A DNA stretch of 64,000 bases from Bacteroidota bacterium (lineage in GTDB: Bacteria; Bacteroidota; Bacteroidia; Flavobacteriales; Schleiferiaceae): positions 1 to 64,000 of the forward strand of contig JANSYJ010000006.1 of assembly GCA_024742495.1 (NCBI GenBank), given 5' to 3'. The notes under the pieces are model-generated. The model saw nothing but the letters and a program-made list of their open reading frames with translations. It was not told the origin of the DNA and did no database searches. Below are positions 1-64,000 of the stretch, piece by piece; the first letter of the stretch is position 1, and each line of letters opens with the position of its first letter. Position numbers and translations under genes: made by a program.

Positions 1-17
1 GTTTTTTTATTCTTTCA

Positions 18-99
18 TTCTTTTTCCTTGGATGCAACCGACGGCTTTAGCCGGAGCTCACGAATTCCTTTGAAAATGAACAAGCCATTCGTAAAAGAA
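18..99. repeat. Interspersed hairpin repeat with enlarged loop
   Basis: TTCTTTT at 18-24 is complementary to AAAAGAA at 93-99. The right arm is followed by CCAAAAAATCATGGCC, which resembles what follows the right arm of the hairpin at 1308-1334. I read both as members of one repeat family of the kind scattered through Bacteroidota intergenic DNA. In this copy the loop is about 68 bases instead of 9 and holds a smaller GGCT/AGCC hairpin, as if something had inserted into it. Confidence 0.4.
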
Positions 100-346
100 C
101 CAAAAAATCATGGCCTGGGTACTTTACTTTTCAAATGTTTGTAGTCTCCTTTTTCGGTGGGCGATCTCCTGCGGAGCTGCCCAACTCAAATAGTCGTCTA
201 CTTCCATTTTAAAAGCGCAGCACCCTAGGGCCGGCAACTACCCAATACTGTTCGTTTTAAATGTTTAAAAAACGGTGCCTTATGCCGATCAAGTAAACTG
301 TAGTTTTAAAGTAATGTCTGTTATACTAAAACGTAATCTCTCTCTC

Positions 347-403
347 AAGGAGCGAAGCGACTGATCTCAGGTCTCACATCTAATAGCGAAGCGGTCTGAG
401 CTC
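347..403 (+). repeat. Partial copy of the AGCGAAGCGGTCTGAGCTC repeat
   Basis: This 57-base stretch matches the last 57 bases or so of the 131-bp repeat at 406-536 and 1616-1746, ending in the same AGCGAAGCGGTCTGAGCTC. It lies directly before the full copy at 406-536, so the two form an imperfect tandem. Confidence 0.7.
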
Positions 404-405
404 TA

Positions 406-536
406 AATAGTATTGAGTCGGATTAGAGAATGATTATTTGGAACCCTAATCAAACTCTTAGCAGTAAATAAATCTAAAAGGGAGCAAAGCGACCGGTCTC
501 ATGTCTAGGTTCTAACAGCGAAGCGGTCTGAGCTCC
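406..536 (+). repeat. 131-bp direct repeat, copy A
   Basis: Aligned by eye with 1616-1746, the two copies match without gaps and with about 17 differences. The core TAATCAAACTCTTAGCAGTA and the end AGCGAAGCGGTCTGAGC are identical. Copy A lies 25 bases beyond the end of the YoeB-like toxin gene and copy B lies upstream of the antitoxin, so the pair brackets the toxin-antitoxin module. No open reading frame is conserved between copies. Confidence 0.75.
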
Positions 537-561
537 AATTCCTTCCCGATAAAAACCAGCC

Positions 562-816
562 CTAATAATGATATCGGCATTGGACTACCCTTAGTTGATT
601 TTCGTATACGCGGTAAACCAGTCTGTGCTCCAAAGTGATCCTCCTCGACCAATAGCCGGCTAGGCTGTGTTTTAATGCTTCCGGAGAACCAATACCTTCA
701 TAGGGATCACGGACAATGTCCCTTAATAAACTATTTATCTTTTTGAGGACTTTTCTGTCATGCGCTTGCCAATAAAGGTAATCCTCCCATCCATTTGCTA
801 AAAAAACGATCTCCAT
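562..816 (-). CDS. yoeB: YoeB/Txe-family mRNA-cleaving toxin
   Basis: An 84-residue RelE-superfamily toxin, the same length as Escherichia coli YoeB. The known YoeB catalytic set is present at the same numbers: E46, R65, H83 and Y84 at the C-terminus, with the family's R-I-T-x-E-H-R-L-V-Y stretch at 59-68. YoeB is a ribosome-dependent endoribonuclease that cuts mRNA in the A site and is held inactive by YefM. The ATG follows directly on the TAG of the antitoxin gene (817-819), so the two are translated together from one mRNA. It looks intact and active. The module sits in repeat-rich DNA, which suggests horizontal acquisition. Confidence 0.93.
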   Translation of the reverse strand: MEIVFLANGWEDYLYWQAHDRKVLKKINSLLRDIVRDPYEGIGSPEALKHSLAGYWSRRITLEHRLVYRVYENQLRVVQCRYHY

Positions 817-1068
817 CTAGTGGATAAGGTCATGGGCTTCAACCTTTCCAGCCTTATCATCTTCTATTGACTTCAACAACCGTTCGGCGTTTTTGGGACT
901 TCGCAAAAGGTGAAAGGTCTCTTGCATGCTGTTATACTCGCTTTTGCTCATCAAAACCATGTCGTTGCCTTTTGGACGGGAAATGAACAATGGCTTACCC
1001 AACTTTAGCACCTTTTCAAAATAGGCTTTCATATTGCGTCTGAAGTCCGTTAATGTGGTTACTTCCAT
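817..1068 (-). CDS. yefM: YefM/Phd-family antitoxin
   Basis: An 83-residue antitoxin of the Phd/YefM fold. The N-terminus (M-E-V-T-T-L-T-D-F-R) is the typical start of the DNA-binding domain, with the fold's usual I/V-S-R-P-K and L-M-S-K-S-E-Y stretches at about 29-47. The charged C-terminal third (about 55-83) would wrap the toxin. It neutralises YoeB and, alone or with the toxin, represses its own promoter; a fitting operator lies upstream at 1104-1119. It is the first gene of the pair, as is usual for type II systems. Confidence 0.92.
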   Translation of the reverse strand: MEVTTLTDFRRNMKAYFEKVLKLGKPLFISRPKGNDMVLMSKSEYNSMQETFHLLRSPKNAERLLKSIEDDKAGKVEAHDLIH

Positions 1069-1088
1069 TGCTATTTATCATTTTTTTT

Positions 1089-1119
1089 CAAAGATATCAA
1101 AATGTACATGATGATGTAC
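1089..1119 (-). promoter_or_regulatory. yefM promoter -7 box and palindromic operator
   Basis: On the minus strand TATCTTTG (1089-1096) fits the Bacteroidota -7 consensus TAnnTTTG, about 20 bases before the antitoxin ATG. Just upstream is an inverted repeat GTACAT-N4-ATGTAC (1104-1119), whose left part reads TGTACA (1103-1108). The E. coli YefM-YoeB operator is built on TGTACA cores, so autoregulation by the complex is likely. The operator sits between the -7 box and the -33 region, where binding would block polymerase. Confidence 0.7.
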
Positions 1120-1270
1120 TTAAACGCTTTTTAAACGCTTTCTTAAAGGCTAGCATTTCTTTGCATGTGCTTTTGAATACATATCTGAAAATGACGTTCT
1201 GAGTTTCTAGCACCAAGAATAGCTTAGGGTGAGAAGGTTTGCGCAGACATGCTTAGCTTTTCGAAGCATA

Positions 1271-1299
1271 AGATCTAATATCTAACAGCGAAGCGGTCT
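1271..1299 (+). repeat. Fragment of the interspersed repeat
   Basis: These 29 bases match the corresponding part of repeat copy B almost exactly (CTAATATCTAACAGCGAAGC core), then diverge directly before the hairpin repeat at 1308. It looks like a truncated copy joined to a different repeat. Confidence 0.6.
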
Positions 1300-1307
1300 T
1301 TCTCCCC

Positions 1308-1334
1308 CTACTTTTTGCATTGCCCAAAAAGTAG
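1308..1334. repeat. Hairpin repeat CTACTTTTT/AAAAAGTAG
   Basis: A perfect 9-bp stem, CTACTTTTT (1308-1316) and AAAAAGTAG (1326-1334), with a 9-base loop, followed by GCAAAAACGCTAGGCC. This layout is familiar from intergenic repeats of many Bacteroidota genomes (recalled, not searched). No gene ends close enough for it to be a clear terminator. Confidence 0.55.
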
Positions 1335-1615
1335 GCAAAAACGCTAGGCCCCTGAAAAGGCAATTCTGCGGTCCAACCTTCGGTTTGCCCACAGACCATC
1401 GACTCTTGGGCCGGGCCAGCACGAATGAAGATTTCGTTAAAATCCCATTCAATTTTAATAGCTCCTTTTTATCCTAAGGGCTGCCCTGCGAGCGATTATT
1501 GCTGCTCAGTGGCCCTTTCACTCCGTAGTGCTGTCTGTTGCTTGTAGTAGAAATTCGTTAGAACGATTCAGGTAAAACTTAAATAGCGATCCAATATTGA
1601 AATTGGTTCCCACCA

Positions 1616-1746
1616 AATAGAATTGAGTTCGATTGGATAATGATTGGTTGCAACCATAATCAAACTCTTAGCAGTAAATAAGTCTAAAAGGGAGCAAAGC
1701 GACTGCTCTCACGTCTAATATCTAACAGCGAAGCGGTCTGAGCCCC
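1616..1746 (+). repeat. 131-bp direct repeat, copy B
   Basis: The partner of copy A at 406-536, in the same orientation, with about 17 differences and no gaps. It ends five bases before the folD stop codon. Together the copies enclose about 1.08 kb with the yefM-yoeB pair. Confidence 0.75.
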
Positions 1747-1750
1747 CCCC

Positions 1751-2626
1751 TTACATCTTATGGCGCACCGCCATCAAAGTATTTTTTAGCAGACTAACAC
1801 GAGTCATAGGGCCTACGCCACCTGGAACTGGGGTAATATAGCTTGCTTTCTCCTTAACGGTATCAAACTCTATATCGCCCACTAAACGATGTCCCGACTT
1901 TTTAGATTTGTCTACCACCCGAGTGGTACCAACATCAATAATTACCACGCCCTCTTTAACCATCTCTCCAGTAATGAAGTTTGGTTTACCCAATGCGGCG
2001 ATAATAATATCGGCCTCACCTAATATCTCCTTCAAGTTATTGGTGCGACTATGACACAAGGTTACAGTTGCATTGCCAGGGTAGTGATTTCTACCCATTA
2101 AAATACTGGCGGGAAGGCCAACAATATGTGATCTTCCTACTACCACACAATGCTTGCCTCCGGTTTCAATATTATAGCGATCTAGTAAATCCATTATCCC
2201 CATTGGGGTGGCCGGAACATAAGAGGGTAAATTAAGCGCCATCTTTCCCAAATTCATGGGATGAAAACCATCCACATCCTTTTCAGGGTCTATGGCCATT
2301 AGCACTTTCTGCTCATTGATATGCCTAGGTAAAGGTAGCTGAACTATAAAGCCATCTACATCAGTATCATCATTTAAGCGCTGCACTTCTTCCAGCAATT
2401 CCTTTTCGGTAATGGTCTCCGATAATTTAACCAAGCTGGATTTATAACCTACTTCCTCGCAATCGCGAATTTTGGCATTTACATAAGTAACACTAGCGCC
2501 ATTATTACCCACCAATACGGCGGCCAAATGCGGTGTCTTTCCGCCTTTAGCCTTAATTACTTTTACTTCTTCCGCGATTTCGTTGCGGATTTCTTGAGAG
2601 GTTTTCTTGCCGTCGATAAGAATCAT
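1751..2626 (-). CDS. folD: FolD, methylene-THF dehydrogenase/cyclohydrolase
   Basis: A bifunctional cytosolic enzyme of one-carbon metabolism: NADP-dependent oxidation of 5,10-methylene-tetrahydrofolate and hydrolysis of the methenyl product to 10-formyl-THF, which PurH (61922-63430) uses. The 291-residue length is normal. The catalytic Tyr-x-x-x-Lys is Y48...K52, followed by V-Q-L-P-L-P near 95, P-E-K-D-V-D-G-F-H near 115, a G-R-S-H-I-V-G-L-P dinucleotide motif and [10 protein letters not shown] near the C-terminus. The frame is open 17 codons further upstream (to 2677), but family alignment places the start at the ATG giving M-I-L-I-D-G-K. Confidence 0.96.
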
Positions 2627-2680
2627 GATGCTGCTTTTAAATCGCTGCGAATTTAAAACATCAGAACGGCATAACAAGCT

Positions 2681-2917
2681 TTAACGACCGCCTCTTCTAA
2701 GCGCTCTTCCGGTTCCGATTAAAATAGCGGGAATAACTAAATGTAAGACCCAATACAAAAGAGTATCCATGTGTCCTTTCATGTTAAACTCATCGGGATC
2801 AGCCTGATAGGCCTTCCACATTTTGGGTGCTTCCTCGATTATCGTCGGTGAGATGTAGATCAAATGAATTAAGATCGCTACCGAAATAAGAATAATTAAA
2901 GTCCCTAGTAATTTCAT
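2681..2917 (-). CDS. Small two-helix membrane protein
   Basis: A 78-residue protein not recognised as a named family. A first hydrophobic helix spans about residues 3-25 and a second about 53-68; between them is a soluble, acidic loop, and the C-terminus is Arg/Gly-rich (R-A-L-R-R-G-G-R), which should face the cytoplasm. It lies between ffh and folD on the same strand, about 54 bases upstream of the chosen folD start, so it may share a transcript with folD. On the minus strand TATTTTCG (2945-2952) resembles a -7 promoter box. Function unknown. Confidence 0.7.
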   Translation of the reverse strand: MKLLGTLIILISVAILIHLIYISPTIIEEAPKMWKAYQADPDEFNMKGHMDTLLYWVLHLVIPAILIGTGRALRRGGR

Positions 2918-2989
2918 TCCCCGCTTATTATTTAATATTCAGCACGAAAATAGTTAATCGGCCGCGAACGGATTTTCCTTGCTTTAAAA

Positions 2990-4342
2990 TTACATCGGAC
3001 GTGGACCGCCACCGCCCATGCCTTTCATCATATTGGCCATTCCACGACGACCGCCTGCTCCTTGCATCATTTTCATCATCTTACTCATTTCACCAAATTG
3101 CTTCATGAGTTGATTTACTTCTTGAATGCCTTTACCAGAACCGGCTGCAATGCGCTTGCGACGGGAGCCATTGATTAACTTAGGATTCGCCCTTTCTTCA
3201 GCGGTCATCGATTGAATAATCGCTTCCACGCCTTTAAAAGCATCATCATCCAAGTCAACATTTTTCATCATTTTACCCATACCCGGTATCATACCCATCA
3301 AATCCTTCATGTTACCCATCTTTCGGATTTGATTAATTTGACCTAGAAAGTCATCAAAATCAAATTGATTCTTGGCAATTTTCTTTTGAACCCTGCGGGC
3401 TTCATCTTCATCAAACTGCTCTTGGGCACGCTCCACCAAAGACACCACATCACCCATGCCCAAAATACGGTCGGCCATCCTTTCGGGATGAAACACATCT
3501 AAGGCATCCATCTTTTCGCCAGTACCAATAAACTTAATTGGTTTTTCAACTACCGAACGAATGGTTAGGGCCGCACCACCGCGGGTATCACCATCTAACT
3601 TAGTTAAGATCACACCATTGTAATCCAATACCTCATTAAAGGCCTTGGCGGTATTAACCGCATCCTGACCAGTCATGGCATCCACCACAAATAAAGTTTC
3701 CTGTGGTTTTACCGCTTGGTGGATATTGCGGATTTCGGTCATCATATCCTGATCAATCGCTAAACGACCAGCGGTATCAATAATAACCACATTATGCCCA
3801 TTCTCCTTGGCATGCGCCATGGCCTTTTGTGCAATATCAACTGGGTTTTTATTTTCCTTGTCAGAAAATACATCTACCCCAATCTGATCTCCTACAACGT
3901 GCAATTGATCAATTGCTGCCGGACGGTAAACATCACCTGCAACTAATAAAACTTTGCGGGTTTTCTTACGCTTTAAATAGTTAGCCAACTTTCCAGAGTG
4001 GGTGGTTTTACCCGAACCCTGCAAACCGGCCATTAAAATTACCGATGGCTTCTCATTAATATTGAGTTCACTGGCACTGCCGCCCATTAAACGGGCCATT
4101 TCATCGCGAACAGCCTTAGTTAAAACTTGGCCCGGCTTTAAGCTGGTAAGTACGTCATCACCTAAAGCTTTTTCCTTTACCGTATTGGTGAAATCCTTCG
4201 CAATCTTGAAACTCACATCCGCATCCACTAAGGCGCGACGAATTTCTTTTAGCGTTTCTGCAACATTAACTTCCGAAATTTGGCCATGTCCTTTTAGGAC
4301 GTGAAAGGCCTTCTCTAATTTATCCTGAAGATTATCAAACAT
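2990..4342 (-). CDS. ffh: Ffh, signal recognition particle GTPase
   Basis: The protein subunit of the signal recognition particle, which binds signal sequences at the ribosome and delivers them to FtsY at the membrane. All parts are present in 450 residues: N domain (1-95), GTPase domain with G-L-Q-G-S-G-K-T-T at 106-114, D-T-A-G-R at 189-193 and T-K-L-D-G-D at 247-252, and a methionine-rich M domain from about 325 with the S-R-R-K-R-I-A-x-G-S-G RNA-binding motif. The C-terminus is a Met/Gly-rich tail. The start is supported by a promoter box 22 bases upstream. The SRP RNA gene was not seen nearby. Confidence 0.97.
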   Translation of the reverse strand: MFDNLQDKLEKAFHVLKGHGQISEVNVAETLKEIRRALVDADVSFKIAKDFTNTVKEKALGDDVLTSLKPGQVLTKAVRDEMARLMGGSASELNINEKPSVILMAGLQGSGKTTHSGKLANYLKRKKTRKVLLVAGDVYRPAAIDQLHVVGDQIGVDVFSDKENKNPVDIAQKAMAHAKENGHNVVIIDTAGRLAIDQDMMTEIRNIHQAVKPQETLFVVDAMTGQDAVNTAKAFNEVLDYNGVILTKLDGDTRGGAALTIRSVVEKPIKFIGTGEKMDALDVFHPERMADRILGMGDVVSLVERAQEQFDEDEARRVQKKIAKNQFDFDDFLGQINQIRKMGNMKDLMGMIPGMGKMMKNVDLDDDAFKGVEAIIQSMTAEERANPKLINGSRRKRIAAGSGKGIQEVNQLMKQFGEMSKMMKMMQGAGGRRGMANMMKGMGGGGPRPM

Positions 4343-4363
4343 ATCATCTATTCAAAAGGGTGG

Positions 4364-4371
4364 CAAATTTA
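4364..4371 (-). promoter_or_regulatory. -7 promoter box of ffh
   Basis: TAAATTTG on the minus strand is a perfect match to the Bacteroidota TAnnTTTG box. It predicts a transcript start near 4359 and a leader of about 17 bases before the ffh ATG. No clear -33 element was seen. Confidence 0.55.
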
Positions 4372-4390
4372 AGAAAAGCATTTTCCTTAA

Positions 4391-6169
4391 TTACATGCGC
4401 TCTGGCACCCCAATTCCTAATAGCTGCATGGCATTTTTAATGACTGCCGCCGTTTTTTTACTTAAATCAATTCGGAAGGCTACCGCCGCTAAATCACTAT
4501 CATTTAATATGCTAACCTGTTGATAAAAAGCATTGTACTGCTTCACAAGGTCATAGCAATAATTGGCAATTAAACTCGGTGCCTTATCATTAGCCGCTTC
4601 CAGCACAATTTCTGGGAAGCTCAATATGCCTTTAATAAGGTCGCGCTCCTGACTAATCATATCCTTATAAATACCATCGGCGCCAAGCCCCATCTCTTCC
4701 GCTTTGCGCAATAATGATCTAATCCTTGCGTGGGTATATTGAATAAAGGGACCGGTATTTCCCTGAAAATCTACCGACTCCTCCGGGTTAAATAACATAC
4801 GCTTCTTTGGGTCTACCTTCAACATAAAGTATTTCAAAGCACCCATGCCAATCGTATGGTATAATTGGTCTTTTTCGCTTTCGCTGATGCCATCCGTTTT
4901 CCCTAGTTCCTCAGAAATCCTTTGAGCAGTGCTCTTCATCTCTGTCATCAAATCGTCGGCATCCACCACAGTTCCTTCTCGGGATTTCATCTTACCAGAA
5001 GGTAAGTCCACCATGCCATAGCTCAAATGATAAAGCTTTTCGGCCCATTTATAGCCTAGCTTTTTCAGGATGGCAAAAAGGACTTTAAAATGGTGATCCT
5101 GCTCATTTCCCACGGTGTAGATCATGCCATCAATGCCAAAATCCTCATAACGCTGAATGGCAGTACCGATGTCTTGGGTCATGTAAACGCTGGTTCCATC
5201 TCGGCGCAGCAATAGCTTTTCCCCCAATTTCTCCGCTTCCAAATCGCACCAAACGGATTGATCCTCTTTCTGATAAAAGATGCCCCTTTCAAGACCTTCT
5301 TCCACCACCTTTTTTCCTAAAATATAGGTTTCGCTTTCATAGTAGTTCTTATCGAAACCCACGCCTAAGCGATCATAAGTTGCATTAAAACCTGCATAAA
5401 CCCAGCTGTTCATGGTTTCCCATAATCCTACGGTTTCGGCATCTCCTTGCTCCCACTTTAATAAGGTAGCCCGAGCTTGCTGTAAAATTGGCGCTTCTTC
5501 CTTTGCTTCTTCCTCCGTTTTACCGTCGGCAATCAACGCGGCCATTTCTTGCTTGTAGGCCTTATCGAACTCCACATAGTATTTCCCCACTAAGTGATCG
5601 CCCTTTAGGCCGCTGCTTTCCGGAGTTTCACCATTAGCAAACTTGCTCCAGGCCACCATGCTTTTGCAAATGTGAATACCGCGGTCATTAATAATTTGAA
5701 CCTTCTTGACCTGCTTTCCGGCGAAAGCCAAAATATTGGAAACCGAATAGCCTAAAAGTATATTACGGATATGCCCCAGGTGCAATGGCTTATTGGTATT
5801 TGGCGAGGAATACTCCACCAAAATCGTTTCCTCTTCCATTGCTTTTGAACCGTAGTGCTCCAAATCTTGAATGCCATGCAAACAAGCCCGCCAGTAATCG
5901 TCGCTAATTTCCAGATTTAAAAAGCCCTTAATCACATTAAAGGATCTAATTTCTGCCATGCGCTCTTGCAGCTGAATTCCAATTTCCTCAGCTGTTGCTT
6001 CTGGCTTTTTTCGACTTGCGCGTAAATAAGGAAATACCACCAAGGTAAGATCCCCTTCAAATTCCTTACGGGTGGCTTGAATATCGATTGGCGCTCCTTC
6101 TAACTGATAGAGGTCCTTTAAAATTTCCGCTAAGCTCTTACTTATACGGAGATTAATATCGTGTTGCAT
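4391..6169 (-). CDS. argS: ArgS, arginyl-tRNA synthetase
   Basis: A class I synthetase that charges tRNA-Arg. The 592 residues include the N-terminal tRNA-recognition domain (about 1-110), the HIGH signature as H-L-G-H at 130-133 inside P-N-T-N-K-P-L-H-L-G-H, the K-M-S-K region written here as G-K-M-K-S-R-E-G-T, and the C-terminal anticodon-binding helices ending in A-M-Q-L-L-G-I-G-V-P-E-R-M. The ATG overlaps the TAA stop of the arginase gene by one base (TAATG), so the two are likely translationally coupled. Intact. Confidence 0.97.
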   Translation of the reverse strand: MQHDINLRISKSLAEILKDLYQLEGAPIDIQATRKEFEGDLTLVVFPYLRASRKKPEATAEEIGIQLQERMAEIRSFNVIKGFLNLEISDDYWRACLHGIQDLEHYGSKAMEEETILVEYSSPNTNKPLHLGHIRNILLGYSVSNILAFAGKQVKKVQIINDRGIHICKSMVAWSKFANGETPESSGLKGDHLVGKYYVEFDKAYKQEMAALIADGKTEEEAKEEAPILQQARATLLKWEQGDAETVGLWETMNSWVYAGFNATYDRLGVGFDKNYYESETYILGKKVVEEGLERGIFYQKEDQSVWCDLEAEKLGEKLLLRRDGTSVYMTQDIGTAIQRYEDFGIDGMIYTVGNEQDHHFKVLFAILKKLGYKWAEKLYHLSYGMVDLPSGKMKSREGTVVDADDLMTEMKSTAQRISEELGKTDGISESEKDQLYHTIGMGALKYFMLKVDPKKRMLFNPEESVDFQGNTGPFIQYTHARIRSLLRKAEEMGLGADGIYKDMISQERDLIKGILSFPEIVLEAANDKAPSLIANYCYDLVKQYNAFYQQVSILNDSDLAAVAFRIDLSKKTAAVIKNAMQLLGIGVPERM

Positions 6170-7122
6170 TAGGCTTTTTCTTGAGCTTCTAATTGTTCGT
6201 AAACGGGTTTAAAAATGCGAAAGGCCGCTTCGGCCATGGCATTACCTTTATCGTCAAGCAGTGGGTTGATCTCTACGATTTCGAAACAGCAAAATCGTGG
6301 ATCTTTTAAAAGGTTCTGTAATATGCTTAAGGCTTCCGGTTCACTAAATCCGCCATCAACTGGTGTTCCCGTACCTCGGCTAACGCTGGGGTCCATGGAA
6401 TCTACGTCGAAGGATAGATACAGAATATCGCAATCTTTAAGGTAATCGAGGCTTTCGGTGCATACCACATCAATTCCTTTTTCCCGCACTTCTTCTACAG
6501 TATGATTCGGAATATCATACTTTTCTAAAAGCGATTCTTCGGGAACCTCGGTACTGCGAACGCCAATAAAAACAATGTCCTCGGGCAATACTCTTTGATT
6601 GGAACCCTTCATCACATTCCAATGCCAAATGGTCTCTTGTTCCGGTTGGTTGTTCTGGCATTCTAAATTATCCTCATGAATGGCCGTTGCTAGTGGCATG
6701 CCGTGTACATTGCCACTGGGACTGGTGTAAGGACTGTGTAAATCCGCATGGGCATCTACCCAAATAACTCCTAAACGCTTGTTTGGATAAGCCTTTTTAA
6801 TTCCCGCGATCGTACCACCAGCACTACTGTGGTCGCCAGCCACCACAACCGGAAATTGATTTTGCTTTAAGGTGGAGCTTACCGAATTTTCAATCCGCGA
6901 ATACATTTCAGCAATCCCGTCTAATCGTTTAGCATAAGCCATTTCCGTTTCTTCATACAAACGATGATTCACCGTTTCAAGGCGAACTTCGGCGTGACGA
7001 AGGAAGAAACTTCGATCAATCTGTAAGCTTGCAATTTGCATGGCATCTAATCCTAAAGAAGCGCCTCGTGTGCCCGCTCCTAATTCAGATGTAACGCCAA
7101 TTATCTGTAATTCCCTAGACAT
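6169..7122 (-). CDS. rocF: Arginase (ureohydrolase family)
   Basis: Hydrolyses L-arginine to ornithine and urea. The binuclear manganese ligands are recognisable: G-D-H-S-S-A-G-G, D-A-H-A-D-L-H, and S-F-D-V-D-S-M-D-P followed by G-T-G-T-P-V-D-G-G. This pattern fits arginase better than agmatinase or formimidoylglutamase, though substrate is inferred. The frame is open to a TTG at 7146, but that codon lies inside the promoter's -7 box (7144-7151); the ATG at 7122 (M-S-R-E-L-Q-I-I-G) is therefore the start, giving 317 residues. It is followed by argS with a one-base overlap, putting an arginine-consuming and an arginine-activating enzyme on one mRNA. Confidence 0.9.
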   Translation of the reverse strand: MSRELQIIGVTSELGAGTRGASLGLDAMQIASLQIDRSFFLRHAEVRLETVNHRLYEETEMAYAKRLDGIAEMYSRIENSVSSTLKQNQFPVVVAGDHSSAGGTIAGIKKAYPNKRLGVIWVDAHADLHSPYTSPSGNVHGMPLATAIHEDNLECQNNQPEQETIWHWNVMKGSNQRVLPEDIVFIGVRSTEVPEESLLEKYDIPNHTVEEVREKGIDVVCTESLDYLKDCDILYLSFDVDSMDPSVSRGTGTPVDGGFSEPEALSILQNLLKDPRFCCFEIVEINPLLDDKGNAMAEAAFRIFKPVYEQLEAQEKA

Positions 7123-7143
7123 GTTCTGCTTTTTTGAGTGCCG

Positions 7144-7151
7144 CAAAATTA
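7144..7151 (-). promoter_or_regulatory. -7 promoter box of the arginase-argS operon
   Basis: TAATTTTG on the minus strand matches TAnnTTTG perfectly. The expected transcript start near 7139 lies before the ATG at 7122 but after the possible TTG start at 7146, so the box decides the start codon. Confidence 0.6.
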
Positions 7152-7412
7152 GGGAAAGGAATTGAGGCTGAGGCGGCCCATTAATGGCAACTTTCAGAAT
7201 CTTTAATTGATAAAAGTTCGCAACGGCAGATTATAACTTTCACTCAATTATTATTATTTGATGCCAATGGGATTAGAATGGAGTACGAAGCTTCCTTTAG
7301 TCTAAGTCTTTTTTCGATAAAGTGACAAAAACCTTCGATTAAGGGTAAACACCTTCATTTCGCAAAGGCTTTAGACCTTTAATCTCTTAACTTCGCTCTA
7401 CACGATTACAGC

Positions 7413-8036
7413 ATGAAGGCCCCAGAACGAGAAGCCCATTGGCAAAACATTTATCAAACTAAAGACAGCCAACAGGTGAGTTGGTACCAAGTAAAACCTG
7501 AGGCTTCCCTCGAATGGATTGCATCCCTAAAGCTCGAAAAGGAAGATGCGATTTTAGACGTGGGTGCAGGAGATAGTCGGCTCGCAGATTTCCTTTTGGA
7601 TGAAGGCTATCAAAACCTCAGGCTTTTAGATATTTCCGAAGAAGCCCTGAAATTAGCTCAGCATCGCTTAAAGGAAAAAGCGGAGTTAGCTCAGTGGTTC
7701 AATAGCGATATTTTAGATTTCAAATCTCAGCAAGACTATAAGCTTTGGCACGATAGAGCCGCCTTTCATTTTTTAAGGGATGATGCCGCTATTCAAAAGT
7801 ATGTGCAAATAGCAGCTGATAGCATCATGGACAAGGGCTACCTAATTTTGGCGACTTTTTCCAATAATGGACCGCTAAAATGCAGCGGACTGGAAATTCA
7901 ACGCTACGACGAACTCCAACTGGTAGATCGATTTAATCAGCACTTTGAATTACTCGACCATCAACGGGTTCAGCATCAAACCCCTAGCGGAGGAACACAA
8001 GAGTTTTTATACGCTCTCTTTCAAAGGAATGCCTAA
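7413..8036 (+). CDS. Class I SAM-dependent methyltransferase
   Basis: A 207-residue Rossmann-fold methyltransferase. SAM-binding motif I is L-D-V-G-A-G-D-S-R at 48-56, followed by L-L-D-I-S near 81. W-H-D-R-A-A-F-H-F-L near 112-121 occupies the position that reads W-H-D-R-A-x-F-H-F-L in this subfamily of small cytosolic methyltransferases. The substrate is unknown. TAACTTCG at 7388-7395 resembles a -7 box and would give a short leader. Its stop codon overlaps by three bases the stop of the convergent gene on the other strand. Confidence 0.85.
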   Translation: MKAPEREAHWQNIYQTKDSQQVSWYQVKPEASLEWIASLKLEKEDAILDVGAGDSRLADFLLDEGYQNLRLLDISEEALKLAQHRLKEKAELAQWFNSDILDFKSQQDYKLWHDRAAFHFLRDDAAIQKYVQIAADSIMDKGYLILATFSNNGPLKCSGLEIQRYDELQLVDRFNQHFELLDHQRVQHQTPSGGTQEFLYALFQRNA

Positions 8037-8944
8037 AAGTAGCGATTGATAATATTTGAATAGATACTATCTGGATTGGCATCAAAATCGGATAAATCAA
8101 TAAACTCATTGGCCTCTCCTTCTTCCATAGACTGTAGTTCTATTCCATTTCCCTTGCGTTCTAGCTCCCAATACGCACCACTCCAGCAACTTTCCAATAC
8201 ATAGTGCTTATTGCTTTTGTACACTGCGCTATGTTTTTCAAATTCAATGAGGTAGAGCCCAATTTCATAACCAGCGCCACATCTACCCATGGGGTTCCAG
8301 TTATTGCTCACATATTGATAGTGTAAGAGAATTTGATTGGAGCTTTTAGCGAGCACCGAATAGCCTCTTGCGGATAAGTCAAGTTCGTATAAATCTAGGC
8401 TGCGGCTTTCATTTAGCAAAAGGAACTCGCGGCGGAAAAACAATTTTTGTTCGTCAAATACCATTCGAAATTGCAGGCTATCCTCCCCTCTTAGAGCGCT
8501 ATACTTCCCATCTATAAATTGCAATTTCAATTCATCTGCTGCTAGCTCCAATGAATCTAAAGCATCTGCCAAGGCATAGCCTGGATATTCCCCGCTATAC
8601 ATCCTGTCATTATAATGATAGCGCATTTGATCAAAGGAATCTGATATGGCCTTCCCTTCATACAGCACAAATCCAGCATCGTAAAGCATTCCAGATATCC
8701 AGTGCTTGCTAGTATCATCTTTGTTTTGATACCAACCTTCTAAATCCAAGTAATTGCTATACATGTTTCGCTCCCCATCCGCTTCCAGATAAAATCTCAG
8801 TTGAACATCCTCCAAATACCCATCGAAAAAAGCAGCATTGTTTTCAATAAGCTCTACCCTCGGATACTCTCCCGCTTGCGCTTTCAATGCAGCATTGAGG
8901 CCCATAAGCACCAATAGAAGAGAACTAAATTTTGATAATTTCAC
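8033..8944 (-). CDS. Secreted protein of unknown function
   Basis: A 303-residue protein that I do not recognise. The N-terminus is a clear signal peptide (about 1-24, ending A-L-K-A-Q-A). The mature part is rich in Tyr, Asp, Glu and Leu, has cysteines only near residues 221 and 253 and no transmembrane segment, and reads like a soluble or surface beta-rich protein. It stands alone on the minus strand, convergent with the methyltransferase and divergent from the TonB receptor. A weak promoter-like TAGATTCG lies upstream on the minus strand. Confidence 0.75.
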   Translation of the reverse strand: MKLSKFSSLLLVLMGLNAALKAQAGEYPRVELIENNAAFFDGYLEDVQLRFYLEADGERNMYSNYLDLEGWYQNKDDTSKHWISGMLYDAGFVLYEGKAISDSFDQMRYHYNDRMYSGEYPGYALADALDSLELAADELKLQFIDGKYSALRGEDSLQFRMVFDEQKLFFRREFLLLNESRSLDLYELDLSARGYSVLAKSSNQILLHYQYVSNNWNPMGRCGAGYEIGLYLIEFEKHSAVYKSNKHYVLESCWSGAYWELERKGNGIELQSMEEGEANEFIDLSDFDANPDSIYSNIINRYF

Positions 8945-9106
8945 GGGAGTTAATTTGTGATTAATTGCGAATCTAAGGGCCTTTTAAGGATGGCCATATA
9001 CTATGTTTCTAAAATAACGTTTCTTAGGCAATTCATTAGACCTTCCAACTCAATGGGATTTGGAATCGTCTGATAAAAAGCAAAACATCAAACCAATCCT
9101 TTGTCA

Positions 9107-11440
9107 ATGCGTAAAATCCTTATTGGACTATTCCTAGCTATTGGTTCCTACCTCCAAGCACAAAGTAGTTTAACCTTAAGTGGATATGTGGAGGATGCTC
9201 TTTCCAAGGAGCGAATCATTGGGGTAAACATCTACATCGACGGCGAAACAATTGGCACTACCACCAATACCTTCGGTTTTTACAGTCTTAGTTTAGCTCC
9301 CGGCGAATACGAGCTCGTGGTTTCTTTCATCGGCTATAAAAGCATTCGCCAAAAATTAGTCCTTAAGGATGAAAACATCAATCTTGATTTCCAATTAGAG
9401 GAGGCCAGCGAAACATTAAATGAAGTCACCGTTACTGCAGAAGAAATGCAGGTTGAACGGGTTCAAATGAGTCAAATTCAATTGAATGTCACCGAAATTA
9501 AAAGGATACCCGCATTTCTGGGAGAAGTAGATATTATTAGGGCTATTCAACTTTTGCCCGGCGTTCAAAGTGGTAATGAAGGAAGCACCGGTTTTTATGT
9601 TCGCGGTGGCAGTCCCGACCAAAACCTTATTCTTTTAGATGGGGTACCCGTTTACAATGCCTCCCACCTTTTTGGCTTCTTCTCGGTTTTTAATGCTGAT
9701 GCCATCAAAAATGTAAACCTTACCAAAGGAGGCTTTCCCGCTCGTTTTGGTGGCCGTTTAAGTTCGGTCTTGGAAATTGATATGAAAGAGGGCAATATGC
9801 GTGAGTTCCATGGTGAGGGTTCCCTAGGTCTCATCAGCTCTAAGCTTACGCTTGAAGGGCCTATCTGGAAGGATAAAACCTCTTTTATTGTAAGCGGCAG
9901 GCGCACCTATTACGACATACTCGCGGCTCCCTTCATCCCGGAAGGACAAGAATTTGGTTACTATTTCGCAGATCTCAATGCCAAAATCAATCATGTCTTC
10001 TCCCGCAAGGATAGGCTGTATTTAAGCTATTACAATGGTATCGACGATTTTAGCTTTCGGGAAGAATATCAAAATGATCCTTTCTTTGGAGGAAGCGGTG
10101 AAGGTTATGATGAATCGGGTTTAGATTGGGGAAACCATACCGCAGCCTTGCGTTGGAACCATCTTTTTAACGACAAATTATTTAGTAATCTCACCGCAAC
10201 TTTTTCGCAGTATCGCTTTTCCATTGGCTTTGAAAGCTATTTTAAAGATGGAAATGATGTGAGTAGCAGTGGCTTTGAGTATTTCTCCCTTATTCGCGAT
10301 TATGGCCTTCGCTACGATTTGGAATACGCGCTTAATAATCAGCATCAATTGCGTTTTGGTGCCTCTTATACCAACCATACCTTTCGCCCTGGCGTGGCTC
10401 AAATTGAGGAGACTTTTGACGGGGAATCGGTGGATTCAATTCTCGATCTATCGCGCAGTGTATTTGCCAATGATTTATTTGTGTACCTGGAGGACGATTG
10501 GAAATTAGGCGATAAGTGGCGTATCAATTACGGTTTGCATTATTCCGCCTATTTCACCAACGACGATGCTTTCTACCACAACCTACAACCGCGCGTTTCT
10601 GCACGTTATCTGGTAAACGATGGCTTATCGCTTAAAGCGAGTTACGCCCTTATGAATCAATATGTTCACCTACTTTCTAATTCCGGTATTGGCTTGCCAA
10701 CCGATTTATGGGTAAGTTCTACCGATCGGGTTAAACCGCAAACTTCACAACAGTTGGCCATTGGCGCCACCACCAGCTTGTGGGGCAATAAATTTGAGTT
10801 TTCTGCCGAGTCTTATTATAAGTTGATGAACAACCTTATTGAATATAAAGAAGGAGCCAGTTTTATTTCCAATACCGATTGGCAGAATACCGTGGAAACC
10901 GATGGCGAAGGTGAGGCTTATGGATTGGAACTCCTTTTTAGGCGTAAGAAAGGAAAAACCACTGGTTGGGTGGGCTATACCTTGGCTTGGACCAATCGTC
11001 GCTTTAGTAATTTAAATGATGGAGATTGGTTTCCTTATCGCTACGATCGCCGGCATGATATATCGGTGGTTCTTAATCATCGATTTTCGGAAAAATTCGA
11101 TTTAGGTCTAACCTGGGTTTATGGAACTGGTAATTCCTTTACCGCACCAATTGCACAAATAATGCTGCAAAGCCCTTGGGGAGGGACCGAAACATTTGAT
11201 CGTTTTAGTGATCGTAATGGTTTAAGAATGCCCGCCTACCATCGTTTAGACCTTGGTTTTAACTGGCATAAAAAAACCAAATGGGGTCAAAGGACCTGGA
11301 ATATTTCGGTTTACAATGCCTATTCCCGTCAAAACCCCTTCTTCCTTTATTTAAGTCAGAATTCCAATGGCGAGCGAAGAATCAACCAAGTTAGCCTCTT
11401 CCCTATTATTCCTTCTATTTCTTACCAATTCAAGTTTTAA
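9107..11440 (+). CDS. TonB-dependent receptor with carboxypeptidase-like regulatory domain
   Basis: An outer-membrane active transporter. The signal peptide covers about 1-18. A CarboxypepD_reg-like beta-sandwich follows (about 22-105, L-S-G-Y-V-E-D through I-N-L-D-F-Q-L-E), then the plug domain (about 115-225, with G-V-Q-S-G-N-E-G-S-T-G-F-Y-V-R-G-G and I-L-L-D-G-V-P-V-Y) and a 22-strand barrel ending in Q-F-K-F. A TTG two codons upstream is possible, but the ATG at 9107 gives a normal signal peptide (777 residues). The next gene encodes a DUF4249 lipoprotein one base beyond the stop, a standard Bacteroidota pairing. The ligand is unknown. Confidence 0.93.
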   Translation: MRKILIGLFLAIGSYLQAQSSLTLSGYVEDALSKERIIGVNIYIDGETIGTTTNTFGFYSLSLAPGEYELVVSFIGYKSIRQKLVLKDENINLDFQLEEASETLNEVTVTAEEMQVERVQMSQIQLNVTEIKRIPAFLGEVDIIRAIQLLPGVQSGNEGSTGFYVRGGSPDQNLILLDGVPVYNASHLFGFFSVFNADAIKNVNLTKGGFPARFGGRLSSVLEIDMKEGNMREFHGEGSLGLISSKLTLEGPIWKDKTSFIVSGRRTYYDILAAPFIPEGQEFGYYFADLNAKINHVFSRKDRLYLSYYNGIDDFSFREEYQNDPFFGGSGEGYDESGLDWGNHTAALRWNHLFNDKLFSNLTATFSQYRFSIGFESYFKDGNDVSSSGFEYFSLIRDYGLRYDLEYALNNQHQLRFGASYTNHTFRPGVAQIEETFDGESVDSILDLSRSVFANDLFVYLEDDWKLGDKWRINYGLHYSAYFTNDDAFYHNLQPRVSARYLVNDGLSLKASYALMNQYVHLLSNSGIGLPTDLWVSSTDRVKPQTSQQLAIGATTSLWGNKFEFSAESYYKLMNNLIEYKEGASFISNTDWQNTVETDGEGEAYGLELLFRRKKGKTTGWVGYTLAWTNRRFSNLNDGDWFPYRYDRRHDISVVLNHRFSEKFDLGLTWVYGTGNSFTAPIAQIMLQSPWGGTETFDRFSDRNGLRMPAYHRLDLGFNWHKKTKWGQRTWNISVYNAYSRQNPFFLYLSQNSNGERRINQVSLFPIIPSISYQFKF

Positions 11441-11441
11441 G

Positions 11442-12305
11442 ATGAAAAAGTTAGTATTTCCTCTGGCCCTATTTGCCTTTATAGCTTGCGAAAAAGAGAT
11501 TGATTTTGAAATTCCTGATCCCGGTAAGAAAGTGGTGATAGAAACCAAAATTGAAGCTGGTGAAGCGATAGAAATGTTTTTAAGTGAGTCGGTGTATTCC
11601 CTTTCGGCGGAAGATCCCAGCAGCAGGGATGACTTTGAAGCATTCTTGTATAGCGATGAGCCTGGCAGCCCCTTTCAATTTACGGTTGAGCCTTTTAGCA
11701 GCTGGAACGAGCCACGATTTGTATATCGCTTAAACCGCAACTTAGCAGCTGGTCAAAACTATCGGATAGTGGTACGTTCCAACGATTTACCGGAAGCCAG
11801 CGTAGATGAGCGCATACCAAGCTTGGTTGAAATTGACCAAGTTCAATACGATAGCATCACTAAAGAATTTAATATCACCTTTAAGGATAATGCTGCAACT
11901 AAAGATTATTACCGCATTACTGTGACTGAACTTAGCCCAGGTGAACCAAGCTTAATTTATTCTTCCATCGATTTGGGATTGGAGTTTTTCGGCTTTAGTG
12001 ATTTCTTTGGTGAAGATGAATTAGATGGTCGTCAGTATGGTGCCGAAAGCTTCCTACCCGATGTTTCCTTTAATGGGCAAAACCGCAGTGTCAAGGTGAG
12101 GATAGAGCAGCCCGCTAATGTTCCCTTTGTTCAGATTAATCTCCATCACATTTCCGAAAGCTACTACCGTCATGAGCTTACTAAAAATGCTTATCAATCG
12201 GGTGGTGATTTATTTAGTGAACCGGTGCAGATATTCTCCAATGTGAACAATGGCTATGGCATCATGGCTACCTCGGTAAAAGATTCAGCCCGAGTTCGTT
12301 TCTAG
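11442..12305 (+). CDS. DUF4249-family lipoprotein
   Basis: A 287-residue lipoprotein with a lipobox F-I-A-C at about 13-16 (M-K-K-L-V-F-P-L-A-L start). DUF4249 proteins are encoded beside TonB receptors and are thought to act with them at the outer membrane, though their role is not established. The open frame extends upstream into the receptor gene, but the ATG one base past the receptor's TAA gives the proper signal peptide. The sequence ends in A-R-V-R-F. Confidence 0.85.
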   Translation: MKKLVFPLALFAFIACEKEIDFEIPDPGKKVVIETKIEAGEAIEMFLSESVYSLSAEDPSSRDDFEAFLYSDEPGSPFQFTVEPFSSWNEPRFVYRLNRNLAAGQNYRIVVRSNDLPEASVDERIPSLVEIDQVQYDSITKEFNITFKDNAATKDYYRITVTELSPGEPSLIYSSIDLGLEFFGFSDFFGEDELDGRQYGAESFLPDVSFNGQNRSVKVRIEQPANVPFVQINLHHISESYYRHELTKNAYQSGGDLFSEPVQIFSNVNNGYGIMATSVKDSARVRF

Positions 12306-12411
12306 CAGGTGCTGTTTGAGCAAGGCTTTAAGCGCTCAATCTTAAAAAGCTGTCCTCCTTAAAATGTTAATTAACCATTTCCTAAGAAGGCGAGCCGCGC
12401 AATAATGTTCT

Positions 12412-12419
12412 TATTTTTG
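12412..12419 (+). promoter_or_regulatory. -7 promoter box of the ftsK operon
   Basis: TATTTTTG matches TAnnTTTG and lies 16 bases before the ftsK ATG. No convincing -33 element was found. The 130-base gap before ftsK also contains a weak inverted repeat TTGAGC/GCTCAA (12316-12339). Confidence 0.5.
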
Positions 12420-12435
12420 CGCTTGCGACAAGACT

Positions 12436-14958
12436 ATGGCCAAAAAGAAAGCAAGCAAGGCAAGCCCAAGGAGCAAGCGTAAAAGCACCAAGATTAAAAC
12501 CCCAAACTGGGGTGAGCTGCTGCGCAATCCTACCTATCACCTGGTATTAGGATTGTTTTTAATCAGCTTGGCACTTTACCTAGGCGGAGCTTTTATTTCT
12601 TACTTAGCGCATTGGTCGCAGGATCAAAGCATTGTTGGTCAAAGCTATCAAGAGGTTTTAGCCTTACCTGAGGTAGAAGCACGCAATAGCTTGGGGAAAA
12701 TTGGAGCAGGCTTAGCCCATCAGTTTATTCACCTTTGGTTTGGACTAGCGGCCTTTATCATCCCCTGGTTTTTAATTCTTGTTGGTGTTCGCCTAAGTTT
12801 AAAGGTGAGTCTGAGTCCCTTGCGTCGTGGATTGGCCTCTTGTTTATTCCTTTTAATTTGGATTCCTGCAACTTTTGCATTTCTTGTTCCCTCCAGTTCA
12901 TTCTTATCCGGCGCTTCTGGGTTTTTCTATGAGCGTTGGTTGGGCAGTTTAGCCGGACCTTTTGGAACCCTGCTCATTTTAATCTCCAGTTTACTAATAT
13001 TTTTAGCCATCCGCTTTCGCTGGACAGCTGAAAAACTACAGAGCTTCTTTCAAAAATTTAGCCGACCAAAAGCCAAAGAACTGGAAGATGAAATGGAGGA
13101 ACCCATCAAGGAGGCGGCCTCAATTATGGATTCCAATCCCGCAAACAACAGCGATGAAATTATAGCTTCATCCGATGAAATTCATTTAGAGGAAGCTGCT
13201 GATAAAACAGAAGAAGCATCATTAGAATTCGAATTAAAAGAGGATCCGGAAATCAAAAAGGACGATCCTTCTACCGATAGTGATTTTGAGATTGAACTCA
13301 ATACCGAGCCAGAGCCAAAAGAGCAAGTTCCGGAAGAGACAAGTCCCGAAATCAAAGCCGATTTTGAAATTGAGAAAAAGGAAGAGGAAGAATCTCTTAG
13401 TGCCAAGGAGCTCAATCGCAAGGTAAAAGACTTTGGACCTTATGATCCAACCTTAGACCTATCAAAATTTAAACTCCCCACTTTAGATCTTCTTAGAGAT
13501 TACGGCTCCACTAATATCACCATTAATGAGGCGGAGTTAGCAGAAAACAAGAATAAAATTGTGGAAACCCTCAACAACTATAAGATTGAGATTTCCAAGA
13601 TTAAAGCCACCATTGGGCCTACCGTAACTCTTTATGAAATTGTTCCAGCTCCCGGGGTTCGCATTTCTAAAATTAAAAACTTAGAAGACGATATTGCTCT
13701 TTCCCTCAGTGCCCTGGGCATTCGTATTATCGCTCCTATTCCTGGGCGCGGCACCATTGGTATTGAAGTGCCAAGCACCAATCCGCAAATGGTACCGATG
13801 CGCAATTTGGTGGCGGGAGAAAAATTTCAAGAAAGCGATATGGAGCTTCCAATCGTTTTTGGTAAAACCATTAGCAATGAAACATTTGTTACCGATTTAG
13901 CTAAGATGCCTCACCTCCTCATGGCAGGTGCTACAGGCCAAGGTAAGTCGGTAGGGCTTAATGTGATCCTAACTTCTTTACTCTATAAAAAGCATCCTTC
14001 CCAAGTAAAATTTGTGTTGGTGGACCCCAAAAAAGTTGAGCTCACCCTCTTTAATAAGATTGAAAGACATTACCTCGCAAAATTACCCGATACCGAGGAT
14101 GCCATCATCACCGATACCACCAAGGTTGTGCATACCTTAAACTCGCTCTGTATTGAAATGGACGATCGCTACGAGCTGCTTAAAAATGCGATGGTGCGAA
14201 ATATTAAGGAGTACAATGCGAAGTTTATTGACCGTCGTTTAAACCCCGAAGAAGGTCACCGCTATTTACCTTATATCGTTTTGGTAATTGATGAGTTTGC
14301 CGATTTAATTATGACCGCCGGTAAGGAAGTAGAAACGCCAATAGCACGATTGGCGCAGCTCGCTCGAGCCATTGGTATACATTTAATTGTGGCAACTCAA
14401 AGACCTTCGGTAAACGTTATTACGGGTATTATAAAAGCAAACTTCCCTGCCAGGGCTGCCTTTCGCGTAACCTCCAAAATTGATTCCCGTACTATTCTCG
14501 ATGCAGGTGGAGCAGAGCAATTAATTGGAAAAGGAGATATGCTCTTAAGTCAAGGCTCGGATTTAATCCGCCTCCAATGTGCTTTTGTAGATACCCCAGA
14601 AGTAGAAAAGATTACCGATTATATCGGCGAACAAAGAGCTTATCCCGAGGCCTATCAGCTGCCGGAGTATAAAGGGGCCGATGAAGATGGAAATGTTGGT
14701 GTTGATTTAATGGACCCTTCGGAGAGAGATAAACTCTTTGAAGATGCTGCGCGTTTAGTAGTGCAATCGCAGCAGGGTTCCACCTCCATGCTTCAACGTA
14801 AGTTAAAACTAGGATATAACCGTGCCGGGAGAATAGTTGACCAATTAGAGGCCGCTGGAATTATTGGACCTTTTGAAGGTTCCAAAGCCCGAGAGGTTTT
14901 AATGCCGGATGAATATGCTCTGGAACAGTTATTGAATCACGAGAAGAATAAAGAATAA
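12436..14958 (+). CDS. ftsK: FtsK/SpoIIIE-family DNA translocase
   Basis: A septum-anchored ATP-driven DNA pump that clears chromosome ends during division. The 840 residues comprise a basic N-terminus (Lys-rich 1-23), four membrane helices (about 33-200), an acidic Glu/Asp/Ser-rich linker (about 215-330), the alpha/beta motor with Walker A G-A-T-G-Q-G-K-S at 498-505 and Walker B V-L-V-I-D-E-F-A-D-L near 613-624, and a C-terminal winged-helix gamma domain (L-Q-R-K-L-K-L-G-Y-N-R-A-G-R) that reads polar sequences. It is first in a tight operon with lolA and lptF/G. Confidence 0.97.
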   Translation: MAKKKASKASPRSKRKSTKIKTPNWGELLRNPTYHLVLGLFLISLALYLGGAFISYLAHWSQDQSIVGQSYQEVLALPEVEARNSLGKIGAGLAHQFIHLWFGLAAFIIPWFLILVGVRLSLKVSLSPLRRGLASCLFLLIWIPATFAFLVPSSSFLSGASGFFYERWLGSLAGPFGTLLILISSLLIFLAIRFRWTAEKLQSFFQKFSRPKAKELEDEMEEPIKEAASIMDSNPANNSDEIIASSDEIHLEEAADKTEEASLEFELKEDPEIKKDDPSTDSDFEIELNTEPEPKEQVPEETSPEIKADFEIEKKEEEESLSAKELNRKVKDFGPYDPTLDLSKFKLPTLDLLRDYGSTNITINEAELAENKNKIVETLNNYKIEISKIKATIGPTVTLYEIVPAPGVRISKIKNLEDDIALSLSALGIRIIAPIPGRGTIGIEVPSTNPQMVPMRNLVAGEKFQESDMELPIVFGKTISNETFVTDLAKMPHLLMAGATGQGKSVGLNVILTSLLYKKHPSQVKFVLVDPKKVELTLFNKIERHYLAKLPDTEDAIITDTTKVVHTLNSLCIEMDDRYELLKNAMVRNIKEYNAKFIDRRLNPEEGHRYLPYIVLVIDEFADLIMTAGKEVETPIARLAQLARAIGIHLIVATQRPSVNVITGIIKANFPARAAFRVTSKIDSRTILDAGGAEQLIGKGDMLLSQGSDLIRLQCAFVDTPEVEKITDYIGEQRAYPEAYQLPEYKGADEDGNVGVDLMDPSERDKLFEDAARLVVQSQQGSTSMLQRKLKLGYNRAGRIVDQLEAAGIIGPFEGSKAREVLMPDEYALEQLLNHEKNKE

Positions 14959-14962
14959 GATT

Positions 14963-15601
14963 ATGAGAAAGCTCTTCCCTATTATAGTTGCTGCCTTATG
15001 TGCCCAGGTTCTGCTCGCACAAAGTAATAAAGAGGCAAAGGCCCTTTTACAGGAATCCTCCCAAACCATGAAAGCCTATCCCGCCATGGAGATTGGCTTC
15101 ACTTATACCATGGAGAATAATCGAGTGGATCCTCCCATCATTCAGAAACAAGAAGGAACCTTGGCCCTTAAAGGTGAAGATTATCGCTTAAAAACACCAA
15201 TGCTTGAGCAATTGAGAGTGGGCACTAAACTTTACAATATTTTGCATGAAGACGAGGAAGTGCAAATTAGCGAATACGAGGAAGAGGAAATGGGAATGAG
15301 TCCGGCGCGCCTACTGAGCTTCTACGAAAAAGGGTATAGCTACAAAATGGGAGGCAGCGAAACCATTAATGGCAAAAAGATCACTTACGTTATTTTAAAG
15401 CCCATAGCCAGCGAGGAGATTGATAAGATTATGATTGGCATCGTGGCGAATACCAAGGAAGTTTATTCCATGAAGCAATGGGGAACCAATGGAACCGTTA
15501 CTACCTTAATTGTAAACTCCATCACAAAAAACGCTAAGTGGCCTGCTAATCAGTTTCAGTTTAAAAAAAGTGATTTTGCCGACTACTACATTTCCGAGTA
15601 A
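14963..15601 (+). CDS. lolA: LolA-like outer-membrane lipoprotein carrier
   Basis: A 212-residue periplasmic protein of the LolA fold, which carries lipoproteins from the inner-membrane LolCDE complex to the outer membrane. A signal peptide covers about 1-19 (ending V-L-L-A-Q). The family pattern is visible in the repeated beta-strand residues G-T-L-A-L-K-G-E-D-Y-R-L around residues 70-82. It starts five bases after ftsK and its TAA directly abuts the next ATG. Bacteroidota commonly place lolA after ftsK, which supports the call more than sequence similarity does. Confidence 0.85.
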   Translation: MRKLFPIIVAALCAQVLLAQSNKEAKALLQESSQTMKAYPAMEIGFTYTMENNRVDPPIIQKQEGTLALKGEDYRLKTPMLEQLRVGTKLYNILHEDEEVQISEYEEEEMGMSPARLLSFYEKGYSYKMGGSETINGKKITYVILKPIASEEIDKIMIGIVANTKEVYSMKQWGTNGTVTTLIVNSITKNAKWPANQFQFKKSDFADYYISE

Positions 15602-17083
15602 ATGAAAATTCTCGACCGCTTTGTTCTAAAATCATTCTTCCGACCATTTCTCATCACCTTCTTTGTGATGGTGCTTTTCCTTTTGATGCAATTCGTTTGG
15701 AAGTACATTGATGATTTGGTTGGTCGTGGAGTGGAGTGGTATTATATAGCTGAATTACTTTTTTATACCTCCGCTACCCTAGTGCCAATGGCCTTGCCCC
15801 TGGCGGTATTGCTAAGCTCTATTATGGTATTGGGGACCTTGGGAGAGAATTACGAAATGGCCGCCTTAAAATCATCGGGCCTCAGCCTGATGCGGGTTAT
15901 GCGACCGCTTTTGGGTTTTGTACTTATACTTTCGGTTGCGGCCTTTTTATTTGCTAATTACGTTATTCCCGTCGCCAACCTTCACAGCGAAAATCTCCGT
16001 CGCAATATTTCCAATAAAAAACCAGCCCTTAGCATCCGTCCCGGTATTTTCTATACTGGTATTGCAGGTTATAGCATTAAAGTTTCCGATAAATACGGTC
16101 CTAATCAAAACCTTTTGGATGAAATTTTAATTTACGATCATACCCAGAACAATGGGAATATGAAGGTGATTATTGCCGACAGCGGCAAAATGAAGGTTAC
16201 TGATAATGAGCAGTTTTTAGAAATTACCCTTTACGATGGCCATAGTTACGAGGATATGGTTCCCAAGAAAAGGAAGGATCGCGATAATAAACCCTTCATC
16301 AGATCTGATTTTAAAGAAAGTCTTATCCGTTTTAATCTGATCGACTTTCAAAGCGATGACCTTCGTAAAACAGGACAAAAGGAATTCGACATGTTAAACG
16401 TGAGGCAGTTGAATGAAGTGGTCGATAGCTTGCATCAAAGTTTAGATGAGCTTCAAACTGACTTCGCTCGCCAAATGGTGGATAAGTACGCCCAGCGTGA
16501 ACTTTACCGCACCGATTTAGATGATAAAGAAGGAATAGATACCATTCAATTAGATACGGCTGGAGCCATTGCTAATATGAGTGAAAATCTTCTAGATAAT
16601 TTTGATATTGAAGAACGCAGCCGTATCCTACAAAATAGCACTCGCATTGCTCGAGGAAATCGCGCCTATTTTACTAATGCCAGTGCCCAATACAACTGGC
16701 GCAAAATTGTTATTACCCGCCACGTTTTAGAATGGCAAAAGAAGTTTTCCAGCTCCTTTTCGGTGATTGTCCTCTTTTTTATTGGGGCTCCGCTTGGCGC
16801 GATTATTCGCAAAGGCGGAATGGGGATGCCGGTGGTAGTAAGTGTATTCATCTTTATCGTGCATCACGTAACCAATTTCAGTTTCGAGAAATTAGGTCGC
16901 TTTATGTTATGGACGCCCTTTGAGGCCATGTGGACAGCCAACCTTATACTCCTTCCTATAGGGTTTTGGCTTACTTATAAATCGGCTACCGATTCGGTTA
17001 TCTTTAATATGGAACTTTATATGAAACCTTTTCAAAAAGTATCGGCTTTATTTGAAAAGCGATTCAAGAAGAAGCAAGCTTGA
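15602..17083 (+). CDS. LptF/LptG-family permease
   Basis: An inner-membrane permease of the lipopolysaccharide export ABC transporter LptB2FG. The 493 residues show membrane helices near the N-terminus (about 12-35, 50-80, 98-125) and C-terminus (about 385-480), with a long periplasmic beta-jellyroll between. F-V-L-K-S-F-F-R-P-F at the start is typical. Whether it corresponds to LptF or LptG cannot be decided, so no symbol is given. It begins directly after the lolA stop (TAAATG), and its own TGA overlaps the TTG start of the glycosyltransferase. Confidence 0.92.
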   Translation: MKILDRFVLKSFFRPFLITFFVMVLFLLMQFVWKYIDDLVGRGVEWYYIAELLFYTSATLVPMALPLAVLLSSIMVLGTLGENYEMAALKSSGLSLMRVMRPLLGFVLILSVAAFLFANYVIPVANLHSENLRRNISNKKPALSIRPGIFYTGIAGYSIKVSDKYGPNQNLLDEILIYDHTQNNGNMKVIIADSGKMKVTDNEQFLEITLYDGHSYEDMVPKKRKDRDNKPFIRSDFKESLIRFNLIDFQSDDLRKTGQKEFDMLNVRQLNEVVDSLHQSLDELQTDFARQMVDKYAQRELYRTDLDDKEGIDTIQLDTAGAIANMSENLLDNFDIEERSRILQNSTRIARGNRAYFTNASAQYNWRKIVITRHVLEWQKKFSSSFSVIVLFFIGAPLGAIIRKGGMGMPVVVSVFIFIVHHVTNFSFEKLGRFMLWTPFEAMWTANLILLPIGFWLTYKSATDSVIFNMELYMKPFQKVSALFEKRFKKKQA

Positions 17084-18276
17084 AAGTCTTAATACTTTGC
17101 AATAAAGTCCCCTACCCCGCCAATGATGGCAGCAGTATTGCTATGCGCTCCATAGCTGAAGCCTTGCGTTTAAATGAAACTCAGGTGCATATTTTGGCTC
17201 TGAATACCAAGAAGCACCATCGCCCCAGCAAACAAATTGAAAAGCATAAACCCGATACTATTGTTCTCGAGCATTTTGAGGTAGATACCGATGTAAAAGT
17301 GACTACCGCACTTGCTAATTTATTTACGACAAAGCCTTACCATGTATCGCGCTTTTATCAAAAGCCCTTGGCCGAACGCTTACAGAAATTGCTCTCCCAA
17401 GTAAAATTCGATATCATTCAGTTGGAAGGCTTAAGCATGGCGGTTTACCTACCCTTGATCCGCAAATGCAGCAAAGCTTCCGTCGTAATTAGAGGACATA
17501 ATATTGAATATCAAATTTGGCAGCGTCATATTGCACATGAGGAGAACTGGCTTAAAAGGCTATACCTCAAAATTCAAAATCGCCGTCTCGAGAAATTTGA
17601 GAAACAAAGCTTGGAAGCGGCAGATGCCAATGTTTTTATCAGTCCTCAAGATCAAGCTTTGTATCGCAATTGGGGTGGTCGCAGTATTAATACCGTTGTT
17701 CCCTGTGGTTTATCTAAAGAGGAACATCCACCTATTAGTGGATTCCAAGCCAAATACGATCTTGTTCATTTAGCCAGTTTCGATTGGCTTCCCAATAAGC
17801 AAGGGGCCGCTTGGTTTTTAAAGGAAGTTTGGCCCTTAATTCTTGAAGCGAGACCCAACACTACCCTTGGCTTGGGTGGCCGGGATATGCCCAAAGAATT
17901 TTTAGAGCAAAGCAATAATCAGCTATGGCTTTACCCAATAGTTGAAGATGCTCGAGACTTCCTCGCCCATGGGAAAATTGCGCTAGTGCCTTTGCTAGCA
18001 GGAAGTGGCATGCGCATTAAATTATTAGAGCTATTGGCTTGGGGAATGCCTACTGTTAGCACCACCATTGGAGCTGAAGGAATACCCATTTCCAATTACC
18101 AAGAAGGAATTTTAGCCGATGATCCCGAAGGCTTTGCCGCAGCAGTGATATATTTGCTGGATGGCACAGAAGCCCGAAAAGAAATGCAAATGAAGGCGCG
18201 TAGCTTCTTTGAAGAAAAATTTGACAATCGTCGCTTGGGGAAAGATCTCTTGAGTTTTTACCAGACCTTAATTTAA
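17080..18276 (+). CDS. Glycosyltransferase, GT-B fold (GT4-like)
   Basis: A 398-residue sugar-nucleotide-dependent transferase of the GT-B type. The N-terminal domain begins K-V-L-I-L-C-N-K-V-P-Y-P-A-N-D-G-S-S and the C-terminal domain has the E-x7-E-like region G-S-G-M-R-I-K-L-L-E-L-L-A-W-G-M-P (about 310-326). The start is TTG, overlapping the upstream TGA (TTGA); there is no ATG nearby, so the unusual start is well supported. Its place after an LPS-export permease suggests a role in cell-surface glycan assembly. The substrate is unknown. Confidence 0.88.
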   Translation: MKVLILCNKVPYPANDGSSIAMRSIAEALRLNETQVHILALNTKKHHRPSKQIEKHKPDTIVLEHFEVDTDVKVTTALANLFTTKPYHVSRFYQKPLAERLQKLLSQVKFDIIQLEGLSMAVYLPLIRKCSKASVVIRGHNIEYQIWQRHIAHEENWLKRLYLKIQNRRLEKFEKQSLEAADANVFISPQDQALYRNWGGRSINTVVPCGLSKEEHPPISGFQAKYDLVHLASFDWLPNKQGAAWFLKEVWPLILEARPNTTLGLGGRDMPKEFLEQSNNQLWLYPIVEDARDFLAHGKIALVPLLAGSGMRIKLLELLAWGMPTVSTTIGAEGIPISNYQEGILADDPEGFAAAVIYLLDGTEARKEMQMKARSFFEEKFDNRRLGKDLLSFYQTLI

Positions 18277-18284
18277 GCGGTAAG

Positions 18285-19457
18285 ATGACCCTTTTCTGGC
18301 AATACCTCTTTTGGATTAGTATGGTGATTATTTTAACACCCTACTTTTTCTATCCGGTGCTCATTCTTTTTCTCGAAAAACTAAAGAGACAAAAGCCGGA
18401 TCCACAAATGGATGAATATCCTAGGGTGGACATAGTTTTTGCGGCATTTAATGAAGAAGCCGTTTTAGAGGAAAAGCTTCAATCCTTAGATGATCTAGAT
18501 TACCCTCGGGAGAAACTAACTTTTAGAATTGGCTCTGATGCCAGCACCGATAAAACCAACGATATACTAAAAGCCTGGCACGCTAGGGATGATCGTTTTC
18601 AACCCTACCTTTTTCGCCAACGATCTGGTAAAAGTCAAATTTTAAACTTCCTCCGCGAAGAGGGAGATTCGGAATTGCTTTTACTAACCGATGCCAATAT
18701 TATTTTTGAACCTGAAGCCTTGCGCTTGATGGTCGAGCATCTGCATTCCCAAGCGAAAGTAGGAGCAGTTGGCGCCGATATTCACTACGGGAAATTTGTA
18801 AAAAAAGGTATTAGCGGACAAGAAGATACTTACCTCCGTTTGGAGAATCGTATTAAGGCCGCCGAAGCCTTACTAGCCGCCTCTCCATTTGGATTAGAAG
18901 GTGGTTGCTATTTAATCCGACGCGAGCTTTTCCCCGAAATTCCACCTCTCTTTTACATGGAGGATTTTTTCACCACCCTACACGTTTTAAATAGCGGTTG
19001 GAAAATTTTATGGAAACCCCAAGCGCGAGTTTGGGAAGATGTAAGCGTTTCCCCAGAAGAGGAATACAAGAGGAAAGTCCGAATCAGCATTGGGAATTTT
19101 CAAAACCTAAAATACTATCGTGGCTTTCTCTTCCGTCGCTTTTGGCCCAAAGGTTTAATGTTTTTAGCGCATAAAGTATTTCGCTGGCTAAGCCCCTTTT
19201 TCTTACTGGTATTGCTTATTAGCGCCCCACAGCTGGTTTTCATACACTGGTTTTATGGTATGATTGCAGGGCTTTATATGGCCTTTATCGGCATGGGCTT
19301 ATTTGGAATCTTACTTTCGCAGAAAAGAAAAGCGGGCTGGTTACAATATCCAGCTCATTTTATAAACATGAACCTTGCGCTGATGGAAGGGTTCTTGAAC
19401 TATATTAAAGGAATAAAGACAAATGCCTGGCAGCCTACCCAAAGAAAACAAGCTTAA
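18285..19457 (+). CDS. Membrane-bound family 2 glycosyltransferase
   Basis: A 390-residue GT-A transferase with an N-terminal membrane anchor (about 5-27) and three C-terminal helices (about 295-370). The catalytic domain shows V-F-A-A-F-N-E-E near 50, the D-A-S-T-D motif at 86-90, L-L-L-T-D-A-N-I near 133 in place of the usual DxD, and a K-R-K-V-R-I-S motif near 262 of processive-type enzymes. It may transfer or polymerise surface sugars with the preceding transferase. It overlaps the following ribBX gene by 35 bases. Confidence 0.88.
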   Translation: MTLFWQYLFWISMVIILTPYFFYPVLILFLEKLKRQKPDPQMDEYPRVDIVFAAFNEEAVLEEKLQSLDDLDYPREKLTFRIGSDASTDKTNDILKAWHARDDRFQPYLFRQRSGKSQILNFLREEGDSELLLLTDANIIFEPEALRLMVEHLHSQAKVGAVGADIHYGKFVKKGISGQEDTYLRLENRIKAAEALLAASPFGLEGGCYLIRRELFPEIPPLFYMEDFFTTLHVLNSGWKILWKPQARVWEDVSVSPEEEYKRKVRISIGNFQNLKYYRGFLFRRFWPKGLMFLAHKVFRWLSPFFLLVLLISAPQLVFIHWFYGMIAGLYMAFIGMGLFGILLSQKRKAGWLQYPAHFINMNLALMEGFLNYIKGIKTNAWQPTQRKQA

Positions 19458-20580
19458 GCTAGATAGCATCGATGAAGCCATTGCCGACATCCGTGCCGGA
19501 AAAGTGGTTATCGTAGTAGATGATGAAGATCGCGAGAATGAAGGTGATTTTGTGGCCGCCGCCGAGATGGTGACGCCAGAAATGATCAACTTTATGACCA
19601 AGGAAGGTCGAGGTTTAATTTGTGCGCCCATGATTGAGGAACGCTGCAAAGACTTGGAGCTGGACCCCATGGTGCGACAGAACACCGACCCCATGCTTAC
19701 CCAGTTTACGGTTTCCGTGGATTTATTGGGAAATGGAGTAACTACAGGAATTTCTGCTGCCGATCGATCTAAAACAATTCAAGCTTTAGTAAACCCCGAA
19801 ACCAAGGCCACGGACCTAAACCGTCCGGGACATATTTTCCCATTAATTGCCAAACCAGGTGGCGTTTTACGTCGGACTGGTCATACCGAAGCGGCAATTG
19901 ATCTCGCACGTTTAGCCGGTAAGGCACCTGCCGGAGTGATTGTGGAAATTATGAATGAAGACGGGACCATGGCGCGTCTTCCTCAACTAAGGACCATTGC
20001 AGATAAGCATAATCTCAAGTTAATTAGCATTGAAGATTTAGTAGCCTACCGTATGGAGGCAGAATCTTTAATTCATTTGGAAGAAGATTTTGAAATTGAT
20101 TCCGAATACGGGGCTTTCCGCCTAAGAGCTTATCGCCAAACCACCAATGATCAGGTACATATCGCATTAACACAAGGGAACTGGGATCGTCAAGAGGCGG
20201 TTTTGGTTCGCATGCACAGTGCCAATGTGGCTCATGATATTTTTGAAATTCTCACTGGCGACAGCGGACATCAGCTAAACTTAGCGATGAAGAAAGTTGC
20301 CGAGGAAGGTCGAGGTGCAGTGGTTTATATGAATCAAGAATCAGTAAGTGGTCGACTTTTAGATCGTATTCGCTCCTACCGTGAAGCTCAACAGAATGGC
20401 GGCTCTTCGCGCCCGGTTAGCTTTAAGCAAGATGCCCGCGACTTTGGTATTGGCGCGCAAATTCTACATCAGCTGGGGATCAGTAAAGTAAAGCTTCTTA
20501 CCAATAATCCGATTAAAAGGGTTGGTATTACCGGCTATGGACTTACCATTACCGAAAATGTAAGTTTACTGGGCGACTAA
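19423..20580 (+). CDS. ribB: RibBX: DHBP synthase with degenerate GTP cyclohydrolase II domain
   Basis: The N-terminal part (about 10-210) is 3,4-dihydroxy-2-butanone-4-phosphate synthase, which makes the four-carbon unit of riboflavin. Its [11 protein letters not shown] motif is at 33-43 and R-T-G-H-T-E-A at 151-157. The C-terminal part (about 215-385) has the GTP cyclohydrolase II fold, including G-A-Q-I-L and L-L-T-N-N-P, but the three zinc cysteines are replaced (N268, G279, S281 by alignment with E. coli RibA) and the R-Q-E-G-R motif reads N-Q-E-S-V. So only the first activity should remain, and a separate RibA is expected elsewhere. Similar ribBX genes are known in Proteobacteria. Confidence 0.9.
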
Positions 20581-20884
20581 AATCGGCTTCTTAAAACTGG
20601 CTTTGGGCCTATTTAGTACCGGTGTTTCTTGGCAGCTCTTGCTGATGGAATGGCGACTATAAATGCTGCTTTATTTTTAGCCCGTGACCTCCATGAATGT
20701 GCTTTGCCTTGGCCTTGTGACATTTCAGATAGCAGAGAACTCCCTTTTGGAACGATTCGGCTCCAACTCTAATTCTTGTAGCCATTAAGGAATGATTTGA
20801 ATCACATCGACAAGTGCACTATACTGCACTTAATGGCGGTATTATCAAAATATTCCTTAATATTGACAGAAATAGAGTACTCTA
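20581..20884. promoter_or_regulatory. Intergenic region with hip operators
   Basis: The left two thirds (20581-20800) hold no gene that I can support. The right part has the control region of the hip operon: an inverted repeat AAGTGCA-N6-TGCACTT (20812-20831), a promoter-like TAATATTG (20858-20865, one mismatch to TAnnTTTG), and a 12-bp perfect palindrome TAGAGTACTCTA (20873-20884) ending just before the hipB ATG. Both palindromes are candidate HipB operators; they differ from the E. coli HipB site, so this is inference. Confidence 0.5.
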
Positions 20885-21106
20885 ATGCACTATTCAACAT
20901 TAATTAAGCGCATCAAGTCGCGCAGGGAAATGCTTAAGGTCAATCAAGAAATGTTGGCTGAGTTGGCAGGAGTAAGCCCGCGAACCTTAAAACAGTTTGA
21001 GAGCGGAAAGGGTAATCCAACTTTAAAAACCCTAATCAAATTGGCCGATGCATTAGGCTTAGAAATAGCACTTCAAGTAAAAACCATAGCACATGAGGAA
21101 AGCTAA
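20885..21106 (+). CDS. hipB: HipB-like XRE-family antitoxin/repressor
   Basis: A 73-residue protein consisting almost only of a Cro/C1 helix-turn-helix (about 8-62: R-R-E-M-L-K-V-N-Q-E-M-L-A-E-L-A-G-V-S then T-L-K-Q-F-E-S-G-K-G-N-P). In HipBST systems HipB binds operator DNA and supports neutralisation, while HipS is the main antitoxin. It overlaps hipS by 14 bases. Two palindromes upstream are probable operators, one touching its start codon. Confidence 0.9.
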   Translation: MHYSTLIKRIKSRREMLKVNQEMLAELAGVSPRTLKQFESGKGNPTLKTLIKLADALGLEIALQVKTIAHEES

Positions 21107-21419
21107 GGTGCTCTTTAAAAACGAAGAAGCTGGCCTATTAAGCCAATCAGACCAAGGTGATTTTACTTTTCGCTATCATGATCTTTGGTTCGAGAATAAA
21201 GAAAAACCTGCCATTAGTCTTACGCTACCAAAAATCAAGCAGGAATATAAGGGCCGCTACCTCTTCCCATTTTTTTATAATATGCTTCCTGAAGGGAGCA
21301 ACAAACAAGTGGTCTGTAGGGCGATGAGAATTGATCGCGACGATCATTTTGGCTTGCTGCTCAATACGGCAGGCGAAGACACAATTGGAGCGGTAAGAAT
21401 TGTAAGACTTGATGATTGA
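21093..21419 (+). CDS. hipS: HipS-like antitoxin (HipA N-terminal subdomain as separate protein)
   Basis: A 108-residue protein equivalent to the N-terminal subdomain 1 of HipA (F-K-N-E-E-A-G-L-L near the start, then a region like P-A-I-S-L-T-L-P and L-F-P-F-F-Y-N-M-L-P-E-G at about 61-72). In classical HipA this piece is fused to the kinase. Here it is a complete gene with its own start, between hipB and hipT. In the E. coli O127 HipBST system this subunit inhibits the kinase HipT. Its TGA overlaps the hipT ATG by one base. Confidence 0.85.
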   Translation: MRKAKVLFKNEEAGLLSQSDQGDFTFRYHDLWFENKEKPAISLTLPKIKQEYKGRYLFPFFYNMLPEGSNKQVVCRAMRIDRDDHFGLLLNTAGEDTIGAVRIVRLDD

Positions 21420-22405
21420 TGAAGCCAATTAGCATAACTAACTGCCCGGGTACTTTAAAAGCAGGAAATCAATCTTATTCTGTTACCGCTTTAAAACGCC
21501 TTTTTAATGGAAGGAAGGTAAGTCACATTTTACCTTATAAGTCGCCCGCATCAAACCATATTAGCGAAGAGCTATTCGATGAAAACCGAAAAATAATGTC
21601 CATCTCCGGGGTTCAAGAAAAGTTTTCCTTGCTTTTAGATAAGAATAAATTACGCTTAATCAATAAGGGAGAAACAGGACAATACATACTAAAACCTATT
21701 CCAAATATTAGCAAGAATTCAGAGTATATGCCTGCTAATGAGCATTTGACCATGCAAATTGCCAGACAGGTTTTTAATATTGAGACTGCGGAGAATGCCT
21801 TAATTTTCTTCAGTAATGGAGAGCCCGCCTATATTACAAAGCGATTTGATTTTAAAGATGATGGGACTAAAAGAGCCCAAGAAGATTTTGCGGCCTTAGC
21901 CCAACGAAGCGCCCAAAGTCATGGTGAGCAGTATAAATATCTAGGCAACTACAAGGAGCTATTTGATTTACTAAAAAAATTCGTTCCTGCTTATAATATT
22001 GAAGCGCCCAAACTCCTCAAACTTCTGCTGTTCAACTATCTTTTTTCTAATGGCGATGCCCACTTTAAAAACTTCTCCCTAATTCAAACTGATTTGGGAG
22101 ACTATAAACTTAGTCCAGCCTATGACCTTTTAAATAGCCGTATTCATATTGCCGACAAAGACTTTGCATTAGATGGCGGCTTACTTCCCGAGCTTAAGGG
22201 CAAGGTGCATCAACAATTTTATTCCCTTGGTCAATTGGCGGGCATAAAGGATATAATTATCGATAAGGTCTTCTCCCAAATAAAGGCTAATCAAAATGAT
22301 GTTCTAAGCTTAATCGAAGGTTCCTACTTATCCGAAAGCTTAAAACGCAATTACCGGCAAGCCTATTTAAGTCGATTAAAAAAGCTAAACCGAGACGCAA
22401 GCTAA
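21419..22405 (+). CDS. hipT: HipT-like serine/threonine kinase toxin
   Basis: A 328-residue kinase lacking the HipA N-terminal subdomain, as in HipBST systems. The Gly-rich loop region carries S61-I-S63 followed by G-V-Q-E-K-F, the two-serine motif that is autophosphorylated in HipT. Other landmarks are Y-I-L-K92-P (ATP lysine), N-G-D213-A-H-F-K-N (catalytic loop) and P-A-Y-D236 (metal-binding Asp). HipT of E. coli phosphorylates tryptophanyl-tRNA synthetase; the target here is unknown. A TTG one codon earlier is possible, but the ATG at 21419 gives the usual one-base coupling. Confidence 0.88.
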   Translation: MKPISITNCPGTLKAGNQSYSVTALKRLFNGRKVSHILPYKSPASNHISEELFDENRKIMSISGVQEKFSLLLDKNKLRLINKGETGQYILKPIPNISKNSEYMPANEHLTMQIARQVFNIETAENALIFFSNGEPAYITKRFDFKDDGTKRAQEDFAALAQRSAQSHGEQYKYLGNYKELFDLLKKFVPAYNIEAPKLLKLLLFNYLFSNGDAHFKNFSLIQTDLGDYKLSPAYDLLNSRIHIADKDFALDGGLLPELKGKVHQQFYSLGQLAGIKDIIIDKVFSQIKANQNDVLSLIEGSYLSESLKRNYRQAYLSRLKKLNRDAS

Positions 22406-22418
22406 AAGCATCCAAATC

Positions 22419-22889
22419 ATGAAAAAAAGGCGACAGTACGAAGAAGAGGCTCAAAAACTGGCAAGGGCTATAGATTTAGCCATTGAAGCCTTTGAGAAAG
22501 AATGTCCCCCAGATTTTCAAGCTCAGCATCAAGCCCATCTGATAAGTACTTATGGGGACTGGAAAAGGCAATGTTTAAATCCCGAAGCCGCTTTTAGGAA
22601 TTTGGCTTCACTGAAATACCTAGTCGAAAGTGTTTTCACCTATTTTCAAGAAGCTAGCGGAAATACCGTAGAATATTTTTGGCGCAGGATACAAGAGGAA
22701 GAATTAGACTTTAAAAGAGAAGATAAATTGGCTGCCATCCTCCATCGCGGGCGAATACGAAATCGCCACGAGTATGAATTAGTAATTGATAGAATGCCAC
22801 TGAGTACCGAAGAAGAGCCATCAGTTTCGGACTTAACTAATAAGCTGAATCAGATGCTAGCACAATACGAAAAGACACAGGGGAAGTAA
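22419..22889 (+). CDS. Unknown protein, fourth gene of the hip operon
   Basis: A 156-residue protein that I do not recognise. It is soluble and charged, starts M-K-K-R-R-Q-Y-E-E-E-A and is predicted mostly helical, with aromatic-rich segments (Y-L-V-E-S-V-F-T-Y-F and V-E-Y-F-W-R-R near 70-90) and R-G-R-I-R-N-R-H-E-Y-E near 110-120. It begins 13 bases after the hipT stop on the same strand, so it is probably cotranscribed. It could modulate the toxin or be an unrelated passenger; nothing in the sequence decides. Confidence 0.72.
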   Translation: MKKRRQYEEEAQKLARAIDLAIEAFEKECPPDFQAQHQAHLISTYGDWKRQCLNPEAAFRNLASLKYLVESVFTYFQEASGNTVEYFWRRIQEEELDFKREDKLAAILHRGRIRNRHEYELVIDRMPLSTEEEPSVSDLTNKLNQMLAQYEKTQGK

Positions 22890-23110
22890 GGCATTCTTAG
22901 GTTCTACAGTATAAATAAGGTCTATTAACAATGTGGATAAAAAGAAAAAACGGTTTAGGCATTTAAAATGGAAAAACGGCTTCTTCGATTATTGAAATTT
23001 CACTCCTTTAAACTGAAAGCTCCTCATAGGCAATTCTTTAAAAATGATATTTTTCCTTCGTCTTAGCTTTTAAAATTAGTAGGTTTATGGACTAATCAAA
23101 CAAACAACAA

Positions 23111-23359
23111 ATGGATATTGTAATTACTCTAGTGCTAGGTGGCATTGCTGGCTGGCTAGCGGGAATGATTTTTAAAGGCGGTGGACTCGGGCTAATCGGG
23201 AATATCGTAGTAGGGATAATCGGTGGCTTTGTCGGCTATTGGTTATTTGGAAAATTAGGCATTAGTCTTGGCGATGGATGGCTAGGCACCATTCTTACCA
23301 GTGCAGCAGGAGCAATTGTTATCCTGTTTATCATCAACCTATTTTTTAAGAAAAGATAG
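23111..23359 (+). CDS. GlsB/YeaQ/YmgE-family membrane protein
   Basis: An 82-residue glycine-rich membrane protein with three hydrophobic helices (about 3-20, 27-46, 57-78) and the family pattern G-G-I-A-G-W-L-A-G-M-I near the start and N-I-V-V-G-I-I-G-G-F-V-G in the middle. The family (transglycosylase-associated/GlsB) is linked to general stress responses; its molecular role is unknown. It has its own terminator at 23443-23484 and stands alone. Confidence 0.9.
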   Translation: MDIVITLVLGGIAGWLAGMIFKGGGLGLIGNIVVGIIGGFVGYWLFGKLGISLGDGWLGTILTSAAGAIVILFIINLFFKKR

Positions 23360-23442
23360 CTAAGGGTATGTGGGTCTGCAAGGGGATTTAGCAGACCGTT
23401 TACTTACTCTTTAATCACCAATTGTGATTAGAGCTTTAATTT

Positions 23443-23484
23443 GGAGCTGTTCCGCTTAATACTAAGTGAACAGCTCCTTTTTTT
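23443..23484 (+). terminator. Rho-independent terminator after the GlsB-like gene
   Basis: A perfect 10-bp stem GGAGCTGTTC (23443-23452) with GAACAGCTCC (23468-23477) is followed by seven T. An AT-rich inverted repeat TAATCAC/GTGATTA (23412-23430) precedes it. This is the clearest terminator on the plus strand in the window. Confidence 0.85.
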
Positions 23485-23618
23485 AAACCCTTCATTTAGC
23501 TAAGCGGGCTAATAAATACTACGGGGAGAAAAGGGGATTCAAAAAATGATAGCTTCTATCATTTCGCTAATGCCCTAAATGAATACCTTCGGAAAATCGA
23601 AACAATGAAACTCATAAG

Positions 23619-24059
23619 ATGCGGGAGCTTAGTAGTAATTTAGAGAATCTTTGTTCTAATCTTTCAATGGCGATAAGTTCTCAAAGCGAGGCTGACTTTA
23701 GCTTTAAATCAGAGCCAAGTAAATGGTCTAAAAAGGAAGTATTAGGACATCTAATTGATTCGGGCATCTATAACCTGCAGCGCTTTACCGAAATACAATT
23801 TAAAGAAAAGCCCTACCGTATTCGAAGCTATGCTCAAAACGAATTGGTAAAAGCGCATCGCTATCAAGAGGCCGACACCGGTGAATTAGTAAACCTTTTA
23901 CTCACCCTTAATAAACGTATCTCTGATTTGATGAGAAATCAGAATGATGAAAGTTTAAAATACCAAGTACTAAGCGATGATGCCCAATTTGATTTAGAAT
24001 TCCTTATGCGGGATTATGTGGCACATTTCAAGCATCATTGTCAACAAATAATTAGTTAA
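23619..24059 (+). CDS. DinB-fold protein
   Basis: A 146-residue four-helix-bundle protein of the DinB/YfiT superfamily. The first metal-histidine region is V-L-G-H-L-I-D-S-G near 41-49 after the typical W-S-K-K-E, and the last is H-F-K-H-H near 136-140. Members are often thiol-dependent metal enzymes (bacillithiol or other transferases), but the substrate here is unknown. It starts the accessory run to 30739; the next gene begins four bases after its stop. Confidence 0.8.
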   Translation: MRELSSNLENLCSNLSMAISSQSEADFSFKSEPSKWSKKEVLGHLIDSGIYNLQRFTEIQFKEKPYRIRSYAQNELVKAHRYQEADTGELVNLLLTLNKRISDLMRNQNDESLKYQVLSDDAQFDLEFLMRDYVAHFKHHCQQIIS

Positions 24060-24063
24060 TCCC

Positions 24064-24783
24064 ATGATTCAAAAGGCTTTCTACAAAGGGTTATGGCCCG
24101 CGATAATAATGCTAATGGCCTTTTTTATCACCGCCTCTTGTAATAGAGTTAGTGAAGCGGAAGAAAGCGAAGAACTAAGCTCAGAGGCCATTCCAGAATT
24201 AAGAAAAACGGAAGTTAAAACTATAGCCACCATCGACTATTTGGAGAGGGCTAATAGTTTTGCCGCCTTTGTATTAAAAGACCGATTGCAGTCGCATGAA
24301 TATGAGGCCAATTCAGAAGAAATTAAGCATTTTCAGTTTTTTAGTAAGAAAGGTTTACGACGTATTTATGCCTTTTCCGATCGCGGCTATCCCAAATACT
24401 CCAAGCCCCGCAGCTATGAGCATTTTACTTTATTCTGTTTTCAATATCAAACCGATAATCGCGCCAAGGAAGTATTTAAGCACTTGCGGAAACTTAGTCA
24501 GATTAAGCCCGAAGAAGTCCAAAACTTAGACTCTCTAAGTCGTTGGAAAATTGAATCCTTTTCTATGCTGGCCAAGCCAGGCGGATTTTTAGTACAAAAA
24601 GGCAAATGCTTGTTTAGCTTGGTAAATACTTGCCGGAATACTCCTATTGGCGGTTCTTGGCTAGAATATGAGAATCTCTTCTTGCACTATCTCAATGAAA
24701 ATGAAAAAAGCTTTCAAGTGCTAAATGCCGATTGTGGCTACATGAAGTATTATTTAGAAAGCCGCAGCCCTAAAGGCGAATAA
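24064..24783 (+). CDS. Putative lipoprotein of unknown function
   Basis: A 239-residue protein with an N-terminal hydrophobic stretch (about 10-25) ending in an I-T-A-S-C lipobox near residue 26. The mature part starts with an acidic spacer (E-A-E-E-S-E-E-L-S-S-E) and then a globular domain without known motifs; it holds cysteines near 124, 181, 189 and 223. It probably shares a transcript with the preceding DinB gene, four bases upstream. Function unknown. Confidence 0.7.
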   Translation: MIQKAFYKGLWPAIIMLMAFFITASCNRVSEAEESEELSSEAIPELRKTEVKTIATIDYLERANSFAAFVLKDRLQSHEYEANSEEIKHFQFFSKKGLRRIYAFSDRGYPKYSKPRSYEHFTLFCFQYQTDNRAKEVFKHLRKLSQIKPEEVQNLDSLSRWKIESFSMLAKPGGFLVQKGKCLFSLVNTCRNTPIGGSWLEYENLFLHYLNENEKSFQVLNADCGYMKYYLESRSPKGE

Positions 24784-24827
24784 ACCTATAAGCTGTTATT
24801 AATGAAAAAACTAAGGCTTGATTAAAT

Positions 24828-25406
24828 ATGATTAACCGAATTCTTTTTCTACTGGGCTTAGTCTTTATTCTTGTCGGACAGATTTTACTGGCCCAAGGCA
24901 TCGATTGGGTTTACAGTCAGAAACCGATTGATTTTGCCCATTGGTTCCTACTCATCGGTGCGCTTTGCCTTCTTCCGCAAGTGTTTGATTTTCCTGCAAA
25001 AATCTTTAGCTATATCGGAAAGCCCCTAACCATAATTGGTATAGCCGCTTTTATCGGAATGTGCGTTTTAGATTTCATTTTCTGGAGTTTCCCCAACGAG
25101 GAAGCGCGGCAAGAATTTGCCAATCACATCATTCCGGTTTCTGCAATCTGGAAACCCTTTATCACCATCGGCCCCAGCTCAAAAATATTTAACCTGGGCC
25201 TACTGCTACTCGCCTTAAACTATTGGAAGGAAGCTAAACTGGGACTTGCTTTGGTTTTTCTAGCGGATCTAATCCTTTGGCATCTTATTCCACTTCCTTA
25301 CCGATTAGTATTTGGATATGCCTTTAGCCTAATTGGATTCGCTCTCATTTTTTATAAACTGCATCAAATGAGCGTAGCCAAGCTCGCGGTAAAAAAGGCC
25401 TCCTAG
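24828..25406 (+). CDS. Multi-spanning membrane protein, unknown
   Basis: A 192-residue integral membrane protein with about five or six hydrophobic helices (near 4-24, 35-52, 60-85, 115-130, 135-152, 158-178). It has no known motif. A charged Lys-rich C-terminus should lie in the cytoplasm. It follows the lipoprotein gene on the same strand after 44 bases. I do not recognise the family. Confidence 0.7.
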   Translation: MINRILFLLGLVFILVGQILLAQGIDWVYSQKPIDFAHWFLLIGALCLLPQVFDFPAKIFSYIGKPLTIIGIAAFIGMCVLDFIFWSFPNEEARQEFANHIIPVSAIWKPFITIGPSSKIFNLGLLLLALNYWKEAKLGLALVFLADLILWHLIPLPYRLVFGYAFSLIGFALIFYKLHQMSVAKLAVKKAS

Positions 25407-25474
25407 ACCTAAATCCTCCCGTTTTACTTTGCCTTTATTATCTTTCATCCATTCCATTTAGCAGCTTGCTTGCT

Positions 25475-25482
25475 TACCTTTG
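25475..25482 (+). promoter_or_regulatory. -7 promoter box before the DUF4919-like gene
   Basis: TACCTTTG is a perfect TAnnTTTG match. The predicted transcript start near 25487-25489 makes the TTG at 25487 unlikely as a start codon and favours the ATG at 25502. Confidence 0.5.
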
Positions 25483-25501
25483 ATTTTTGAAAATTCCGAT
25501 T

Positions 25502-26086
25502 ATGAAAAAGCTTTTGGCCCTCCTCTTTATCATGAGCATTAGTGCAAGTTTAATGGCGCAAATCTCTCGTCAAGATGTACTACCTCTCCTAAGCCAATTG
25601 GAAGCAAAAGATTACAAGGAAGCGCATAAAACCGCATCTGAACTTATTACAAAGTTCAATCAAGACTCTTCCTACATTATGGGTATTGTACGCTATGGCT
25701 TTTTATACTCTGGTGCGGCCCTCATTTCCAAAGGAAAAATGAAGTACGAAGAATTACAAATTCACGCCGCTAAGCTTGAGGGCCAATTAATTAGAATGGC
25801 GGTTCATCCCAGTTCCATTGATACTGCCAATGCCGTTTGGAACAGCAATGTGTTTTACAATACCGAAACTGGAACCCATTGTAAAACCGTGAGCACCAAT
25901 GAGGATGGCACTAGCATTTACTTTTTTGAAGACTTTCAATTTGACATGCTCCTGGAGCCCGCGAAATTAAATGGTAAACTCACCCGTTGCGGTGGGCTCC
26001 TAGATAAGATCGAGTTTAATCCAAACGGTTCCACAATTTGGATAATGCGTTTGCACATTTCAAACGCCGATTTGCAAGTGCTCTAA
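25502..26086 (+). CDS. Secreted DUF4919-like protein
   Basis: A 194-residue protein with a signal peptide (about 1-20, L-L-A-L-L-F-I-M-S-I-S-A-S-L-M-A-Q). The mature part begins with helical, tetratricopeptide-like sequence (L-S-Q-L-E-A-K-D-Y-K-E-A-H-K) and continues with a beta-rich end. The family assignment is from recollection of its general pattern and is uncertain. The open frame extends to a TTG at 25487, rejected because of the promoter position. The next gene begins three bases after the stop. Confidence 0.65.
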   Translation: MKKLLALLFIMSISASLMAQISRQDVLPLLSQLEAKDYKEAHKTASELITKFNQDSSYIMGIVRYGFLYSGAALISKGKMKYEELQIHAAKLEGQLIRMAVHPSSIDTANAVWNSNVFYNTETGTHCKTVSTNEDGTSIYFFEDFQFDMLLEPAKLNGKLTRCGGLLDKIEFNPNGSTIWIMRLHISNADLQVL

Positions 26087-26089
26087 ACC

Positions 26090-26563
26090 ATGGTGGAAGC
26101 GAAAATTGTTAATGCCAAAGCCAGAAAACTCATCGGCATTAGCCAAAAAATGAGCCTTAAGCATAATAGCACCACGGAGCTTTGGCGAACCTTCGGCCCC
26201 CATTTGAGTACCATTCGGCATCAAAAAAGTAAAGAACGAATTTCTCTGCAGATTTACCCCAAAAATTACTTTAAGCACTTTAATCCCAACTTGGAATTTG
26301 AAAAGTGGGCTGCGGTTGAAGTCTCAGAATTTTCAGAGCCCAAAGCGAATTTAAATTGCCTCAGCATTCCTGCGGGCCTTCATGCTGTATTTCAGTATCA
26401 GGGCCTGTCCGGCGATCCCAGCATATTTCAATACATCTATGGCGAATGGATCGCTCAATCTGATTATGAACTTGATGAGCGACCACACTTTGAAATATTA
26501 GGCCCCAACTATCGGAATAATGATCCGCTTTCGGAAGAAGAAATCTGGATACCAATTAAATAA
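26090..26563 (+). CDS. GyrI-like small-molecule-binding domain protein
   Basis: A 157-residue stand-alone GyrI/AraC-effector-binding (SOUL-like) domain. Typical features are the opening V-x-A-R-K-L-I-G-I, L-W-R-T-F-G-P-H near 32-39, W-A-A-V-E-V near 73-78, I-P-A-G-L-H-A-V-F-Q-Y near 96-106, and Y-G-E-W-I near 120 with a final P-x-F-E-I-L-G pattern. Such domains bind hydrophobic ligands and can hydrolyse some electrophiles. No DNA-binding domain is attached. It follows the secreted gene by three bases and precedes the S41-like peptidase by five. Confidence 0.85.
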   Translation: MVEAKIVNAKARKLIGISQKMSLKHNSTTELWRTFGPHLSTIRHQKSKERISLQIYPKNYFKHFNPNLEFEKWAAVEVSEFSEPKANLNCLSIPAGLHAVFQYQGLSGDPSIFQYIYGEWIAQSDYELDERPHFEILGPNYRNNDPLSEEEIWIPIK

Positions 26564-26568
26564 TTAAG

Positions 26569-28086
26569 ATGCTTGCATTAAGCCGATACCTGCCCTTTCT
26601 CCTCCTCCTCCTGTTAATTGGGCAAGCCTGCATGCAAGATCCGAATGAATCATCCGACAATACTCCGACCCTGGATGAAATTTATGATGCTTACCGGACG
26701 AATGATGGTCCTCTGGCAGAAATTGATTTCGATGCTAAAATGGATCCTCATTGGGCCCAAGCCGACCTTAGGGTTTTACGCCAAATACTAGAAGAATCCA
26801 ATCCAAGTATATACCGCTATAGCGGCAAAGCTGAGATGGATGCCCTTTTTGAAAGCGCTATGCAAAAGGCTCAAGATTCCATCAGCTATCTAGACTTAAT
26901 ACGCACCATATCCCGCATCTACAACCAAATGGCTTGCGGACATAGTGGCTGGGGGCATAGCGAGGCCTACAAGAAATACCGCAAAGAGCAGCTTCAATTG
27001 CTCCCTTTGCACATAAAATCAGTTGAGAACCGATATTTTATCACCTGTAATTTGAGCACTAGCGATAGCCTAAAAATTGGCGATGAGATTCTGCTTATTA
27101 ATGGCAGCAAACCCGAAAATATAAACCATCGACTGCGCCAACATATGTATCGCGATGGCAGCAGCAACCCGAATGCGGAAAGGGAAATTAGTGACTACTT
27201 CCCCAATGCCTATTCCAATTTCATAGGCAATCCCCAGAATTTTGAGCTTTTAATTCGGTCAACTAAAGATACCTTTAAGCTCCATGTTCCGGCAAGATTA
27301 AAATCCGATTTGGACCTGCAAAAGACCGAGTTATGCGAAGCGCCAAAGGAAATGGGACTTCCCCTGAAAATCCACCTTGATCCTGAAAATTCTACTGCCG
27401 TTTATCAAATTAAATGGTTTAGAAACGAATATATCAAAGCCCATGGGCAAGATTTTAACGCCTTTAGTGATTCCGTTTTTAGGCTTTTAGCAGAGCAGAA
27501 GATAAATAAACTCATAATTGATTTACGTGGCAACCCTGGTGGCTGGACCGCCAATGGTAAAAAGCTTTTCTCTTTTTTTATTGATGAAAGAATGCCCTAT
27601 GTAAATTCCGTGGAGCTAAGTGATACCGGCAAGTTTAGCTTCGCCCCCCTCCTACTTTCCGATCAAGGATTAAGAGATACGATGCGCTTTAAGAAAGGCG
27701 AGAACGGCTTATACAGCTGGATAAACTATCCAAACCTATTTGTGGATCCCGCAAAGAAGTTTGCCTTTAAAGGAGAAGTTATTATTCTTATTGATGAGGG
27801 CAGTCGATCTTGTGCTGCGGTTTTTTCGGCGATGATGAAATCGCATAGCAAAGCCACATTTAGAGGGCATGAAAATGGCGCGGCTCAATGTGGGCAAGGC
27901 GGGGTCGTTATAGCCGCCCAGTTGCCTTATTCGGGAATATTTGTAAGTAGTAGTAGCGCCAAATATCAATTGAACATTAAGGATCCGAGTATCACTCGTG
28001 GTGTTCCCGTCCAAGCACCTTTCCCTTCACATATCGATGAGCCTCAATCCATTATTGATTATCTCCAATCAGAAAAAGCAAGATGA
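26569..28086 (+). CDS. S41-family (tail-specific protease-like) lipoprotein
   Basis: A 505-residue protein with an N-terminal signal (about 1-21, lipobox I-G-Q-A-C) and an S41 peptidase domain. Recognisable parts are L-I-I-D-L-R-G-N-P-G-G near 318-328 and I-L-I-D-E-G-S-R-S-C-A-A-V-F at 406-419, where S414 would be the nucleophile. The usual basic partner in a G-x-x-T-x-G-K motif is not clear: the corresponding stretch reads A-T-F-R-G-H-E-N-G. It may therefore be an atypical or inactive member. Its TGA overlaps the ATG of the HD gene (ATGA). Confidence 0.8.
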   Translation: MLALSRYLPFLLLLLLIGQACMQDPNESSDNTPTLDEIYDAYRTNDGPLAEIDFDAKMDPHWAQADLRVLRQILEESNPSIYRYSGKAEMDALFESAMQKAQDSISYLDLIRTISRIYNQMACGHSGWGHSEAYKKYRKEQLQLLPLHIKSVENRYFITCNLSTSDSLKIGDEILLINGSKPENINHRLRQHMYRDGSSNPNAEREISDYFPNAYSNFIGNPQNFELLIRSTKDTFKLHVPARLKSDLDLQKTELCEAPKEMGLPLKIHLDPENSTAVYQIKWFRNEYIKAHGQDFNAFSDSVFRLLAEQKINKLIIDLRGNPGGWTANGKKLFSFFIDERMPYVNSVELSDTGKFSFAPLLLSDQGLRDTMRFKKGENGLYSWINYPNLFVDPAKKFAFKGEVIILIDEGSRSCAAVFSAMMKSHSKATFRGHENGAAQCGQGGVVIAAQLPYSGIFVSSSSAKYQLNIKDPSITRGVPVQAPFPSHIDEPQSIIDYLQSEKAR

Positions 28087-28718
28087 TTATGGAAAGTAAA
28101 CTTCTCGAAAGATTATGGACTGAGCTTTCATTGCGCTATGATGATAATGAGGAACGAATTAATAGCCATTGGCAGGAAATTACAAAGTGTTACCAAGCGG
28201 ATAATCGTTATTACCATAACCTAAACCATCTGCTGCAAATGGTCAATTTGGCTCTGGATTATCAAGGGAAATTAAAAGTAGCGGATTTGGTCCTTTACAG
28301 CATCTTTTACCATGACATTATTTACAATGCAAAAAGTGGGAGGAATGAAGAACGAAGTGCCGAACTCGCCAAATTAAGATTGTCGGACAGCCAATTATCA
28401 TTCGAGAAAATAACCGCCATTCAAGCGCAAATAATGGCGACCAAGCAGCATCTTAAAAGCAATGATTCGGATACAAATTATTTGCTGGATTTTGATTTAG
28501 CCATTTTGGGTAGCGGGCGGAAGGATTATGAAGAATACTGCATAGCCATTCGCAAGGAATATGCGGTTTACCCAAACTTCCTCTATCGTAAAGGCCGTAA
28601 AAAGGTGATTAAACACTTTCTAAATCAAGAATACATTTACCACAGCGAGGAAGCTCAAGATCGATTTGAGGATCAGGCTCGAATGAATTTAAAGTATGAA
28701 CTAAAAAAGCTAGCTTAG
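28083..28718 (+). CDS. HD-superfamily phosphohydrolase-like protein
   Basis: A 211-residue all-helical protein resembling the predicted metal-dependent HD-superfamily hydrolases (COG4339 type). The metal-binding residues would be in Y-H-N-L-N-H near 44-49 and the H-D pair in I-F-Y-H-D-I-I-Y near 75-82; E-x-R-S-A near 91 also fits. The substrate is unknown. It overlaps the upstream gene by four bases and so is probably translated with it. Confidence 0.83.
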   Translation: MIMESKLLERLWTELSLRYDDNEERINSHWQEITKCYQADNRYYHNLNHLLQMVNLALDYQGKLKVADLVLYSIFYHDIIYNAKSGRNEERSAELAKLRLSDSQLSFEKITAIQAQIMATKQHLKSNDSDTNYLLDFDLAILGSGRKDYEEYCIAIRKEYAVYPNFLYRKGRKKVIKHFLNQEYIYHSEEAQDRFEDQARMNLKYELKKLA

Positions 28719-28756
28719 TGGGCAAATCATTCTGCACTAGGCATTTAAATTAAATC

Positions 28757-29545
28757 ATGAAAAAACTCCTATCCTGTTTTTGCATTCTTGTACTCTTTAG
28801 TCAGTGTAGTTCAGAACCTAAGCAGAAGGGCTTTTCGGTGCATACTGAAAGCCCGGAAGAATCGGGTGAGACTGAAGAACAAAAGGGCCTAAATTCCGAC
28901 TCACTTAATTTGGATACTCGTCCAGGAGGGGTTTTAATTAGTGGCTATCCTCAATACCGATTAATTCCAATTTACCTGCTTAATGCAGAGGCTTATCGCG
29001 GTAAATTAAAGTACTTCAGCGGCAGTAATGCCTTTCACCATAGCTATGGCACTATTGGCCGCAACGACAGTAATAATTGGCATTCGAATTATATGCCCGG
29101 CTTTACCGCTATGTACGGCTACAATTTACTGAATATACAGCTGCACGATGTTCATACTAAGGGAAGTCATGCCTTCTTCGAAAATCCAGTTTTAATAAAA
29201 ACCGTTTACTTCCCGGCCTTTTCCAAGGATACATTAAACGGCAGAGCGGTAAAACGTGATTATTATATGGTCTCCGCCTATAATGAAGACTCCAACCAGG
29301 ATCAATACATCAACAGCAGCGATCTTCGACGTTTCTTCCTCTTTGACCTCCATGGTAAATCACTCGGGCCCTTAATCCCCTTAAACTACTCGGTTCGCAG
29401 TTCTCAATACGATCCTGCCAACGATTACATGTATGTTTATGCTGCTGAGGATGAGGATAATAATGGTCGGATTGAAGCTAAGGAAAAAGTAAAAGTCTTT
29501 TGGATCGATCTAAATAATCCCAAGCTGAGGGGCTTGATGTTTTAA
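28757..29545 (+). CDS. Lipoprotein with two EF-hand-like calcium loops
   Basis: A 262-residue protein with a lipobox signal (about 1-17, L-F-S-Q-C-S-S). Two 12-residue stretches fit the EF-hand loop: D178-S-N-Q-D-Q-Y-I-N-S-S-D189 and the near-perfect D232-E-D-N-N-G-R-I-E-A-K-E243. These are spaced like dockerin/EF-hand calcium sites on an otherwise unknown domain. Calcium binding is inferred. It stands 38 bases after the HD gene on the same strand. Confidence 0.75.
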   Translation: MKKLLSCFCILVLFSQCSSEPKQKGFSVHTESPEESGETEEQKGLNSDSLNLDTRPGGVLISGYPQYRLIPIYLLNAEAYRGKLKYFSGSNAFHHSYGTIGRNDSNNWHSNYMPGFTAMYGYNLLNIQLHDVHTKGSHAFFENPVLIKTVYFPAFSKDTLNGRAVKRDYYMVSAYNEDSNQDQYINSSDLRRFFLFDLHGKSLGPLIPLNYSVRSSQYDPANDYMYVYAAEDEDNNGRIEAKEKVKVFWIDLNNPKLRGLMF

Positions 29546-29673
29546 TACAGATCAGTTATTCAATTAAGCTTAGAAGCTTTTTTAATAGCTATTAATTTTG
29601 TCTTCATTGAAAAGTTCTAAAAGCTTACCATGTTTTAATTCATTCGCCTATTTTTAGGGCCCTAGAACAAGCT

Positions 29674-30195
29674 ATGAAACACTTTTTAAAATTGGGCATC
29701 TTCGCCCTAGTCCTAAGTTTAAATGCCTGTGTAAATTCTGAGAAAACAGAAAGTGCGGCCGACTTAAGTATAGAAATGGCGGCTATCGCCGATCAGTTGA
29801 AAAGCGATGAAAATAATAGCTATTTAAAAACCTTAAAACCCACGGCCGAAGACCTTAAGGCAATTTTTAAGGAGAATGGCACCTACAAACAAATGTTAGA
29901 CTATTCCAATTCCAATTGGAAAAAAGTGGATAACATACCCCCAAATGCTATGAAACCTAGTGAAGAAGGCGCCAAGCTTATTATTCATACTTTAAGTGAT
30001 GAAGATTTAAAGGCGGCTAAAAATGGCGGTTTCCCAATTGAGTATTTAGGCTTTGCTAAAAATGTGAATGATGGTATCGTGTTCTACGGCATGCAATACC
30101 TGAAAAGCGATGGAAGCGAAGATATTTTTCGCAGTGCCTTTTTTAAGGTTAACGATCGCTGGGTATTCATTCCACTGCCCTATCTAGGGCTTTAA
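29674..30195 (+). CDS. Small lipoprotein, unknown
   Basis: A 173-residue protein with a lipobox signal ending L-N-A-C near residue 19. The mature part is helical at first (A-A-D-L-S-I-E-M-A-A-I-A-D-Q-L) and then beta-rich, ending W-V-F-I-P-L-P-Y. No family recognised. It is 128 bases downstream of the EF-hand lipoprotein; that gap contains a short AAGC/GCTT inverted repeat followed by T residues (about 29563-29581), which may be a weak terminator for the upstream gene. Confidence 0.68.
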   Translation: MKHFLKLGIFALVLSLNACVNSEKTESAADLSIEMAAIADQLKSDENNSYLKTLKPTAEDLKAIFKENGTYKQMLDYSNSNWKKVDNIPPNAMKPSEEGAKLIIHTLSDEDLKAAKNGGFPIEYLGFAKNVNDGIVFYGMQYLKSDGSEDIFRSAFFKVNDRWVFIPLPYLGL

Positions 30196-30205
30196 TATTT
30201 GCCAA

Positions 30206-30739
30206 ATGGATTTACGCTATCCCATCGGAGCATCAAAGGCTCATGCAAATCCTGATTCCGTAACTTTAAAGGATTGGATAAACAGCATTCGCAATTTTCC
30301 CCTTCAAATTGAAAGTCAAGTAAGATCCTTGGAATCTGATAAATTAGATTGGCCCTATCGTCCTGAAGGTTGGACAATTAGAGAAGTAGTGCATCATTGT
30401 GTTGACAGTCACCTAAATGCCTTCCTGCGATTTAAACTAACGCTAACGGAAGATACACCGACAATTAAACCCTATCAAGAAGCACTTTGGGTACAGTTAG
30501 CGGATGGAAAAGAAGAAGATGTAAGTAATTCATTGCTACTGCTTCAAAGCCTGCACCATCGCTGGATTTTGCTTATTGATAGCCTAAATTCGGATCAACT
30601 AAAGCGAGAGTACTTCCATCCGGAAAACAATAAAACCTATTCCTTAGCTGAAGTTATTGGTACCTATGCCTGGCATTGCGAGCATCATTTGGCGCATGTA
30701 CATCAGGCCATAGCCTCGGAAGGGAAATATCGAGCTTAA
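30206..30739 (+). CDS. YfiT-like DinB-superfamily metal-dependent hydrolase
   Basis: A 177-residue protein with the YfiT pattern: P-E-G-W-T-I-R-E-V-V-H-H-C-V-D-S-H near 53-69 and H-C-E-H-H-L-A-H at 157-164. By analogy with Bacillus YfiT the metal ligands would be H64, H160 and H164. YfiT-type proteins are related to bacillithiol transferases (BstA), but the substrate here is unknown. Its end meets the end of the convergent GNAT gene. Confidence 0.88.
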   Translation: MDLRYPIGASKAHANPDSVTLKDWINSIRNFPLQIESQVRSLESDKLDWPYRPEGWTIREVVHHCVDSHLNAFLRFKLTLTEDTPTIKPYQEALWVQLADGKEEDVSNSLLLLQSLHHRWILLIDSLNSDQLKREYFHPENNKTYSLAEVIGTYAWHCEHHLAHVHQAIASEGKYRA

Positions 30740-31023
30740 AGTAAATCCCCGTATTTATCGGGATCGCGCAACATTAGGTTTTTGGCAAAAGGGCAAACGG
30801 GTAAAATTCGCAGTTTGTTCTCGCGACTGTAATCAGCCACAGCGTCCAGTAAAGCCCGACCAATACCTTGGCCACCTAATTCTGCTGCTACCTCAGTGTG
30901 TTTAATTACCAGTAGCGCACTATCGGTTTTTAATAAATCCATAAAAGCCTGCACGGGGCCTTCCTCTGCTTGACGGTATTCAAATTTCCCCTCTCCCGAG
31001 GATTGCCAATTTTGATTAATCAT
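30736..31023 (-). CDS. YjdJ-like GNAT-fold protein
   Basis: A 95-residue short member of the acetyltransferase (GNAT) superfamily, with V-A-A-E-L-G-G-Q-G-I-G-R-A-L-L as the acetyl-CoA loop and C-P-F-A-K near the end. The frame extends to a TTG at 31038, but the ATG at 31023 (M-I-N-Q-N-W) fits the family length. It overlaps the end of the 2-hydroxyacid dehydrogenase gene by eight bases and is last in the minus-strand operon. The substrate is unknown. Confidence 0.85.
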   Translation of the reverse strand: MINQNWQSSGEGKFEYRQAEEGPVQAFMDLLKTDSALLVIKHTEVAAELGGQGIGRALLDAVADYSRENKLRILPVCPFAKNLMLRDPDKYGDLL

Positions 31024-31957
31024 AAGCCAACTTTTCAATTTTATGGAGAAGAATATCGGCCATCCTTAGTCTGCTTTCAAAGGTCCAGCCAGCGATATGT
31101 GGACTTAAAACAACCTTATCGCTTTTTAATAGAAAATCCAATTCAGGTTTCGACTGTTCATTGGCGATGTTTTCGAAGCTGCTTTTTTCAAATTCTAAAA
31201 CGTCTAAACAGGCCCCTCTAACTTTATCTAATTTCAAGGCCTTAACTAGGGCCTTAGTATCTACTATGCTACCGCGAGCGGTGTTAATTAGAAAGAAATC
31301 CTTCTTACAGCTATTAATAAATTCCTCATTAAAGAGGTGATCCGTTTCTGAAGTTTGCGGGAGGTGAAAGCTAATAACATCTGCCTCCCTTTTCAAACGA
31401 TCCAAGCTAACTTCCTCAACTTGAGGACTGCTAAAACCTTTTTTATACTTGTCGTAAGCTAAAACTTGACATTCCATGCCACGGAGTTTTTTGGCAAAGG
31501 CCGAGCCGGTATTTCCATAACCTACTAGCCCAACTACCTTTCCTTTTAACTCATAGCCTCGATTTTCCGAACGCAGCCATAAACCTTCACGCACCTCTCT
31601 ATCTGCAATTAGCAAGCGATTAAAAAGTGCTAGGAGCATTCCTAAGGCCTGCTCTCCTACAGCATTTCGGTTTCCTTCTGGTGCTGATAGAACAGTGATA
31701 GATTGGGCAGCTGCCGCATCTAAATCAATATTCTCTAAGCCAGCACCTACTCGGGCAATGAACCTCATTTGGGAACATTGTTGCAATATGGCAGCATTTA
31801 TGGGCATTCTACTTCTTAAAACAAGACCGTGATAGGCAGACCAGTTAATGTCCTCGGCCTTTCGGTCATAGGCTTCTTCTACATCAAATGCCATTTGCGG
31901 CAAACGTTCTAGAAATAAAGAATCGACCCGATCTAGGATAAGTACCTTTTTATTCAT
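31016..31957 (-). CDS. D-2-hydroxyacid dehydrogenase (SerA-like, short)
   Basis: A 313-residue NAD-dependent dehydrogenase of the D-isomer family. The catalytic domain has R-V-G-A-G-L-E-N-I-D near 73-82, the NAD domain G-L-V-G-Y-G-N-T-G-S-A near 140-150, and the catalytic histidine is in L-S-P-H-I-A-G-W near 288-295. It lacks the C-terminal ACT domain of full SerA, so it could be phosphoglycerate dehydrogenase or another 2-hydroxyacid enzyme. The ATG at 31957 overlaps the upstream stop (ATGA); an upstream in-frame start at 31969 is less likely. Confidence 0.88.
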   Translation of the reverse strand: MNKKVLILDRVDSLFLERLPQMAFDVEEAYDRKAEDINWSAYHGLVLRSRMPINAAILQQCSQMRFIARVGAGLENIDLDAAAAQSITVLSAPEGNRNAVGEQALGMLLALFNRLLIADREVREGLWLRSENRGYELKGKVVGLVGYGNTGSAFAKKLRGMECQVLAYDKYKKGFSSPQVEEVSLDRLKREADVISFHLPQTSETDHLFNEEFINSCKKDFFLINTARGSIVDTKALVKALKLDKVRGACLDVLEFEKSSFENIANEQSKPELDFLLKSDKVVLSPHIAGWTFESRLRMADILLHKIEKLAYD

Positions 31958-32697
31958 CGAATACGCCAACTAAAGCCGGTATTTACAAAATAATTGGTGA
32001 ACAGGCCAACTGCGGGTCCGGTACCAATTTGGTTACCTACATAAATATCCCAAGCGAATCTTGGGCTAATTAAGAAATTGAAGCCCGCATCAAATGCCAG
32101 GTAATCGCGGTTAGCGGAATTTAAGCTCAATCCGTAAACCTCAGCGAAGATGGAGTATTTGGGAAGGGTGTAGGATAGTAGTACCGTCCATTGGGCGCTG
32201 TAATCGGTAAACTCATCATGGTATAAACCTAAATTAGCACTTACACCCCAAGGGCCATCATTTAAACTTGCTGATAGGCGATAATCTAAATTGCTAAAAG
32301 AGCTTTGTACAATAAAAGCCCAGCTAAAGCGCTCAGAGGAACCCGGCAATGCCGCTCTTAACATTAAAGTTGGGTCGCCGCTTTCCGCCGTAAAATCATC
32401 GTTTAGTATCGGATTGTTTCTCCCCAAATATTTATAGGCTATACCCGCCTCAATATTAGAGCCCAGTCCAAAGCGGAGACTTGCATCGGCCGAAAGTTCT
32501 CTTTGTTCTACTAAGATGGGGCCATCGCCAAAGCGGCTGTAAAAGTCGCGCCATTCAAATCCCTGTTGGTATTGAACACTTCCTTTATTTAACACTTGGG
32601 AGCTAAAAGTTTGACCCGGTCGATCGCTAATTAAGCCTTCTTGTGCAAAAGCAAAAGTTGATACGAGCAAAAAGAAAATGAAGCCTTTTATTCTCAT
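31954..32697 (-). CDS. Outer-membrane protein of the phenol-degradation MetA-like family
   Basis: A 247-residue protein with a signal peptide (about 1-18, ending T-F-A-F-A-Q) followed by I-S-D-R-P-G-Q-T near 23-30, a hallmark of the putative MetA-pathway/outer-membrane transporter-like family in Bacteroidota. The body alternates hydrophobic and polar residues as in a beta-barrel and ends F-S-W-R-I-R. Its ATGA overlaps the mgtE stop. The transported compound is unknown. Confidence 0.8.
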   Translation of the reverse strand: MRIKGFIFFLLVSTFAFAQEGLISDRPGQTFSSQVLNKGSVQYQQGFEWRDFYSRFGDGPILVEQRELSADASLRFGLGSNIEAGIAYKYLGRNNPILNDDFTAESGDPTLMLRAALPGSSERFSWAFIVQSSFSNLDYRLSASLNDGPWGVSANLGLYHDEFTDYSAQWTVLLSYTLPKYSIFAEVYGLSLNSANRDYLAFDAGFNFLISPRFAWDIYVGNQIGTGPAVGLFTNYFVNTGFSWRIR

Positions 32698-34049
32698 AAT
32701 CCTAATATTAACCTTCCAATTTGGAAATAAAGAAATAGCCCAATAATATCATTCAAGGTGGTGATAAAGGGCCCAGTAGCTAAGGCCGGATCTATTTTAT
32801 ACTTATCTAGCGCAAGCGGAACAAAAGTGCCAATTAAAGCCGCCACCACAATTACTGAAAAGAGGGCCACACTTACGGTTAAAGCTAATTTCATGCTGTA
32901 GCCTAAAAACAAACTGGCACCAATTACCAGTAAGCTTAATATTAAGCCATTAACCAAGGCTACTCCTAATTCTTTTAGCAATCGGCTTAAGGTCGAGTTA
33001 TCGCCTAAAGACTGACTGGCAAGGCCTTGCACTATAATAGCCGAGGATTGAACGCCAACATTGCCGCCCATTGCCGCAATAAGCGGAATAAAGAAGGCCA
33101 TCTGTGGCACCATGCCTATATCGCCTTCATAGCGACCAATAACCGAAGCGGCTAATAGTCCACCAAAAAGCCCAATTAATAGCCAGGGTAAACGTGCACG
33201 GGTAATTAACCAAATGGTATCTCCAGCTTCCACCTCATCAGTTAAACCACTGGCGAGGTTATAATCTTCCTTGGCTTCATCACGAATAAAATCCACCACA
33301 TCATCAATGGTAATACGCCCAACTAAATGACCGAGAGGATCTACTACAGGCATAACTACCAAATCGTATTTCTGCATCAGGTTGGTTACTTCCTCCGCCT
33401 CGGTATTCACCTCCACCGACCGTACCTTTAGCGAGTAAACTTCAGAAATTGGGGTTCGAGTGGAAGTGGTTAAAAGCTTCTTTAAGCTAAGGGTACCCAG
33501 GAGTTTATTATCCTCATTTACAACGTAAATAGCATGCACCTGCTCTACCTCTTCCGCTTGCTTACGCATCTCACGCACACATTCCAGAACCATCCAATGA
33601 TCCTTTACCTTGATCATCTCGGTGGCCATCAAAGCCCCTGCCGTTCCTTCTGGATACACCAAAAGACCGGCGATATCCATCGCTTGCTTTTGATCCTCTA
33701 TATTCTCTAGTACCTCGCGCCTTTGCGAAATATCCAGTTCATTGATCAGATCCGCAGCATCATCGGAATCAAGATTATCAATTAACTCTAGCGCAATCTC
33801 CTCACCGGTATAATCTTCCAAGAGCTTTGCTCGGAGATCTTCATCCAGTTCCATTAGCACTTCTGCACCCAAATGATCGGCTATAGCCTCGTAAAAAAAG
33901 GAGGCATAATCCTCATCAATTTTATCGAGTATTTCAGCTAAATCCGCGGGATGCGCTTCATTCAGCAATTCCTCATAGGCGGAAAGATCCCTTCTTTCAA
34001 GGGCATCTTCTAATGCTATGATATAGTCCTTGCTGAGTTCTAAATTCAT
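32694..34049 (-). CDS. mgtE: MgtE-type magnesium transporter
   Basis: A 451-residue Mg2+ channel. The N domain (about 1-130) has the acidic MgtE helical repeats, followed by two CBS domains (about 135-255, Y-P-E-G-T-A-G-A-L-M then V-V-M-P-V-V-D-P-L-G), and a membrane domain with five helices (about 280-450, including P-L-I-A-A-M-G-G-N-V-G-V-Q-S-S). In the family, intracellular Mg2+ binding to N and CBS domains closes the pore. It overlaps rsmA by four bases. Intact. Confidence 0.95.
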   Translation of the reverse strand: MNLELSKDYIIALEDALERRDLSAYEELLNEAHPADLAEILDKIDEDYASFFYEAIADHLGAEVLMELDEDLRAKLLEDYTGEEIALELIDNLDSDDAADLINELDISQRREVLENIEDQKQAMDIAGLLVYPEGTAGALMATEMIKVKDHWMVLECVREMRKQAEEVEQVHAIYVVNEDNKLLGTLSLKKLLTTSTRTPISEVYSLKVRSVEVNTEAEEVTNLMQKYDLVVMPVVDPLGHLVGRITIDDVVDFIRDEAKEDYNLASGLTDEVEAGDTIWLITRARLPWLLIGLFGGLLAASVIGRYEGDIGMVPQMAFFIPLIAAMGGNVGVQSSAIIVQGLASQSLGDNSTLSRLLKELGVALVNGLILSLLVIGASLFLGYSMKLALTVSVALFSVIVVAALIGTFVPLALDKYKIDPALATGPFITTLNDIIGLFLYFQIGRLILGL

Positions 34050-34807
34050 GCTTTAAGCTTAAGAGTTAGGGAAACGAAGTCTTGCCAAGATAGCTGTTCA
34101 GCCCGCTTTTGCAGCAATGAGGCCTCCAGTCCATCGAGGGGTAAATTTAGACTTTTAAGAGCATTGCGTAGGGTTTTACGACGCTGATTAAAAGCGGCTT
34201 TTACTACCCGAGTTAAAAGGCGAACTTCCACCTCTGGCTGCCAGTCATCACGTCTTTTAAAACGTATTACTCCCGACCTTACTTTGGGGGGTGGATTAAA
34301 TTCCTCTGGTTCTACTGTAAAAAGGTATTCTCTTTCATAAAACACTCCCGCTAAAACCGAAAGGATGCCATAGGTTTTCGAACCGGGTTCTGCGGTTAAG
34401 CGATCGGCTACTTCCTTTTGGAACATACCCACCATTTCTGGTATTAAATCGGGGTAGTCTAGCATTTTAAAAATAATCTGACTACTAATATTATAGGGGT
34501 AATTCCCTATTAAGCCAAAGGGTTCTTTTAGGATTTCCCTAAGGTCGAGTTGTAGAAAGTCGCCAGGAATAATATGACCTTGCAAAGCGGGGAAATTATC
34601 TTCCAGATAGTGTACCGATTCAGTATCGATCTCTACCACAAAAACTTCCGTTTCAGTTTTAAGCAAATGCTCGGTAAGTATTCCCATTCCCGGGCCTACT
34701 TCCACCAGCTTCTTAAAGCCATCTCCCGACATGGCCTTTGCAATTCGGCCAGCGGTTTCGGGGTCTTTTAAGAAATGTTGACCAAGATGCTTTTTCGCTC
34801 TAACCAT
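34046..34807 (-). CDS. rsmA: RsmA, 16S rRNA dimethyladenosine transferase
   Basis: A ribosome-maturation methyltransferase that dimethylates A1518 and A1519 of 16S rRNA (E. coli numbering). The 253 residues begin M-V-R-A-K-K-H-L-G-Q-H-F-L-K-D, the family signature. SAM motif V-E-V-G-P-G-M-G-I-L-T is near 37-47, and the catalytic N-Y-P-Y motif reads G-N-Y-P-Y-N-I-S-S. The frame is open three codons further upstream, but the ATG at 34807 matches the family. It overlaps the M3 peptidase stop by eight bases. Confidence 0.96.
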   Translation of the reverse strand: MVRAKKHLGQHFLKDPETAGRIAKAMSGDGFKKLVEVGPGMGILTEHLLKTETEVFVVEIDTESVHYLEDNFPALQGHIIPGDFLQLDLREILKEPFGLIGNYPYNISSQIIFKMLDYPDLIPEMVGMFQKEVADRLTAEPGSKTYGILSVLAGVFYEREYLFTVEPEEFNPPPKVRSGVIRFKRRDDWQPEVEVRLLTRVVKAAFNQRRKTLRNALKSLNLPLDGLEASLLQKRAEQLSWQDFVSLTLKLKA

Positions 34808-36836
34808 TAGTATCAATTAATCCTGCACGACGCAGTAAAGCTTTGGGATCGGGATCTTTTCCGCGAAAGCGCTTATAAATAACTGCCGGATGCTCGCTAC
34901 CACCGCTGGCCAATAGCGCCCTGAATTTTAGGGCGGTATCCGGGTCAAATAATCCTTTTTCTAAAAATAGCTCAAAGGCGTCAGCATCTAAAACTTCCGC
35001 CCATTTATAACTGTAATAGCCCGCGGAGTAGCCTCCTTGAAAAATATGGCTAAAGCTGCAAGACATATTGGTTTCTGGCCTTAGGGGAAATAAGGCGGTT
35101 TCTTGTAATACAGAATCTTCTTGCTCCGCTACTGTATCATGGCTTGGAATTCCAGTATGCCAGGCCATATCGAGTTTCGCAAAGCTTACTTGGCGCATCG
35201 TGGCATAGCCTTCCATAAAAGTGGCCGATTCCTTTAGCTTCTTCACCCACTCTGCTGGTAGGGCTTCATTTGTTTTGTAATGACGAGCAAAGAGATCTAG
35301 ACATTCCTTTTCATAGCACCAGTTCTCCATAATTTGAGAAGGAAGCTCTACAAAATCCCAATAAACGCTAGTACCGCTTAAGCTAGCATATTTACCTTGA
35401 GCCAACATACCATGCAAGCTATGTCCAAACTCATGAAAAAGGGTTAGCACCTCATTAAATGTAAGTAAAGATGGAGTGCTTTTTCCTGGCTTGGTGAAAT
35501 TGCATACGATGCTTACATGTGGCCTTTGATCGCCCTCTTTGGTCAATTTCTGGGCGCGATAAGATGTCATCCACGCCCCATTGCGTTTTCCTTCGCGGGG
35601 AAAGAAATCGGCGTAGAAAATCGCCAAGTGACTGCCATCGGCATTGCTTACCTCATAGGTGATTACATCGGGGTGATACTTCTGCAAGTCCTTGCGCTCC
35701 TTAAAGTTGATGCCAAATAATTTATTGGCCACCGCAAAAGCGCCGTCAATAACGCTGTTTAACTCAAAATAAGGCTTTAGTAAATTATCGTCAATCTGGT
35801 ATCGCTCTTGTTTCAGCTGCTCTTTGTAATAGGCTAAATCCCATGACTCTAATTGATCAATATTGTCCTTGGATTTAGCATAGTCCTCCAATTCCTTCAA
35901 CTCACTTTTAGCCGCTGGAAATGCAACCTCCTGTAGCTTGGCTAAAAAACCGAAAACCTCATCTGGGGAAGCAGCCATACGTTCGCTTAGTATATAGTCG
36001 GCATGACTTTTATAAGCCAACAATTCGGCACGCTGATGCCTAAGAGTCACAATTTTTTGAATCGTTTCTTGATTATCATACTCATCTCCCTTAAAAGCCT
36101 TGGAACCGAAGTCAATGGACAACTTCTTCCTTAGCTCCCGATTGCCAGCATAGGTCATAAAAGGCAGATAACTCGGAGCCTGTAAACTAATAAGGTAGGC
36201 ATCTTCCCTTCCCTTTGCTTTGGCCTCTTCTGCCGCGGCTTCCTTGGCATAATCTGGCAATCCTTCCACTTCCTCTTCACTAAGAAAAAGGGAATAGCGA
36301 TTTGTTTCGGCCAGCACGTTTTCGCCAAATTGAAGACTTAATTGGGCTAGCTCCTGATCTATCGATCGTAGTTTTTTCTGCTCCGCTTGGGCTAATAAAG
36401 CGCCATTTCTTTGGAAAGATCGATAGGTTTTATCCAGTAACATCTGATCTTCCTTATCCAGCTTCAGTTCTCCCTTTTGGGCATAAACCCTTTTAACTCG
36501 CTCAAATAAGGAGGCATTTAAAATTACATCATTGCGGTATTCGCTTAAGAGAGGCGAAAAATCGCGAGCCAGCATTTGAATATCCTCATTGGTTTCTGCT
36601 GAATTGAGATTGAAAAAGATCTCTGCAATTCGCGATGCCCTTTCTCCTGCATTCTCTAATGCCTGAATGGTATTTTCAAAGCTTGGCGCTTGATCTGATT
36701 CGCAGATGGCCTTCACCTCATCCAATCCTTCCTGGATGGCAATTTTGAGTGCTGGTAAATAATGTTCCGTTTTTATTTCTTCGAAGGGAACGGTGCCAAA
36801 GGGGCTATTAAATTCCTTTAATAAGGGATTAGTCAT
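34800..36836 (-). CDS. M3-family oligopeptidase/dipeptidyl carboxypeptidase
   Basis: A 678-residue zinc metallopeptidase of the M3 family (oligopeptidase A/Dcp type) that degrades short peptides in the cytosol. The zinc motif H-E-F-G-H-S-L-H-G lies around 465-473, with the third ligand Glu about 25-30 residues later. There is no signal peptide in the chosen form. The open frame runs to 36920, but the start M-T-N-P-L-L-K-E-F-N at 36836 agrees with family N-termini. It heads the five-gene overlapping operon ending with the GNAT gene. Confidence 0.93.
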   Translation of the reverse strand: MTNPLLKEFNSPFGTVPFEEIKTEHYLPALKIAIQEGLDEVKAICESDQAPSFENTIQALENAGERASRIAEIFFNLNSAETNEDIQMLARDFSPLLSEYRNDVILNASLFERVKRVYAQKGELKLDKEDQMLLDKTYRSFQRNGALLAQAEQKKLRSIDQELAQLSLQFGENVLAETNRYSLFLSEEEVEGLPDYAKEAAAEEAKAKGREDAYLISLQAPSYLPFMTYAGNRELRKKLSIDFGSKAFKGDEYDNQETIQKIVTLRHQRAELLAYKSHADYILSERMAASPDEVFGFLAKLQEVAFPAAKSELKELEDYAKSKDNIDQLESWDLAYYKEQLKQERYQIDDNLLKPYFELNSVIDGAFAVANKLFGINFKERKDLQKYHPDVITYEVSNADGSHLAIFYADFFPREGKRNGAWMTSYRAQKLTKEGDQRPHVSIVCNFTKPGKSTPSLLTFNEVLTLFHEFGHSLHGMLAQGKYASLSGTSVYWDFVELPSQIMENWCYEKECLDLFARHYKTNEALPAEWVKKLKESATFMEGYATMRQVSFAKLDMAWHTGIPSHDTVAEQEDSVLQETALFPLRPETNMSCSFSHIFQGGYSAGYYSYKWAEVLDADAFELFLEKGLFDPDTALKFRALLASGGSEHPAVIYKRFRGKDPDPKALLRRAGLIDTNG

Positions 36837-36926
36837 TCTATCATATTTGCCCACAAAGTTACATTTTGCTTTCGGGAACATTGGACACAAAAATGATCCT
36901 ATCATCGGAATTGATGCCAACTGATT

Positions 36927-36934
36927 TACCTTTG
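36927..36934 (+). promoter_or_regulatory. -7 promoter box before the DinB-like gene
   Basis: TACCTTTG is a perfect TAnnTTTG box 15 bases before the ATG at 36949. It lies in the divergent region with the M3 peptidase gene. Confidence 0.5.
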
Positions 36935-36948
36935 CAGAAATATCTTAG

Positions 36949-37518
36949 ATGACCGCAGTAGAGGCTCAAAATTTTTTACAGGAATTGTGGCAGCAAACCC
37001 GCAGCGAACTAGACGATCTGTTCTACTATTGCGAGGCAGAAGATCTCAAGAAAAGACTATCCAAGAAAGGCTCCTGGTCGATTACCGAGGTGCTGTTTCA
37101 TATCAATCTTGTAAATAGTCACTACCTAAAAGGTATGCCGGTTTTTAGCAGCCTTAGTCAAGATGCCAAAGACCGATCCCTTAAACGCAGTTTCCTCGGC
37201 AAGCGCATTGAAAATTCCATGCGTTTAAAAGAGGATGGCAGCATCGGTCTGAAAATGAAATCACCATCTTCCACCGACCCCATAAAAGCGCAAAAGCGAG
37301 GACATGCAGCGGTGGAAAAAGTAATTTTTAAGGAAATACTGGAGGATTTAGATCGCATTAAAAAGTACATTGAGCTGCTGGCTGATCATAAATTGGAAGT
37401 GCAAAAAGTGCCTACCTTATTTCCTATTTTAAAGGTAAATGCCGCCGATGCCCTATTCATTATGCTGGTGCATGAGAGACGTCATCTGGCGCAAGCCAAG
37501 CGAATTTTAGAAGCCTAA
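36949..37518 (+). CDS. DinB-like protein
   Basis: A 189-residue four-helix protein of the DinB superfamily. G-S-W-S-I-T-E-V-L-F-H-I-N near 42-54 contains the first histidine and H-E-R-R-H-L-A-Q near 175-182 the last two. The rest, including a basic K-S-P-S-S-T-D-P-I-K region near 103-112, is not distinctive. Enzymatic activity is unknown. It is the third DinB-fold gene in the window. Confidence 0.8.
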   Translation: MTAVEAQNFLQELWQQTRSELDDLFYYCEAEDLKKRLSKKGSWSITEVLFHINLVNSHYLKGMPVFSSLSQDAKDRSLKRSFLGKRIENSMRLKEDGSIGLKMKSPSSTDPIKAQKRGHAAVEKVIFKEILEDLDRIKKYIELLADHKLEVQKVPTLFPILKVNAADALFIMLVHERRHLAQAKRILEA

Positions 37519-37562
37519 ACGGAAATCGCCAACTACAGCTATAATCTTATCAGCTTTGAGCC

Positions 37563-37949
37563 ATGAAAGAAATTAAGTCTCGGGAAGATATAGAGCTCTT
37601 AGTCGATCGCTTTTACGGCAAGATACGTCAGCATGAAACGCTGGGCCCAATATTTAATAGCCACATTACTGAGGATCAATGGCCCGAGCACTTAGCTAAG
37701 CTTGGTGATTTCTGGGAGACTAATCTTTTTGGTGTTTCAAAATTCAAAGGTAATCCCGTTCAAAAGCACATTAAAGTTGATCGACAACTAAACTCTGGAA
37801 TCACCCAAGTCCATTTTGGCAATTGGCTGCAATTATGGTTTGAAACCATAGATGAGCATTTCGCCGGTGAAAAGGCAGACAGAGCCAAAAGGTCGGCCCG
37901 AAAGATGGCTACCGGCCAATTTTTAGCGGTTTGGCATTCTAGAAGTTGA
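37563..37949 (+). CDS. Group III truncated hemoglobin
   Basis: A 128-residue 2-on-2 globin. The start (I-K-S-R-E-D-I-E-L-L-V-D-R-F-Y) and the W-P-E-H-L-A-K-L-G-D-F-W core (about 39-50) fit group III truncated hemoglobins. The proximal heme histidine would be in V-H-F-G-N-W near 80-85. The role of group III globins is not settled; NO or oxygen chemistry is likely. It may be relevant to the N2O-reductase cluster 8 kb away, but that is inference. It stands alone. Confidence 0.88.
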   Translation: MKEIKSREDIELLVDRFYGKIRQHETLGPIFNSHITEDQWPEHLAKLGDFWETNLFGVSKFKGNPVQKHIKVDRQLNSGITQVHFGNWLQLWFETIDEHFAGEKADRAKRSARKMATGQFLAVWHSRS

Positions 37950-38089
37950 GCCCATAATGAGCTGGAAGAAGCCGGCCGTATTAGATGGGCCTTCTCAAGC
38001 GCTCCTTAAATCAAGCGAGCTTTCCACTATATTCGCCTGAGGGCTAAAAGCTTTGGTCCTTTTTGCATTTTAATTCCAGCAGCTCCATT

Positions 38090-38482
38090 TTGAAGATCAA
38101 TCGCAAAACTCTGCTTCTCCTTATTTTAGCAAGTATTGGATTCCAAATAAAGCTTTACGCCGATTCCGGTGTTCCGGGACTGGGAGAAGCAATGCTCCTT
38201 ATTATAATAGGGCTTATTATCGGCTTCATTCTGCTTTCCCTCCTTAATGCCTTTATCGCCTTAAGGCTGATGAATAAGCTGCATAAGACCCATGAAAAGA
38301 TTTCTTGGTATTACTTTATCGCCGCGGCTTGTGGTCATGCTATTGCCTTCTTTTCTCATGATATTGGAGATCTAAGTTATAGCAATGGCTATTTGCTAAT
38401 CTTATTCCTTTCGGGTTTCTTTAGCGCTAGCCTGGCCTATTTTATTAAGGTCCGACGATCAATGAAAAAAGCAAATCAATAA
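38090..38482 (+). CDS. Small membrane protein
   Basis: A 130-residue protein with a signal-like first helix (about 7-23), two or three further hydrophobic helices (about 30-52, 68-85, 92-113) and a basic end. The open frame reaches a TTG at 38063, but the TTG at 38090 (M-K-I-N-R-K-T-L-L) gives a normal signal sequence. There is no ATG near. It overlaps the next gene by one base (TAATG). Family not recognised. Confidence 0.65.
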   Translation: MKINRKTLLLLILASIGFQIKLYADSGVPGLGEAMLLIIIGLIIGFILLSLLNAFIALRLMNKLHKTHEKISWYYFIAAACGHAIAFFSHDIGDLSYSNGYLLILFLSGFFSASLAYFIKVRRSMKKANQ

Positions 38483-39006
38483 TGAAGAAACGCTTACTCA
38501 TAATTTCTGATCTATGGGGATTTGAGCATTCTAAATGGCAAGAGTGCTATATATCCACCTTAAGTCCGCACTTCGAATTACAAGTTTATGATAGCTGTAA
38601 AATTGGAGAAATAGATCTTAATGATTATCAAGAGGCTAAACTGCATGGGCAATTCGTGAATGGTGGAATTCAAAAAGCAGTAAATCGATTGCTGCTTGAA
38701 GAAACTAAACCACTAAACATTTTAGCCTTTAGCATTGGGGGAACCATTGCTTGGCAATTTGCCTTAAAAAGCAATTTGGTACAGTCCCTAGTTTGTGTTT
38801 CTTCCAGCCGATTGCGTAAGGAAAATCAAAAACCCTCGTCTTCTATTCAATTGCATTATGGGGCTGATGATCCCTACATTCCTCCAAGCTCTTGGTTTGA
38901 GGCCTTAAAGCCAAATACTAGGATTTGGCAAAATGAAGGGCATCAGGTTTACCAAAGCCAATCTTTTTGTGATGCTATATGCCAATCCCTAATTAAGGAA
39001 AGATGA
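38482..39006 (+). CDS. Small alpha/beta hydrolase
   Basis: A 174-residue alpha/beta-hydrolase fold protein. The nucleophile elbow reads A-F-S84-I-G-G (a variant of G-x-S-x-G with Ala in the first position), the acid is probably D129 or D130 in Y-G-A-D-D-P-Y-I-P and the histidine H154 in E-G-H-Q-V-Y. The triad is complete, so an esterase or thioesterase is likely; the substrate is unknown. It overlaps its neighbours on both sides (TAATG before, ATGA after), implying one operon with the membrane protein and the GNAT protein. Confidence 0.8.
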   Translation: MKKRLLIISDLWGFEHSKWQECYISTLSPHFELQVYDSCKIGEIDLNDYQEAKLHGQFVNGGIQKAVNRLLLEETKPLNILAFSIGGTIAWQFALKSNLVQSLVCVSSSRLRKENQKPSSSIQLHYGADDPYIPPSSWFEALKPNTRIWQNEGHQVYQSQSFCDAICQSLIKER

Positions 39007-39467
39007 AATTAAAAATAGAGAAGAGCGGGAAGGATGATTTTATAGGATTGAAAGAGATTCTTAATAGCACCGGCCTCTTTCCACCCGAGATGCTCGAAGA
39101 GATGATGAGGGCCTATTTCGAAGATTCGGATTCTGGAGAAATCTGGTTTAGTGCCCTTTTAGATAATGAAGTTGTGGGCTTTGCCTATTGCGCGCCAGAG
39201 AAGTTCTGCGATGGAACCTATAATCTTTTGGCCATTGGTATAGATCCAGAAAAGCAAGGTCACGGTATTGGAAATAAACTAATTAAACATCTTGAAAAAT
39301 CGCTGCAAAGTGCTGGCGCTCGACTGCTAATGGTTGAAAGTTCGGGTTCCCCGGATTATGACTTAAGCAGGCGTTTTTACCAAAGGCAAAATTTTGAACT
39401 GGTAGCCACCATTGCCGATTATTGGCAAGAAGGAGAAGACAAAGTGATATTTACCAAAAAAATATAG
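39003..39467 (+). CDS. GNAT N-acetyltransferase
   Basis: A 154-residue GNAT enzyme. The acetyl-CoA-binding motif is I-D-P-E-K-Q-G-H-G-I-G-N-K-L near 80-93 (Q-x-x-G-x-G type), preceded by L-A-I-G. It has the usual late D-Y-W motif. The substrate is unknown. The gene starts inside the stop of the hydrolase gene (ATGA). Confidence 0.88.
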   Translation: MKLKIEKSGKDDFIGLKEILNSTGLFPPEMLEEMMRAYFEDSDSGEIWFSALLDNEVVGFAYCAPEKFCDGTYNLLAIGIDPEKQGHGIGNKLIKHLEKSLQSAGARLLMVESSGSPDYDLSRRFYQRQNFELVATIADYWQEGEDKVIFTKKI

Positions 39468-39486
39468 GCGAATAGCAATACCTTTA

Positions 39487-40200
39487 ATGCGGCTAAAAAG
39501 TCGATTAATGATAGATGCGATTCCATTTTGGGTAGAGGCATTATTCCTTTTTACCTGCTTGTTCAGTTTAGTTCTGTTCTATTTCGCTAATTCTAAAGCC
39601 CCGAGGTTGATGCTCCTGCTTTTAGTTTGGTGCAGCCTTCATGCTCTACTAGCCTATCAAGGATTTTATCAAAATACCACTTCGGTTCCACCCCGCTTCG
39701 CTTTAGTACTGGTTCCTAGTGCCTTATTTATCATTTATGGTTTAATAGGAGCTCAAAAAAAATGGTTCTTAGAGCATCGCAATCTTAAATTGAGCAGCCT
39801 CTTGCATCTCCTTCGCTTGCCGGTGGAGATTGTTCTCTATCAACTTTTCCTTTATAAGATGGTCCCAGAGTTAATGACCTTTACCGGACGTAATTTTGAT
39901 ATTGTTATGGGCCTTAGCGCGCCTCTTATTGCCTGGTTAGTGCATAGGCAAAGAATTAGTCGAAAAATGCTGATTGCCTGGAATAGCATCGGTTTGGCGC
40001 TTATTTTATTTATCCTCGTCAATGGCGTACTTTCAGCCGAATTGCCCATCCAGCAATTTGCCTTCGATCAGCCGAATCGCGGACTAAACTACTTCCCTTT
40101 TATACTATTGCCGGCATTGCTTGTTCCCATGGTGATTTGGATGCATATTTCAGATCTCATTTACCTTCAAAAAAATAAAGTTGATCTTAAATCTCTTTAA
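39487..40200 (+). CDS. Multi-spanning membrane protein, unknown
   Basis: A 237-residue membrane protein with about seven hydrophobic helices (near 12-30, 38-56, 68-86, 98-120, 130-148, 158-178, 198-220). There is no known motif; the C-terminus is charged. It begins 19 bases after the GNAT gene and its TAA abuts the GTG of the nitrilase gene, so all are likely one transcript. Not recognised. Confidence 0.7.
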   Translation: MRLKSRLMIDAIPFWVEALFLFTCLFSLVLFYFANSKAPRLMLLLLVWCSLHALLAYQGFYQNTTSVPPRFALVLVPSALFIIYGLIGAQKKWFLEHRNLKLSSLLHLLRLPVEIVLYQLFLYKMVPELMTFTGRNFDIVMGLSAPLIAWLVHRQRISRKMLIAWNSIGLALILFILVNGVLSAELPIQQFAFDQPNRGLNYFPFILLPALLVPMVIWMHISDLIYLQKNKVDLKSL

Positions 40201-40908
40201 GTGAAAATTGCCTTAGCCCAATGTAATTCTTCCTCAAGTGACCTCAACTTGAATATTAGGAGGCATAAATCTCTATTTAAGGATGCCGCTGCAAATGGGG
40301 CCGATTTAATTTGCTTTCCCGAATTATCCTTGAGCAGCTTCTCCGCTTCCAATATAAAAACCATGGCCTTTGAAGCTGAGGATGGTCGATTAGATCTTTT
40401 TCAAAAATTGGCAGATGAATACAAGCTTTGCCTCTTAATTGGGGCCCCACTGCTGCGTGATGGAGATTTATTCATTAGCACCTTCATCTTTCAAGCCAAT
40501 AAAGCCCGAGAAGTTTACAGCAAACAGATACTTCATGCCGATGAAGAGCCCTATTTCAAAGCTGGAACTAGAGGTCACAAATTAAGTATTCAAGCTTACA
40601 ATATCGTTTTGGGAATCTGCTATGAAACCCTACAGCATGAACATTTGGAACAGGCCAAGGAACTGGAAGCAGATATCTATCTCGCCATGGTGGTGAAATC
40701 GCAAGAAGCCATCGAGAGGGCTTTTAAGTTCTATCCAGAAAAGGCTCGGCAGTATAAAATGATTATTGCTATGAGCAATGCCATTGGACCCTATGACAAT
40801 TTTGAAGGTGCGGGACAAACGGCAGTTTGGAATGCGGATGGGCAATTCTGCGATGGCTTAAGTCCAGCAGAAAGTGGTCTTTTAATTTTCGATACGGTTG
40901 CGATATGA
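40201..40908 (+). CDS. Carbon-nitrogen hydrolase (nitrilase superfamily)
   Basis: A 235-residue amidase-type enzyme with the full Glu-Lys-Cys triad: E41 in C-F-P-E-L-S, K108 in Y-S-K-Q-I and C140 in G-I-C-Y-E. Start codon GTG, directly after the upstream TAA. Members hydrolyse amides such as omega-amides or carbamoyl compounds; this one is not resolved further. Its TGA overlaps the ATG of the following GNAT gene (ATGA). Confidence 0.9.
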   Translation: MKIALAQCNSSSSDLNLNIRRHKSLFKDAAANGADLICFPELSLSSFSASNIKTMAFEAEDGRLDLFQKLADEYKLCLLIGAPLLRDGDLFISTFIFQANKAREVYSKQILHADEEPYFKAGTRGHKLSIQAYNIVLGICYETLQHEHLEQAKELEADIYLAMVVKSQEAIERAFKFYPEKARQYKMIIAMSNAIGPYDNFEGAGQTAVWNADGQFCDGLSPAESGLLIFDTVAI

Positions 40909-41423
40909 CTGAGAACTTTAATATCTCCAAGGCTAAGGTCAATGATTTGGAAACGGTGGTTGGATTGTATCGAGATGCCCGACTGAATATGGATCGTTTG
41001 GGGATTCATCAGTGGACCAGCGAATATCCTCGTAGCGATCAAGCCCTTAAAGACTTGCAATCAGGCTGCCTGTATAAACTGACCAAGGATGCCCAAAGCC
41101 TAGCGGTAATAAGCATTAATGAAGAGCAAGATCCTGCTTATAAAAATATTGATTGGCAGTTTGACGATTCCAAAGTGCTAGTGATACATCGCTTAGTAGT
41201 TCACCCTAATTATGAAGGACAAGGGCATGCCCAAAGCTTGATGGATTTTGCTGAAAATTACGCCTTGGAAAATAACTATACATCCATAAGGTTAGATGCC
41301 TATAGCGCTAATCCAAGATCACAAAATTTTTACCTTAAAAGAGCTTATCACATCCGAGGGGAGCTATTCTTCCCCGGAAGGAAGGAAGCCTTTTATGCGA
41401 TGGAGAAAACATTATTATCATGA
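40905..41423 (+). CDS. GNAT N-acetyltransferase
   Basis: A 172-residue acetyltransferase with the CoA loop in V-V-H-P-N-Y-E-G-Q-G-H-A-Q-S-L near 98-112 and Y-S-A-N-P-R-S-Q-N-F-Y near 138-148, typical of GNATs. The frame is open further upstream within the nitrilase gene, but the ATG at 40905 overlaps its stop and gives the usual N-terminus. It overlaps the following DinB gene by four bases. Substrate unknown. Confidence 0.88.
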   Translation: MTENFNISKAKVNDLETVVGLYRDARLNMDRLGIHQWTSEYPRSDQALKDLQSGCLYKLTKDAQSLAVISINEEQDPAYKNIDWQFDDSKVLVIHRLVVHPNYEGQGHAQSLMDFAENYALENNYTSIRLDAYSANPRSQNFYLKRAYHIRGELFFPGRKEAFYAMEKTLLS

Positions 41424-41959
41424 AAAAAATAGCCCTTCTTTTAACGGCTTTTATGGCCCTTAGTTCTTTTAGTGTAAAAGGACAAGAGGATACCTTTTTA
41501 CGCGAATATTTAGAGCGATTAGAAAATTCGCGTAAGTACCTCCTGGAAGTGGCCGAATTAATGCCAGAGGAGCAATACCATTTTAAGGCCAGTCCCGAAT
41601 CGCTCTCCTTTGCAGAGAATCTCTTGCATATTGGATTTGCCATGAACTGGCATACTAAATCACTCATTGGCGATCAGCCTAGTATTAGCTGGCAGGAGGA
41701 CACCGTATTTAAGGTGGCCGATAAAACTAAAGCAGAAATGATTGCGCTCATCGATAAGTACTTTAAAAGCAATATTGCCTTTTTGGCAAAAGTGGACCCC
41801 AAGGTTTTAAATCAAAGACTCAATTATTTTGGTCAAGAGCGCAGTAAGCGCCAAATCCTTATGCTCCTTAGCGATCATATTACCCATCACCGCGGACAAA
41901 TGCTCGTTTACCTCCGCTTAAAGGGGATTACACCACCGAGGTATGTCTTATATCAGTAA
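41420..41959 (+). CDS. Secreted DinB-like protein
   Basis: A 179-residue DinB-superfamily protein with a signal peptide (about 1-21, ending S-V-K-G-Q). The core has E-N-L-L-H-I-G-F-A near 64-72 with a histidine and D-H-I-T-H-H-R-G-Q near 152-160, fitting the three-histidine metal site. Export of a DinB-fold protein implies a periplasmic role. It overlaps the GNAT gene by four bases and is last in this operon. Confidence 0.85.
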   Translation: MKKIALLLTAFMALSSFSVKGQEDTFLREYLERLENSRKYLLEVAELMPEEQYHFKASPESLSFAENLLHIGFAMNWHTKSLIGDQPSISWQEDTVFKVADKTKAEMIALIDKYFKSNIAFLAKVDPKVLNQRLNYFGQERSKRQILMLLSDHITHHRGQMLVYLRLKGITPPRYVLYQ

Positions 41960-42176
41960 ATTAAAAAATATATAAAGTCTTTGCCTTTTAATTTGGTTTA
42001 ATACAAAAAACCAAAATACGAGGAGGCCCTCAAAATTAAATAGCAATAACTGTCAAGTTTTTGATGGTTTTGCCTTTCTATTTGGGCTGCATTTCCTTTG
42101 CTGAATAATTAAAGACTTTTTTATCTTTTATTTTCCTAAACTGATATTCCTCATATTTTCAATTCCCCTGAGGCTC

Positions 42177-42184
42177 TACTTTTG
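42177..42184 (+). promoter_or_regulatory. -7 promoter box of the copper-import set
   Basis: TACTTTTG is a perfect TAnnTTTG box that ends only seven bases before the ATG at 42192. The transcript is therefore predicted to have almost no leader. This is the likely promoter of the 42192-45908 genes. The 232-base gap before this gene also holds an AT-rich inverted repeat TTTGGTTT/AAACCAAA (about 41992-42017) of unknown use. Confidence 0.5.
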
Positions 42185-42191
42185 ATCTCAG

Positions 42192-42578
42192 ATGTTTAGA
42201 GCATTTTCACATATAGTCATAATCCTTACGGTCCTTTTCTCGCAGCTATATAATAGCGCCGTAAGTGCCGTTTACAGTCTTAATAGGGACTATTATGCTA
42301 CTGAGTTATGTGAAGAAAAGAGCAATCCAAATTCCCTTTGTGAGGGATCTTGCTTCTTCTCTAAACAACTAAATCTAAAAAGTAAAAGTGCGCCCAAAGC
42401 GGCAAGCTTGCATTTTGTAGCCAGCCCTCCACTCTTTTTTGCGCCAGGCTATAATTTAGTACTAAGGCCCTCTCTTGTCTTTTATAAAAAAGGTTTCCCT
42501 TTTACGGATGCCATTAAAATCCAAAACCCCTATCGTAGAGATATAGAACATCCCCCGGAAATTGGCGCTCCTGCCTAG
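42192..42578 (+). CDS. Small cysteine-motif protein of the copper locus
   Basis: A 128-residue protein with an N-terminal hydrophobic segment (about 5-25) followed by Y-S-L-N-R-D-Y-Y-A-T-E-L-C at 28-40 and L-C-E-G-S-C-F-F-S-K-Q-L near 49-60. This pattern (L-C..., C-x-G-x-C, K-Q-L) is that of short Bacteroidota proteins encoded beside metal-related TonB receptors. The three cysteines could bind a metal. It ends in a proline-rich tail. It is followed by the YtkA-like lipoprotein and the copper receptor, so a role in copper handling is inferred; its exact role is unknown. Confidence 0.72.
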   Translation: MFRAFSHIVIILTVLFSQLYNSAVSAVYSLNRDYYATELCEEKSNPNSLCEGSCFFSKQLNLKSKSAPKAASLHFVASPPLFFAPGYNLVLRPSLVFYKKGFPFTDAIKIQNPYRRDIEHPPEIGAPA

Positions 42579-42613
42579 TTTCAGTTCTATTCTAATTTTT
42601 AAATACGATACAA

Positions 42614-43444
42614 ATGTTTTTCAATAAAATTAATTTGCGAGTAGCTATGGCTGCTGGCCTACTACTTCTCATGTCTGCTTGTTCCAAAGATGAAGACGAC
42701 GATAAACAAGTAAATAGTAATAATCCTTTATCCGAATATGTACTCCTGGGTGAAGAAAGCACCGCCAACGCTTCTGTTCGACTTTATGCAAGTGAAGATG
42801 CTTTTGTGGGCTATAATGAAATCGCTGTTCAGGTGTTTCAGCCGGGAACCGATAATCAATTGAGAGCGGTATCTATTCAACTCCTGCCAATGATGGACAT
42901 GGGGATGATGAAGCACAGCGCCCCTTTTGAAAATCCAACTTATAATGAAAGTCTTAGCGCTTTTAGCGGCTCTTGTACTTTTATAATGCCCAGTGGACAA
43001 ATGGGGTCTTGGACCTTAGCTGTGCTATTAGATAATGAAGGAGTTAGAGATACTCTTACTTTCCCCATCATTGTGGTTCCTAAAGCAGAAGCCAGGCTTA
43101 TCAGCTTTGAATCTGAATTGGATAGTAGCAAAATTTTTGTTGCCTTAAGAGCACCGATGGGTCCAGAAATTGGGGCTAATTCTTTTGAGTTGATGATCTA
43201 TGAAAGGGAAACCATGATGGCCTTTCCCCCTGTGGAAAATCTAAGTGTTGAAATCACCCCCGAAATGCCAACCATGGGTCATGGCTCACCCAATAATGTA
43301 AATCCTATCCACATGGAAAATGGTCATTATGTTGGAGAAGTGAATTTTACCATGAGTGGATACTGGAAAGTTCATTTTATGCTTAAAGACAGTTCTGGCC
43401 AGATGGTGAAATCCGATGGCTACTTTGATATCACCTTTCAATAG
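42614..43444 (+). CDS. Met-rich YtkA/FixH-like lipoprotein
   Basis: A 276-residue lipoprotein (lipobox L-M-S-A-C near 18-22, then acidic D-E-D-D-D-K). It appears to have two related beta-domains. Each carries a methionine/histidine cluster followed by an immunoglobulin-like strand: M-M-D-M-G-M-M-K-H near 94-102 with M-G-S-W-T-L near 131, and P-E-M-P-T-M-G-H-G-S near 214 with G-H-Y-V-G-E-V-N-F and G-Y-W-K-V near 238-258. This is the YtkA/FixH pattern seen in copper-related proteins. Cu(I) binding is inferred from the Met clusters and the neighbouring receptor. Confidence 0.78.
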   Translation: MFFNKINLRVAMAAGLLLLMSACSKDEDDDKQVNSNNPLSEYVLLGEESTANASVRLYASEDAFVGYNEIAVQVFQPGTDNQLRAVSIQLLPMMDMGMMKHSAPFENPTYNESLSAFSGSCTFIMPSGQMGSWTLAVLLDNEGVRDTLTFPIIVVPKAEARLISFESELDSSKIFVALRAPMGPEIGANSFELMIYERETMMAFPPVENLSVEITPEMPTMGHGSPNNVNPIHMENGHYVGEVNFTMSGYWKVHFMLKDSSGQMVKSDGYFDITFQ

Positions 43445-43465
43445 TCGCTAGTACAGCGCTTTTCA

Positions 43466-43512
43466 ATTGCTCTATTCCTGCCTGGTTTAAAAGCTAGGCA
43501 GGATATAGCAAT
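43466..43512 (+). other. Long hairpin between lipoprotein and receptor genes
   Basis: ATTGCTCTATTCCTGCCT (43466-43483) pairs with AGGCAGGATATAGCAAT (43496-43512), about 16 pairs with one mismatch and one bulge around a 12-base loop. No T run follows, so it is not a standard terminator. It may stabilise or split the mRNA between the lipoprotein gene and the receptor gene. Confidence 0.6.
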
Positions 43513-43535
43513 CCTAATTCCTTAAACATCAAAGC

Positions 43536-45533
43536 ATGAAAGCTGTATTTCCTATTCTTCTATATTTCTGGACAACAGGACTTTTTGCGCAAGAGGATAC
43601 CACTTTCGTGGATATGCGCCATAACAATCTTGACGAGGTATTAATTATAGATACCTGGGAGTCCAAAGATGCCTTAAAAAGTAAAGTAGAGTTCCAGCCC
43701 CTAGAAGTTCAATTAAAGCAAATACAAGGTGTAAGTTTAGTTTCCCGCGGTAGCTTTGCCCAAGAATTGGTTTTTCGAGGGCAAAGAGATGGCCGCATTC
43801 AGGTGCGTGTAAACGGCATGCGGATTTACAATGCTTGTACCGATCGAATGGATCCATCTACCTCCTATGTAGTTTCTAATAATTTACAAAGTGCGGAACT
43901 AAGCTCTTCTTGCGAAAGCGCCTGTGCCGCTAATGGCTTAGCTGGAAACTTCAATTTGAAAACAAAAGAGGCTTGCCTAAGCAAAACCGATAGCTTTAAA
44001 TTTGGATTAGCTCAGCAATACCTTTCCAATACCCACGGACTAAACTCTAGCTTTTACCTTGAAAATAGTAGTGAAAAATTTGCCTGGCGCCTCAATGGTA
44101 CTTGGTTTAAAAATAAGAATTACCGCGATGGAAAAGGGCGAGAAATTTTGTACTCCCAAAATCAAAAGCAAAATTGGTCCTTAAACACGATTTACCGTTT
44201 AGGTCCCAAGCGCTTTATTAGTTTAGATCTAATTTATGACCTAGCTACCGATGTTGGTTACCCTTCTCTACCAATGGATGTGAGTATCGCTAGAGGCTTA
44301 ATTGGTGGCATTAGCTATAGAAGCTATCATGCCCTTGGCCCTTTTAAAGATTATGAGCTAAAGCTTTATCACAACGACATTTACCATGAAATGGACGATA
44401 GCCAGCGTGAAAATGTTTTCATGCATATGGATATGCCCGGCTGGAGTCGCACTTCAGGCTTGAGTTTTAATGCTTTTAACTGGGAATTTAGCAGGCATAA
44501 AATTGAATGGGCGGCGGAATATTTCAGTAACTACCGCCGCGCTGAAATGACCATGTTCCCAGACAATGGCCTGGAACCACCAATGTTTATGCTCACCTGG
44601 CCCGATGCACGGCTACATGGATTGGGAACTGGAGTCAGTGGACATTTCAACTTTGGCTTGCATCAGTTGATGCTCAATATTCGATTCGATTATGAAAGCT
44701 CTTCGATTACCGATAAAATTGGCCGGGATCAATGGATTGGCATGGGCTTTAATATGACCGATGCCCGTACTTATCATTTGCCACAAGTGAGCCTTAATTA
44801 CAGTCGATTTCTCAATGACCAACATCAGCTTAAGCTCGCTTTAAGCTACGGTAAGCGTGCACCAACTAGCTCCGAACTTTATGGCTTTTACCTCTTTAAT
44901 GCGCATGATGGTTACGACTATTTAGGCAATGCCAACCTTAAGGCCGAGGGGCTGATTAGCAGTGAAATGGGATATGTTTATAGTCACCAAAAAATGAATC
45001 TCACATCAACGGTTTTCATTCAGCAATTCAGCGATTATATTTTTGGTTTAAACACGAATTTCGATGCCATGACCTTTGGTGCAAATGGCGTTCGTGCTTA
45101 TGAAAACGTTGGAGCCGCTACCTTCTGTGGCTTTGAGTTGGGAGCATCTTATCAAATCCATAATGCTTGGAAAGCCCAAAGTACTGTGGAGTATATCCGA
45201 GGCTTTAGACCTCAATCTGATTTACCCCTCATTCCGCCTTTACAGATTGATTTTAGTTTGAACTATAGTTATGGGCATTGGAATTTTGCGCCTCAACTGC
45301 GCTATGCCGCCGAACAAAATCATTTTAATTCCGATTATGGCGATCGCTATACGCCTTCCTATTTCCTAATAGACCTTGCGGCGAACTACCGCTTTAAGAT
45401 TAACAAAGCCAATACCCTTGTAAGCCTCGCAATTAACAATTTAGCCGACAGCTATTACCGTGATCATTTAAGCTGGGCAGGCATCCCTAGTATGGGTCGC
45501 AATATTAGCTTAGGTATAAAATATGGACTTTAA
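43536..45533 (+). CDS. OprC/NosA-like copper TonB-dependent receptor
   Basis: A 665-residue outer-membrane receptor without the carboxypeptidase-like domain. A signal peptide (1-18) precedes a plug domain and barrel. The copper site of Pseudomonas OprC, C-x-x-x-M plus H-x-M, is found as C101-T-D-R-M105 (within N-A-C-T-D-R-M-D-P) and H284-E-M286 (followed by D-D). NosA of Pseudomonas stutzeri, of the same family, supplies copper for N2O reductase. Extra Met/Cys residues (S-S-S-C-E-S-A-C near 123-130) are also present. It lies directly upstream of, and converges on, the nos operon, which supports a copper-import role. Confidence 0.88.
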   Translation: MKAVFPILLYFWTTGLFAQEDTTFVDMRHNNLDEVLIIDTWESKDALKSKVEFQPLEVQLKQIQGVSLVSRGSFAQELVFRGQRDGRIQVRVNGMRIYNACTDRMDPSTSYVVSNNLQSAELSSSCESACAANGLAGNFNLKTKEACLSKTDSFKFGLAQQYLSNTHGLNSSFYLENSSEKFAWRLNGTWFKNKNYRDGKGREILYSQNQKQNWSLNTIYRLGPKRFISLDLIYDLATDVGYPSLPMDVSIARGLIGGISYRSYHALGPFKDYELKLYHNDIYHEMDDSQRENVFMHMDMPGWSRTSGLSFNAFNWEFSRHKIEWAAEYFSNYRRAEMTMFPDNGLEPPMFMLTWPDARLHGLGTGVSGHFNFGLHQLMLNIRFDYESSSITDKIGRDQWIGMGFNMTDARTYHLPQVSLNYSRFLNDQHQLKLALSYGKRAPTSSELYGFYLFNAHDGYDYLGNANLKAEGLISSEMGYVYSHQKMNLTSTVFIQQFSDYIFGLNTNFDAMTFGANGVRAYENVGAATFCGFELGASYQIHNAWKAQSTVEYIRGFRPQSDLPLIPPLQIDFSLNYSYGHWNFAPQLRYAAEQNHFNSDYGDRYTPSYFLIDLAANYRFKINKANTLVSLAINNLADSYYRDHLSWAGIPSMGRNISLGIKYGL

Positions 45534-45581
45534 ACAAGATCAGTTTAGAGCTCCTAAATTGATAAACACTAATAATCTCAT

Positions 45582-45908
45582 ATGAAAAATTCATTTCCAA
45601 AGGCCAGCCCTTTTTCCCTTAAGGATGGCATTGCCTATGCTGAAAACGGCATTGTAAGTAAAATAATTTCCAAGGGAAAAGGAGGATCTGCCACCCTATT
45701 TGCCTTTGATGAAGGTCAAACCCTAAGCGAGCATACTGCTCCTTTTGATGCACTCGTTTATGTGCTGGAAGGGCGTCTTTCACTGCGCATTAAAGAAGAG
45801 GAAAATGATCTACAAGAGGGTCAGATGCTTATTATTCCGGCAAATGATGCCCATGCCCTAATGGCTGTAGAAAGGTTTAAAATGCTTCTTACTATGTTTA
45901 AAGCCTAA
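45582..45908 (+). CDS. Cupin-domain protein
   Basis: A 108-residue single cupin barrel. The first cupin motif contains L-S-E-H-T-A-P near 48-54 and the second P-A-N-D-A-H-A near 88-94, so two of the usual metal-binding histidines are visible. It follows the copper receptor by 48 bases on the same strand and precedes a bidirectional hairpin. It could buffer or sense metal or be an unrelated enzyme; function unknown. Confidence 0.85.
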   Translation: MKNSFPKASPFSLKDGIAYAENGIVSKIISKGKGGSATLFAFDEGQTLSEHTAPFDALVYVLEGRLSLRIKEEENDLQEGQMLIIPANDAHALMAVERFKMLLTMFKA

Positions 45909-45931
45909 GGTTTCCTACCTCCTAGAATTAA

Positions 45932-45965
45932 TGAAGCCCTTGTGAATTTAATCACAAGGGCTTCA
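45932..45965. terminator. Bidirectional stem-loop between cupin and nosY
   Basis: TGAAGCCCTTGTGA (45932-45945) and TCACAAGGGCTTCA (45952-45965) form a perfect 14-bp stem with a six-base loop, placed between the two convergent transcription units. There is no strong T run on either side, but its position between converging genes supports termination of both. Confidence 0.7.
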
Positions 45966-45989
45966 ATGTTTAAGCAGAAAACGAGAGGC

Positions 45990-46772
45990 TTAAAAATCCT
46001 TTCTACGGCTTTTTCTAAAAATACCCAGAATGGGAATGGCAGTCCATAAAAAAAGCATTCCGCTTGCCACCAACATGCCCGGTAAGGTACCGGCGAAGCT
46101 TTTAAAAACGGCACCGGTATAGCCCATTAAAGCAGATATATCCAATTTTAACAAGACTAAGATTCGAGATAGGTCGATAGGATTTACAGCGGTGGCTATT
46201 AGGGCAAATACATCTAATGGGTAGTCTTCCATCACAATTAAAAGCATGAGGAAAATGCCATCGTAAATTACCGCTAGAAAGAGCCAAAGAAGAATGGCGT
46301 AACTAAAGCCTTTAATTTTATGATCATTGCGCATGGCCAAGTTAAAAGCCAGTCCGGTGAAGATAAAACTCAAAGCAGATCCTATTAAGAGGAGTAGGCT
46401 AAAGTCCCAAATAGCTGCGCTTTGACTAAGGCCATAAATTAGAAAAGGTATGCCTAAACCCAGTACCAAACTAATGGAAAGCGAAATGGCCACTCCTAAG
46501 TATTGACCAATAAAAATAAGTGGTCGGTTTATGGGCATGGCGAGCAGAAGCTCGGTAAACTCCGCCGAATTATAATAGTACATCACCCCAAAAATGGTGC
46601 TGATTAAAGGAACCAAGATGATGATGACATTCATAATGGTGATAATGCCTTTTCCCAGGTCATTATTGAGAAAAAGTAAGACAAAACCCAGCGCCAAATA
46701 AAATAAGAGGTAAACGTAAGTCCAGCGGCTTCGAGCCAAATCTATAAAGCTGTATTTAAGAATCTTAAGCAT
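45990..46772 (-). CDS. nosY: NosY, nos ABC-transporter permease
   Basis: A 260-residue ABC-2-type permease with six hydrophobic helices (about 15-36, 55-72, 100-125, 133-160, 168-190, 228-250). With NosF it forms the inner-membrane transporter that, through NosD, is required to build the Cu-S cluster CuZ of NosZ; the translocated substance is probably a sulfur species. It begins two bases after the nosF stop and is last in the nos operon. Confidence 0.9.
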   Translation of the reverse strand: MLKILKYSFIDLARSRWTYVYLLFYLALGFVLLFLNNDLGKGIITIMNVIIILVPLISTIFGVMYYYNSAEFTELLLAMPINRPLIFIGQYLGVAISLSISLVLGLGIPFLIYGLSQSAAIWDFSLLLLIGSALSFIFTGLAFNLAMRNDHKIKGFSYAILLWLFLAVIYDGIFLMLLIVMEDYPLDVFALIATAVNPIDLSRILVLLKLDISALMGYTGAVFKSFAGTLPGMLVASGMLFLWTAIPILGIFRKSRRKDF

Positions 46773-46774
46773 AA

Positions 46775-47476
46775 TTAGTCTTGTTCTGTTAAGGAAGCGA
46801 TGGCTTCTTCAAAATCACGGGTTTCCGCTTTTTGCTTTAGGGAATCTGGTGTGCCGCGGAAATAAATATGTCCTTCTAAGAGATAAACCAGTTCATCGGA
46901 TATTTCCTCAACAAACTGCATGATGTGGCTGGTAATTAATATGGTTTTTCCTTTATCCTTTTCCTCCCGTATTAGCTGCTTTAAATAAACCGTTGCTTTG
47001 GGATCCAAGCCGGTGGTAGGTTCATCCAGTATGATTAAGTCCCCATCGAACATGAAACAAAGTAGGAGGTTAATCTTCTGCCGGGTACCACCCGATAAGG
47101 CATGTAATTTTTTATTCAAGGATTCCTCTAAAGCAAATTTCTCAATGATCTCCTCATAACGGATAGCCCCCTTTCGCAAATCTTTAATCATCGCAATAAG
47201 CTCCTTTACCTTTAAGTTTCCCGGGAACTTCGCAATCTGCGGCAGGTACTGAATATTGTTGCGATAGTGATGCTTTTTTAGCACCGACTCGCCTTTAAAT
47301 TGAATTTCCCCACTATCGGGAATACACAATCCCAAAAGGGATTTTATTAAGGTAGATTTTCCCGAGCCATTGGGACCTAAAATGGCGAATACGCCCTGCT
47401 CATTTATTTCCAGGTTTAAATTAGATAGTACCTGGTTTTTCCCAAAGGTCTTATTAAGGTCTTTAATTGCAATCAT
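46775..47476 (-). CDS. nosF: NosF, nos ABC-transporter ATPase
   Basis: A 233-residue ABC ATPase. Walker A G-P-N-G-S-G-K-S-T is at about 34-42, the ABC signature reads L-S-G-G-T-R-Q near 127 and Walker B L-I-I-L-D-E-P-T-T-G-L-D near 147-158. It energises NosDFY for CuZ assembly. The ATG overlaps the nosD stop (ATGA). Confidence 0.93.
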   Translation of the reverse strand: MIAIKDLNKTFGKNQVLSNLNLEINEQGVFAILGPNGSGKSTLIKSLLGLCIPDSGEIQFKGESVLKKHHYRNNIQYLPQIAKFPGNLKVKELIAMIKDLRKGAIRYEEIIEKFALEESLNKKLHALSGGTRQKINLLLCFMFDGDLIILDEPTTGLDPKATVYLKQLIREEKDKGKTILITSHIMQFVEEISDELVYLLEGHIYFRGTPDSLKQKAETRDFEEAIASLTEQD

Positions 47477-48720
47477 TTTATAGCTTTCATGCGTGGATAG
47501 GGATCCACTAAATTATCGGGGGTAAAAACCGGGCTCACCTTTTCTGAAAAATCAATAATGTCCATAAACAAGCTCCGCAAGAGGACTATGGATTCTGGCG
47601 TGCGGTTGGCGATGTAAGAGAACAGTTTTACCGGGCGATAAGGAACATCACCAATTCCATCTCTATCTAAGTCATAGCCGGAATAAGAACTCCAGTAATT
47701 CCCTTCAAATCGATTGTCATTCAACTTGCTATTGTAGGAGAGATCGAAGGAATTATTAATGAAATTATTTTGGGTAAAAACATTGGCGTAGCAAGCTCCT
47801 AGGACTTTTATGGCCCAGCCATTCGATTCGAAATGGTTGCCGGTATAATTAATCCGGTTGGAGCCTTCAATATTAATTCCTGTAGTATTCTTTATAAATC
47901 GATTGTTGCTTATTTCGGCATCATAAATCTCTTTAAGTAATAAGCCATAGGAAGTTGAGCCCCAATTATTCTTAAAGACATTATTGGTCATTACAATGAA
48001 TTTGGAAAACATCACTGCCACCCCTGCTCCATTATTGTCAAAAATATTATTGGTGTAACTGTCATTATTAGAGAACATAAAATGCAAGCCATATCGCAGG
48101 TTTTCACGAGAGTGATTGTTACGGATGCTTACACTATCCGAGAATTCAAGGTAAATACCATCCCTTACTTTCTGAATGATATTTCGTTCCACCACTATGT
48201 TATGAGAATACCAGAGATGGATGCCATTCCCCGAATTGTATTCATCCTTGGCATTGCCGATAATTTTGTTGTGAAAAATTCTACCGTGATTGGCTTTTTC
48301 AAGGTAAATACCAAAGAATAAGCGCTCTAACACTAAGTTCTTTATGTCGAAATACTTACAGCGGACTAAACGCAAGGCGGCATAATCTACCGTATAGCTG
48401 GTACCTACATTCACCAAGAATAGTCCATCTACGGTAACACTATCCGCGAAGATGGTAATGATTTCACCTTTGAATTCGCCATTGACTTTTGGGTAATTCT
48501 CCCCTATCAAACAAAGCGGTTTGGTGATTTTTATGCCATGCTCCAAATACTCCCCTTTAGCAACGAGAACCGTATCAAAGGGATCTGCAGCATCTACGGC
48601 AGTGCCAATTTTAGCATAGTTACAGCCAGCACAAACCATAATGGTTTTAGCAGATAAATTGAAGCACAGGAGGCTTAAGCCAAAAATACCAAGGCTGATA
48701 TATCTTTTAAGGCTTGGCAT
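47473..48720 (-). CDS. nosD: NosD, periplasmic CuZ-assembly factor
   Basis: A 415-residue protein with a signal peptide (about 1-24) and a right-handed beta-helix of NosD/CASH repeats (about 30-385), seen as recurring N-x-I/F-x-x-N and G-I-x-L patterns. D-R-D-G-I-G-D-V-P-Y near 358-367 is typical of NosD C-terminal parts. It couples NosFY to NosZ in cluster assembly. A GTG one codon upstream is possible; the ATG at 48720 is preferred. It overlaps nosL by 14 bases. Confidence 0.93.
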   Translation of the reverse strand: MPSLKRYISLGIFGLSLLCFNLSAKTIMVCAGCNYAKIGTAVDAADPFDTVLVAKGEYLEHGIKITKPLCLIGENYPKVNGEFKGEIITIFADSVTVDGLFLVNVGTSYTVDYAALRLVRCKYFDIKNLVLERLFFGIYLEKANHGRIFHNKIIGNAKDEYNSGNGIHLWYSHNIVVERNIIQKVRDGIYLEFSDSVSIRNNHSRENLRYGLHFMFSNNDSYTNNIFDNNGAGVAVMFSKFIVMTNNVFKNNWGSTSYGLLLKEIYDAEISNNRFIKNTTGINIEGSNRINYTGNHFESNGWAIKVLGACYANVFTQNNFINNSFDLSYNSKLNDNRFEGNYWSSYSGYDLDRDGIGDVPYRPVKLFSYIANRTPESIVLLRSLFMDIIDFSEKVSPVFTPDNLVDPYPRMKAIK

Positions 48721-49189
48721 CACTAGGCTTTAAATGATCCTTTAACTGCGGCCAATCGTACAATTGCCCTCCCAATTCACCTTTGGCCTTTAAGGCACTT
48801 TCGTGATTTGGAAAAGCGGTTAAAAAGGCGCCCATAGGACTAGGAAGTTGTTCACTGATTAAATAATGTGCTTCGGCGGCTGTAATGAGTTCGGTCGCTT
48901 TTTCGTAATGATTAACCAATTGAAGTTGGGGTTCACCACTTTCAAAGTCTTGCAAATCATTGATCATGCATTCCACCGCATCGTATTTAAAAACCTTGCC
49001 TTTGTCGTTCACAATTTCGGCTCCGTGAATTTTATCGACGATAGTCATGTGGCAATAATGGCATTGATCGTGACCATAATTGATGGCTTCTTGATCCACC
49101 TTGCAAGCCGAAATACTAATGAAGGCTAGTATCAGCACTACAAGTTTGGATTTCCATTGCGCTAAAAAGAAATAGTTCTGATTGGTCAT
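48707..49189 (-). CDS. nosL: NosL, copper chaperone lipoprotein
   Basis: A 160-residue lipoprotein (lipobox I-S-I-S-A-C29) with the NosL motif C43-H-Y-C46-H-M48, that is C-x-x-C-x-M, which binds Cu(I). NosL delivers copper to NosZ. The fold continues with the N-D-K-G-K-V-F-K-Y-D-A-V-E-C-M stretch characteristic of the family. It is separated from the upstream membrane-protein gene by a 239-base gap that contains a strong hairpin (49334-49363). Confidence 0.93.
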   Translation of the reverse strand: MTNQNYFFLAQWKSKLVVLILAFISISACKVDQEAINYGHDQCHYCHMTIVDKIHGAEIVNDKGKVFKYDAVECMINDLQDFESGEPQLQLVNHYEKATELITAAEAHYLISEQLPSPMGAFLTAFPNHESALKAKGELGGQLYDWPQLKDHLKPSDAKP

Positions 49190-49333
49190 GTTGTTTTAAG
49201 ATGCAATTTGGTTTGAAACTCCTCTGTATGATACTAGCCAAAAAATGTTAGCTAAGGGATTGCTCTAAAATAGAATGCTCAACAGAATTGGAGTCTGATA
49301 AAAGTCATGCTTTACAAAGCATTTTTTGGGTTA

Positions 49334-49363
49334 AGGAGAGCCGCGGATGAAGACGGCTCTCCT
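49334..49363. other. Hairpin inside the nos operon
   Basis: AGGAGAGCCG (49334-49343) and CGGCTCTCCT (49354-49363) form a perfect GC-rich 10-bp stem with a 10-base loop. On the minus strand no T run follows. It could be an RNA processing or attenuation point between nosZ plus its membrane partner and the maturation genes nosLDFY. The rest of the 49190-49428 gap shows no gene. Confidence 0.6.
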
Positions 49364-49428
49364 ACAACCAAATCCCCTATTGGGAATTAAATCAAAGCTT
49401 AATGTTTTGATTCCCAAACAAAATCTAT

Positions 49429-50043
49429 TTATAGACTTGTTTTAAGGCTTCGCTTTCCCAGCCAAAAGGCCAGCAGGGTGAAAAACATACCAACAAATAA
49501 CATGATACCTCCTAGTCTAGGATAGGAATAAGCATCAAAGTTTAGTAGTTTTTTATGTCCTATTAAGGGTGGATTATACTGCATTGGTGTACCATCGGGG
49601 TTTACCAATTTCATAATGGCATTGGGATCTAAATCGGTTCCATACTCGATTAGCCATTGGTTAAAATCGTAGAGGCCTAAAGCGCCTAAAATCGACATCA
49701 AGATGAACCAAAATAAGAACCAATTCGGTGATATTCGCTTGAGTAAAGACACCATCGCGATAAGCACCCCAAGAATAGACATTCCCATAATTACCATTGG
49801 GAATACGGTAAACTCCCACATGTCTGCGGGTTTGGGTAAAATTTTCATTCCGATATAGTGGTTCAAACCATCAATATTTTGAATGTCAAATTCTGCCTCC
49901 CCTTTTAAGCCATTGATGTAAATATCAATTCCAAGAGGTTCGGGATATTGCGGGGCTCCCAATCGAATGTTCCACATTGGAAAAACGAAGAGGCCAAGAA
50001 TCAATACAGATCCAAGCAACATTGAAACACTAGCCGTTTTCAT
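49429..50043 (-). CDS. Membrane protein of the nos cluster (NosB position)
   Basis: A 204-residue protein with four hydrophobic helices (about 7-25, 80-102, 110-132, 180-197). A long periplasmic stretch between the first two (about 28-78) contains D-I-Y-I-N-G-L-K-G-E and L-N-H-Y-I-G-M-K, with His and Met residues. It sits directly after nosZ, where clade II clusters place the membrane protein NosB; homology cannot be judged here, so no symbol is given. The frame is open to 50106, but the ATG at 50043 gives a proper N-terminal helix. Confidence 0.75.
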   Translation of the reverse strand: MKTASVSMLLGSVLILGLFVFPMWNIRLGAPQYPEPLGIDIYINGLKGEAEFDIQNIDGLNHYIGMKILPKPADMWEFTVFPMVIMGMSILGVLIAMVSLLKRISPNWFLFWFILMSILGALGLYDFNQWLIEYGTDLDPNAIMKLVNPDGTPMQYNPPLIGHKKLLNFDAYSYPRLGGIMLFVGMFFTLLAFWLGKRSLKTSL

Positions 50044-50118
50044 AGCATCATTCTTTTTGGGGGAAATGATGTGCTTTAAATAATGTTGCCAAAATTTAAA
50101 GCACATCTATCTAGAAAT

Positions 50119-52086
50119 TTAATCTCCTAAAGACCAGCTGATTTCCAAATCGGAACTTGCTGGAGACACCCGAACATAGCCTTGCATTTCTTGGTGAAGC
50201 GCTGAACAGAAGTCGGTGCAATAGAATGGCCATACCCCTACTTTCTCAGGCTCCCAAAGGGAAGTTTTGGTTTGACCAGGCATGACAAGGATTTCGGAGG
50301 TACCGGCACCAATTATAGAGAATCCATGAGGTACGTCAAAATCTTGCTCGTGATTAGTAATGTGGAAGTAAACCTTATCGCCAACTTTCACACCTTCAAT
50401 ATTATCGGGAGTAAAGTGACTGCGAATGGTTGACATATAAATATGCACTTCCTTGCCTTCGCGCACAACCTTAGCTTCCGCAGGACTGTTTATGGCATAG
50501 GGATGCTTATTCTCATCCAAGCGATAAATCTTCTTGGAGTTTTGCACTAAAAGATCAGCATCACAGCCAGCAGCATAATGCGGCTCACCATGGGTAGGGA
50601 AATCATAAAGTAATTCCATTTTCTCACCCGTGATGTCGTAAATCTGCGCAGAGTGTTCCATCTCTGGACCTGTAGGCAAGTAGCGGTCCTTAGTAATCTT
50701 GTTCATCGCTACTAGGTATTTACCATGTGGTTTTCTAGAGTTACCTCCAGGAATCATAAGGTGACCTACAGAGTAAAAGGTTGGTTGACGGTCGATTACC
50801 TCCCAAGTGCCTAATTTCCATTTTACTACTTCAGAAGAGATAAAGAAAGTTGTGTAGGCATTTCCCTTGCCATCAAACTCCGTATGCAATGGTCCTAAGC
50901 CACCACTTTTCACTTGACCAGCCATTACATCCTCGAATTTGAGAATTGGAATACCATAAGCTTCTCCATCGAATTTCTCTCCGGCAATTGCATCAAGCAT
51001 TTTATCGAAAGAGTGCACGGTAAGGTCGGCAGATAATTTACCACTACCAATAATATACTGTCCGGTAGGATCTACATCACAACCATGAGGTGATTTAGGA
51101 GTTGGTAGTAGAAATATTGCTCCTGGAACTTCAGAAGGATTTACCACTAAAACCTCTTTCTTCATGGTTGATGTAGCGCTATGGGTCGCTTCATCATACA
51201 CATTGTGGGCATAATTAGCTGGCATCTTCGTACCGCCGCCATTATTCACGTATTCCTCAATTTTCTTCCAATTGATAGCGGCAATAAAGTCCTTATCATT
51301 TTGAGAGGCATTCACCTCTAAAAGGGTATTCGCTTCTTCGGTATTATAGGTAGAGAAGAAAAACCAACCATGGGATTTATCGCGTCCAGGATGAGATAAG
51401 TCGTAGTTAAAACCTGGCATCAACAATTGGAACTTGATGTCTAAGTGACCGTGTTCTGGCTCCACTTCTATAAAGGTTAAGGCACCTTTAAAGTTGCTTT
51501 TATACTCACTAATGGGCATATCGCGCTGAGGAACTGGTACAGAGAATCGGGTTCCTGCAACAACATATTCTGTATTCTCGGTAATGAAGGAAGAACTGTG
51601 GTTACCCGCACTATTGGGGATTTCCATAATTTCTTCAGTTTCAAAAGTGCTTAAGCTGATACGGGCAATACGTGGAGTATTGTTACCATTGGCGAAAATC
51701 CATCTACCGTCCAACTCACCGTTAGTTTGCGAAATATCCGGGTGATGCAAATCATCCCAAGGCACAAAGCCAAAAGAGGTATTTAACATCGGTTTGGTTT
51801 CTTCAGAATAACCATAACCAGAGGTAGGGAATTGTGAAAAAACTGGAATTTCCTTGAATAAACGTCCAGATGGTAAGCCGTACACCGTAAGATTCCCACT
51901 ATAGCCACCGGATAAGAATGCATATTGCTCATCTCTTTCACCTGGCGCAACGTATACCTTCTCGGCTGCGCTGCTTACTAAAGCGCCTTTGCCTTTGCCG
52001 CTATCACTAGCACCTTGATTGCCGCAGGAGGCGAAGAGGAAAGACAGCATGATGGCCGCCCCAATAAATATTCTAGTTGATTTCAT
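50119..52086 (-). CDS. nosZ: NosZ, nitrous-oxide reductase (clade II, lipoprotein)
   Basis: Reduces N2O to N2 in the periplasm. The 655 residues begin with a Sec lipoprotein signal (F-A-S-C21), not a Tat signal, which marks clade II. The CuZ histidines are recognisable: H114-H115 (L-H-H-P-D), H163 (G-N-H-S-S), and those in S-P-H-G, L-G-P-L-H-T-E, V-G-H-L-M and E-P-H-Y. The CuA site at the C-terminus reads Y-C623-T-D-F-C627-S-A-L-H631-Q-E-M634. All ligands are present, so the enzyme should be active. Membrane anchoring by lipid is inferred from the signal. Confidence 0.96.
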   Translation of the reverse strand: MKSTRIFIGAAIMLSFLFASCGNQGASDSGKGKGALVSSAAEKVYVAPGERDEQYAFLSGGYSGNLTVYGLPSGRLFKEIPVFSQFPTSGYGYSEETKPMLNTSFGFVPWDDLHHPDISQTNGELDGRWIFANGNNTPRIARISLSTFETEEIMEIPNSAGNHSSSFITENTEYVVAGTRFSVPVPQRDMPISEYKSNFKGALTFIEVEPEHGHLDIKFQLLMPGFNYDLSHPGRDKSHGWFFFSTYNTEEANTLLEVNASQNDKDFIAAINWKKIEEYVNNGGGTKMPANYAHNVYDEATHSATSTMKKEVLVVNPSEVPGAIFLLPTPKSPHGCDVDPTGQYIIGSGKLSADLTVHSFDKMLDAIAGEKFDGEAYGIPILKFEDVMAGQVKSGGLGPLHTEFDGKGNAYTTFFISSEVVKWKLGTWEVIDRQPTFYSVGHLMIPGGNSRKPHGKYLVAMNKITKDRYLPTGPEMEHSAQIYDITGEKMELLYDFPTHGEPHYAAGCDADLLVQNSKKIYRLDENKHPYAINSPAEAKVVREGKEVHIYMSTIRSHFTPDNIEGVKVGDKVYFHITNHEQDFDVPHGFSIIGAGTSEILVMPGQTKTSLWEPEKVGVWPFYCTDFCSALHQEMQGYVRVSPASSDLEISWSLGD

Positions 52087-52106
52087 GATTTTTATTTTTG
52101 CTTGTA

Positions 52107-52679
52107 TTAATTATTTGAAGGAAGCATTACGGCATCCACAACATGTATGATTCCATTACTTGCTTTTACAGTGGCTATGATTTTGGCGCCACCTACATAA
52201 ACATCATCCCCTTTCACCTCAACCGCTACCGATTGATCATTGGCTTGTCCCAGTTTTTTAAACTTCTTTAAAAACTCTTTGGAATAATTACCTGGGGTAA
52301 CATGGTACTTAAGGATGTTCGCTAAATCATCCTTGTTCTCAGGTTTTAGCAGACTTTCTACCGTTCCTTCTGGTAAGGCATCGAAGGCCTCATTAACCGG
52401 TGCAAAAACCATCAGTGGTCCTGCATTTACCAAAGCGTTTTCTAGGTCTGCAGCTTGTACTGCTGCTACTAAGGTGCTATGGTCTGCCGAGCCCACTGCT
52501 ATTTGCAGAATATTGGGATTAGATACCTCATCTTCCACAAAGGCTTGTCCCGATGTTTTATCGAGGCTTTCCTCACTAGTGGCTTCTGAGGCCTGAGTAT
52601 CATCGCTTGCCGCTGGTTGACAAGCGCTGGTGAAAATTGCAGCTATTAGTGCTACAGTCCAAATTGCTCTTTTTTTCAT
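52107..52679 (-). CDS. Fasciclin-domain lipoprotein of the nos operon
   Basis: A 190-residue lipoprotein (lipobox T-S-A-C near 20) with one fasciclin (FAS1) domain (about 58-190): T-L-V-A-A-V-Q-A-A-D-L near 71, V-F-A-P-V-N-E-A-F-D near 92 and I-I-H-V-V-D-A-V-M at the end. FAS1 domains mediate adhesion or protein binding. Fasciclin genes have been noted in Bacteroidota nos clusters, possibly related to complex assembly. It lies between the cytochrome and nosZ, 20 bases before nosZ. Confidence 0.88.
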   Translation of the reverse strand: MKKRAIWTVALIAAIFTSACQPAASDDTQASEATSEESLDKTSGQAFVEDEVSNPNILQIAVGSADHSTLVAAVQAADLENALVNAGPLMVFAPVNEAFDALPEGTVESLLKPENKDDLANILKYHVTPGNYSKEFLKKFKKLGQANDQSVAVEVKGDDVYVGGAKIIATVKASNGIIHVVDAVMLPSNN

Positions 52680-52704
52680 GATATTGATTTTGGTTGCTAC
52701 TTAA

Positions 52705-53202
52705 CTATAAGGTTCTAAAGAACTCGAGGATGTCACGAGCCTGTTCCTCGGTCATATTTTGATTGGCCATCGCCGCTCCGTTGAACTCTACTAAAAGATC
52801 CTTGGCACAACGATCTTCCTCCACCATTTTCTGCGGATCCAAAATCATGTTCATGATCCATTCTGGACTTCTACGTTGCATAATGCCTTTTGGAGAAGGG
52901 CCGATAAATCGTTTATCTACTTTATGGCAAGCAGAACAGTTGGTGCTAAACAAAGCCTCTCCTCGACTTACCATTTCATCATCAATCGTTTCCGCCAGTT
53001 CCAAATTGCTAATTGGACCTACCCCTTTATTATCTAGCGTGATTCTTTCCGATGCCGGTACCTCACTTTCAGGTTCCGCTTCTACAGCCGCAGCCGGCTG
53101 TGGCGAGGGTGTATTGGATTTGGCTGGCTCTTCACTCCCTCCGCAGTTTTGAAGGATGAAAGTGCCCATAATTAAGGCTAAAATGATGCTGATCTTTTTC
53201 AT
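52705..53202 (-). CDS. Cytochrome c lipoprotein, probable NosZ electron donor
   Basis: A 165-residue monoheme cytochrome c. The signal ends in a lipobox (L-Q-N-C20), followed by a Pro/Glu/Ala-rich flexible linker (about 22-55) and the heme domain with C89-S-A-C92-H93. The axial methionine is probably the Met of M-A-N-Q-N-M near 145-150. It is first in the nos operon, so it likely carries electrons to the CuA site of NosZ. The flexible linker would let the heme domain reach the lipid-anchored NosZ. Confidence 0.92.
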   Translation of the reverse strand: MKKISIILALIMGTFILQNCGGSEEPAKSNTPSPQPAAAVEAEPESEVPASERITLDNKGVGPISNLELAETIDDEMVSRGEALFSTNCSACHKVDKRFIGPSPKGIMQRRSPEWIMNMILDPQKMVEEDRCAKDLLVEFNGAAMANQNMTEEQARDILEFFRTL

Positions 53203-53219
53203 GGTTGTAAATTATATGA

Positions 53220-53263
53220 CGAAAGTACTGCCGGTCACAAAGGCTAGAAATGATAATTATCAT
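53220..53263 (-). promoter_or_regulatory. nos promoter with FNR-like palindrome
   Basis: TACTTTCG (minus strand, 53220-53227) resembles the -7 box. Upstream is a perfect 14-bp palindrome ATGATAATTATCAT (53250-53263), containing TGAT-N4-ATCA, the core of FNR/CRP-type sites. Its centre is about 40 bases upstream of the predicted start (near 53216), the class II activator position. The divergent Rrf2 regulator could instead bind here. Confidence 0.55.
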
Positions 53264-53296
53264 ATTTAAAGACCTTTTTATCTTTTTTTATTATTC

Positions 53297-53304
53297 TAAC
53301 TTTG
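53297..53304 (+). promoter_or_regulatory. -7 promoter box of the Rrf2 gene
   Basis: TAACTTTG is a perfect TAnnTTTG box ending only four bases before the ATG at 53309. The transcript would begin at or next to the start codon, so a leaderless mRNA is predicted. Confidence 0.5.
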
Positions 53305-53308
53305 TATC

Positions 53309-53731
53309 ATGCTTTCAAATTCCTTGGCCTACGCGATTAAGGCCCTCATTTACATTTCTCATAACAGTTCGGAAACGGAACGAATTACTTTAAAAGAAGT
53401 AAGCGATTCTACTGAAGTTCCAAAGCCCTATATCGCTAAGATTTTACAGGACTTAGTGCGTAATAATGTACTGCACTCAATTAAGGGTCCCAATGGCGGC
53501 TTTTACTTTAGTGAGGAAGGTTTGGATATCAGTCTTCTGCAGGTTGTTCATATCCTTGAAGGACCAGATAAGTACAACAAGTGTCTCTTAAGTCTTAAAG
53601 ATTGTAATGCCAGCTCTCCTTGTCCCCTTCACGACAATATTGGTCAAGTACGGGTTGAACTCTTAAAGCGATTGGAGCAAATCACCTTTCGCCAGCTCAT
53701 GCAGCATAAAAAGTCGGTTGACTTATTTTAG
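53309..53731 (+). CDS. Rrf2-family regulator with possible Fe-S cluster
   Basis: A 140-residue winged-helix regulator. The N-terminal DNA-binding part (Y-A-I-K-A-L-I-Y near 8-15, E-V-P-K-P-Y-I-A-K-I-L near 36-46) is typical. Three cysteines C92, C99 and C105 (C-x6-C-x5-C) sit where IscR and NsrR bind [2Fe-2S] or [4Fe-4S] clusters. It is divergent from the nos operon, so it probably senses NO, oxygen or redox state and controls nos expression through the palindrome at 53250-53263. The specific regulon is inferred. Confidence 0.88.
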   Translation: MLSNSLAYAIKALIYISHNSSETERITLKEVSDSTEVPKPYIAKILQDLVRNNVLHSIKGPNGGFYFSEEGLDISLLQVVHILEGPDKYNKCLLSLKDCNASSPCPLHDNIGQVRVELLKRLEQITFRQLMQHKKSVDLF

Positions 53732-53826
53732 GGCCTAATTCAAACCCTATGCTTTTCGAGTTCTATAAGCCTACTAAGCCCGCTTTATTGGCTTCTAGCT
53801 ATTTCTAGCTCCTTGCTAAACTCCAT

Positions 53827-53863
53827 AAAAAAATCCCTTCCAAACAAAAGCTTGGAAGGGATT
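53827..53863 (-). terminator. Rho-independent terminator of the type IX gene pair
   Basis: A perfect 12-bp stem AATCCCTTCCAA/TTGGAAGGGATT (53832-53863) with an eight-base loop, followed on the minus strand by seven T (A at 53827-53833 on the plus strand). It ends the 53888-58418 operon, 25 bases after its last stop codon. Confidence 0.88.
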
Positions 53864-53887
53864 CAATTATCGTTTAAAGCCTAGGCC

Positions 53888-55453
53888 TTAGTTTACAATC
53901 TTAATCCAAAGATCGCCAGTATAACGACCATTTAAATTAGAGGCTTTCGCTCCATCAGCTTCCTGATAAGACTGGAATTGTAATAGGTACACGTAGAAGA
54001 AATTATTACCTCGATCTTGGAAAATCTGAGCATCCAAGCCTTGAGATCTTAAGTTATTCATTAATCGTGTTGCATTCGCCTGATTTCCAAATACACCCGC
54101 CGTTACGTAGTATCCAGGAGAACCTGGGGTTACATTAGAGGCCATGTTATTACTTGGATAATTCTGCGGATTATTCGCATTGAAGTTCCCTTGATCCCCA
54201 CCCTGATTGGTATTAGGGTTGTTGTTTGGATTGTTATTAGGGTTGTTCACGTTATTATTCCGCTGATCCTGCAAGTTCTGTAGGTTGTTACGCCCATCGT
54301 TTCCAGCATTATTATTATTCTGATTTGATGGATTATTGTTAGAATTGTTCATGTTCTGACCCGCTTCGGCCTTCATGCGTTCTAACTCAGCTTGCATTTT
54401 CTGCTTCTCTTCTTCAAGGGCTTTAGCCATTTCATCTTTATAGCTATCCTTAAACTCCTTAAGCTTCTCATCCACGGTTTCTTCAACTTCGTCTTTCTGA
54501 CGACGCTGCATTAACTTAAGACGCTTAATCTCGTTCTGCATGCGCTCATTGTCTTTGTTACTACCAAAACGGTAGGTTAACATAAACTCATGGCTGGTGC
54601 CGAAATTAGAAGCATAGGTATTGGTAGAGAAATCATAAGCGTAACCCAAGGTTAACTGCTCCGATAAATTAACTCCGATGTTTGCAGTAACGCCATAATC
54701 GCTACGGAACATAGCTCCGATATAACCGTACTCCACCATATTATAGAGTAAACCGGCATCCAATTGAAAAGGAACAGCCTCCGCTGCTCTTACCATCACG
54801 ATCGGACTTAAGACTTGCTTATCACCGGCAAATTTAAAGTCGTACTGTGCTGAAGCAACGTAGTGGCGAATTAAGTTGTAGTTAATGTCACTAGGATTAG
54901 TGGCATAATTTACATTTTGACTTAAGAGCTGAGGCGCAGCGAATCCTAAGGTGAAATCACGCACCATTAAGCTTAAGCCTAGGTTGACGTCGAAAGTTCC
55001 ACGGTTAGGTGCTACTACGGTAAAAACATCACCGGCATCACGCGCTCGAGTTGCTCCTTGATCGATACTCTGATTGATGTATCCAGCACCTAGTCCACCC
55101 GATAAACTAATATCATCACTTAACTGAACGTGATAGGCATAGTTGCCATACACGCCAATTCGGTTAAGAATATCGGTTTTATCGGAAAAGCCATAAACAC
55201 TCCAGCCTACGCTTCCATCATTCATGCTGCCATTTACGGCTAAGGCCGATGTTTCTGGCGAACCCTGAATACCAGTCCACTGACGACGGTGAAGAATAGT
55301 TGCTTCGGTAACACCACTTGCTCCCGATAAGGAAGGATTATAGATATAAGGCGTAAAAAAGTAATTGCTATATAAAGGGATCTGCTGCGCTTTACTTACA
55401 GTTGCCATCAGTCCCAGGCCAATCAAAAGGATTAATTTCTTCATGATCTTCAT
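53888..55453 (-). CDS. PorP/SprF-family protein with C-terminal SPOR domain
   Basis: A 521-residue protein in four parts. A signal peptide (about 1-22, ending S-K-A-Q) is followed by a PorP/SprF-type outer-membrane barrel (about 23-300, with S-N-Y-F-F-T-P-Y-I-Y-N-P-S-L-S-G near 29-44). Then comes a charged coiled coil (about 300-365), an Asn/Gly/Gln-rich linker (about 366-440), and a SPOR-like domain (about 448-521, Y-Y-V-T-A-G-V-F-G-N near 450-459 and F-Y-V-Y-L near 490) that would bind denuded peptidoglycan. PorP/SprF proteins help type IX secretion of partner cargo. It lies one base after the cargo gene. Confidence 0.88.
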   Translation of the reverse strand: MKIMKKLILLIGLGLMATVSKAQQIPLYSNYFFTPYIYNPSLSGASGVTEATILHRRQWTGIQGSPETSALAVNGSMNDGSVGWSVYGFSDKTDILNRIGVYGNYAYHVQLSDDISLSGGLGAGYINQSIDQGATRARDAGDVFTVVAPNRGTFDVNLGLSLMVRDFTLGFAAPQLLSQNVNYATNPSDINYNLIRHYVASAQYDFKFAGDKQVLSPIVMVRAAEAVPFQLDAGLLYNMVEYGYIGAMFRSDYGVTANIGVNLSEQLTLGYAYDFSTNTYASNFGTSHEFMLTYRFGSNKDNERMQNEIKRLKLMQRRQKDEVEETVDEKLKEFKDSYKDEMAKALEEEKQKMQAELERMKAEAGQNMNNSNNNPSNQNNNNAGNDGRNNLQNLQDQRNNNVNNPNNNPNNNPNTNQGGDQGNFNANNPQNYPSNNMASNVTPGSPGYYVTAGVFGNQANATRLMNNLRSQGLDAQIFQDRGNNFFYVYLLQFQSYQEADGAKASNLNGRYTGDLWIKIVN

Positions 55454-55454
55454 C

Positions 55455-58418
55455 TTATTGTTGGTTGCGGATTATTGTAATGGCATTCTGCATTCGAATA
55501 TCTCCTCCACAATCGAGGATATAATAGTAGGTACCATCTGGAAGTTCATTACCTCCATTATCGGTTCCGGCCCATGTACCTGCGAAATTTGCATCATCAT
55601 AAACTACCGAACCCCAACGATTCATAATCGTAATAGCACAGTTATCACCAGCGATTAACTCGCGGATATCCCATAGGTCATTCAAACCATCACCATTAGG
55701 GGTAAAGATGTTGAAGGACTGATTAACCGCACTAATCTGATCGGGAATATTGCTATTGATAATTATCTGTAAAGAATCGATTCCTACACAACCACGAGAG
55801 TTGGTTACTTCTACATAAATAGTAACCGTATCCGCGAGTACGCCATCTTCGAGCACTTTACTTACTTGGATTGACTGACTAAGGAAGTCATTAAATTGAA
55901 TTGGCTTATTCGCATACCAACGGTAATTAGTACCACCAAAGGCAGTTAATGTTGCTACGTCACCAGACTTGATGGTTTGATCAGGTCCAGCGGCTGCTAT
56001 CACTGTAAGGGCAAATACATCTACCGTGTCGCGAGTAATACATCCGTTTACTCCTACTGCCTCGGCGGTGTAAGTTCCAGGAGTATTAATATAGCGCGTG
56101 GCCCCCATAATAGTTCCATTATCCCAGGATACCGAATTAAAGGTTCCTTGAGCTACGAATAAAATACTATCACCGATACATAGTCCAACGGAATCCCCAG
56201 GGAAGAAGGATAAATCGGGCGCATCGTAAAAGATTACCATTAAGGAATCGGTATTGGTAGCACAGGTTTGTAAACCGAAGATGTTAAAATAAGTGGTTGC
56301 CAATCGGAACCAGGCGGTATCTTCATTTACTCTTTTAAGACTTGTATCAATACGAAGGGTTACCAAGGTGTCATTGGCCAAATTCATCCACATATTAGAT
56401 TGTGGATTCCACTGTTGCCACTGATAATTCCAAGGTGTTAAGCCTAATACCGTATCGGTTGCGGATACCATTGCCGAATCATATAAACATAAGTTTAAAC
56501 CGGTTAATCCCGCGGTGGATCCAGGGAATTCAATCTCCTGTACCATGGTTGTTGGTAAGCTATCTACAAAAACGCGATAAACATTAGAGGTATCGGTACA
56601 AATACCATCATCAATAGAAACCCAATAGTTTCCACTCTCCCTAAGGATCAGATCGCGATTTGTTTCACCTAATAAAGGATACCTTACACGGGCTCCCAAG
56701 TTTTGATCCAGTGAATCGGATAACCACTGATAGGAATAGGTATAACCAAAGTTTATAAGCGAGGCCGGTGTGGATGGCGCTCTTAAGATGGCTGAATCTG
56801 TTTCACAGAAATTAACCGAATCCTGACCAACGATAAAGGCATTGGGTGAATTCACAATATTCAAACTGTATTCTGGGAACCAACGAATGGCAACTGAATC
56901 GGAAGTGAAGAAACATGTTTCGATATTTCTAAAGGTGGTTTCCGTAGCGATGCGCACCCGGAAATAACGAATTTCTGGTTTTGGATTTTGGAAATAAGGT
57001 TGACCCGGATCTGATAGACTGGTGTCGATTACAATTTCCGTTAAAGTATCAAAGCTCAAAGGACCACCAGAAACTGATTTCCAAGGATCTAAACCCGGAG
57101 GCACAGTAGGATCGTACCACTGCCATTGGTATTTCCAATTTGGGTCAGCTAAAGAAGGAATGGTGGTTAATCGTACCGAATCCTTCATACAGATTTCATT
57201 AAACACGGTAGGGCCAACAAATCCTGGGAAAGGAATCCCTGCAACAACTGCATCTGGAATGGTGTCGATGTTTACCCAAAACTCACTTCCAAAGGCGGTG
57301 GTATCTTGACAAAAACCATCGTCAATTGCAACGCGATAGTGATTCCAACCAGGGTTTGCACTATTGGAATTGATTTGTAGGGTTCTTTGATTAGCTGTGG
57401 GTACCGTTAACGGATACCAAACAGTAAAACCAGTACCGGGATTGACACTGTCGGTTAACCACTGGTAAGTATAGGTAAGGTTAATTCCAGGAGGCGGTAA
57501 TGGCGCATTTAATAATGCAATTTGATCTTCACATAATTCTATGGAATCCTGTGGGGAGTTATTTCCTCCTACCGGATTATCAACCACATAGGCATTAGCA
57601 TTGCTCACATTACCTGGGTCGAAGGTAATTGCCGTTGGCGTAATAATAGGACTAACCTGAATAGTATCGGAGTGGATAAAGCAGAGTCCTCCATTCATTA
57701 CCCTGGCGTGATAGGCACCTTGCCCGAAAACTAATATGGAATCCTTTGTTTCACCGGCAATAGGAAAAGCACCATTATACCATTGTATAGAACTAGCATT
57801 GGTTTGTACCCGTAAAAATAAGGAGTCATCTAAACACAATCCAATATCCGGAATGGTGCTATAAGGGTTGTCATTAGTGTCAATCCTCATTTGATTGCGC
57901 ACCAAAGCAATTGAATCAATCACCGCCAAGGTAGGAATCCTATTAACTTGGAAGAAGGCCGTATCACTAAAGCCGTCTACCGGGGTAATAGTTCCATTAC
58001 TGTTTCGGTTAATAATTCGGAAGCCGTAAATTCCAATTGGAGTGTTACAAGGAATAACTAAAGAGGCCCACTTTTTACCGCTACTAAAAGTATCGGAAGG
58101 TAAGGTCAGCGCTACTGGCGGATCATCCTTCTCTAAAACAGTTAATTCGAGTAAGGTGGACGCGCCCCAGGCCAAACCCGGGTTAGTTGCGAATTGATAC
58201 TCGAAAGTGGAAGTGGCCGGGAAATTCGCATTCGGCTTTATCTCATACTCAACTAGGATGGTGTCACACTGACAAATGGCATCGGCAAAGTTAACATCGC
58301 TCACTCCGCTAAGAATGTCGATCTTTCCCGCAGAAACAACTTGCTGTGCTGACAGGGTGCTTGTGAAAGCGCCTAGGAATAAGAAATAAAGAATTGGCCT
58401 TAACAGGTTCTTCTTCAT
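55455..58418 (-). CDS. Type IX cargo protein with gliding-motility C-terminal domain
   Basis: A 987-residue secreted protein. A signal peptide (about 1-25, ending T-L-S-A-Q-Q) precedes several immunoglobulin-like/PKD-like repeats, each with a W-Y-N/W-Q-W and Cys-containing pattern. The end (about 900-987) carries the gliding-motility-associated C-terminal (type B) sorting domain: N-I-F-T-P-N-G-D-G-L-N-D, I-M-N-R-W-G-S-V-V-Y and L-P-D-G-T-Y-Y-Y. It is likely exported by type IX secretion with the help of the PorP/SprF-like protein encoded next, as in the sprB-sprF pair. The first usable ATG is at 58418. Confidence 0.9.
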   Translation of the reverse strand: MKKNLLRPILYFLFLGAFTSTLSAQQVVSAGKIDILSGVSDVNFADAICQCDTILVEYEIKPNANFPATSTFEYQFATNPGLAWGASTLLELTVLEKDDPPVALTLPSDTFSSGKKWASLVIPCNTPIGIYGFRIINRNSNGTITPVDGFSDTAFFQVNRIPTLAVIDSIALVRNQMRIDTNDNPYSTIPDIGLCLDDSLFLRVQTNASSIQWYNGAFPIAGETKDSILVFGQGAYHARVMNGGLCFIHSDTIQVSPIITPTAITFDPGNVSNANAYVVDNPVGGNNSPQDSIELCEDQIALLNAPLPPPGINLTYTYQWLTDSVNPGTGFTVWYPLTVPTANQRTLQINSNSANPGWNHYRVAIDDGFCQDTTAFGSEFWVNIDTIPDAVVAGIPFPGFVGPTVFNEICMKDSVRLTTIPSLADPNWKYQWQWYDPTVPPGLDPWKSVSGGPLSFDTLTEIVIDTSLSDPGQPYFQNPKPEIRYFRVRIATETTFRNIETCFFTSDSVAIRWFPEYSLNIVNSPNAFIVGQDSVNFCETDSAILRAPSTPASLINFGYTYSYQWLSDSLDQNLGARVRYPLLGETNRDLILRESGNYWVSIDDGICTDTSNVYRVFVDSLPTTMVQEIEFPGSTAGLTGLNLCLYDSAMVSATDTVLGLTPWNYQWQQWNPQSNMWMNLANDTLVTLRIDTSLKRVNEDTAWFRLATTYFNIFGLQTCATNTDSLMVIFYDAPDLSFFPGDSVGLCIGDSILFVAQGTFNSVSWDNGTIMGATRYINTPGTYTAEAVGVNGCITRDTVDVFALTVIAAAGPDQTIKSGDVATLTAFGGTNYRWYANKPIQFNDFLSQSIQVSKVLEDGVLADTVTIYVEVTNSRGCVGIDSLQIIINSNIPDQISAVNQSFNIFTPNGDGLNDLWDIRELIAGDNCAITIMNRWGSVVYDDANFAGTWAGTDNGGNELPDGTYYYILDCGGDIRMQNAITIIRNQQ

Positions 58419-58556
58419 AATTGGAATTGTTTGCAAAATGTTGGCAATTTACAGCATCTAAAAGGACTGAAGGAACAAATTGTTTTCAGGATATTGACAA
58501 TTTAGTTAACGATTAGACCTTTGAACAACTGATGATGACTTATTAACGAATAAAAA

Positions 58557-58922
58557 ATGATAATGGTGGGGTATTTTGCTAAGCGACTGAAAGCTTTTGG
58601 CCATGCCTTAAACGGAATTGGCCTTTTGTTTAAAGATGGAGCACATGCTCGGATTCACTTGCTCGCGGTGTTTGTGGTAAGTCTTTTAGCCTATAAATTA
58701 GATGTTTCCAGCGCGGATTGGATTCACCTAATCCTTTGCTACGCCTTGGTTATTGGCTTGGAGGCCCTAAACTCCGCCATTGAATATGTAGTGGATTTAG
58801 CCAGCCCCGAATATCATGAACTGGCAAAAAAAGCCAAGGATGTTGCTGCGGCAGCGGTGCTGATTGCGGCAATAGGATCTGTTATAATTGCTGCATTGAT
58901 TTTTTCGCCTTTGCTCAACTAA
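58557..58922 (+). CDS. dgkA: Diacylglycerol kinase (DgkA family)
   Basis: A 121-residue integral membrane kinase with three helices (about 35-52, 57-75, 94-116). The family motif E-A-L-N-S-A-I-E-Y-V-V-D near 67-78 and A-K-D-V-A-A-A-A-V near 91-99 contain the catalytic glutamate and ATP-binding residues. It phosphorylates diacylglycerol or undecaprenol in membrane lipid turnover; the substrate cannot be told from sequence. It stands alone, divergent from the type IX gene pair. Confidence 0.93.
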   Translation: MIMVGYFAKRLKAFGHALNGIGLLFKDGAHARIHLLAVFVVSLLAYKLDVSSADWIHLILCYALVIGLEALNSAIEYVVDLASPEYHELAKKAKDVAAAAVLIAAIGSVIIAALIFSPLLN

Positions 58923-59082
58923 ACTATTGAGAGGTCCGCAAAGTAAAACCTGCCTGGAAATTTTAGATGGAAAAACTACTTTGGTATTTGACCATTTAAA
59001 GCTACTTATTACATTCGTCCGGAGGATCTCTTCGCGGAGAAATGGAATAAGTCCGATCAATTAACCTGAAATCATTCATATT

Positions 59083-60066
59083 TTGACAAAACCATACCAC
59101 CTATTCTTATCCTTGTGCTTTTCTATTCTCACCTCAGGATTCTGTTTTGCTCAAGAAAGCACCATTGAATTTGAAAACGGCGAAAAAATGGATTTGGCCA
59201 TTGAATGGAATCGCCCTGATACAGAGCTCTCCCGATTTGTTGCTGGAAGTTTTGGATTAGCTTTTGCTCCTACCAAAGAAGATAGATTATCTCTAAGTCC
59301 TCAGCTTGAATATGAAAAGCGAGTCGGCAAATTTTTAATTAGTTCAAAAAACTATTTCTTTTATTACTTCGATCCACGATTTGAGCTTGGAAGCTTCTAC
59401 CGTTTAGGTGGCATTAAAACAACAAGCCGCCAAAAGGTTTTTTTAAAAGGGGATAATGATTATTTACGGAGAGTAAAAACGAGATACTATGTGAAAACGA
59501 GGGTTCCAGCAAAATTGCATTTAGACTTTTATAGTGGTTACAGTTTCATGTCAACAAATGTGACTAAGCCCATTTCATACCAGTCCCTTCAGGAGGCTTT
59601 TAATGACAATCATTCTTATAATTCTCTCGAAAAAGACCCTGTTCTTTTTACACATAGCCTTGATTTTGGTTTAGCTTTAGTTCGAAATACCCACATGAAA
59701 TTTCAGGTGAATGATGCTACCCAGTATCGTTTCAGTCAAATCCGAATTAGCCTTTTAGGGCACTTTGCTTTCGCTCAAAATCTTAGGCTAGAATACAGCT
59801 ATAACGAAATGGATCCCAATGTACCTGGACGACAGGGCGCCCTTAGAACAGGGAGAAGCAACGATTCCCAAGTACTAGATGATTATAAGATTCCTTTGGG
59901 TTTTGGCATAAGATTCGAAAAAAGAGTCTGTCAGGGCGAAGAAGACGATCAATTGGTAGTCGGAAACTACGAAATTAGTCTGTCCTATTTCCCATTAATA
60001 GATGGCGAGGCTATATTGCTGCGATATGCAACAGGCTTAGGCGGTGTACGCCTGAAAACTAAATAA
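59083..60066 (+). CDS. Outer-membrane-type protein, unknown
   Basis: A 327-residue protein with a signal peptide (about 1-22, ending F-C-F-A-Q). The mature sequence alternates Tyr/Phe-rich strands (F-F-Y-Y-F, R-Y-Y-V-K-T-R) and resembles a beta-barrel, but no family is recognised. The start is TTG; no ATG precedes the signal peptide, so the TTG is well supported. It is seven bases upstream of the GAF gene and probably in one operon with it. Confidence 0.72.
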   Translation: MTKPYHLFLSLCFSILTSGFCFAQESTIEFENGEKMDLAIEWNRPDTELSRFVAGSFGLAFAPTKEDRLSLSPQLEYEKRVGKFLISSKNYFFYYFDPRFELGSFYRLGGIKTTSRQKVFLKGDNDYLRRVKTRYYVKTRVPAKLHLDFYSGYSFMSTNVTKPISYQSLQEAFNDNHSYNSLEKDPVLFTHSLDFGLALVRNTHMKFQVNDATQYRFSQIRISLLGHFAFAQNLRLEYSYNEMDPNVPGRQGALRTGRSNDSQVLDDYKIPLGFGIRFEKRVCQGEEDDQLVVGNYEISLSYFPLIDGEAILLRYATGLGGVRLKTK

Positions 60067-60073
60067 TCATTCA

Positions 60074-60571
60074 ATGACCAAAAAGGAAACAATTTCGAGT
60101 TTTCTATCCAAGTTTGAACGGGATTTAAAGCAAAACAATTCGCTTCCGGAAGCTTTAAAAATTACTTGTCAATTAATCAATAAAAGTTTTGAGGGCTACG
60201 ACTGGGTTGGTTTTTACTTCATGAATCACCAAAGTAGAAAGCTACACCTTGGGCCTTATGTGGGAGATGCCACCGACCATACCATAATTGATTTTGGTAA
60301 GGGAATTTGCGGGCAGGTAGCGCTTAGTGGTGACACCTATTTCGCGGCTGATGTAAATGCGGAAAGCAACTATATCGCCTGCAGCATTAATGTGAAATCG
60401 GAAATTGTAGTGCCGATGTATCTCGGTGATAAATTAATTGGGCAGATTGATATTGATAGCCATGTGAGCAATCGTTTTCAGGAAGAAGATGAGGATTTCT
60501 TAAAAACCGTAAATGCCTTAATTGTGGAACGTTTCCCAGAAATTGAGGACTATATAAAAACGCTCATTTAG
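60074..60571 (+). CDS. GAF-domain protein related to free-methionine sulfoxide reductase
   Basis: A 165-residue single GAF domain of the fRMsr type, which reduces free methionine-(R)-sulfoxide. L-H-L-G-P-Y-V-G near 57-64, G-K-G-I-C79-G and Y-I-A-C103-S then S-E-I-V-V-P near 109-114 are conserved. By comparison with the E. coli enzyme, C79 and C103 correspond to Cys94 and the catalytic Cys118, while the Cys84 position is D69. The enzyme may thus use a different resolving cysteine or have reduced activity. It ends where the convergent permease gene begins. Confidence 0.82.
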   Translation: MTKKETISSFLSKFERDLKQNNSLPEALKITCQLINKSFEGYDWVGFYFMNHQSRKLHLGPYVGDATDHTIIDFGKGICGQVALSGDTYFAADVNAESNYIACSINVKSEIVVPMYLGDKLIGQIDIDSHVSNRFQEEDEDFLKTVNALIVERFPEIEDYIKTLI

Positions 60572-61828
60572 CTATTGCCCACTGCGAATAGCTTCAACTG
60601 GATCTAATCGTGAGGCATTTAAAGCCGGCATAAAGCCAGAAAGCAAGCCAATGATTACAGATATGCTTATGCCTTGAATTACATTCTTAAGGCTGATCTG
60701 AATATCGAAATCCAAATCTTCAATAAAGAATGGTAAACTCATTTGGCCAGCGTATACCATGGCAATGCCTACCGCGCCGCCGAAGAAACAAAGGATTACC
60801 GATTCCAATAAAAACTGACTAAGAATAAAGCTCCTCCGAGCTCCTAAACTCATTTGAATTCCAATTTGATTGGTGCGCTCCTTTACGCTCACGAACATAA
60901 TATTGGCGATACCAAAACCCCCTACCAGAATACTAAAGCCGCCGATAACCAAACCAGCAAAGCCTATAGATGCAAAAAAGGTATCGAGGTTATTGGAGAT
61001 CATGGAAATCTCATTCATGGAAAAATTATCCTCGGCTTTGGGCTTTAAACGACGAATGGCGCGCATAGCTCCGGTTATCTCGTCCTTCATTTCATTCATG
61101 CTTACGCCTTCACGGGCCGAGGCCATAATTACGCCTCCATTTTGGTTCTTTAAACTCATTAAATTTCCAACGTAACGAATAGGAACCAAAATAGAACCGT
61201 CCATATCATTACCGATCAAGCTTTTACCTTGCTTATCTAAAACGCCAATCACTCTTAGTTTTCGACCTAAAACCTTAAAATCGCGGCCTACCGGATTGGC
61301 GTTTCCATAGAGTCCTTCCGCCACATCGTGACCTAAAATGGCAATGGGCTTACCACGTCGTGATTCTAAATCTGAAAAATAACGGCCCTGGGCAATTTCA
61401 AAATTCCAGATGTCGTTATAATCATGCGAAACACAAAGCACATTGGTTCTTTCTACCGAGTTCAAACCATATTTTAAGGTCTGGTTAACACCGAATAAGT
61501 AAGCTATATTCTCCACGGTGCTAAGGCGTCCCTGCAATTTCTCCATTTCATAGAAATTGGGTTCTGGCCTTTGGAAAAACTTCCACCACTTGTATTCGCC
61601 GCCTCCGCCGCCCCAAGGCCACTTTTGTACGTAAACTACATTGCTGCCTAAACTTTCTACACTGCTGCGGATATTTCGTTCCAGCGAATCAACCAAAGTA
61701 AAAACTGCCACGATGGTAAGGATACCGATGGTAACACCCAATAAGGATAAAAAGGTGCGTAAACGGTTTACCCGCAAGGCATGTATTGCGAAGAGAAAAC
61801 TCTCCTTAAAGATTCGTAGAAAAACCAT
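60572..61828 (-). CDS. MacB-type ABC transporter permease
   Basis: A 418-residue permease of the MacB/FtsX family. A first helix (about 21-43) is followed by a large periplasmic domain (about 50-280) and three C-terminal helices (about 290-315, 338-365, 378-402) with the G-L-L-S-G-F-M-P-A-L-N-A-S-R-L-D-P-V-E-A-I-R ending typical of the family. An ATPase partner is not encoded beside it, so it must act with a separate one. Such transporters export lipoproteins, peptides or antibiotics; the substrate is unknown. Confidence 0.9.
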   Translation of the reverse strand: MVFLRIFKESFLFAIHALRVNRLRTFLSLLGVTIGILTIVAVFTLVDSLERNIRSSVESLGSNVVYVQKWPWGGGGGEYKWWKFFQRPEPNFYEMEKLQGRLSTVENIAYLFGVNQTLKYGLNSVERTNVLCVSHDYNDIWNFEIAQGRYFSDLESRRGKPIAILGHDVAEGLYGNANPVGRDFKVLGRKLRVIGVLDKQGKSLIGNDMDGSILVPIRYVGNLMSLKNQNGGVIMASAREGVSMNEMKDEITGAMRAIRRLKPKAEDNFSMNEISMISNNLDTFFASIGFAGLVIGGFSILVGGFGIANIMFVSVKERTNQIGIQMSLGARRSFILSQFLLESVILCFFGGAVGIAMVYAGQMSLPFFIEDLDFDIQISLKNVIQGISISVIIGLLSGFMPALNASRLDPVEAIRSGQ

Positions 61829-61895
61829 GTTTCTGAATTGCTCTTCAAAGGTAAATGAAATTTGCTCTTAGGCTTTCTATGCGCTTAAAAAGCAC

Positions 61896-61903
61896 TAATT
61901 TTG
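61896..61903 (+). promoter_or_regulatory. -7 promoter box of purH
   Basis: TAATTTTG is a perfect TAnnTTTG box, 18 bases before the purH ATG at 61922. It overlaps the TTG at 61901 and so excludes that codon as a start. Confidence 0.6.
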
Positions 61904-61921
61904 CACTTTAAAAATATTTTC

Positions 61922-63430
61922 ATGGCTCAAGCTTCTGGTGCACCTACTGCCCTGCTTTCGGTATTTTACAAAGATGGTTTAGATACCTTGGCACAATGTC
62001 TTGTAGATCAAGGCTATAAACTTTTATCTACTGGCGGAACTCGCAAACATTTGGAGGACCTTGGTCATGAGGTTGAAGCGGTTGAAGATTTAACAAGCTA
62101 CCCATCCATTTTAGGGGGTCGCGTAAAAACTTTGCATCCTAAAGTTTTCGGTGGCATTCTCGGTCGTCGTTCCTTGGAAAAGGATCAGGAGGAAATGGCA
62201 GAATTTGGACTTCCTTCTATTGATGTAGTGGTGGTGGATCTTTACCCTTTTGAGGAAACCATCGCCTCTGGCGCTTCCCATGAAGAGATCATTGAAAAAA
62301 TTGACATTGGTGGCATCTCTCTGATCAGGGCGGCAGCCAAAAACTATAAAGACAGTTGGATAATTCCTTCTCGTGAATATTACGGACAAGCAATAGAGGT
62401 GCTTAAAAGCAATGGCCTCAATGAAGCGGTTCGCAAGAATTTTGCCGCAGCAGCATTTCGTATTTCTTCCGCTTATGACACCCATATTCAGGCTTATTTA
62501 AGTGGACAGTATCAAAACCTAATTTTAGGAGAAGAGAATGGCCTGCGTTACGGAGAGAATCCTCATCAGAAAGGAAGCTTCTTTGGCGATATGAATGAAG
62601 TATTCGAGAAGCTTCATGGCAAGGCCCTCTCGTATAACAACCTTTTAGATGCAGATGCAGCGGTGAATTTAATCCGTGAATTCAACGAAACCACGGTAGC
62701 GGTTTTAAAGCATAACAATGCCTGTGGCCTGGCTTCTCGAGATAACGTTTTAGAAAGTTGGAAGGATGCCTTAGCCGGCGATCCGGTATCGGCTTTTGGT
62801 GGAGTATTGATTAGCAATCGTGAAATTGATGCCGCCACCGCGGAAGAGATGCACAAGATCTTTTTCGAAATAGTGATGGCTCCATCTTACAGCGCTGAGG
62901 CCTTGGAAATCTTACAGCAGAAGAAGAATCGCATCATTCTTATCCTTAAGGATTTTGAGATGCCTAAAATGCAATATCGCACTTTGCTAAATGGTATTTT
63001 AGCCCAGGAGAAAGATCATCATACCGATGCCGCTTCTGATTTAAAAATCGCCACCAAGGCCCAGCCTAGCGATGCCGAAATTGAAGACCTCCTTTTTGCC
63101 TCCAAAATATGCAAGCATACCAAATCAAATACTATTATCTTAGCGAAGAACAAGCAGCTGATTGCCGGGGGTACGGGTCAGACTTCGCGCGTTGATGCCT
63201 TAAGGCAATCGATTTCTAAAGCAAAAGCTTTTAAGTTTGATTTAGAAGGAGCAGTAATGGCTTCCGATGCATTTTTCCCTTTCCCCGACTGTGTAGAAAT
63301 TGCTCATGATGATGGAATAAAAGCCGTTATTCAACCAGGCGGTTCTATTAAAGATCAGCTTTCCATCGACTATTGCGATGCGAACAATATGAAAATGGTA
63401 TTCACTGGAATACGCCACTTTAAACACTAA
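61922..63430 (+). CDS. purH: PurH, AICAR transformylase/IMP cyclohydrolase
   Basis: The bifunctional enzyme for the last two steps of purine synthesis, using 10-formyl-THF from FolD. The IMP cyclohydrolase domain (about 1-195) starts with the A-L-L-S-V-F-Y-K-D-G-L pattern and has S-T-G-G-T and G-G-R-V-K-T-L-H-P-K near 60. The AICAR transformylase domain follows, with L-R-Y-G-E-N-P-H-Q-K near 206, K-H-N-N-A-C-G and the D-P-V-S-A-F-G-G motif. The 502-residue length is normal. The mreB gene follows after six bases. Confidence 0.97.
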   Translation: MAQASGAPTALLSVFYKDGLDTLAQCLVDQGYKLLSTGGTRKHLEDLGHEVEAVEDLTSYPSILGGRVKTLHPKVFGGILGRRSLEKDQEEMAEFGLPSIDVVVVDLYPFEETIASGASHEEIIEKIDIGGISLIRAAAKNYKDSWIIPSREYYGQAIEVLKSNGLNEAVRKNFAAAAFRISSAYDTHIQAYLSGQYQNLILGEENGLRYGENPHQKGSFFGDMNEVFEKLHGKALSYNNLLDADAAVNLIREFNETTVAVLKHNNACGLASRDNVLESWKDALAGDPVSAFGGVLISNREIDAATAEEMHKIFFEIVMAPSYSAEALEILQQKKNRIILILKDFEMPKMQYRTLLNGILAQEKDHHTDAASDLKIATKAQPSDAEIEDLLFASKICKHTKSNTIILAKNKQLIAGGTGQTSRVDALRQSISKAKAFKFDLEGAVMASDAFFPFPDCVEIAHDDGIKAVIQPGGSIKDQLSIDYCDANNMKMVFTGIRHFKH

Positions 63431-63436
63431 TTAGAT

Positions 63437-64000
63437 TTGGGACTATTTGATTTCTTACGCGAAGACATCGCGATTGACCTGGGAACCGCCAATACGCTTA
63501 TTATTCATAATGATAAGGTGGTAGTGGACGCACCGTCTATAGTGGCTAAAGATAGACTTACTAATAAGATTATCGCAGTTGGACAAACTGCCCGTCAAAT
63601 GCATGGTAAAACCCATGAAGACATTAAGACCATACGTCCACTAAAGGATGGCGTAATTGCCGATTTCGAAGCTTCGGAAGCGATGATTCGGGAGATGATA
63701 AAAAGTATTCCTGCCCTTCAAAAAAGATTGATCCCCCCTGCCCTGCGAATGGTAATTTGTATTCCCAGTGGCATCACGGAAGTGGAAAAAAGAGCGGTGA
63801 AAGATTCGGCTCAAAAGGCCGGTGCCCGGGAGGTAAATTTAATTCACGAACCTATGGCAGCTGCTATAGGAACTGGTGTTGATGTTCAAGAGCCCAAGGG
63901 TAATATGATTATTGATATAGGTGGTGGTACCACGGAAATTGCAGTTTTGGCCCTTGGCGGAATTGTTGCCGATAAGAGTATTAAAGTGGCAGGAGATGTA
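63437..64000 (+). CDS. mreB: MreB, actin-like rod-shape protein (cut by window end)
   Basis: The first 188 codons of an MreB-type bacterial actin, running off the right edge in frame. It starts with TTG (read M-G-L-F-D-F-L-R-E-D), six bases after purH, and shows the phosphate-1 loop I-D-L-G-T-A-N-T, the stretch V-D-A-P-S-I-V-A, and phosphate-2 V-L/I-D-I-G-G-G-T-T-E written here M-I-I-D-I-G-G-G-T-T-E. It organises peptidoglycan synthesis along the cell side. No ATG is available in frame nearby. Confidence 0.95.
   Translation, partial: MGLFDFLREDIAIDLGTANTLIIHNDKVVVDAPSIVAKDRLTNKIIAVGQTARQMHGKTHEDIKTIRPLKDGVIADFEASEAMIREMIKSIPALQKRLIPPALRMVICIPSGITEVEKRAVKDSAQKAGAREVNLIHEPMAAAIGTGVDVQEPKGNMIIDIGGGTTEIAVLALGGIVADKSIKVAGDV

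Follow-up and report, generated by a model that had tools for sequence, protein, structure and literature searches.

A putative copper-acquisition operon with a candidate copper-sensing leader ORF beside the nitrous oxide reductase genes of a Bacteroidota bacterium

CutF of Rhodobacter capsulatus and the CutF-like proteins are, as described in PMC9973294, shorter than 150 aa and combine an N-terminal export-type segment with a CxxxC motif and a Pro-Pro near the C-terminus, while an mRNA stem shields the start region of the following gene; these features recur in the family reported here (the length in most members, the stem as a prediction), where the motif takes the form C-x-G-x-C. CruR, a DUF2946 protein encoded in cruR-crtA(bfrG) of Bordetella pertussis, resembles the family in being a small exported Cys protein with a C-terminal Pro-Pro, whose gene comes first and is followed by that of a copper TonB receptor, and is further described as having CXXC and RAPP motifs, a 162-nt intergenic region and Rho-dependent termination (PMC9426467); the receptor of its operon is CrtA-type, not OprC-type (PMC12914433). 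The Bacteroidota arrest-peptide clusters NSP-stop and NAP-stop are also leader ORFs with a conserved terminal proline, but they lie upstream of sec genes, are linked to protein export and not to copper, and have a single proline at the stop, with no Cys motif mentioned in the part of the report that describes them (PMC10987492). On the uptake side, the described relatives are OprC of Pseudomonas aeruginosa and NosA of Pseudomonas stutzeri, the latter linked to NosZ copper loading, a link that a later report in another strain did not confirm (PMC8610252). The MbnP/MbnH pair has been found beside TonB receptors of copper-peptide operons (PMC3621798), and CtaK, a YtkA lipoprotein of Bacillus subtilis, has been linked to copper and to a CuA enzyme (PMC13344008). 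CtaK is regarded as a chaperone that supplies copper to the CuA site of caa3 oxidase.

We analysed a window of 64,000 nucleotides from contig JANSYJ010000006.1 (assembly GCA_024742495.1), in which a preliminary description had placed three copper-related genes next to, and convergent with, nos genes; the three ORFs are found where it put them (Table 1). The TIGR04246 score of NosZ is 924 bits, above the cut-off of 625, NosL and NosD match their Pfam families, and the NosF ORF encodes an ABC ATPase by family scan; nosF, nosY and nosB-like are presumptive names based on position. The nos genes are likely to encode the client enzyme of the copper operon. In 30 of 38 loci with a lipoprotein-receptor pair the Cys gene lies directly upstream (within two genes in 31), so that the three-gene arrangement exceeds chance; it was not seen upstream in seven, one of which (L024) starts at a contig end while six have no detected Cys ORF there. 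The related-locus search gave one relative only, a plasmid search gave 248 records with identity below 60% for all among the matches listed (20 of 248), and regions G017, G359 and G292 were left out.

Table 1. Positions in the window of the copper operon, its predicted elements and the adjoining nos genes
Feature	Position	Strand	Detail
Candidate copper-sensing leader ORF, encoding a small Cys/Pro-Pro protein of exported type	42192..42578	+	128 aa; first gene of the operon
Putative Cu(I) site	42309..42353	+	codons of C40-x9-C50-x-G52-x-C54
Predicted mRNA stem	42531..42610	+	5′ arm 42531-42549, just before Pro-Pro
Stem 3′ arm	42584-42590, 42595-42599, 42604-42610	+	ends three bases before ATG at 42614
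Putative arrest site	42552..42557	+	Pro121-Pro122 codons (CCC CCG); six residues, then stop
Inner hairpin	42558-42582	+	spans stop codon
Met-rich YtkA-domain lipoprotein	42614..43444	+	276 aa; CSKDEDDD after lipobox; conserved M-P-x-M-G-(N)-H-x-S-P-N-N
OprC-like TonB-dependent copper receptor (putative)	43536..45533	+	665 aa
Plug ligand codons	43836..43850	+	C101, M105 (CxxxM; OprC C143, M147)
Barrel ligand codons	44385..44393	+	H284, M286 (HxM; OprC H323, M325)
nosY, nosF, nosD, nosL, nosB-like gene, clade II nosZ	45990..52086	-	convergent with copper operon
nos neighbourhood	52107..53731		fasciclin-domain lipoprotein (-), cytochrome c (-), Rrf2-type regulator (+)

The third ORF is a TonB receptor by Pfam scan. 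Among NCBIfam models it scores best with TIGR01778 ('TonB-dependent copper receptor'), at 159.4 bits against an equivalog cut-off of 472, and because that cut-off is missed we call the receptor OprC-like and not OprC. In the PDB, a sequence search at E 0.001 matches OprC alone, and OprC is also the top Foldseek match (E 2.6e-33, TM 0.79). Of the 55 receptors scoring above 300 bits, 54, the window's included, retain all four OprC copper ligands; the 55th is a broken frame. Met-rich stretches (MHMDMPGW, EMTMFP, PPMFMLTW) are common to close relatives in the alignment and may correspond to a methionine track. The OprC/NosA likeness proposed at the outset thus holds, in fold, best PDB match and ligands, and on its sequence the protein can be assigned as an OprC-type outer-membrane receptor with a complete CxxxM-HxM set. 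It differs from OprC and NosA in its low identity (about 20%) and sub-threshold TIGR01778 score, in the lipoprotein gene and the different leader family upstream, and in its Bacteroidota host.

NosZ is copper-dependent and is the enzyme by which N2O is known to be consumed. The co-occurrence with clade II nosZ in Bacteroidota that had been proposed as a check on these genes is borne out for the lipoprotein-receptor pair, which is enriched with NosZ and not found mainly in genomes lacking it: 25 of the 31 genomes with the pair have nosZ, compared with 104 of the other 364 (OR 10.4, p 1.4e-8). Pair and NosZ lie within about 8 kb of each other in 5 of 25 genomes, against 0.12 expected, and the enrichment of the lipoprotein with NosZ is also seen within families (OR 4.4, p 0.002, with membership compiled by hand from listed rows and genomes negative in every search missing). 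The pair tracks the Cu nitrite reductase NirK as well, in 12/26 genomes against 3/35 receptor-less NosZ genomes (p 0.001), one match on each side falling below the NirK cut-off and the 35 controls being hand-picked among the 97 NosZ genomes that lack the receptor. Where the receptor occurs without the lipoprotein, NosZ is present in 7/12 genomes (p 0.06) and NirK in 2 of those 7. An exclusive tie of the pair to NosZ is not supported, since the lipoprotein is found above 180 bits in only 26 of 129 NosZ genomes (103 lack it) and 7 of 33 strong-lipoprotein genomes have no NosZ; the pair is therefore neither necessary for nor specific to NosZ.

These figures bear on the possibility, which we consider unlikely, that the system is one of general copper uptake, without any particular connection to N2O reduction, and that the nosZ correlation only reflects large, respiring genomes. 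Most NosZ genomes do lack the pair, and nos adjacency is the minority state among pair loci. The association also depends on the set chosen: the strong set excludes ten genomes of family f58 that have weak lipoprotein matches (68-123 bits) and no NosZ, and with them it falls to 26/43 (OR 3.7). The Cys family itself co-occurs weakly with NosZ (79/212 against 50/183, p 0.02), and essentially not at all once strong-lipoprotein genomes are removed (57/183 vs 46/179, p 0.15), for which reason the Cys gene was rejected as a nos marker. General uptake does not sit well with the within-family enrichment, with the NirK enrichment among NosZ genomes, or with repeated adjacency to nos genes (the window, L017-L021, L036, L052 and L056) or nearness to NirK (G056). 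We favor a copper-acquisition operon that would supply the denitrification enzymes, chiefly NosZ, with copper.

The Cys protein had tentatively been taken as a dedicated surface copper-binding partner beside the nos genes. Its family extends far beyond nos: it was found in 212 of the 395 Bacteroidia genomes, NosZ being present in 79 of those 212, and it often heads copper operons. No Pfam or NCBIfam family matched the first ORF or any of 14 scanned relatives. C40, C50, G52 and C54 are invariant in 14/14 aligned members, and the x9 spacing is found in 86 of 87 members (x8 in one). A Pro-Pro occurs in the last 12 residues of 87/87 members against 8/606 other ORFs, although the profile that found the 87 includes the Pro-Pro columns and the test loci include relatives; it stands 1-7 residues from the C-terminal end, at a median of 66 residues (sd 2.3) from the Cys motif. 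Information per column is 2.9 bits in the Cys region and 3.1 in FHPP against 0.9 in the linker, 84/87 members are shorter than 150 aa, and the next gene is on the same strand in 86/87. An N-terminal hydrophobic segment, a candidate for the cleavable Sec signal peptide of CutF-like proteins, was recognized by eye. Set against the rules given for such proteins in PMC9973294, the window protein agrees in having fewer than 150 aa, a Pro-Pro in the last 15, a CxxxC (C50-E-G-S-C54) and a next gene on the same strand less than 1000 nt away (here 35 nt). The family departs from CutF in its third conserved Cys ten residues earlier, its FHPP-type end, a motif distance of about 66 residues (45 in CutF), next genes that are often of the uptake type, an expected copper sign that is opposite, and the absence of a DUF2946 match. 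No membership of DUF2946 was detected: 0/14 members match PF11162 at E 0.01, hhalign against one DUF2946-like protein gave a probability of 0.15 on a 0-100 scale, and no DUF2946 was found in the window's genome.

In the family as a whole, the stretch of mRNA that immediately follows Pro-Pro shows complementarity to the start region of the following gene, with z -13.1 for cognate versus non-cognate partners (79 loci) against -0.4 to -0.8 in three control sets, and a permutation z of -11.2 in non-redundant loci; the arms map to 0..+24 nt after Pro-Pro and -25..-5 of the next ATG. Only loci with a gap of 20-300 nt entered the two tests (79 and 80 of 86, respectively). The count of strong hairpins after the Cys gene is no different from that in control gene pairs (39/76 vs 206/463, p 0.32); what separates the two groups is this position-specific complementarity and the fold z, which averages -2.1 in 76 Cys-gene pairs against -1.1 in 90 control pairs (p 2e-5). 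The loci included 20 mostly from the top of the Cys-family match list, four of them chosen for nearness to nosZ, and a further 20 hand-picked at roughly even steps lower in it; the next-gene set comprised 43 of 45, a 93-aa ORF and a broken receptor being left out. In 40 new stretches, of which three (L124, L145, L147) gave no Cys-family member and one gave two, Pro-Pro is present in 37/38 Cys genes, and complementarity was seen again with z -4.3 and -2.8 (34 of 36 same-strand members, gap filter 20-300 nt). Outside the class, 15 of the new loci underlie the stem test; here one Cys gene has no Pro-Pro, 7/19 are off the Cys pattern, and a control stretch at +40..+60 of the next gene also gave z -1.8 (p 0.047). 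The window's stem folds at -19.3 kcal/mol (z -2.76; 3/200 shuffles fold as well, and a repeat gave the same fold) and is weaker than the family average (complementarity rank 0.077, fold z -1.4 to -2.76), with its 5′ arm before Pro-Pro, unlike the family position after it; one relative (L020) showed no complementarity (rank 0.53). Predicted shielding of the next gene's start region by the stem is strong at family level and moderate for the window alone. Leader features and stem complementarity together follow the logic of the CutF and CruR copper-sensing leaders, and the first gene may accordingly be read as a copper-sensing leader ORF that could stall the ribosome.

It is also conceivable, if doubtful, that the leader acts through transcription attenuation, by Rho or a terminator, and not through translational masking. 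CruR offers a precedent in its Rho-dependent termination (PMC9426467). In a scan for hairpins and T-runs, strong hairpins with a T-run, as in intrinsic terminators, are no more frequent after the Cys gene than in control gene pairs (7/76 vs 53/463), and the 3′ arm of the stem is anchored to the next start.

A rather improbable alternative is that the Cys protein persists as a copper chaperone, either periplasmic or anchored in the membrane, passing Cu(I) between receptor, lipoprotein and enzymes, in which the Pro-Pro is structural. Three conserved Cys with a Gly, copper neighbours and an N-terminal hydrophobic segment would suit such a protein, and a chaperone role was also the initial conjecture for CutF. 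A chaperone leaves unexplained why Pro-Pro always stands so close to the end, why spacing is nearly constant across a poorly conserved linker, why a same-strand gene follows directly in all but one case and why the 3′ end is complementary to the next start. The same terminal Pro-Pro, near-fixed spacing and complementarity fit a leader ORF better than the dedicated surface copper binder of the preliminary description.

The second ORF scores 38.9 bits against PF13115 (YtkA; cut-off 25.9), and an OprC-like receptor adjoins it on the same strand in 32 of 34 lipoprotein matches above 180 bits. Its tail fits the C-X-K-(D/E)2 surface-export-type signal exactly; 9 exact fits occur among 37 tails, and 28/37 carry at least two D/E in +2..+7. 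This near-constant neighbour and N-terminus support the earlier proposal of a Met-rich YtkA-like partner for the receptor, probably situated on the cell surface; the AF2 model is poor (pLDDT 58), and for that reason no site geometry is claimed and the model was not used for structure search. That the lipoprotein is instead a periplasmic copper chaperone for the NosZ CuA site is quite unlikely, for although it has a YtkA domain above the Pfam cut-off, co-occurs with NosZ and recalls CtaK and the YtkA domain of YcnJ, which support Cta activity in B. subtilis (PMC13344008), it differs from CtaK in being Met-rich, in its acidic export-type tail and in its receptor neighbour, is tied to that receptor and not to nosZ (5/25 near), and also occurs in genomes without NosZ.

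We consider it probable that the three genes form a copper-acquisition operon of OprC-type receptor, Met-rich YtkA lipoprotein and copper-sensing leader ORF. The surface lipoprotein would hand copper to the receptor, which would pull it into the periplasm with TonB energy, where it would serve denitrification enzymes, chiefly NosZ and also NirK where present. When periplasmic copper is low, the ribosome would stall at Pro-Pro, no stem would form and the uptake genes would be translated; copper bound to the Cys motif as it emerges in the periplasm would release the stall, letting the stem close over the next start and shut the operon. The copper sign could be reversed, as in CutF. More broadly, we lean towards viewing the leaders as Bacteroidota's own phylum-wide copper-sensing arrest peptides (C-x9-C-x-G-x-C and a C-terminal FHPP separated by about 66 residues, without detected homology to DUF2946). 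At the Sec channel mouth they would signal periplasmic copper and, via an mRNA stem, control outer-membrane copper operons of the OprC-like receptor/surface-lipoprotein, MbnP/MbnH and other kinds, among them the one that would feed N2O reductase.

Judged by titles, none of the papers listed deals with copper uptake by Bacteroidota clade II N2O reducers, for which the OprC-like receptor and lipoprotein are a concrete candidate route. Bacteroidota CutF-like proteins are already known, having been listed in bulk earlier; the present leader family is a widespread candidate regulatory route, its 14 scanned members being without a Pfam or NCBIfam name, and if the leader reading is true it would turn 'hypothetical proteins' into copper operon markers.

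MbnP with an MbnH-like di-haem gene is absent from the window's operon itself, while elsewhere in the set it comes after an OprC-like receptor or directly after a Cys leader. It immediately follows the receptor in L018, L024 and L029 and comes after a second Cys gene in L023, whereas in L043 it lies close by on the opposite strand (families were scanned for L018, L023 and L024, the remaining loci being called by clustering). The second Cys gene of the window's genome likewise precedes MbnP and a di-haem gene. Homologues of the fasciclin-domain lipoprotein, cytochrome c and Rrf2-type regulator that lie beyond nosZ are also found near nos genes in several relatives.

All three genes that the preliminary description had placed beside the nos operon were recovered at the positions claimed, on the + strand and convergent with it. 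The YtkA domain of ORF2 scores above the Pfam cut-off, ORF3 is a TonB-dependent receptor, and NosZ, of the clade II type, reaches 924 bits against TIGR04246. ORF1 and 14 of its relatives matched no family in Pfam or NCBIfam, apart from a single chance Pfam match (E 0.009).

Coordinates of the copper-uptake genes and their neighbours in the window
Feature	Positions	Strand	Identity
ORF1	42192-42578	+	Cys gene
ORF2	42614-43444	+	YtkA lipoprotein
ORF3	43536-45533	+	OprC-like receptor
nos operon	45990-52086	-	includes clade II nosZ
Fasciclin gene	52107-52679		fasciclin-domain lipoprotein, adjoins nosZ

The homologues of ORF1 (the Cys family) are alike in two features. In 14/14 aligned proteins C40, C50, G52 and C54 are common and a Pro-Pro (PP) stands 2-6 residues before the end. 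Across the loci fetched first, all 67 members carry the Cys pattern and have their Pro-Pro 1-7 residues short of the C-terminus, compared with a PP within the last 12 residues in only 8 of 606 other ORFs (80-300 aa) of the same loci; with 20 further loci the C-terminal PP is found in 87/87 members. The pattern reads C-x9-C-x-G-x-C in 86 of these 87, with x8 spacing in one. From the third Cys to the PP there are 62-74 residues (median 66, sd 2.3), and information content is 2.9 bits per column in the Cys motif and 3.1 in the FHPP end versus 0.9 in the linker. Thus, the distance between motif and PP is conserved, while the linker sequence hardly is. In 86 of the 87 Cys loci the next gene has the same orientation, and the median gap is about 75 nt. 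Besides the trio, 43 next genes were scanned, giving MbnP (12), TonB receptors (9), Phenol_MetA_deg barrels (4) and otherwise other families or none.

The family is not confined to the class Bacteroidia: 56 of the 148 genomes in a mixed-class sample of the phylum have it. In 40 new stretches, a profile built without the C-terminus recovered 38 members, 37 of them PP-ended (19/19 inside the class, 18/19 outside). Members outside the class (loci L126, L127 and L129, among others) end in IDHPPN or SPPP. Because these ends differ and 7 of the 19 outside-class members misfit the Cys pattern, we distinguish subtypes within the family.

Sequence at the 3′ end of the Cys gene is complementary to that around the start of the following gene, with a mean of -9.9 kcal/mol for cognate and -6.6 kcal/mol for mismatched pairs (79 loci, permutation z -13.1), as against z -0.8, -0.4 and -0.6 in three control sets of 80 other gene pairs. 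With similar members removed, 70 loci remained, of which 69 were usable, and z was -11.2. Scanning located the two arms of this predicted mRNA stem: the 5′ arm falls within 0 to +24 nt downstream of the Pro-Pro codons (z -12.3), and the 3′ arm spans -25 to -5 relative to the next ATG (z -10.5). Both signals drop to either side, with small shoulders at -36 to -12 before the PP end (z -2.4) and at -45 to -25 of the ATG (z -3.7). The complementarity holds in lipoprotein-first operons (z -6.5, 22 loci) and in the others (z -8.7, 47 loci), and among new loci it gave z -4.3 inside the class (19 loci) and z -2.8 outside it, on 15 loci and with one control stretch at -1.8. In the window the predicted stem has -19.3 kcal/mol (z -2.76), its 5′ arm lying just before the Pro-Pro and its 3′ arm stopping three bases short of the ATG. 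A reading of the stem as a terminator was rejected, T-run hairpins being found in 7 of 76 Cys loci versus 53 of 463 control pairs.

A copper-sensing leader role, proposed here for ORF1, has precedents. PMC9426467 describes Bordetella CruR, a small exported protein with CXXC and, C-terminally, RAPP; its gene comes first in a copper-receptor operon, which is shut once copper is sensed. The paper also mentions a cruR homologue upstream of P. aeruginosa oprC; arrest of CruR was demonstrated in vitro (PMC12992588). In CutF, CxxxC and a proline-rich end open a stem hiding the cutO start, according to PMC9973294. Compared with CruR and CutF, the window's Cys family has equivalent parts with different letters. 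Since about 66 residues separate its Cys motif from the putative arrest site, of which the tunnel would take up some 30 and the membrane 17 (values cited in PMC9973294), the motif would stand in the periplasm. At low copper the ribosome would be expected to stall at the Pro-Pro, where it would cover the 5′ arm whether this lies before or after the PP, and the uptake operon would be expressed; at high copper the stall would be released and the operon closed. In Thioclava, a receptor match of 24% identity is preceded by a small gene ending RGPPSVA, which scores 22.1 bits against DUF2946, just below the cut-off of 23.7. On this basis, OprC-like operons of proteobacteria and of Bacteroidota may begin with different leaders built on a similar design; we found no homology between the DUF2946-type and the Bacteroidota leaders, either in Pfam (14 members) or by hhalign against one DUF2946-like protein.

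Part of this ground is already covered. PMC9973294 counts 5,334 CutF-like proteins, with a normalised Bacteroidota share of 40% (section 10), and notes CutF-like genes upstream of nosZ or nosR (section 12); the window's Cys family may already be among these proteins. Two further papers report that Bacteroidota leaders with a terminal proline precede sec genes (PMC10987492), and that copper-related RAPP/RGPP leaders are missing from Bacteroidota while TonB-related ones occur across Gram-negative bacteria (PMC12992588). Among the papers listed by an open-licence library, nothing was found on the trio operon, its stem or its tie to clade II nosZ.

For the receptor, proposed as OprC/NosA-type, OprC is the sole relative in a sequence search of the PDB at E 0.001 (E 1.9e-21) and the top structural match of a structure model (pLDDT 79.7, TM 0.79). 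The copper ligands of OprC, given as Cys143, Met147, His323 and Met325 in PMC8610252, map in the PDB alignment to C101, M105, H284 and M286, which are invariant in 13/13 aligned receptors; the complete set is kept in 54 of 55 receptors above 300 bits, the 55th being a broken frame. The receptor falls below the TIGR01778 cut-off, and for that reason we call it OprC-like, not OprC. In locus L062 an intact Cys leader stands upstream of a receptor frame interrupted by a stop. Four loci (L064-L067, family f76) have OprC-like receptors with neither lipoprotein nor Cys leader, adjoining a sensor kinase and a LuxR-type response regulator (assigned by clustering, with a scan of the kinase in L064), as if this pair had replaced the leader.

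The lipoprotein is closely tied to the receptor: in 32 of 34 matches above 180 bits, 8-240 bp separate the matched range from the one matched by a same-strand OprC-like receptor. A C-terminal block, M-P-x-M-G-(N)-H-x-S-P-N-N, is kept in ten aligned lipoproteins. After the lipobox Cys the window's protein reads CSKDEDDD, fitting the C-X-K-(D/E)2 signal for surface export of lipoproteins in Capnocytophaga (PMC5080379). Where a lipobox could be recognised (37 members), at least two acidic residues stand at +2 to +7 in 28 and the signal is matched exactly in 9. A role in CuA assembly, in which the Bacillus YtkA lipoprotein CtaK is implicated (PMC13344008), is kept as a rival reading.

In a sample of 395 genomes of the class, NosZ was found in 129, the lipoprotein (>180 bits) in 33, the receptor (>400 bits) in 43, the Cys family in 212 and an adjacent lipoprotein-receptor pair in 31. 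The supposed co-occurrence with nosZ is borne out as enrichment, with NosZ in 25 of 31 pair genomes versus 104 of 364 others (OR 10.4) and a family-stratified lipoprotein-NosZ odds ratio of 4.4 (p 0.002), but not as an exclusive link, a strong lipoprotein being absent from 103 of 129 NosZ genomes and NosZ from 7 of 33 lipoprotein genomes. Of 25 genomes that carry both the pair and nosZ, 5 have them no more than about 8 kb apart, where 0.12 would be expected; leaving out the window gives 4 of 24 (p 6e-6). Half of 12 stretches fetched around receptors in an order sample contain nos genes (L017-L021 and L025, the last without the lipoprotein). Cu nitrite reductase was present in 12 of 26 genomes with lipoprotein and NosZ versus 3 of 35 that have NosZ but no receptor (p 0.001; 11 and 2 when counted above the family cut-off only), and genome G056 has the trio close to nirK. 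The setting of the pair is better described as copper denitrification in general than as an exclusive NosZ link. A RIC-type iron-sulphur repair gene near the copper operon in five loci (TIGR03652 scanned in L017; L002, L021, L037 and L039 by clustering) is in line with this setting.

Homologues of the window's fasciclin lipoprotein were seen near nos genes in L019, L025, L036, L056, L069, L070 and L072. Five loci have a copper operon extended by MbnP (PF20243) and by a di-haem gene of MbnH-like type (PF03150), which lie directly 3′ of the receptor in L018, L024 and L029, after a second Cys gene in L023, and nearby on the other strand in L043 (families scanned in L018, L023 and L024, clustered in L029 and L043). 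The window's own genome has a second Cys gene (L090, contig 12), with a product ending NPPQV; it stands before MbnP, which in turn precedes a di-haem gene of MauG type, and the set is another candidate for a leader-controlled copper operon. In L075, L081, L083 and L088 the Cys leader is followed by a member of a family of Met-rich barrel-like proteins of ~350 aa with MxMxMxM runs, which match Pfam weakly or not at all and probably represent a further copper protein of the outer membrane.
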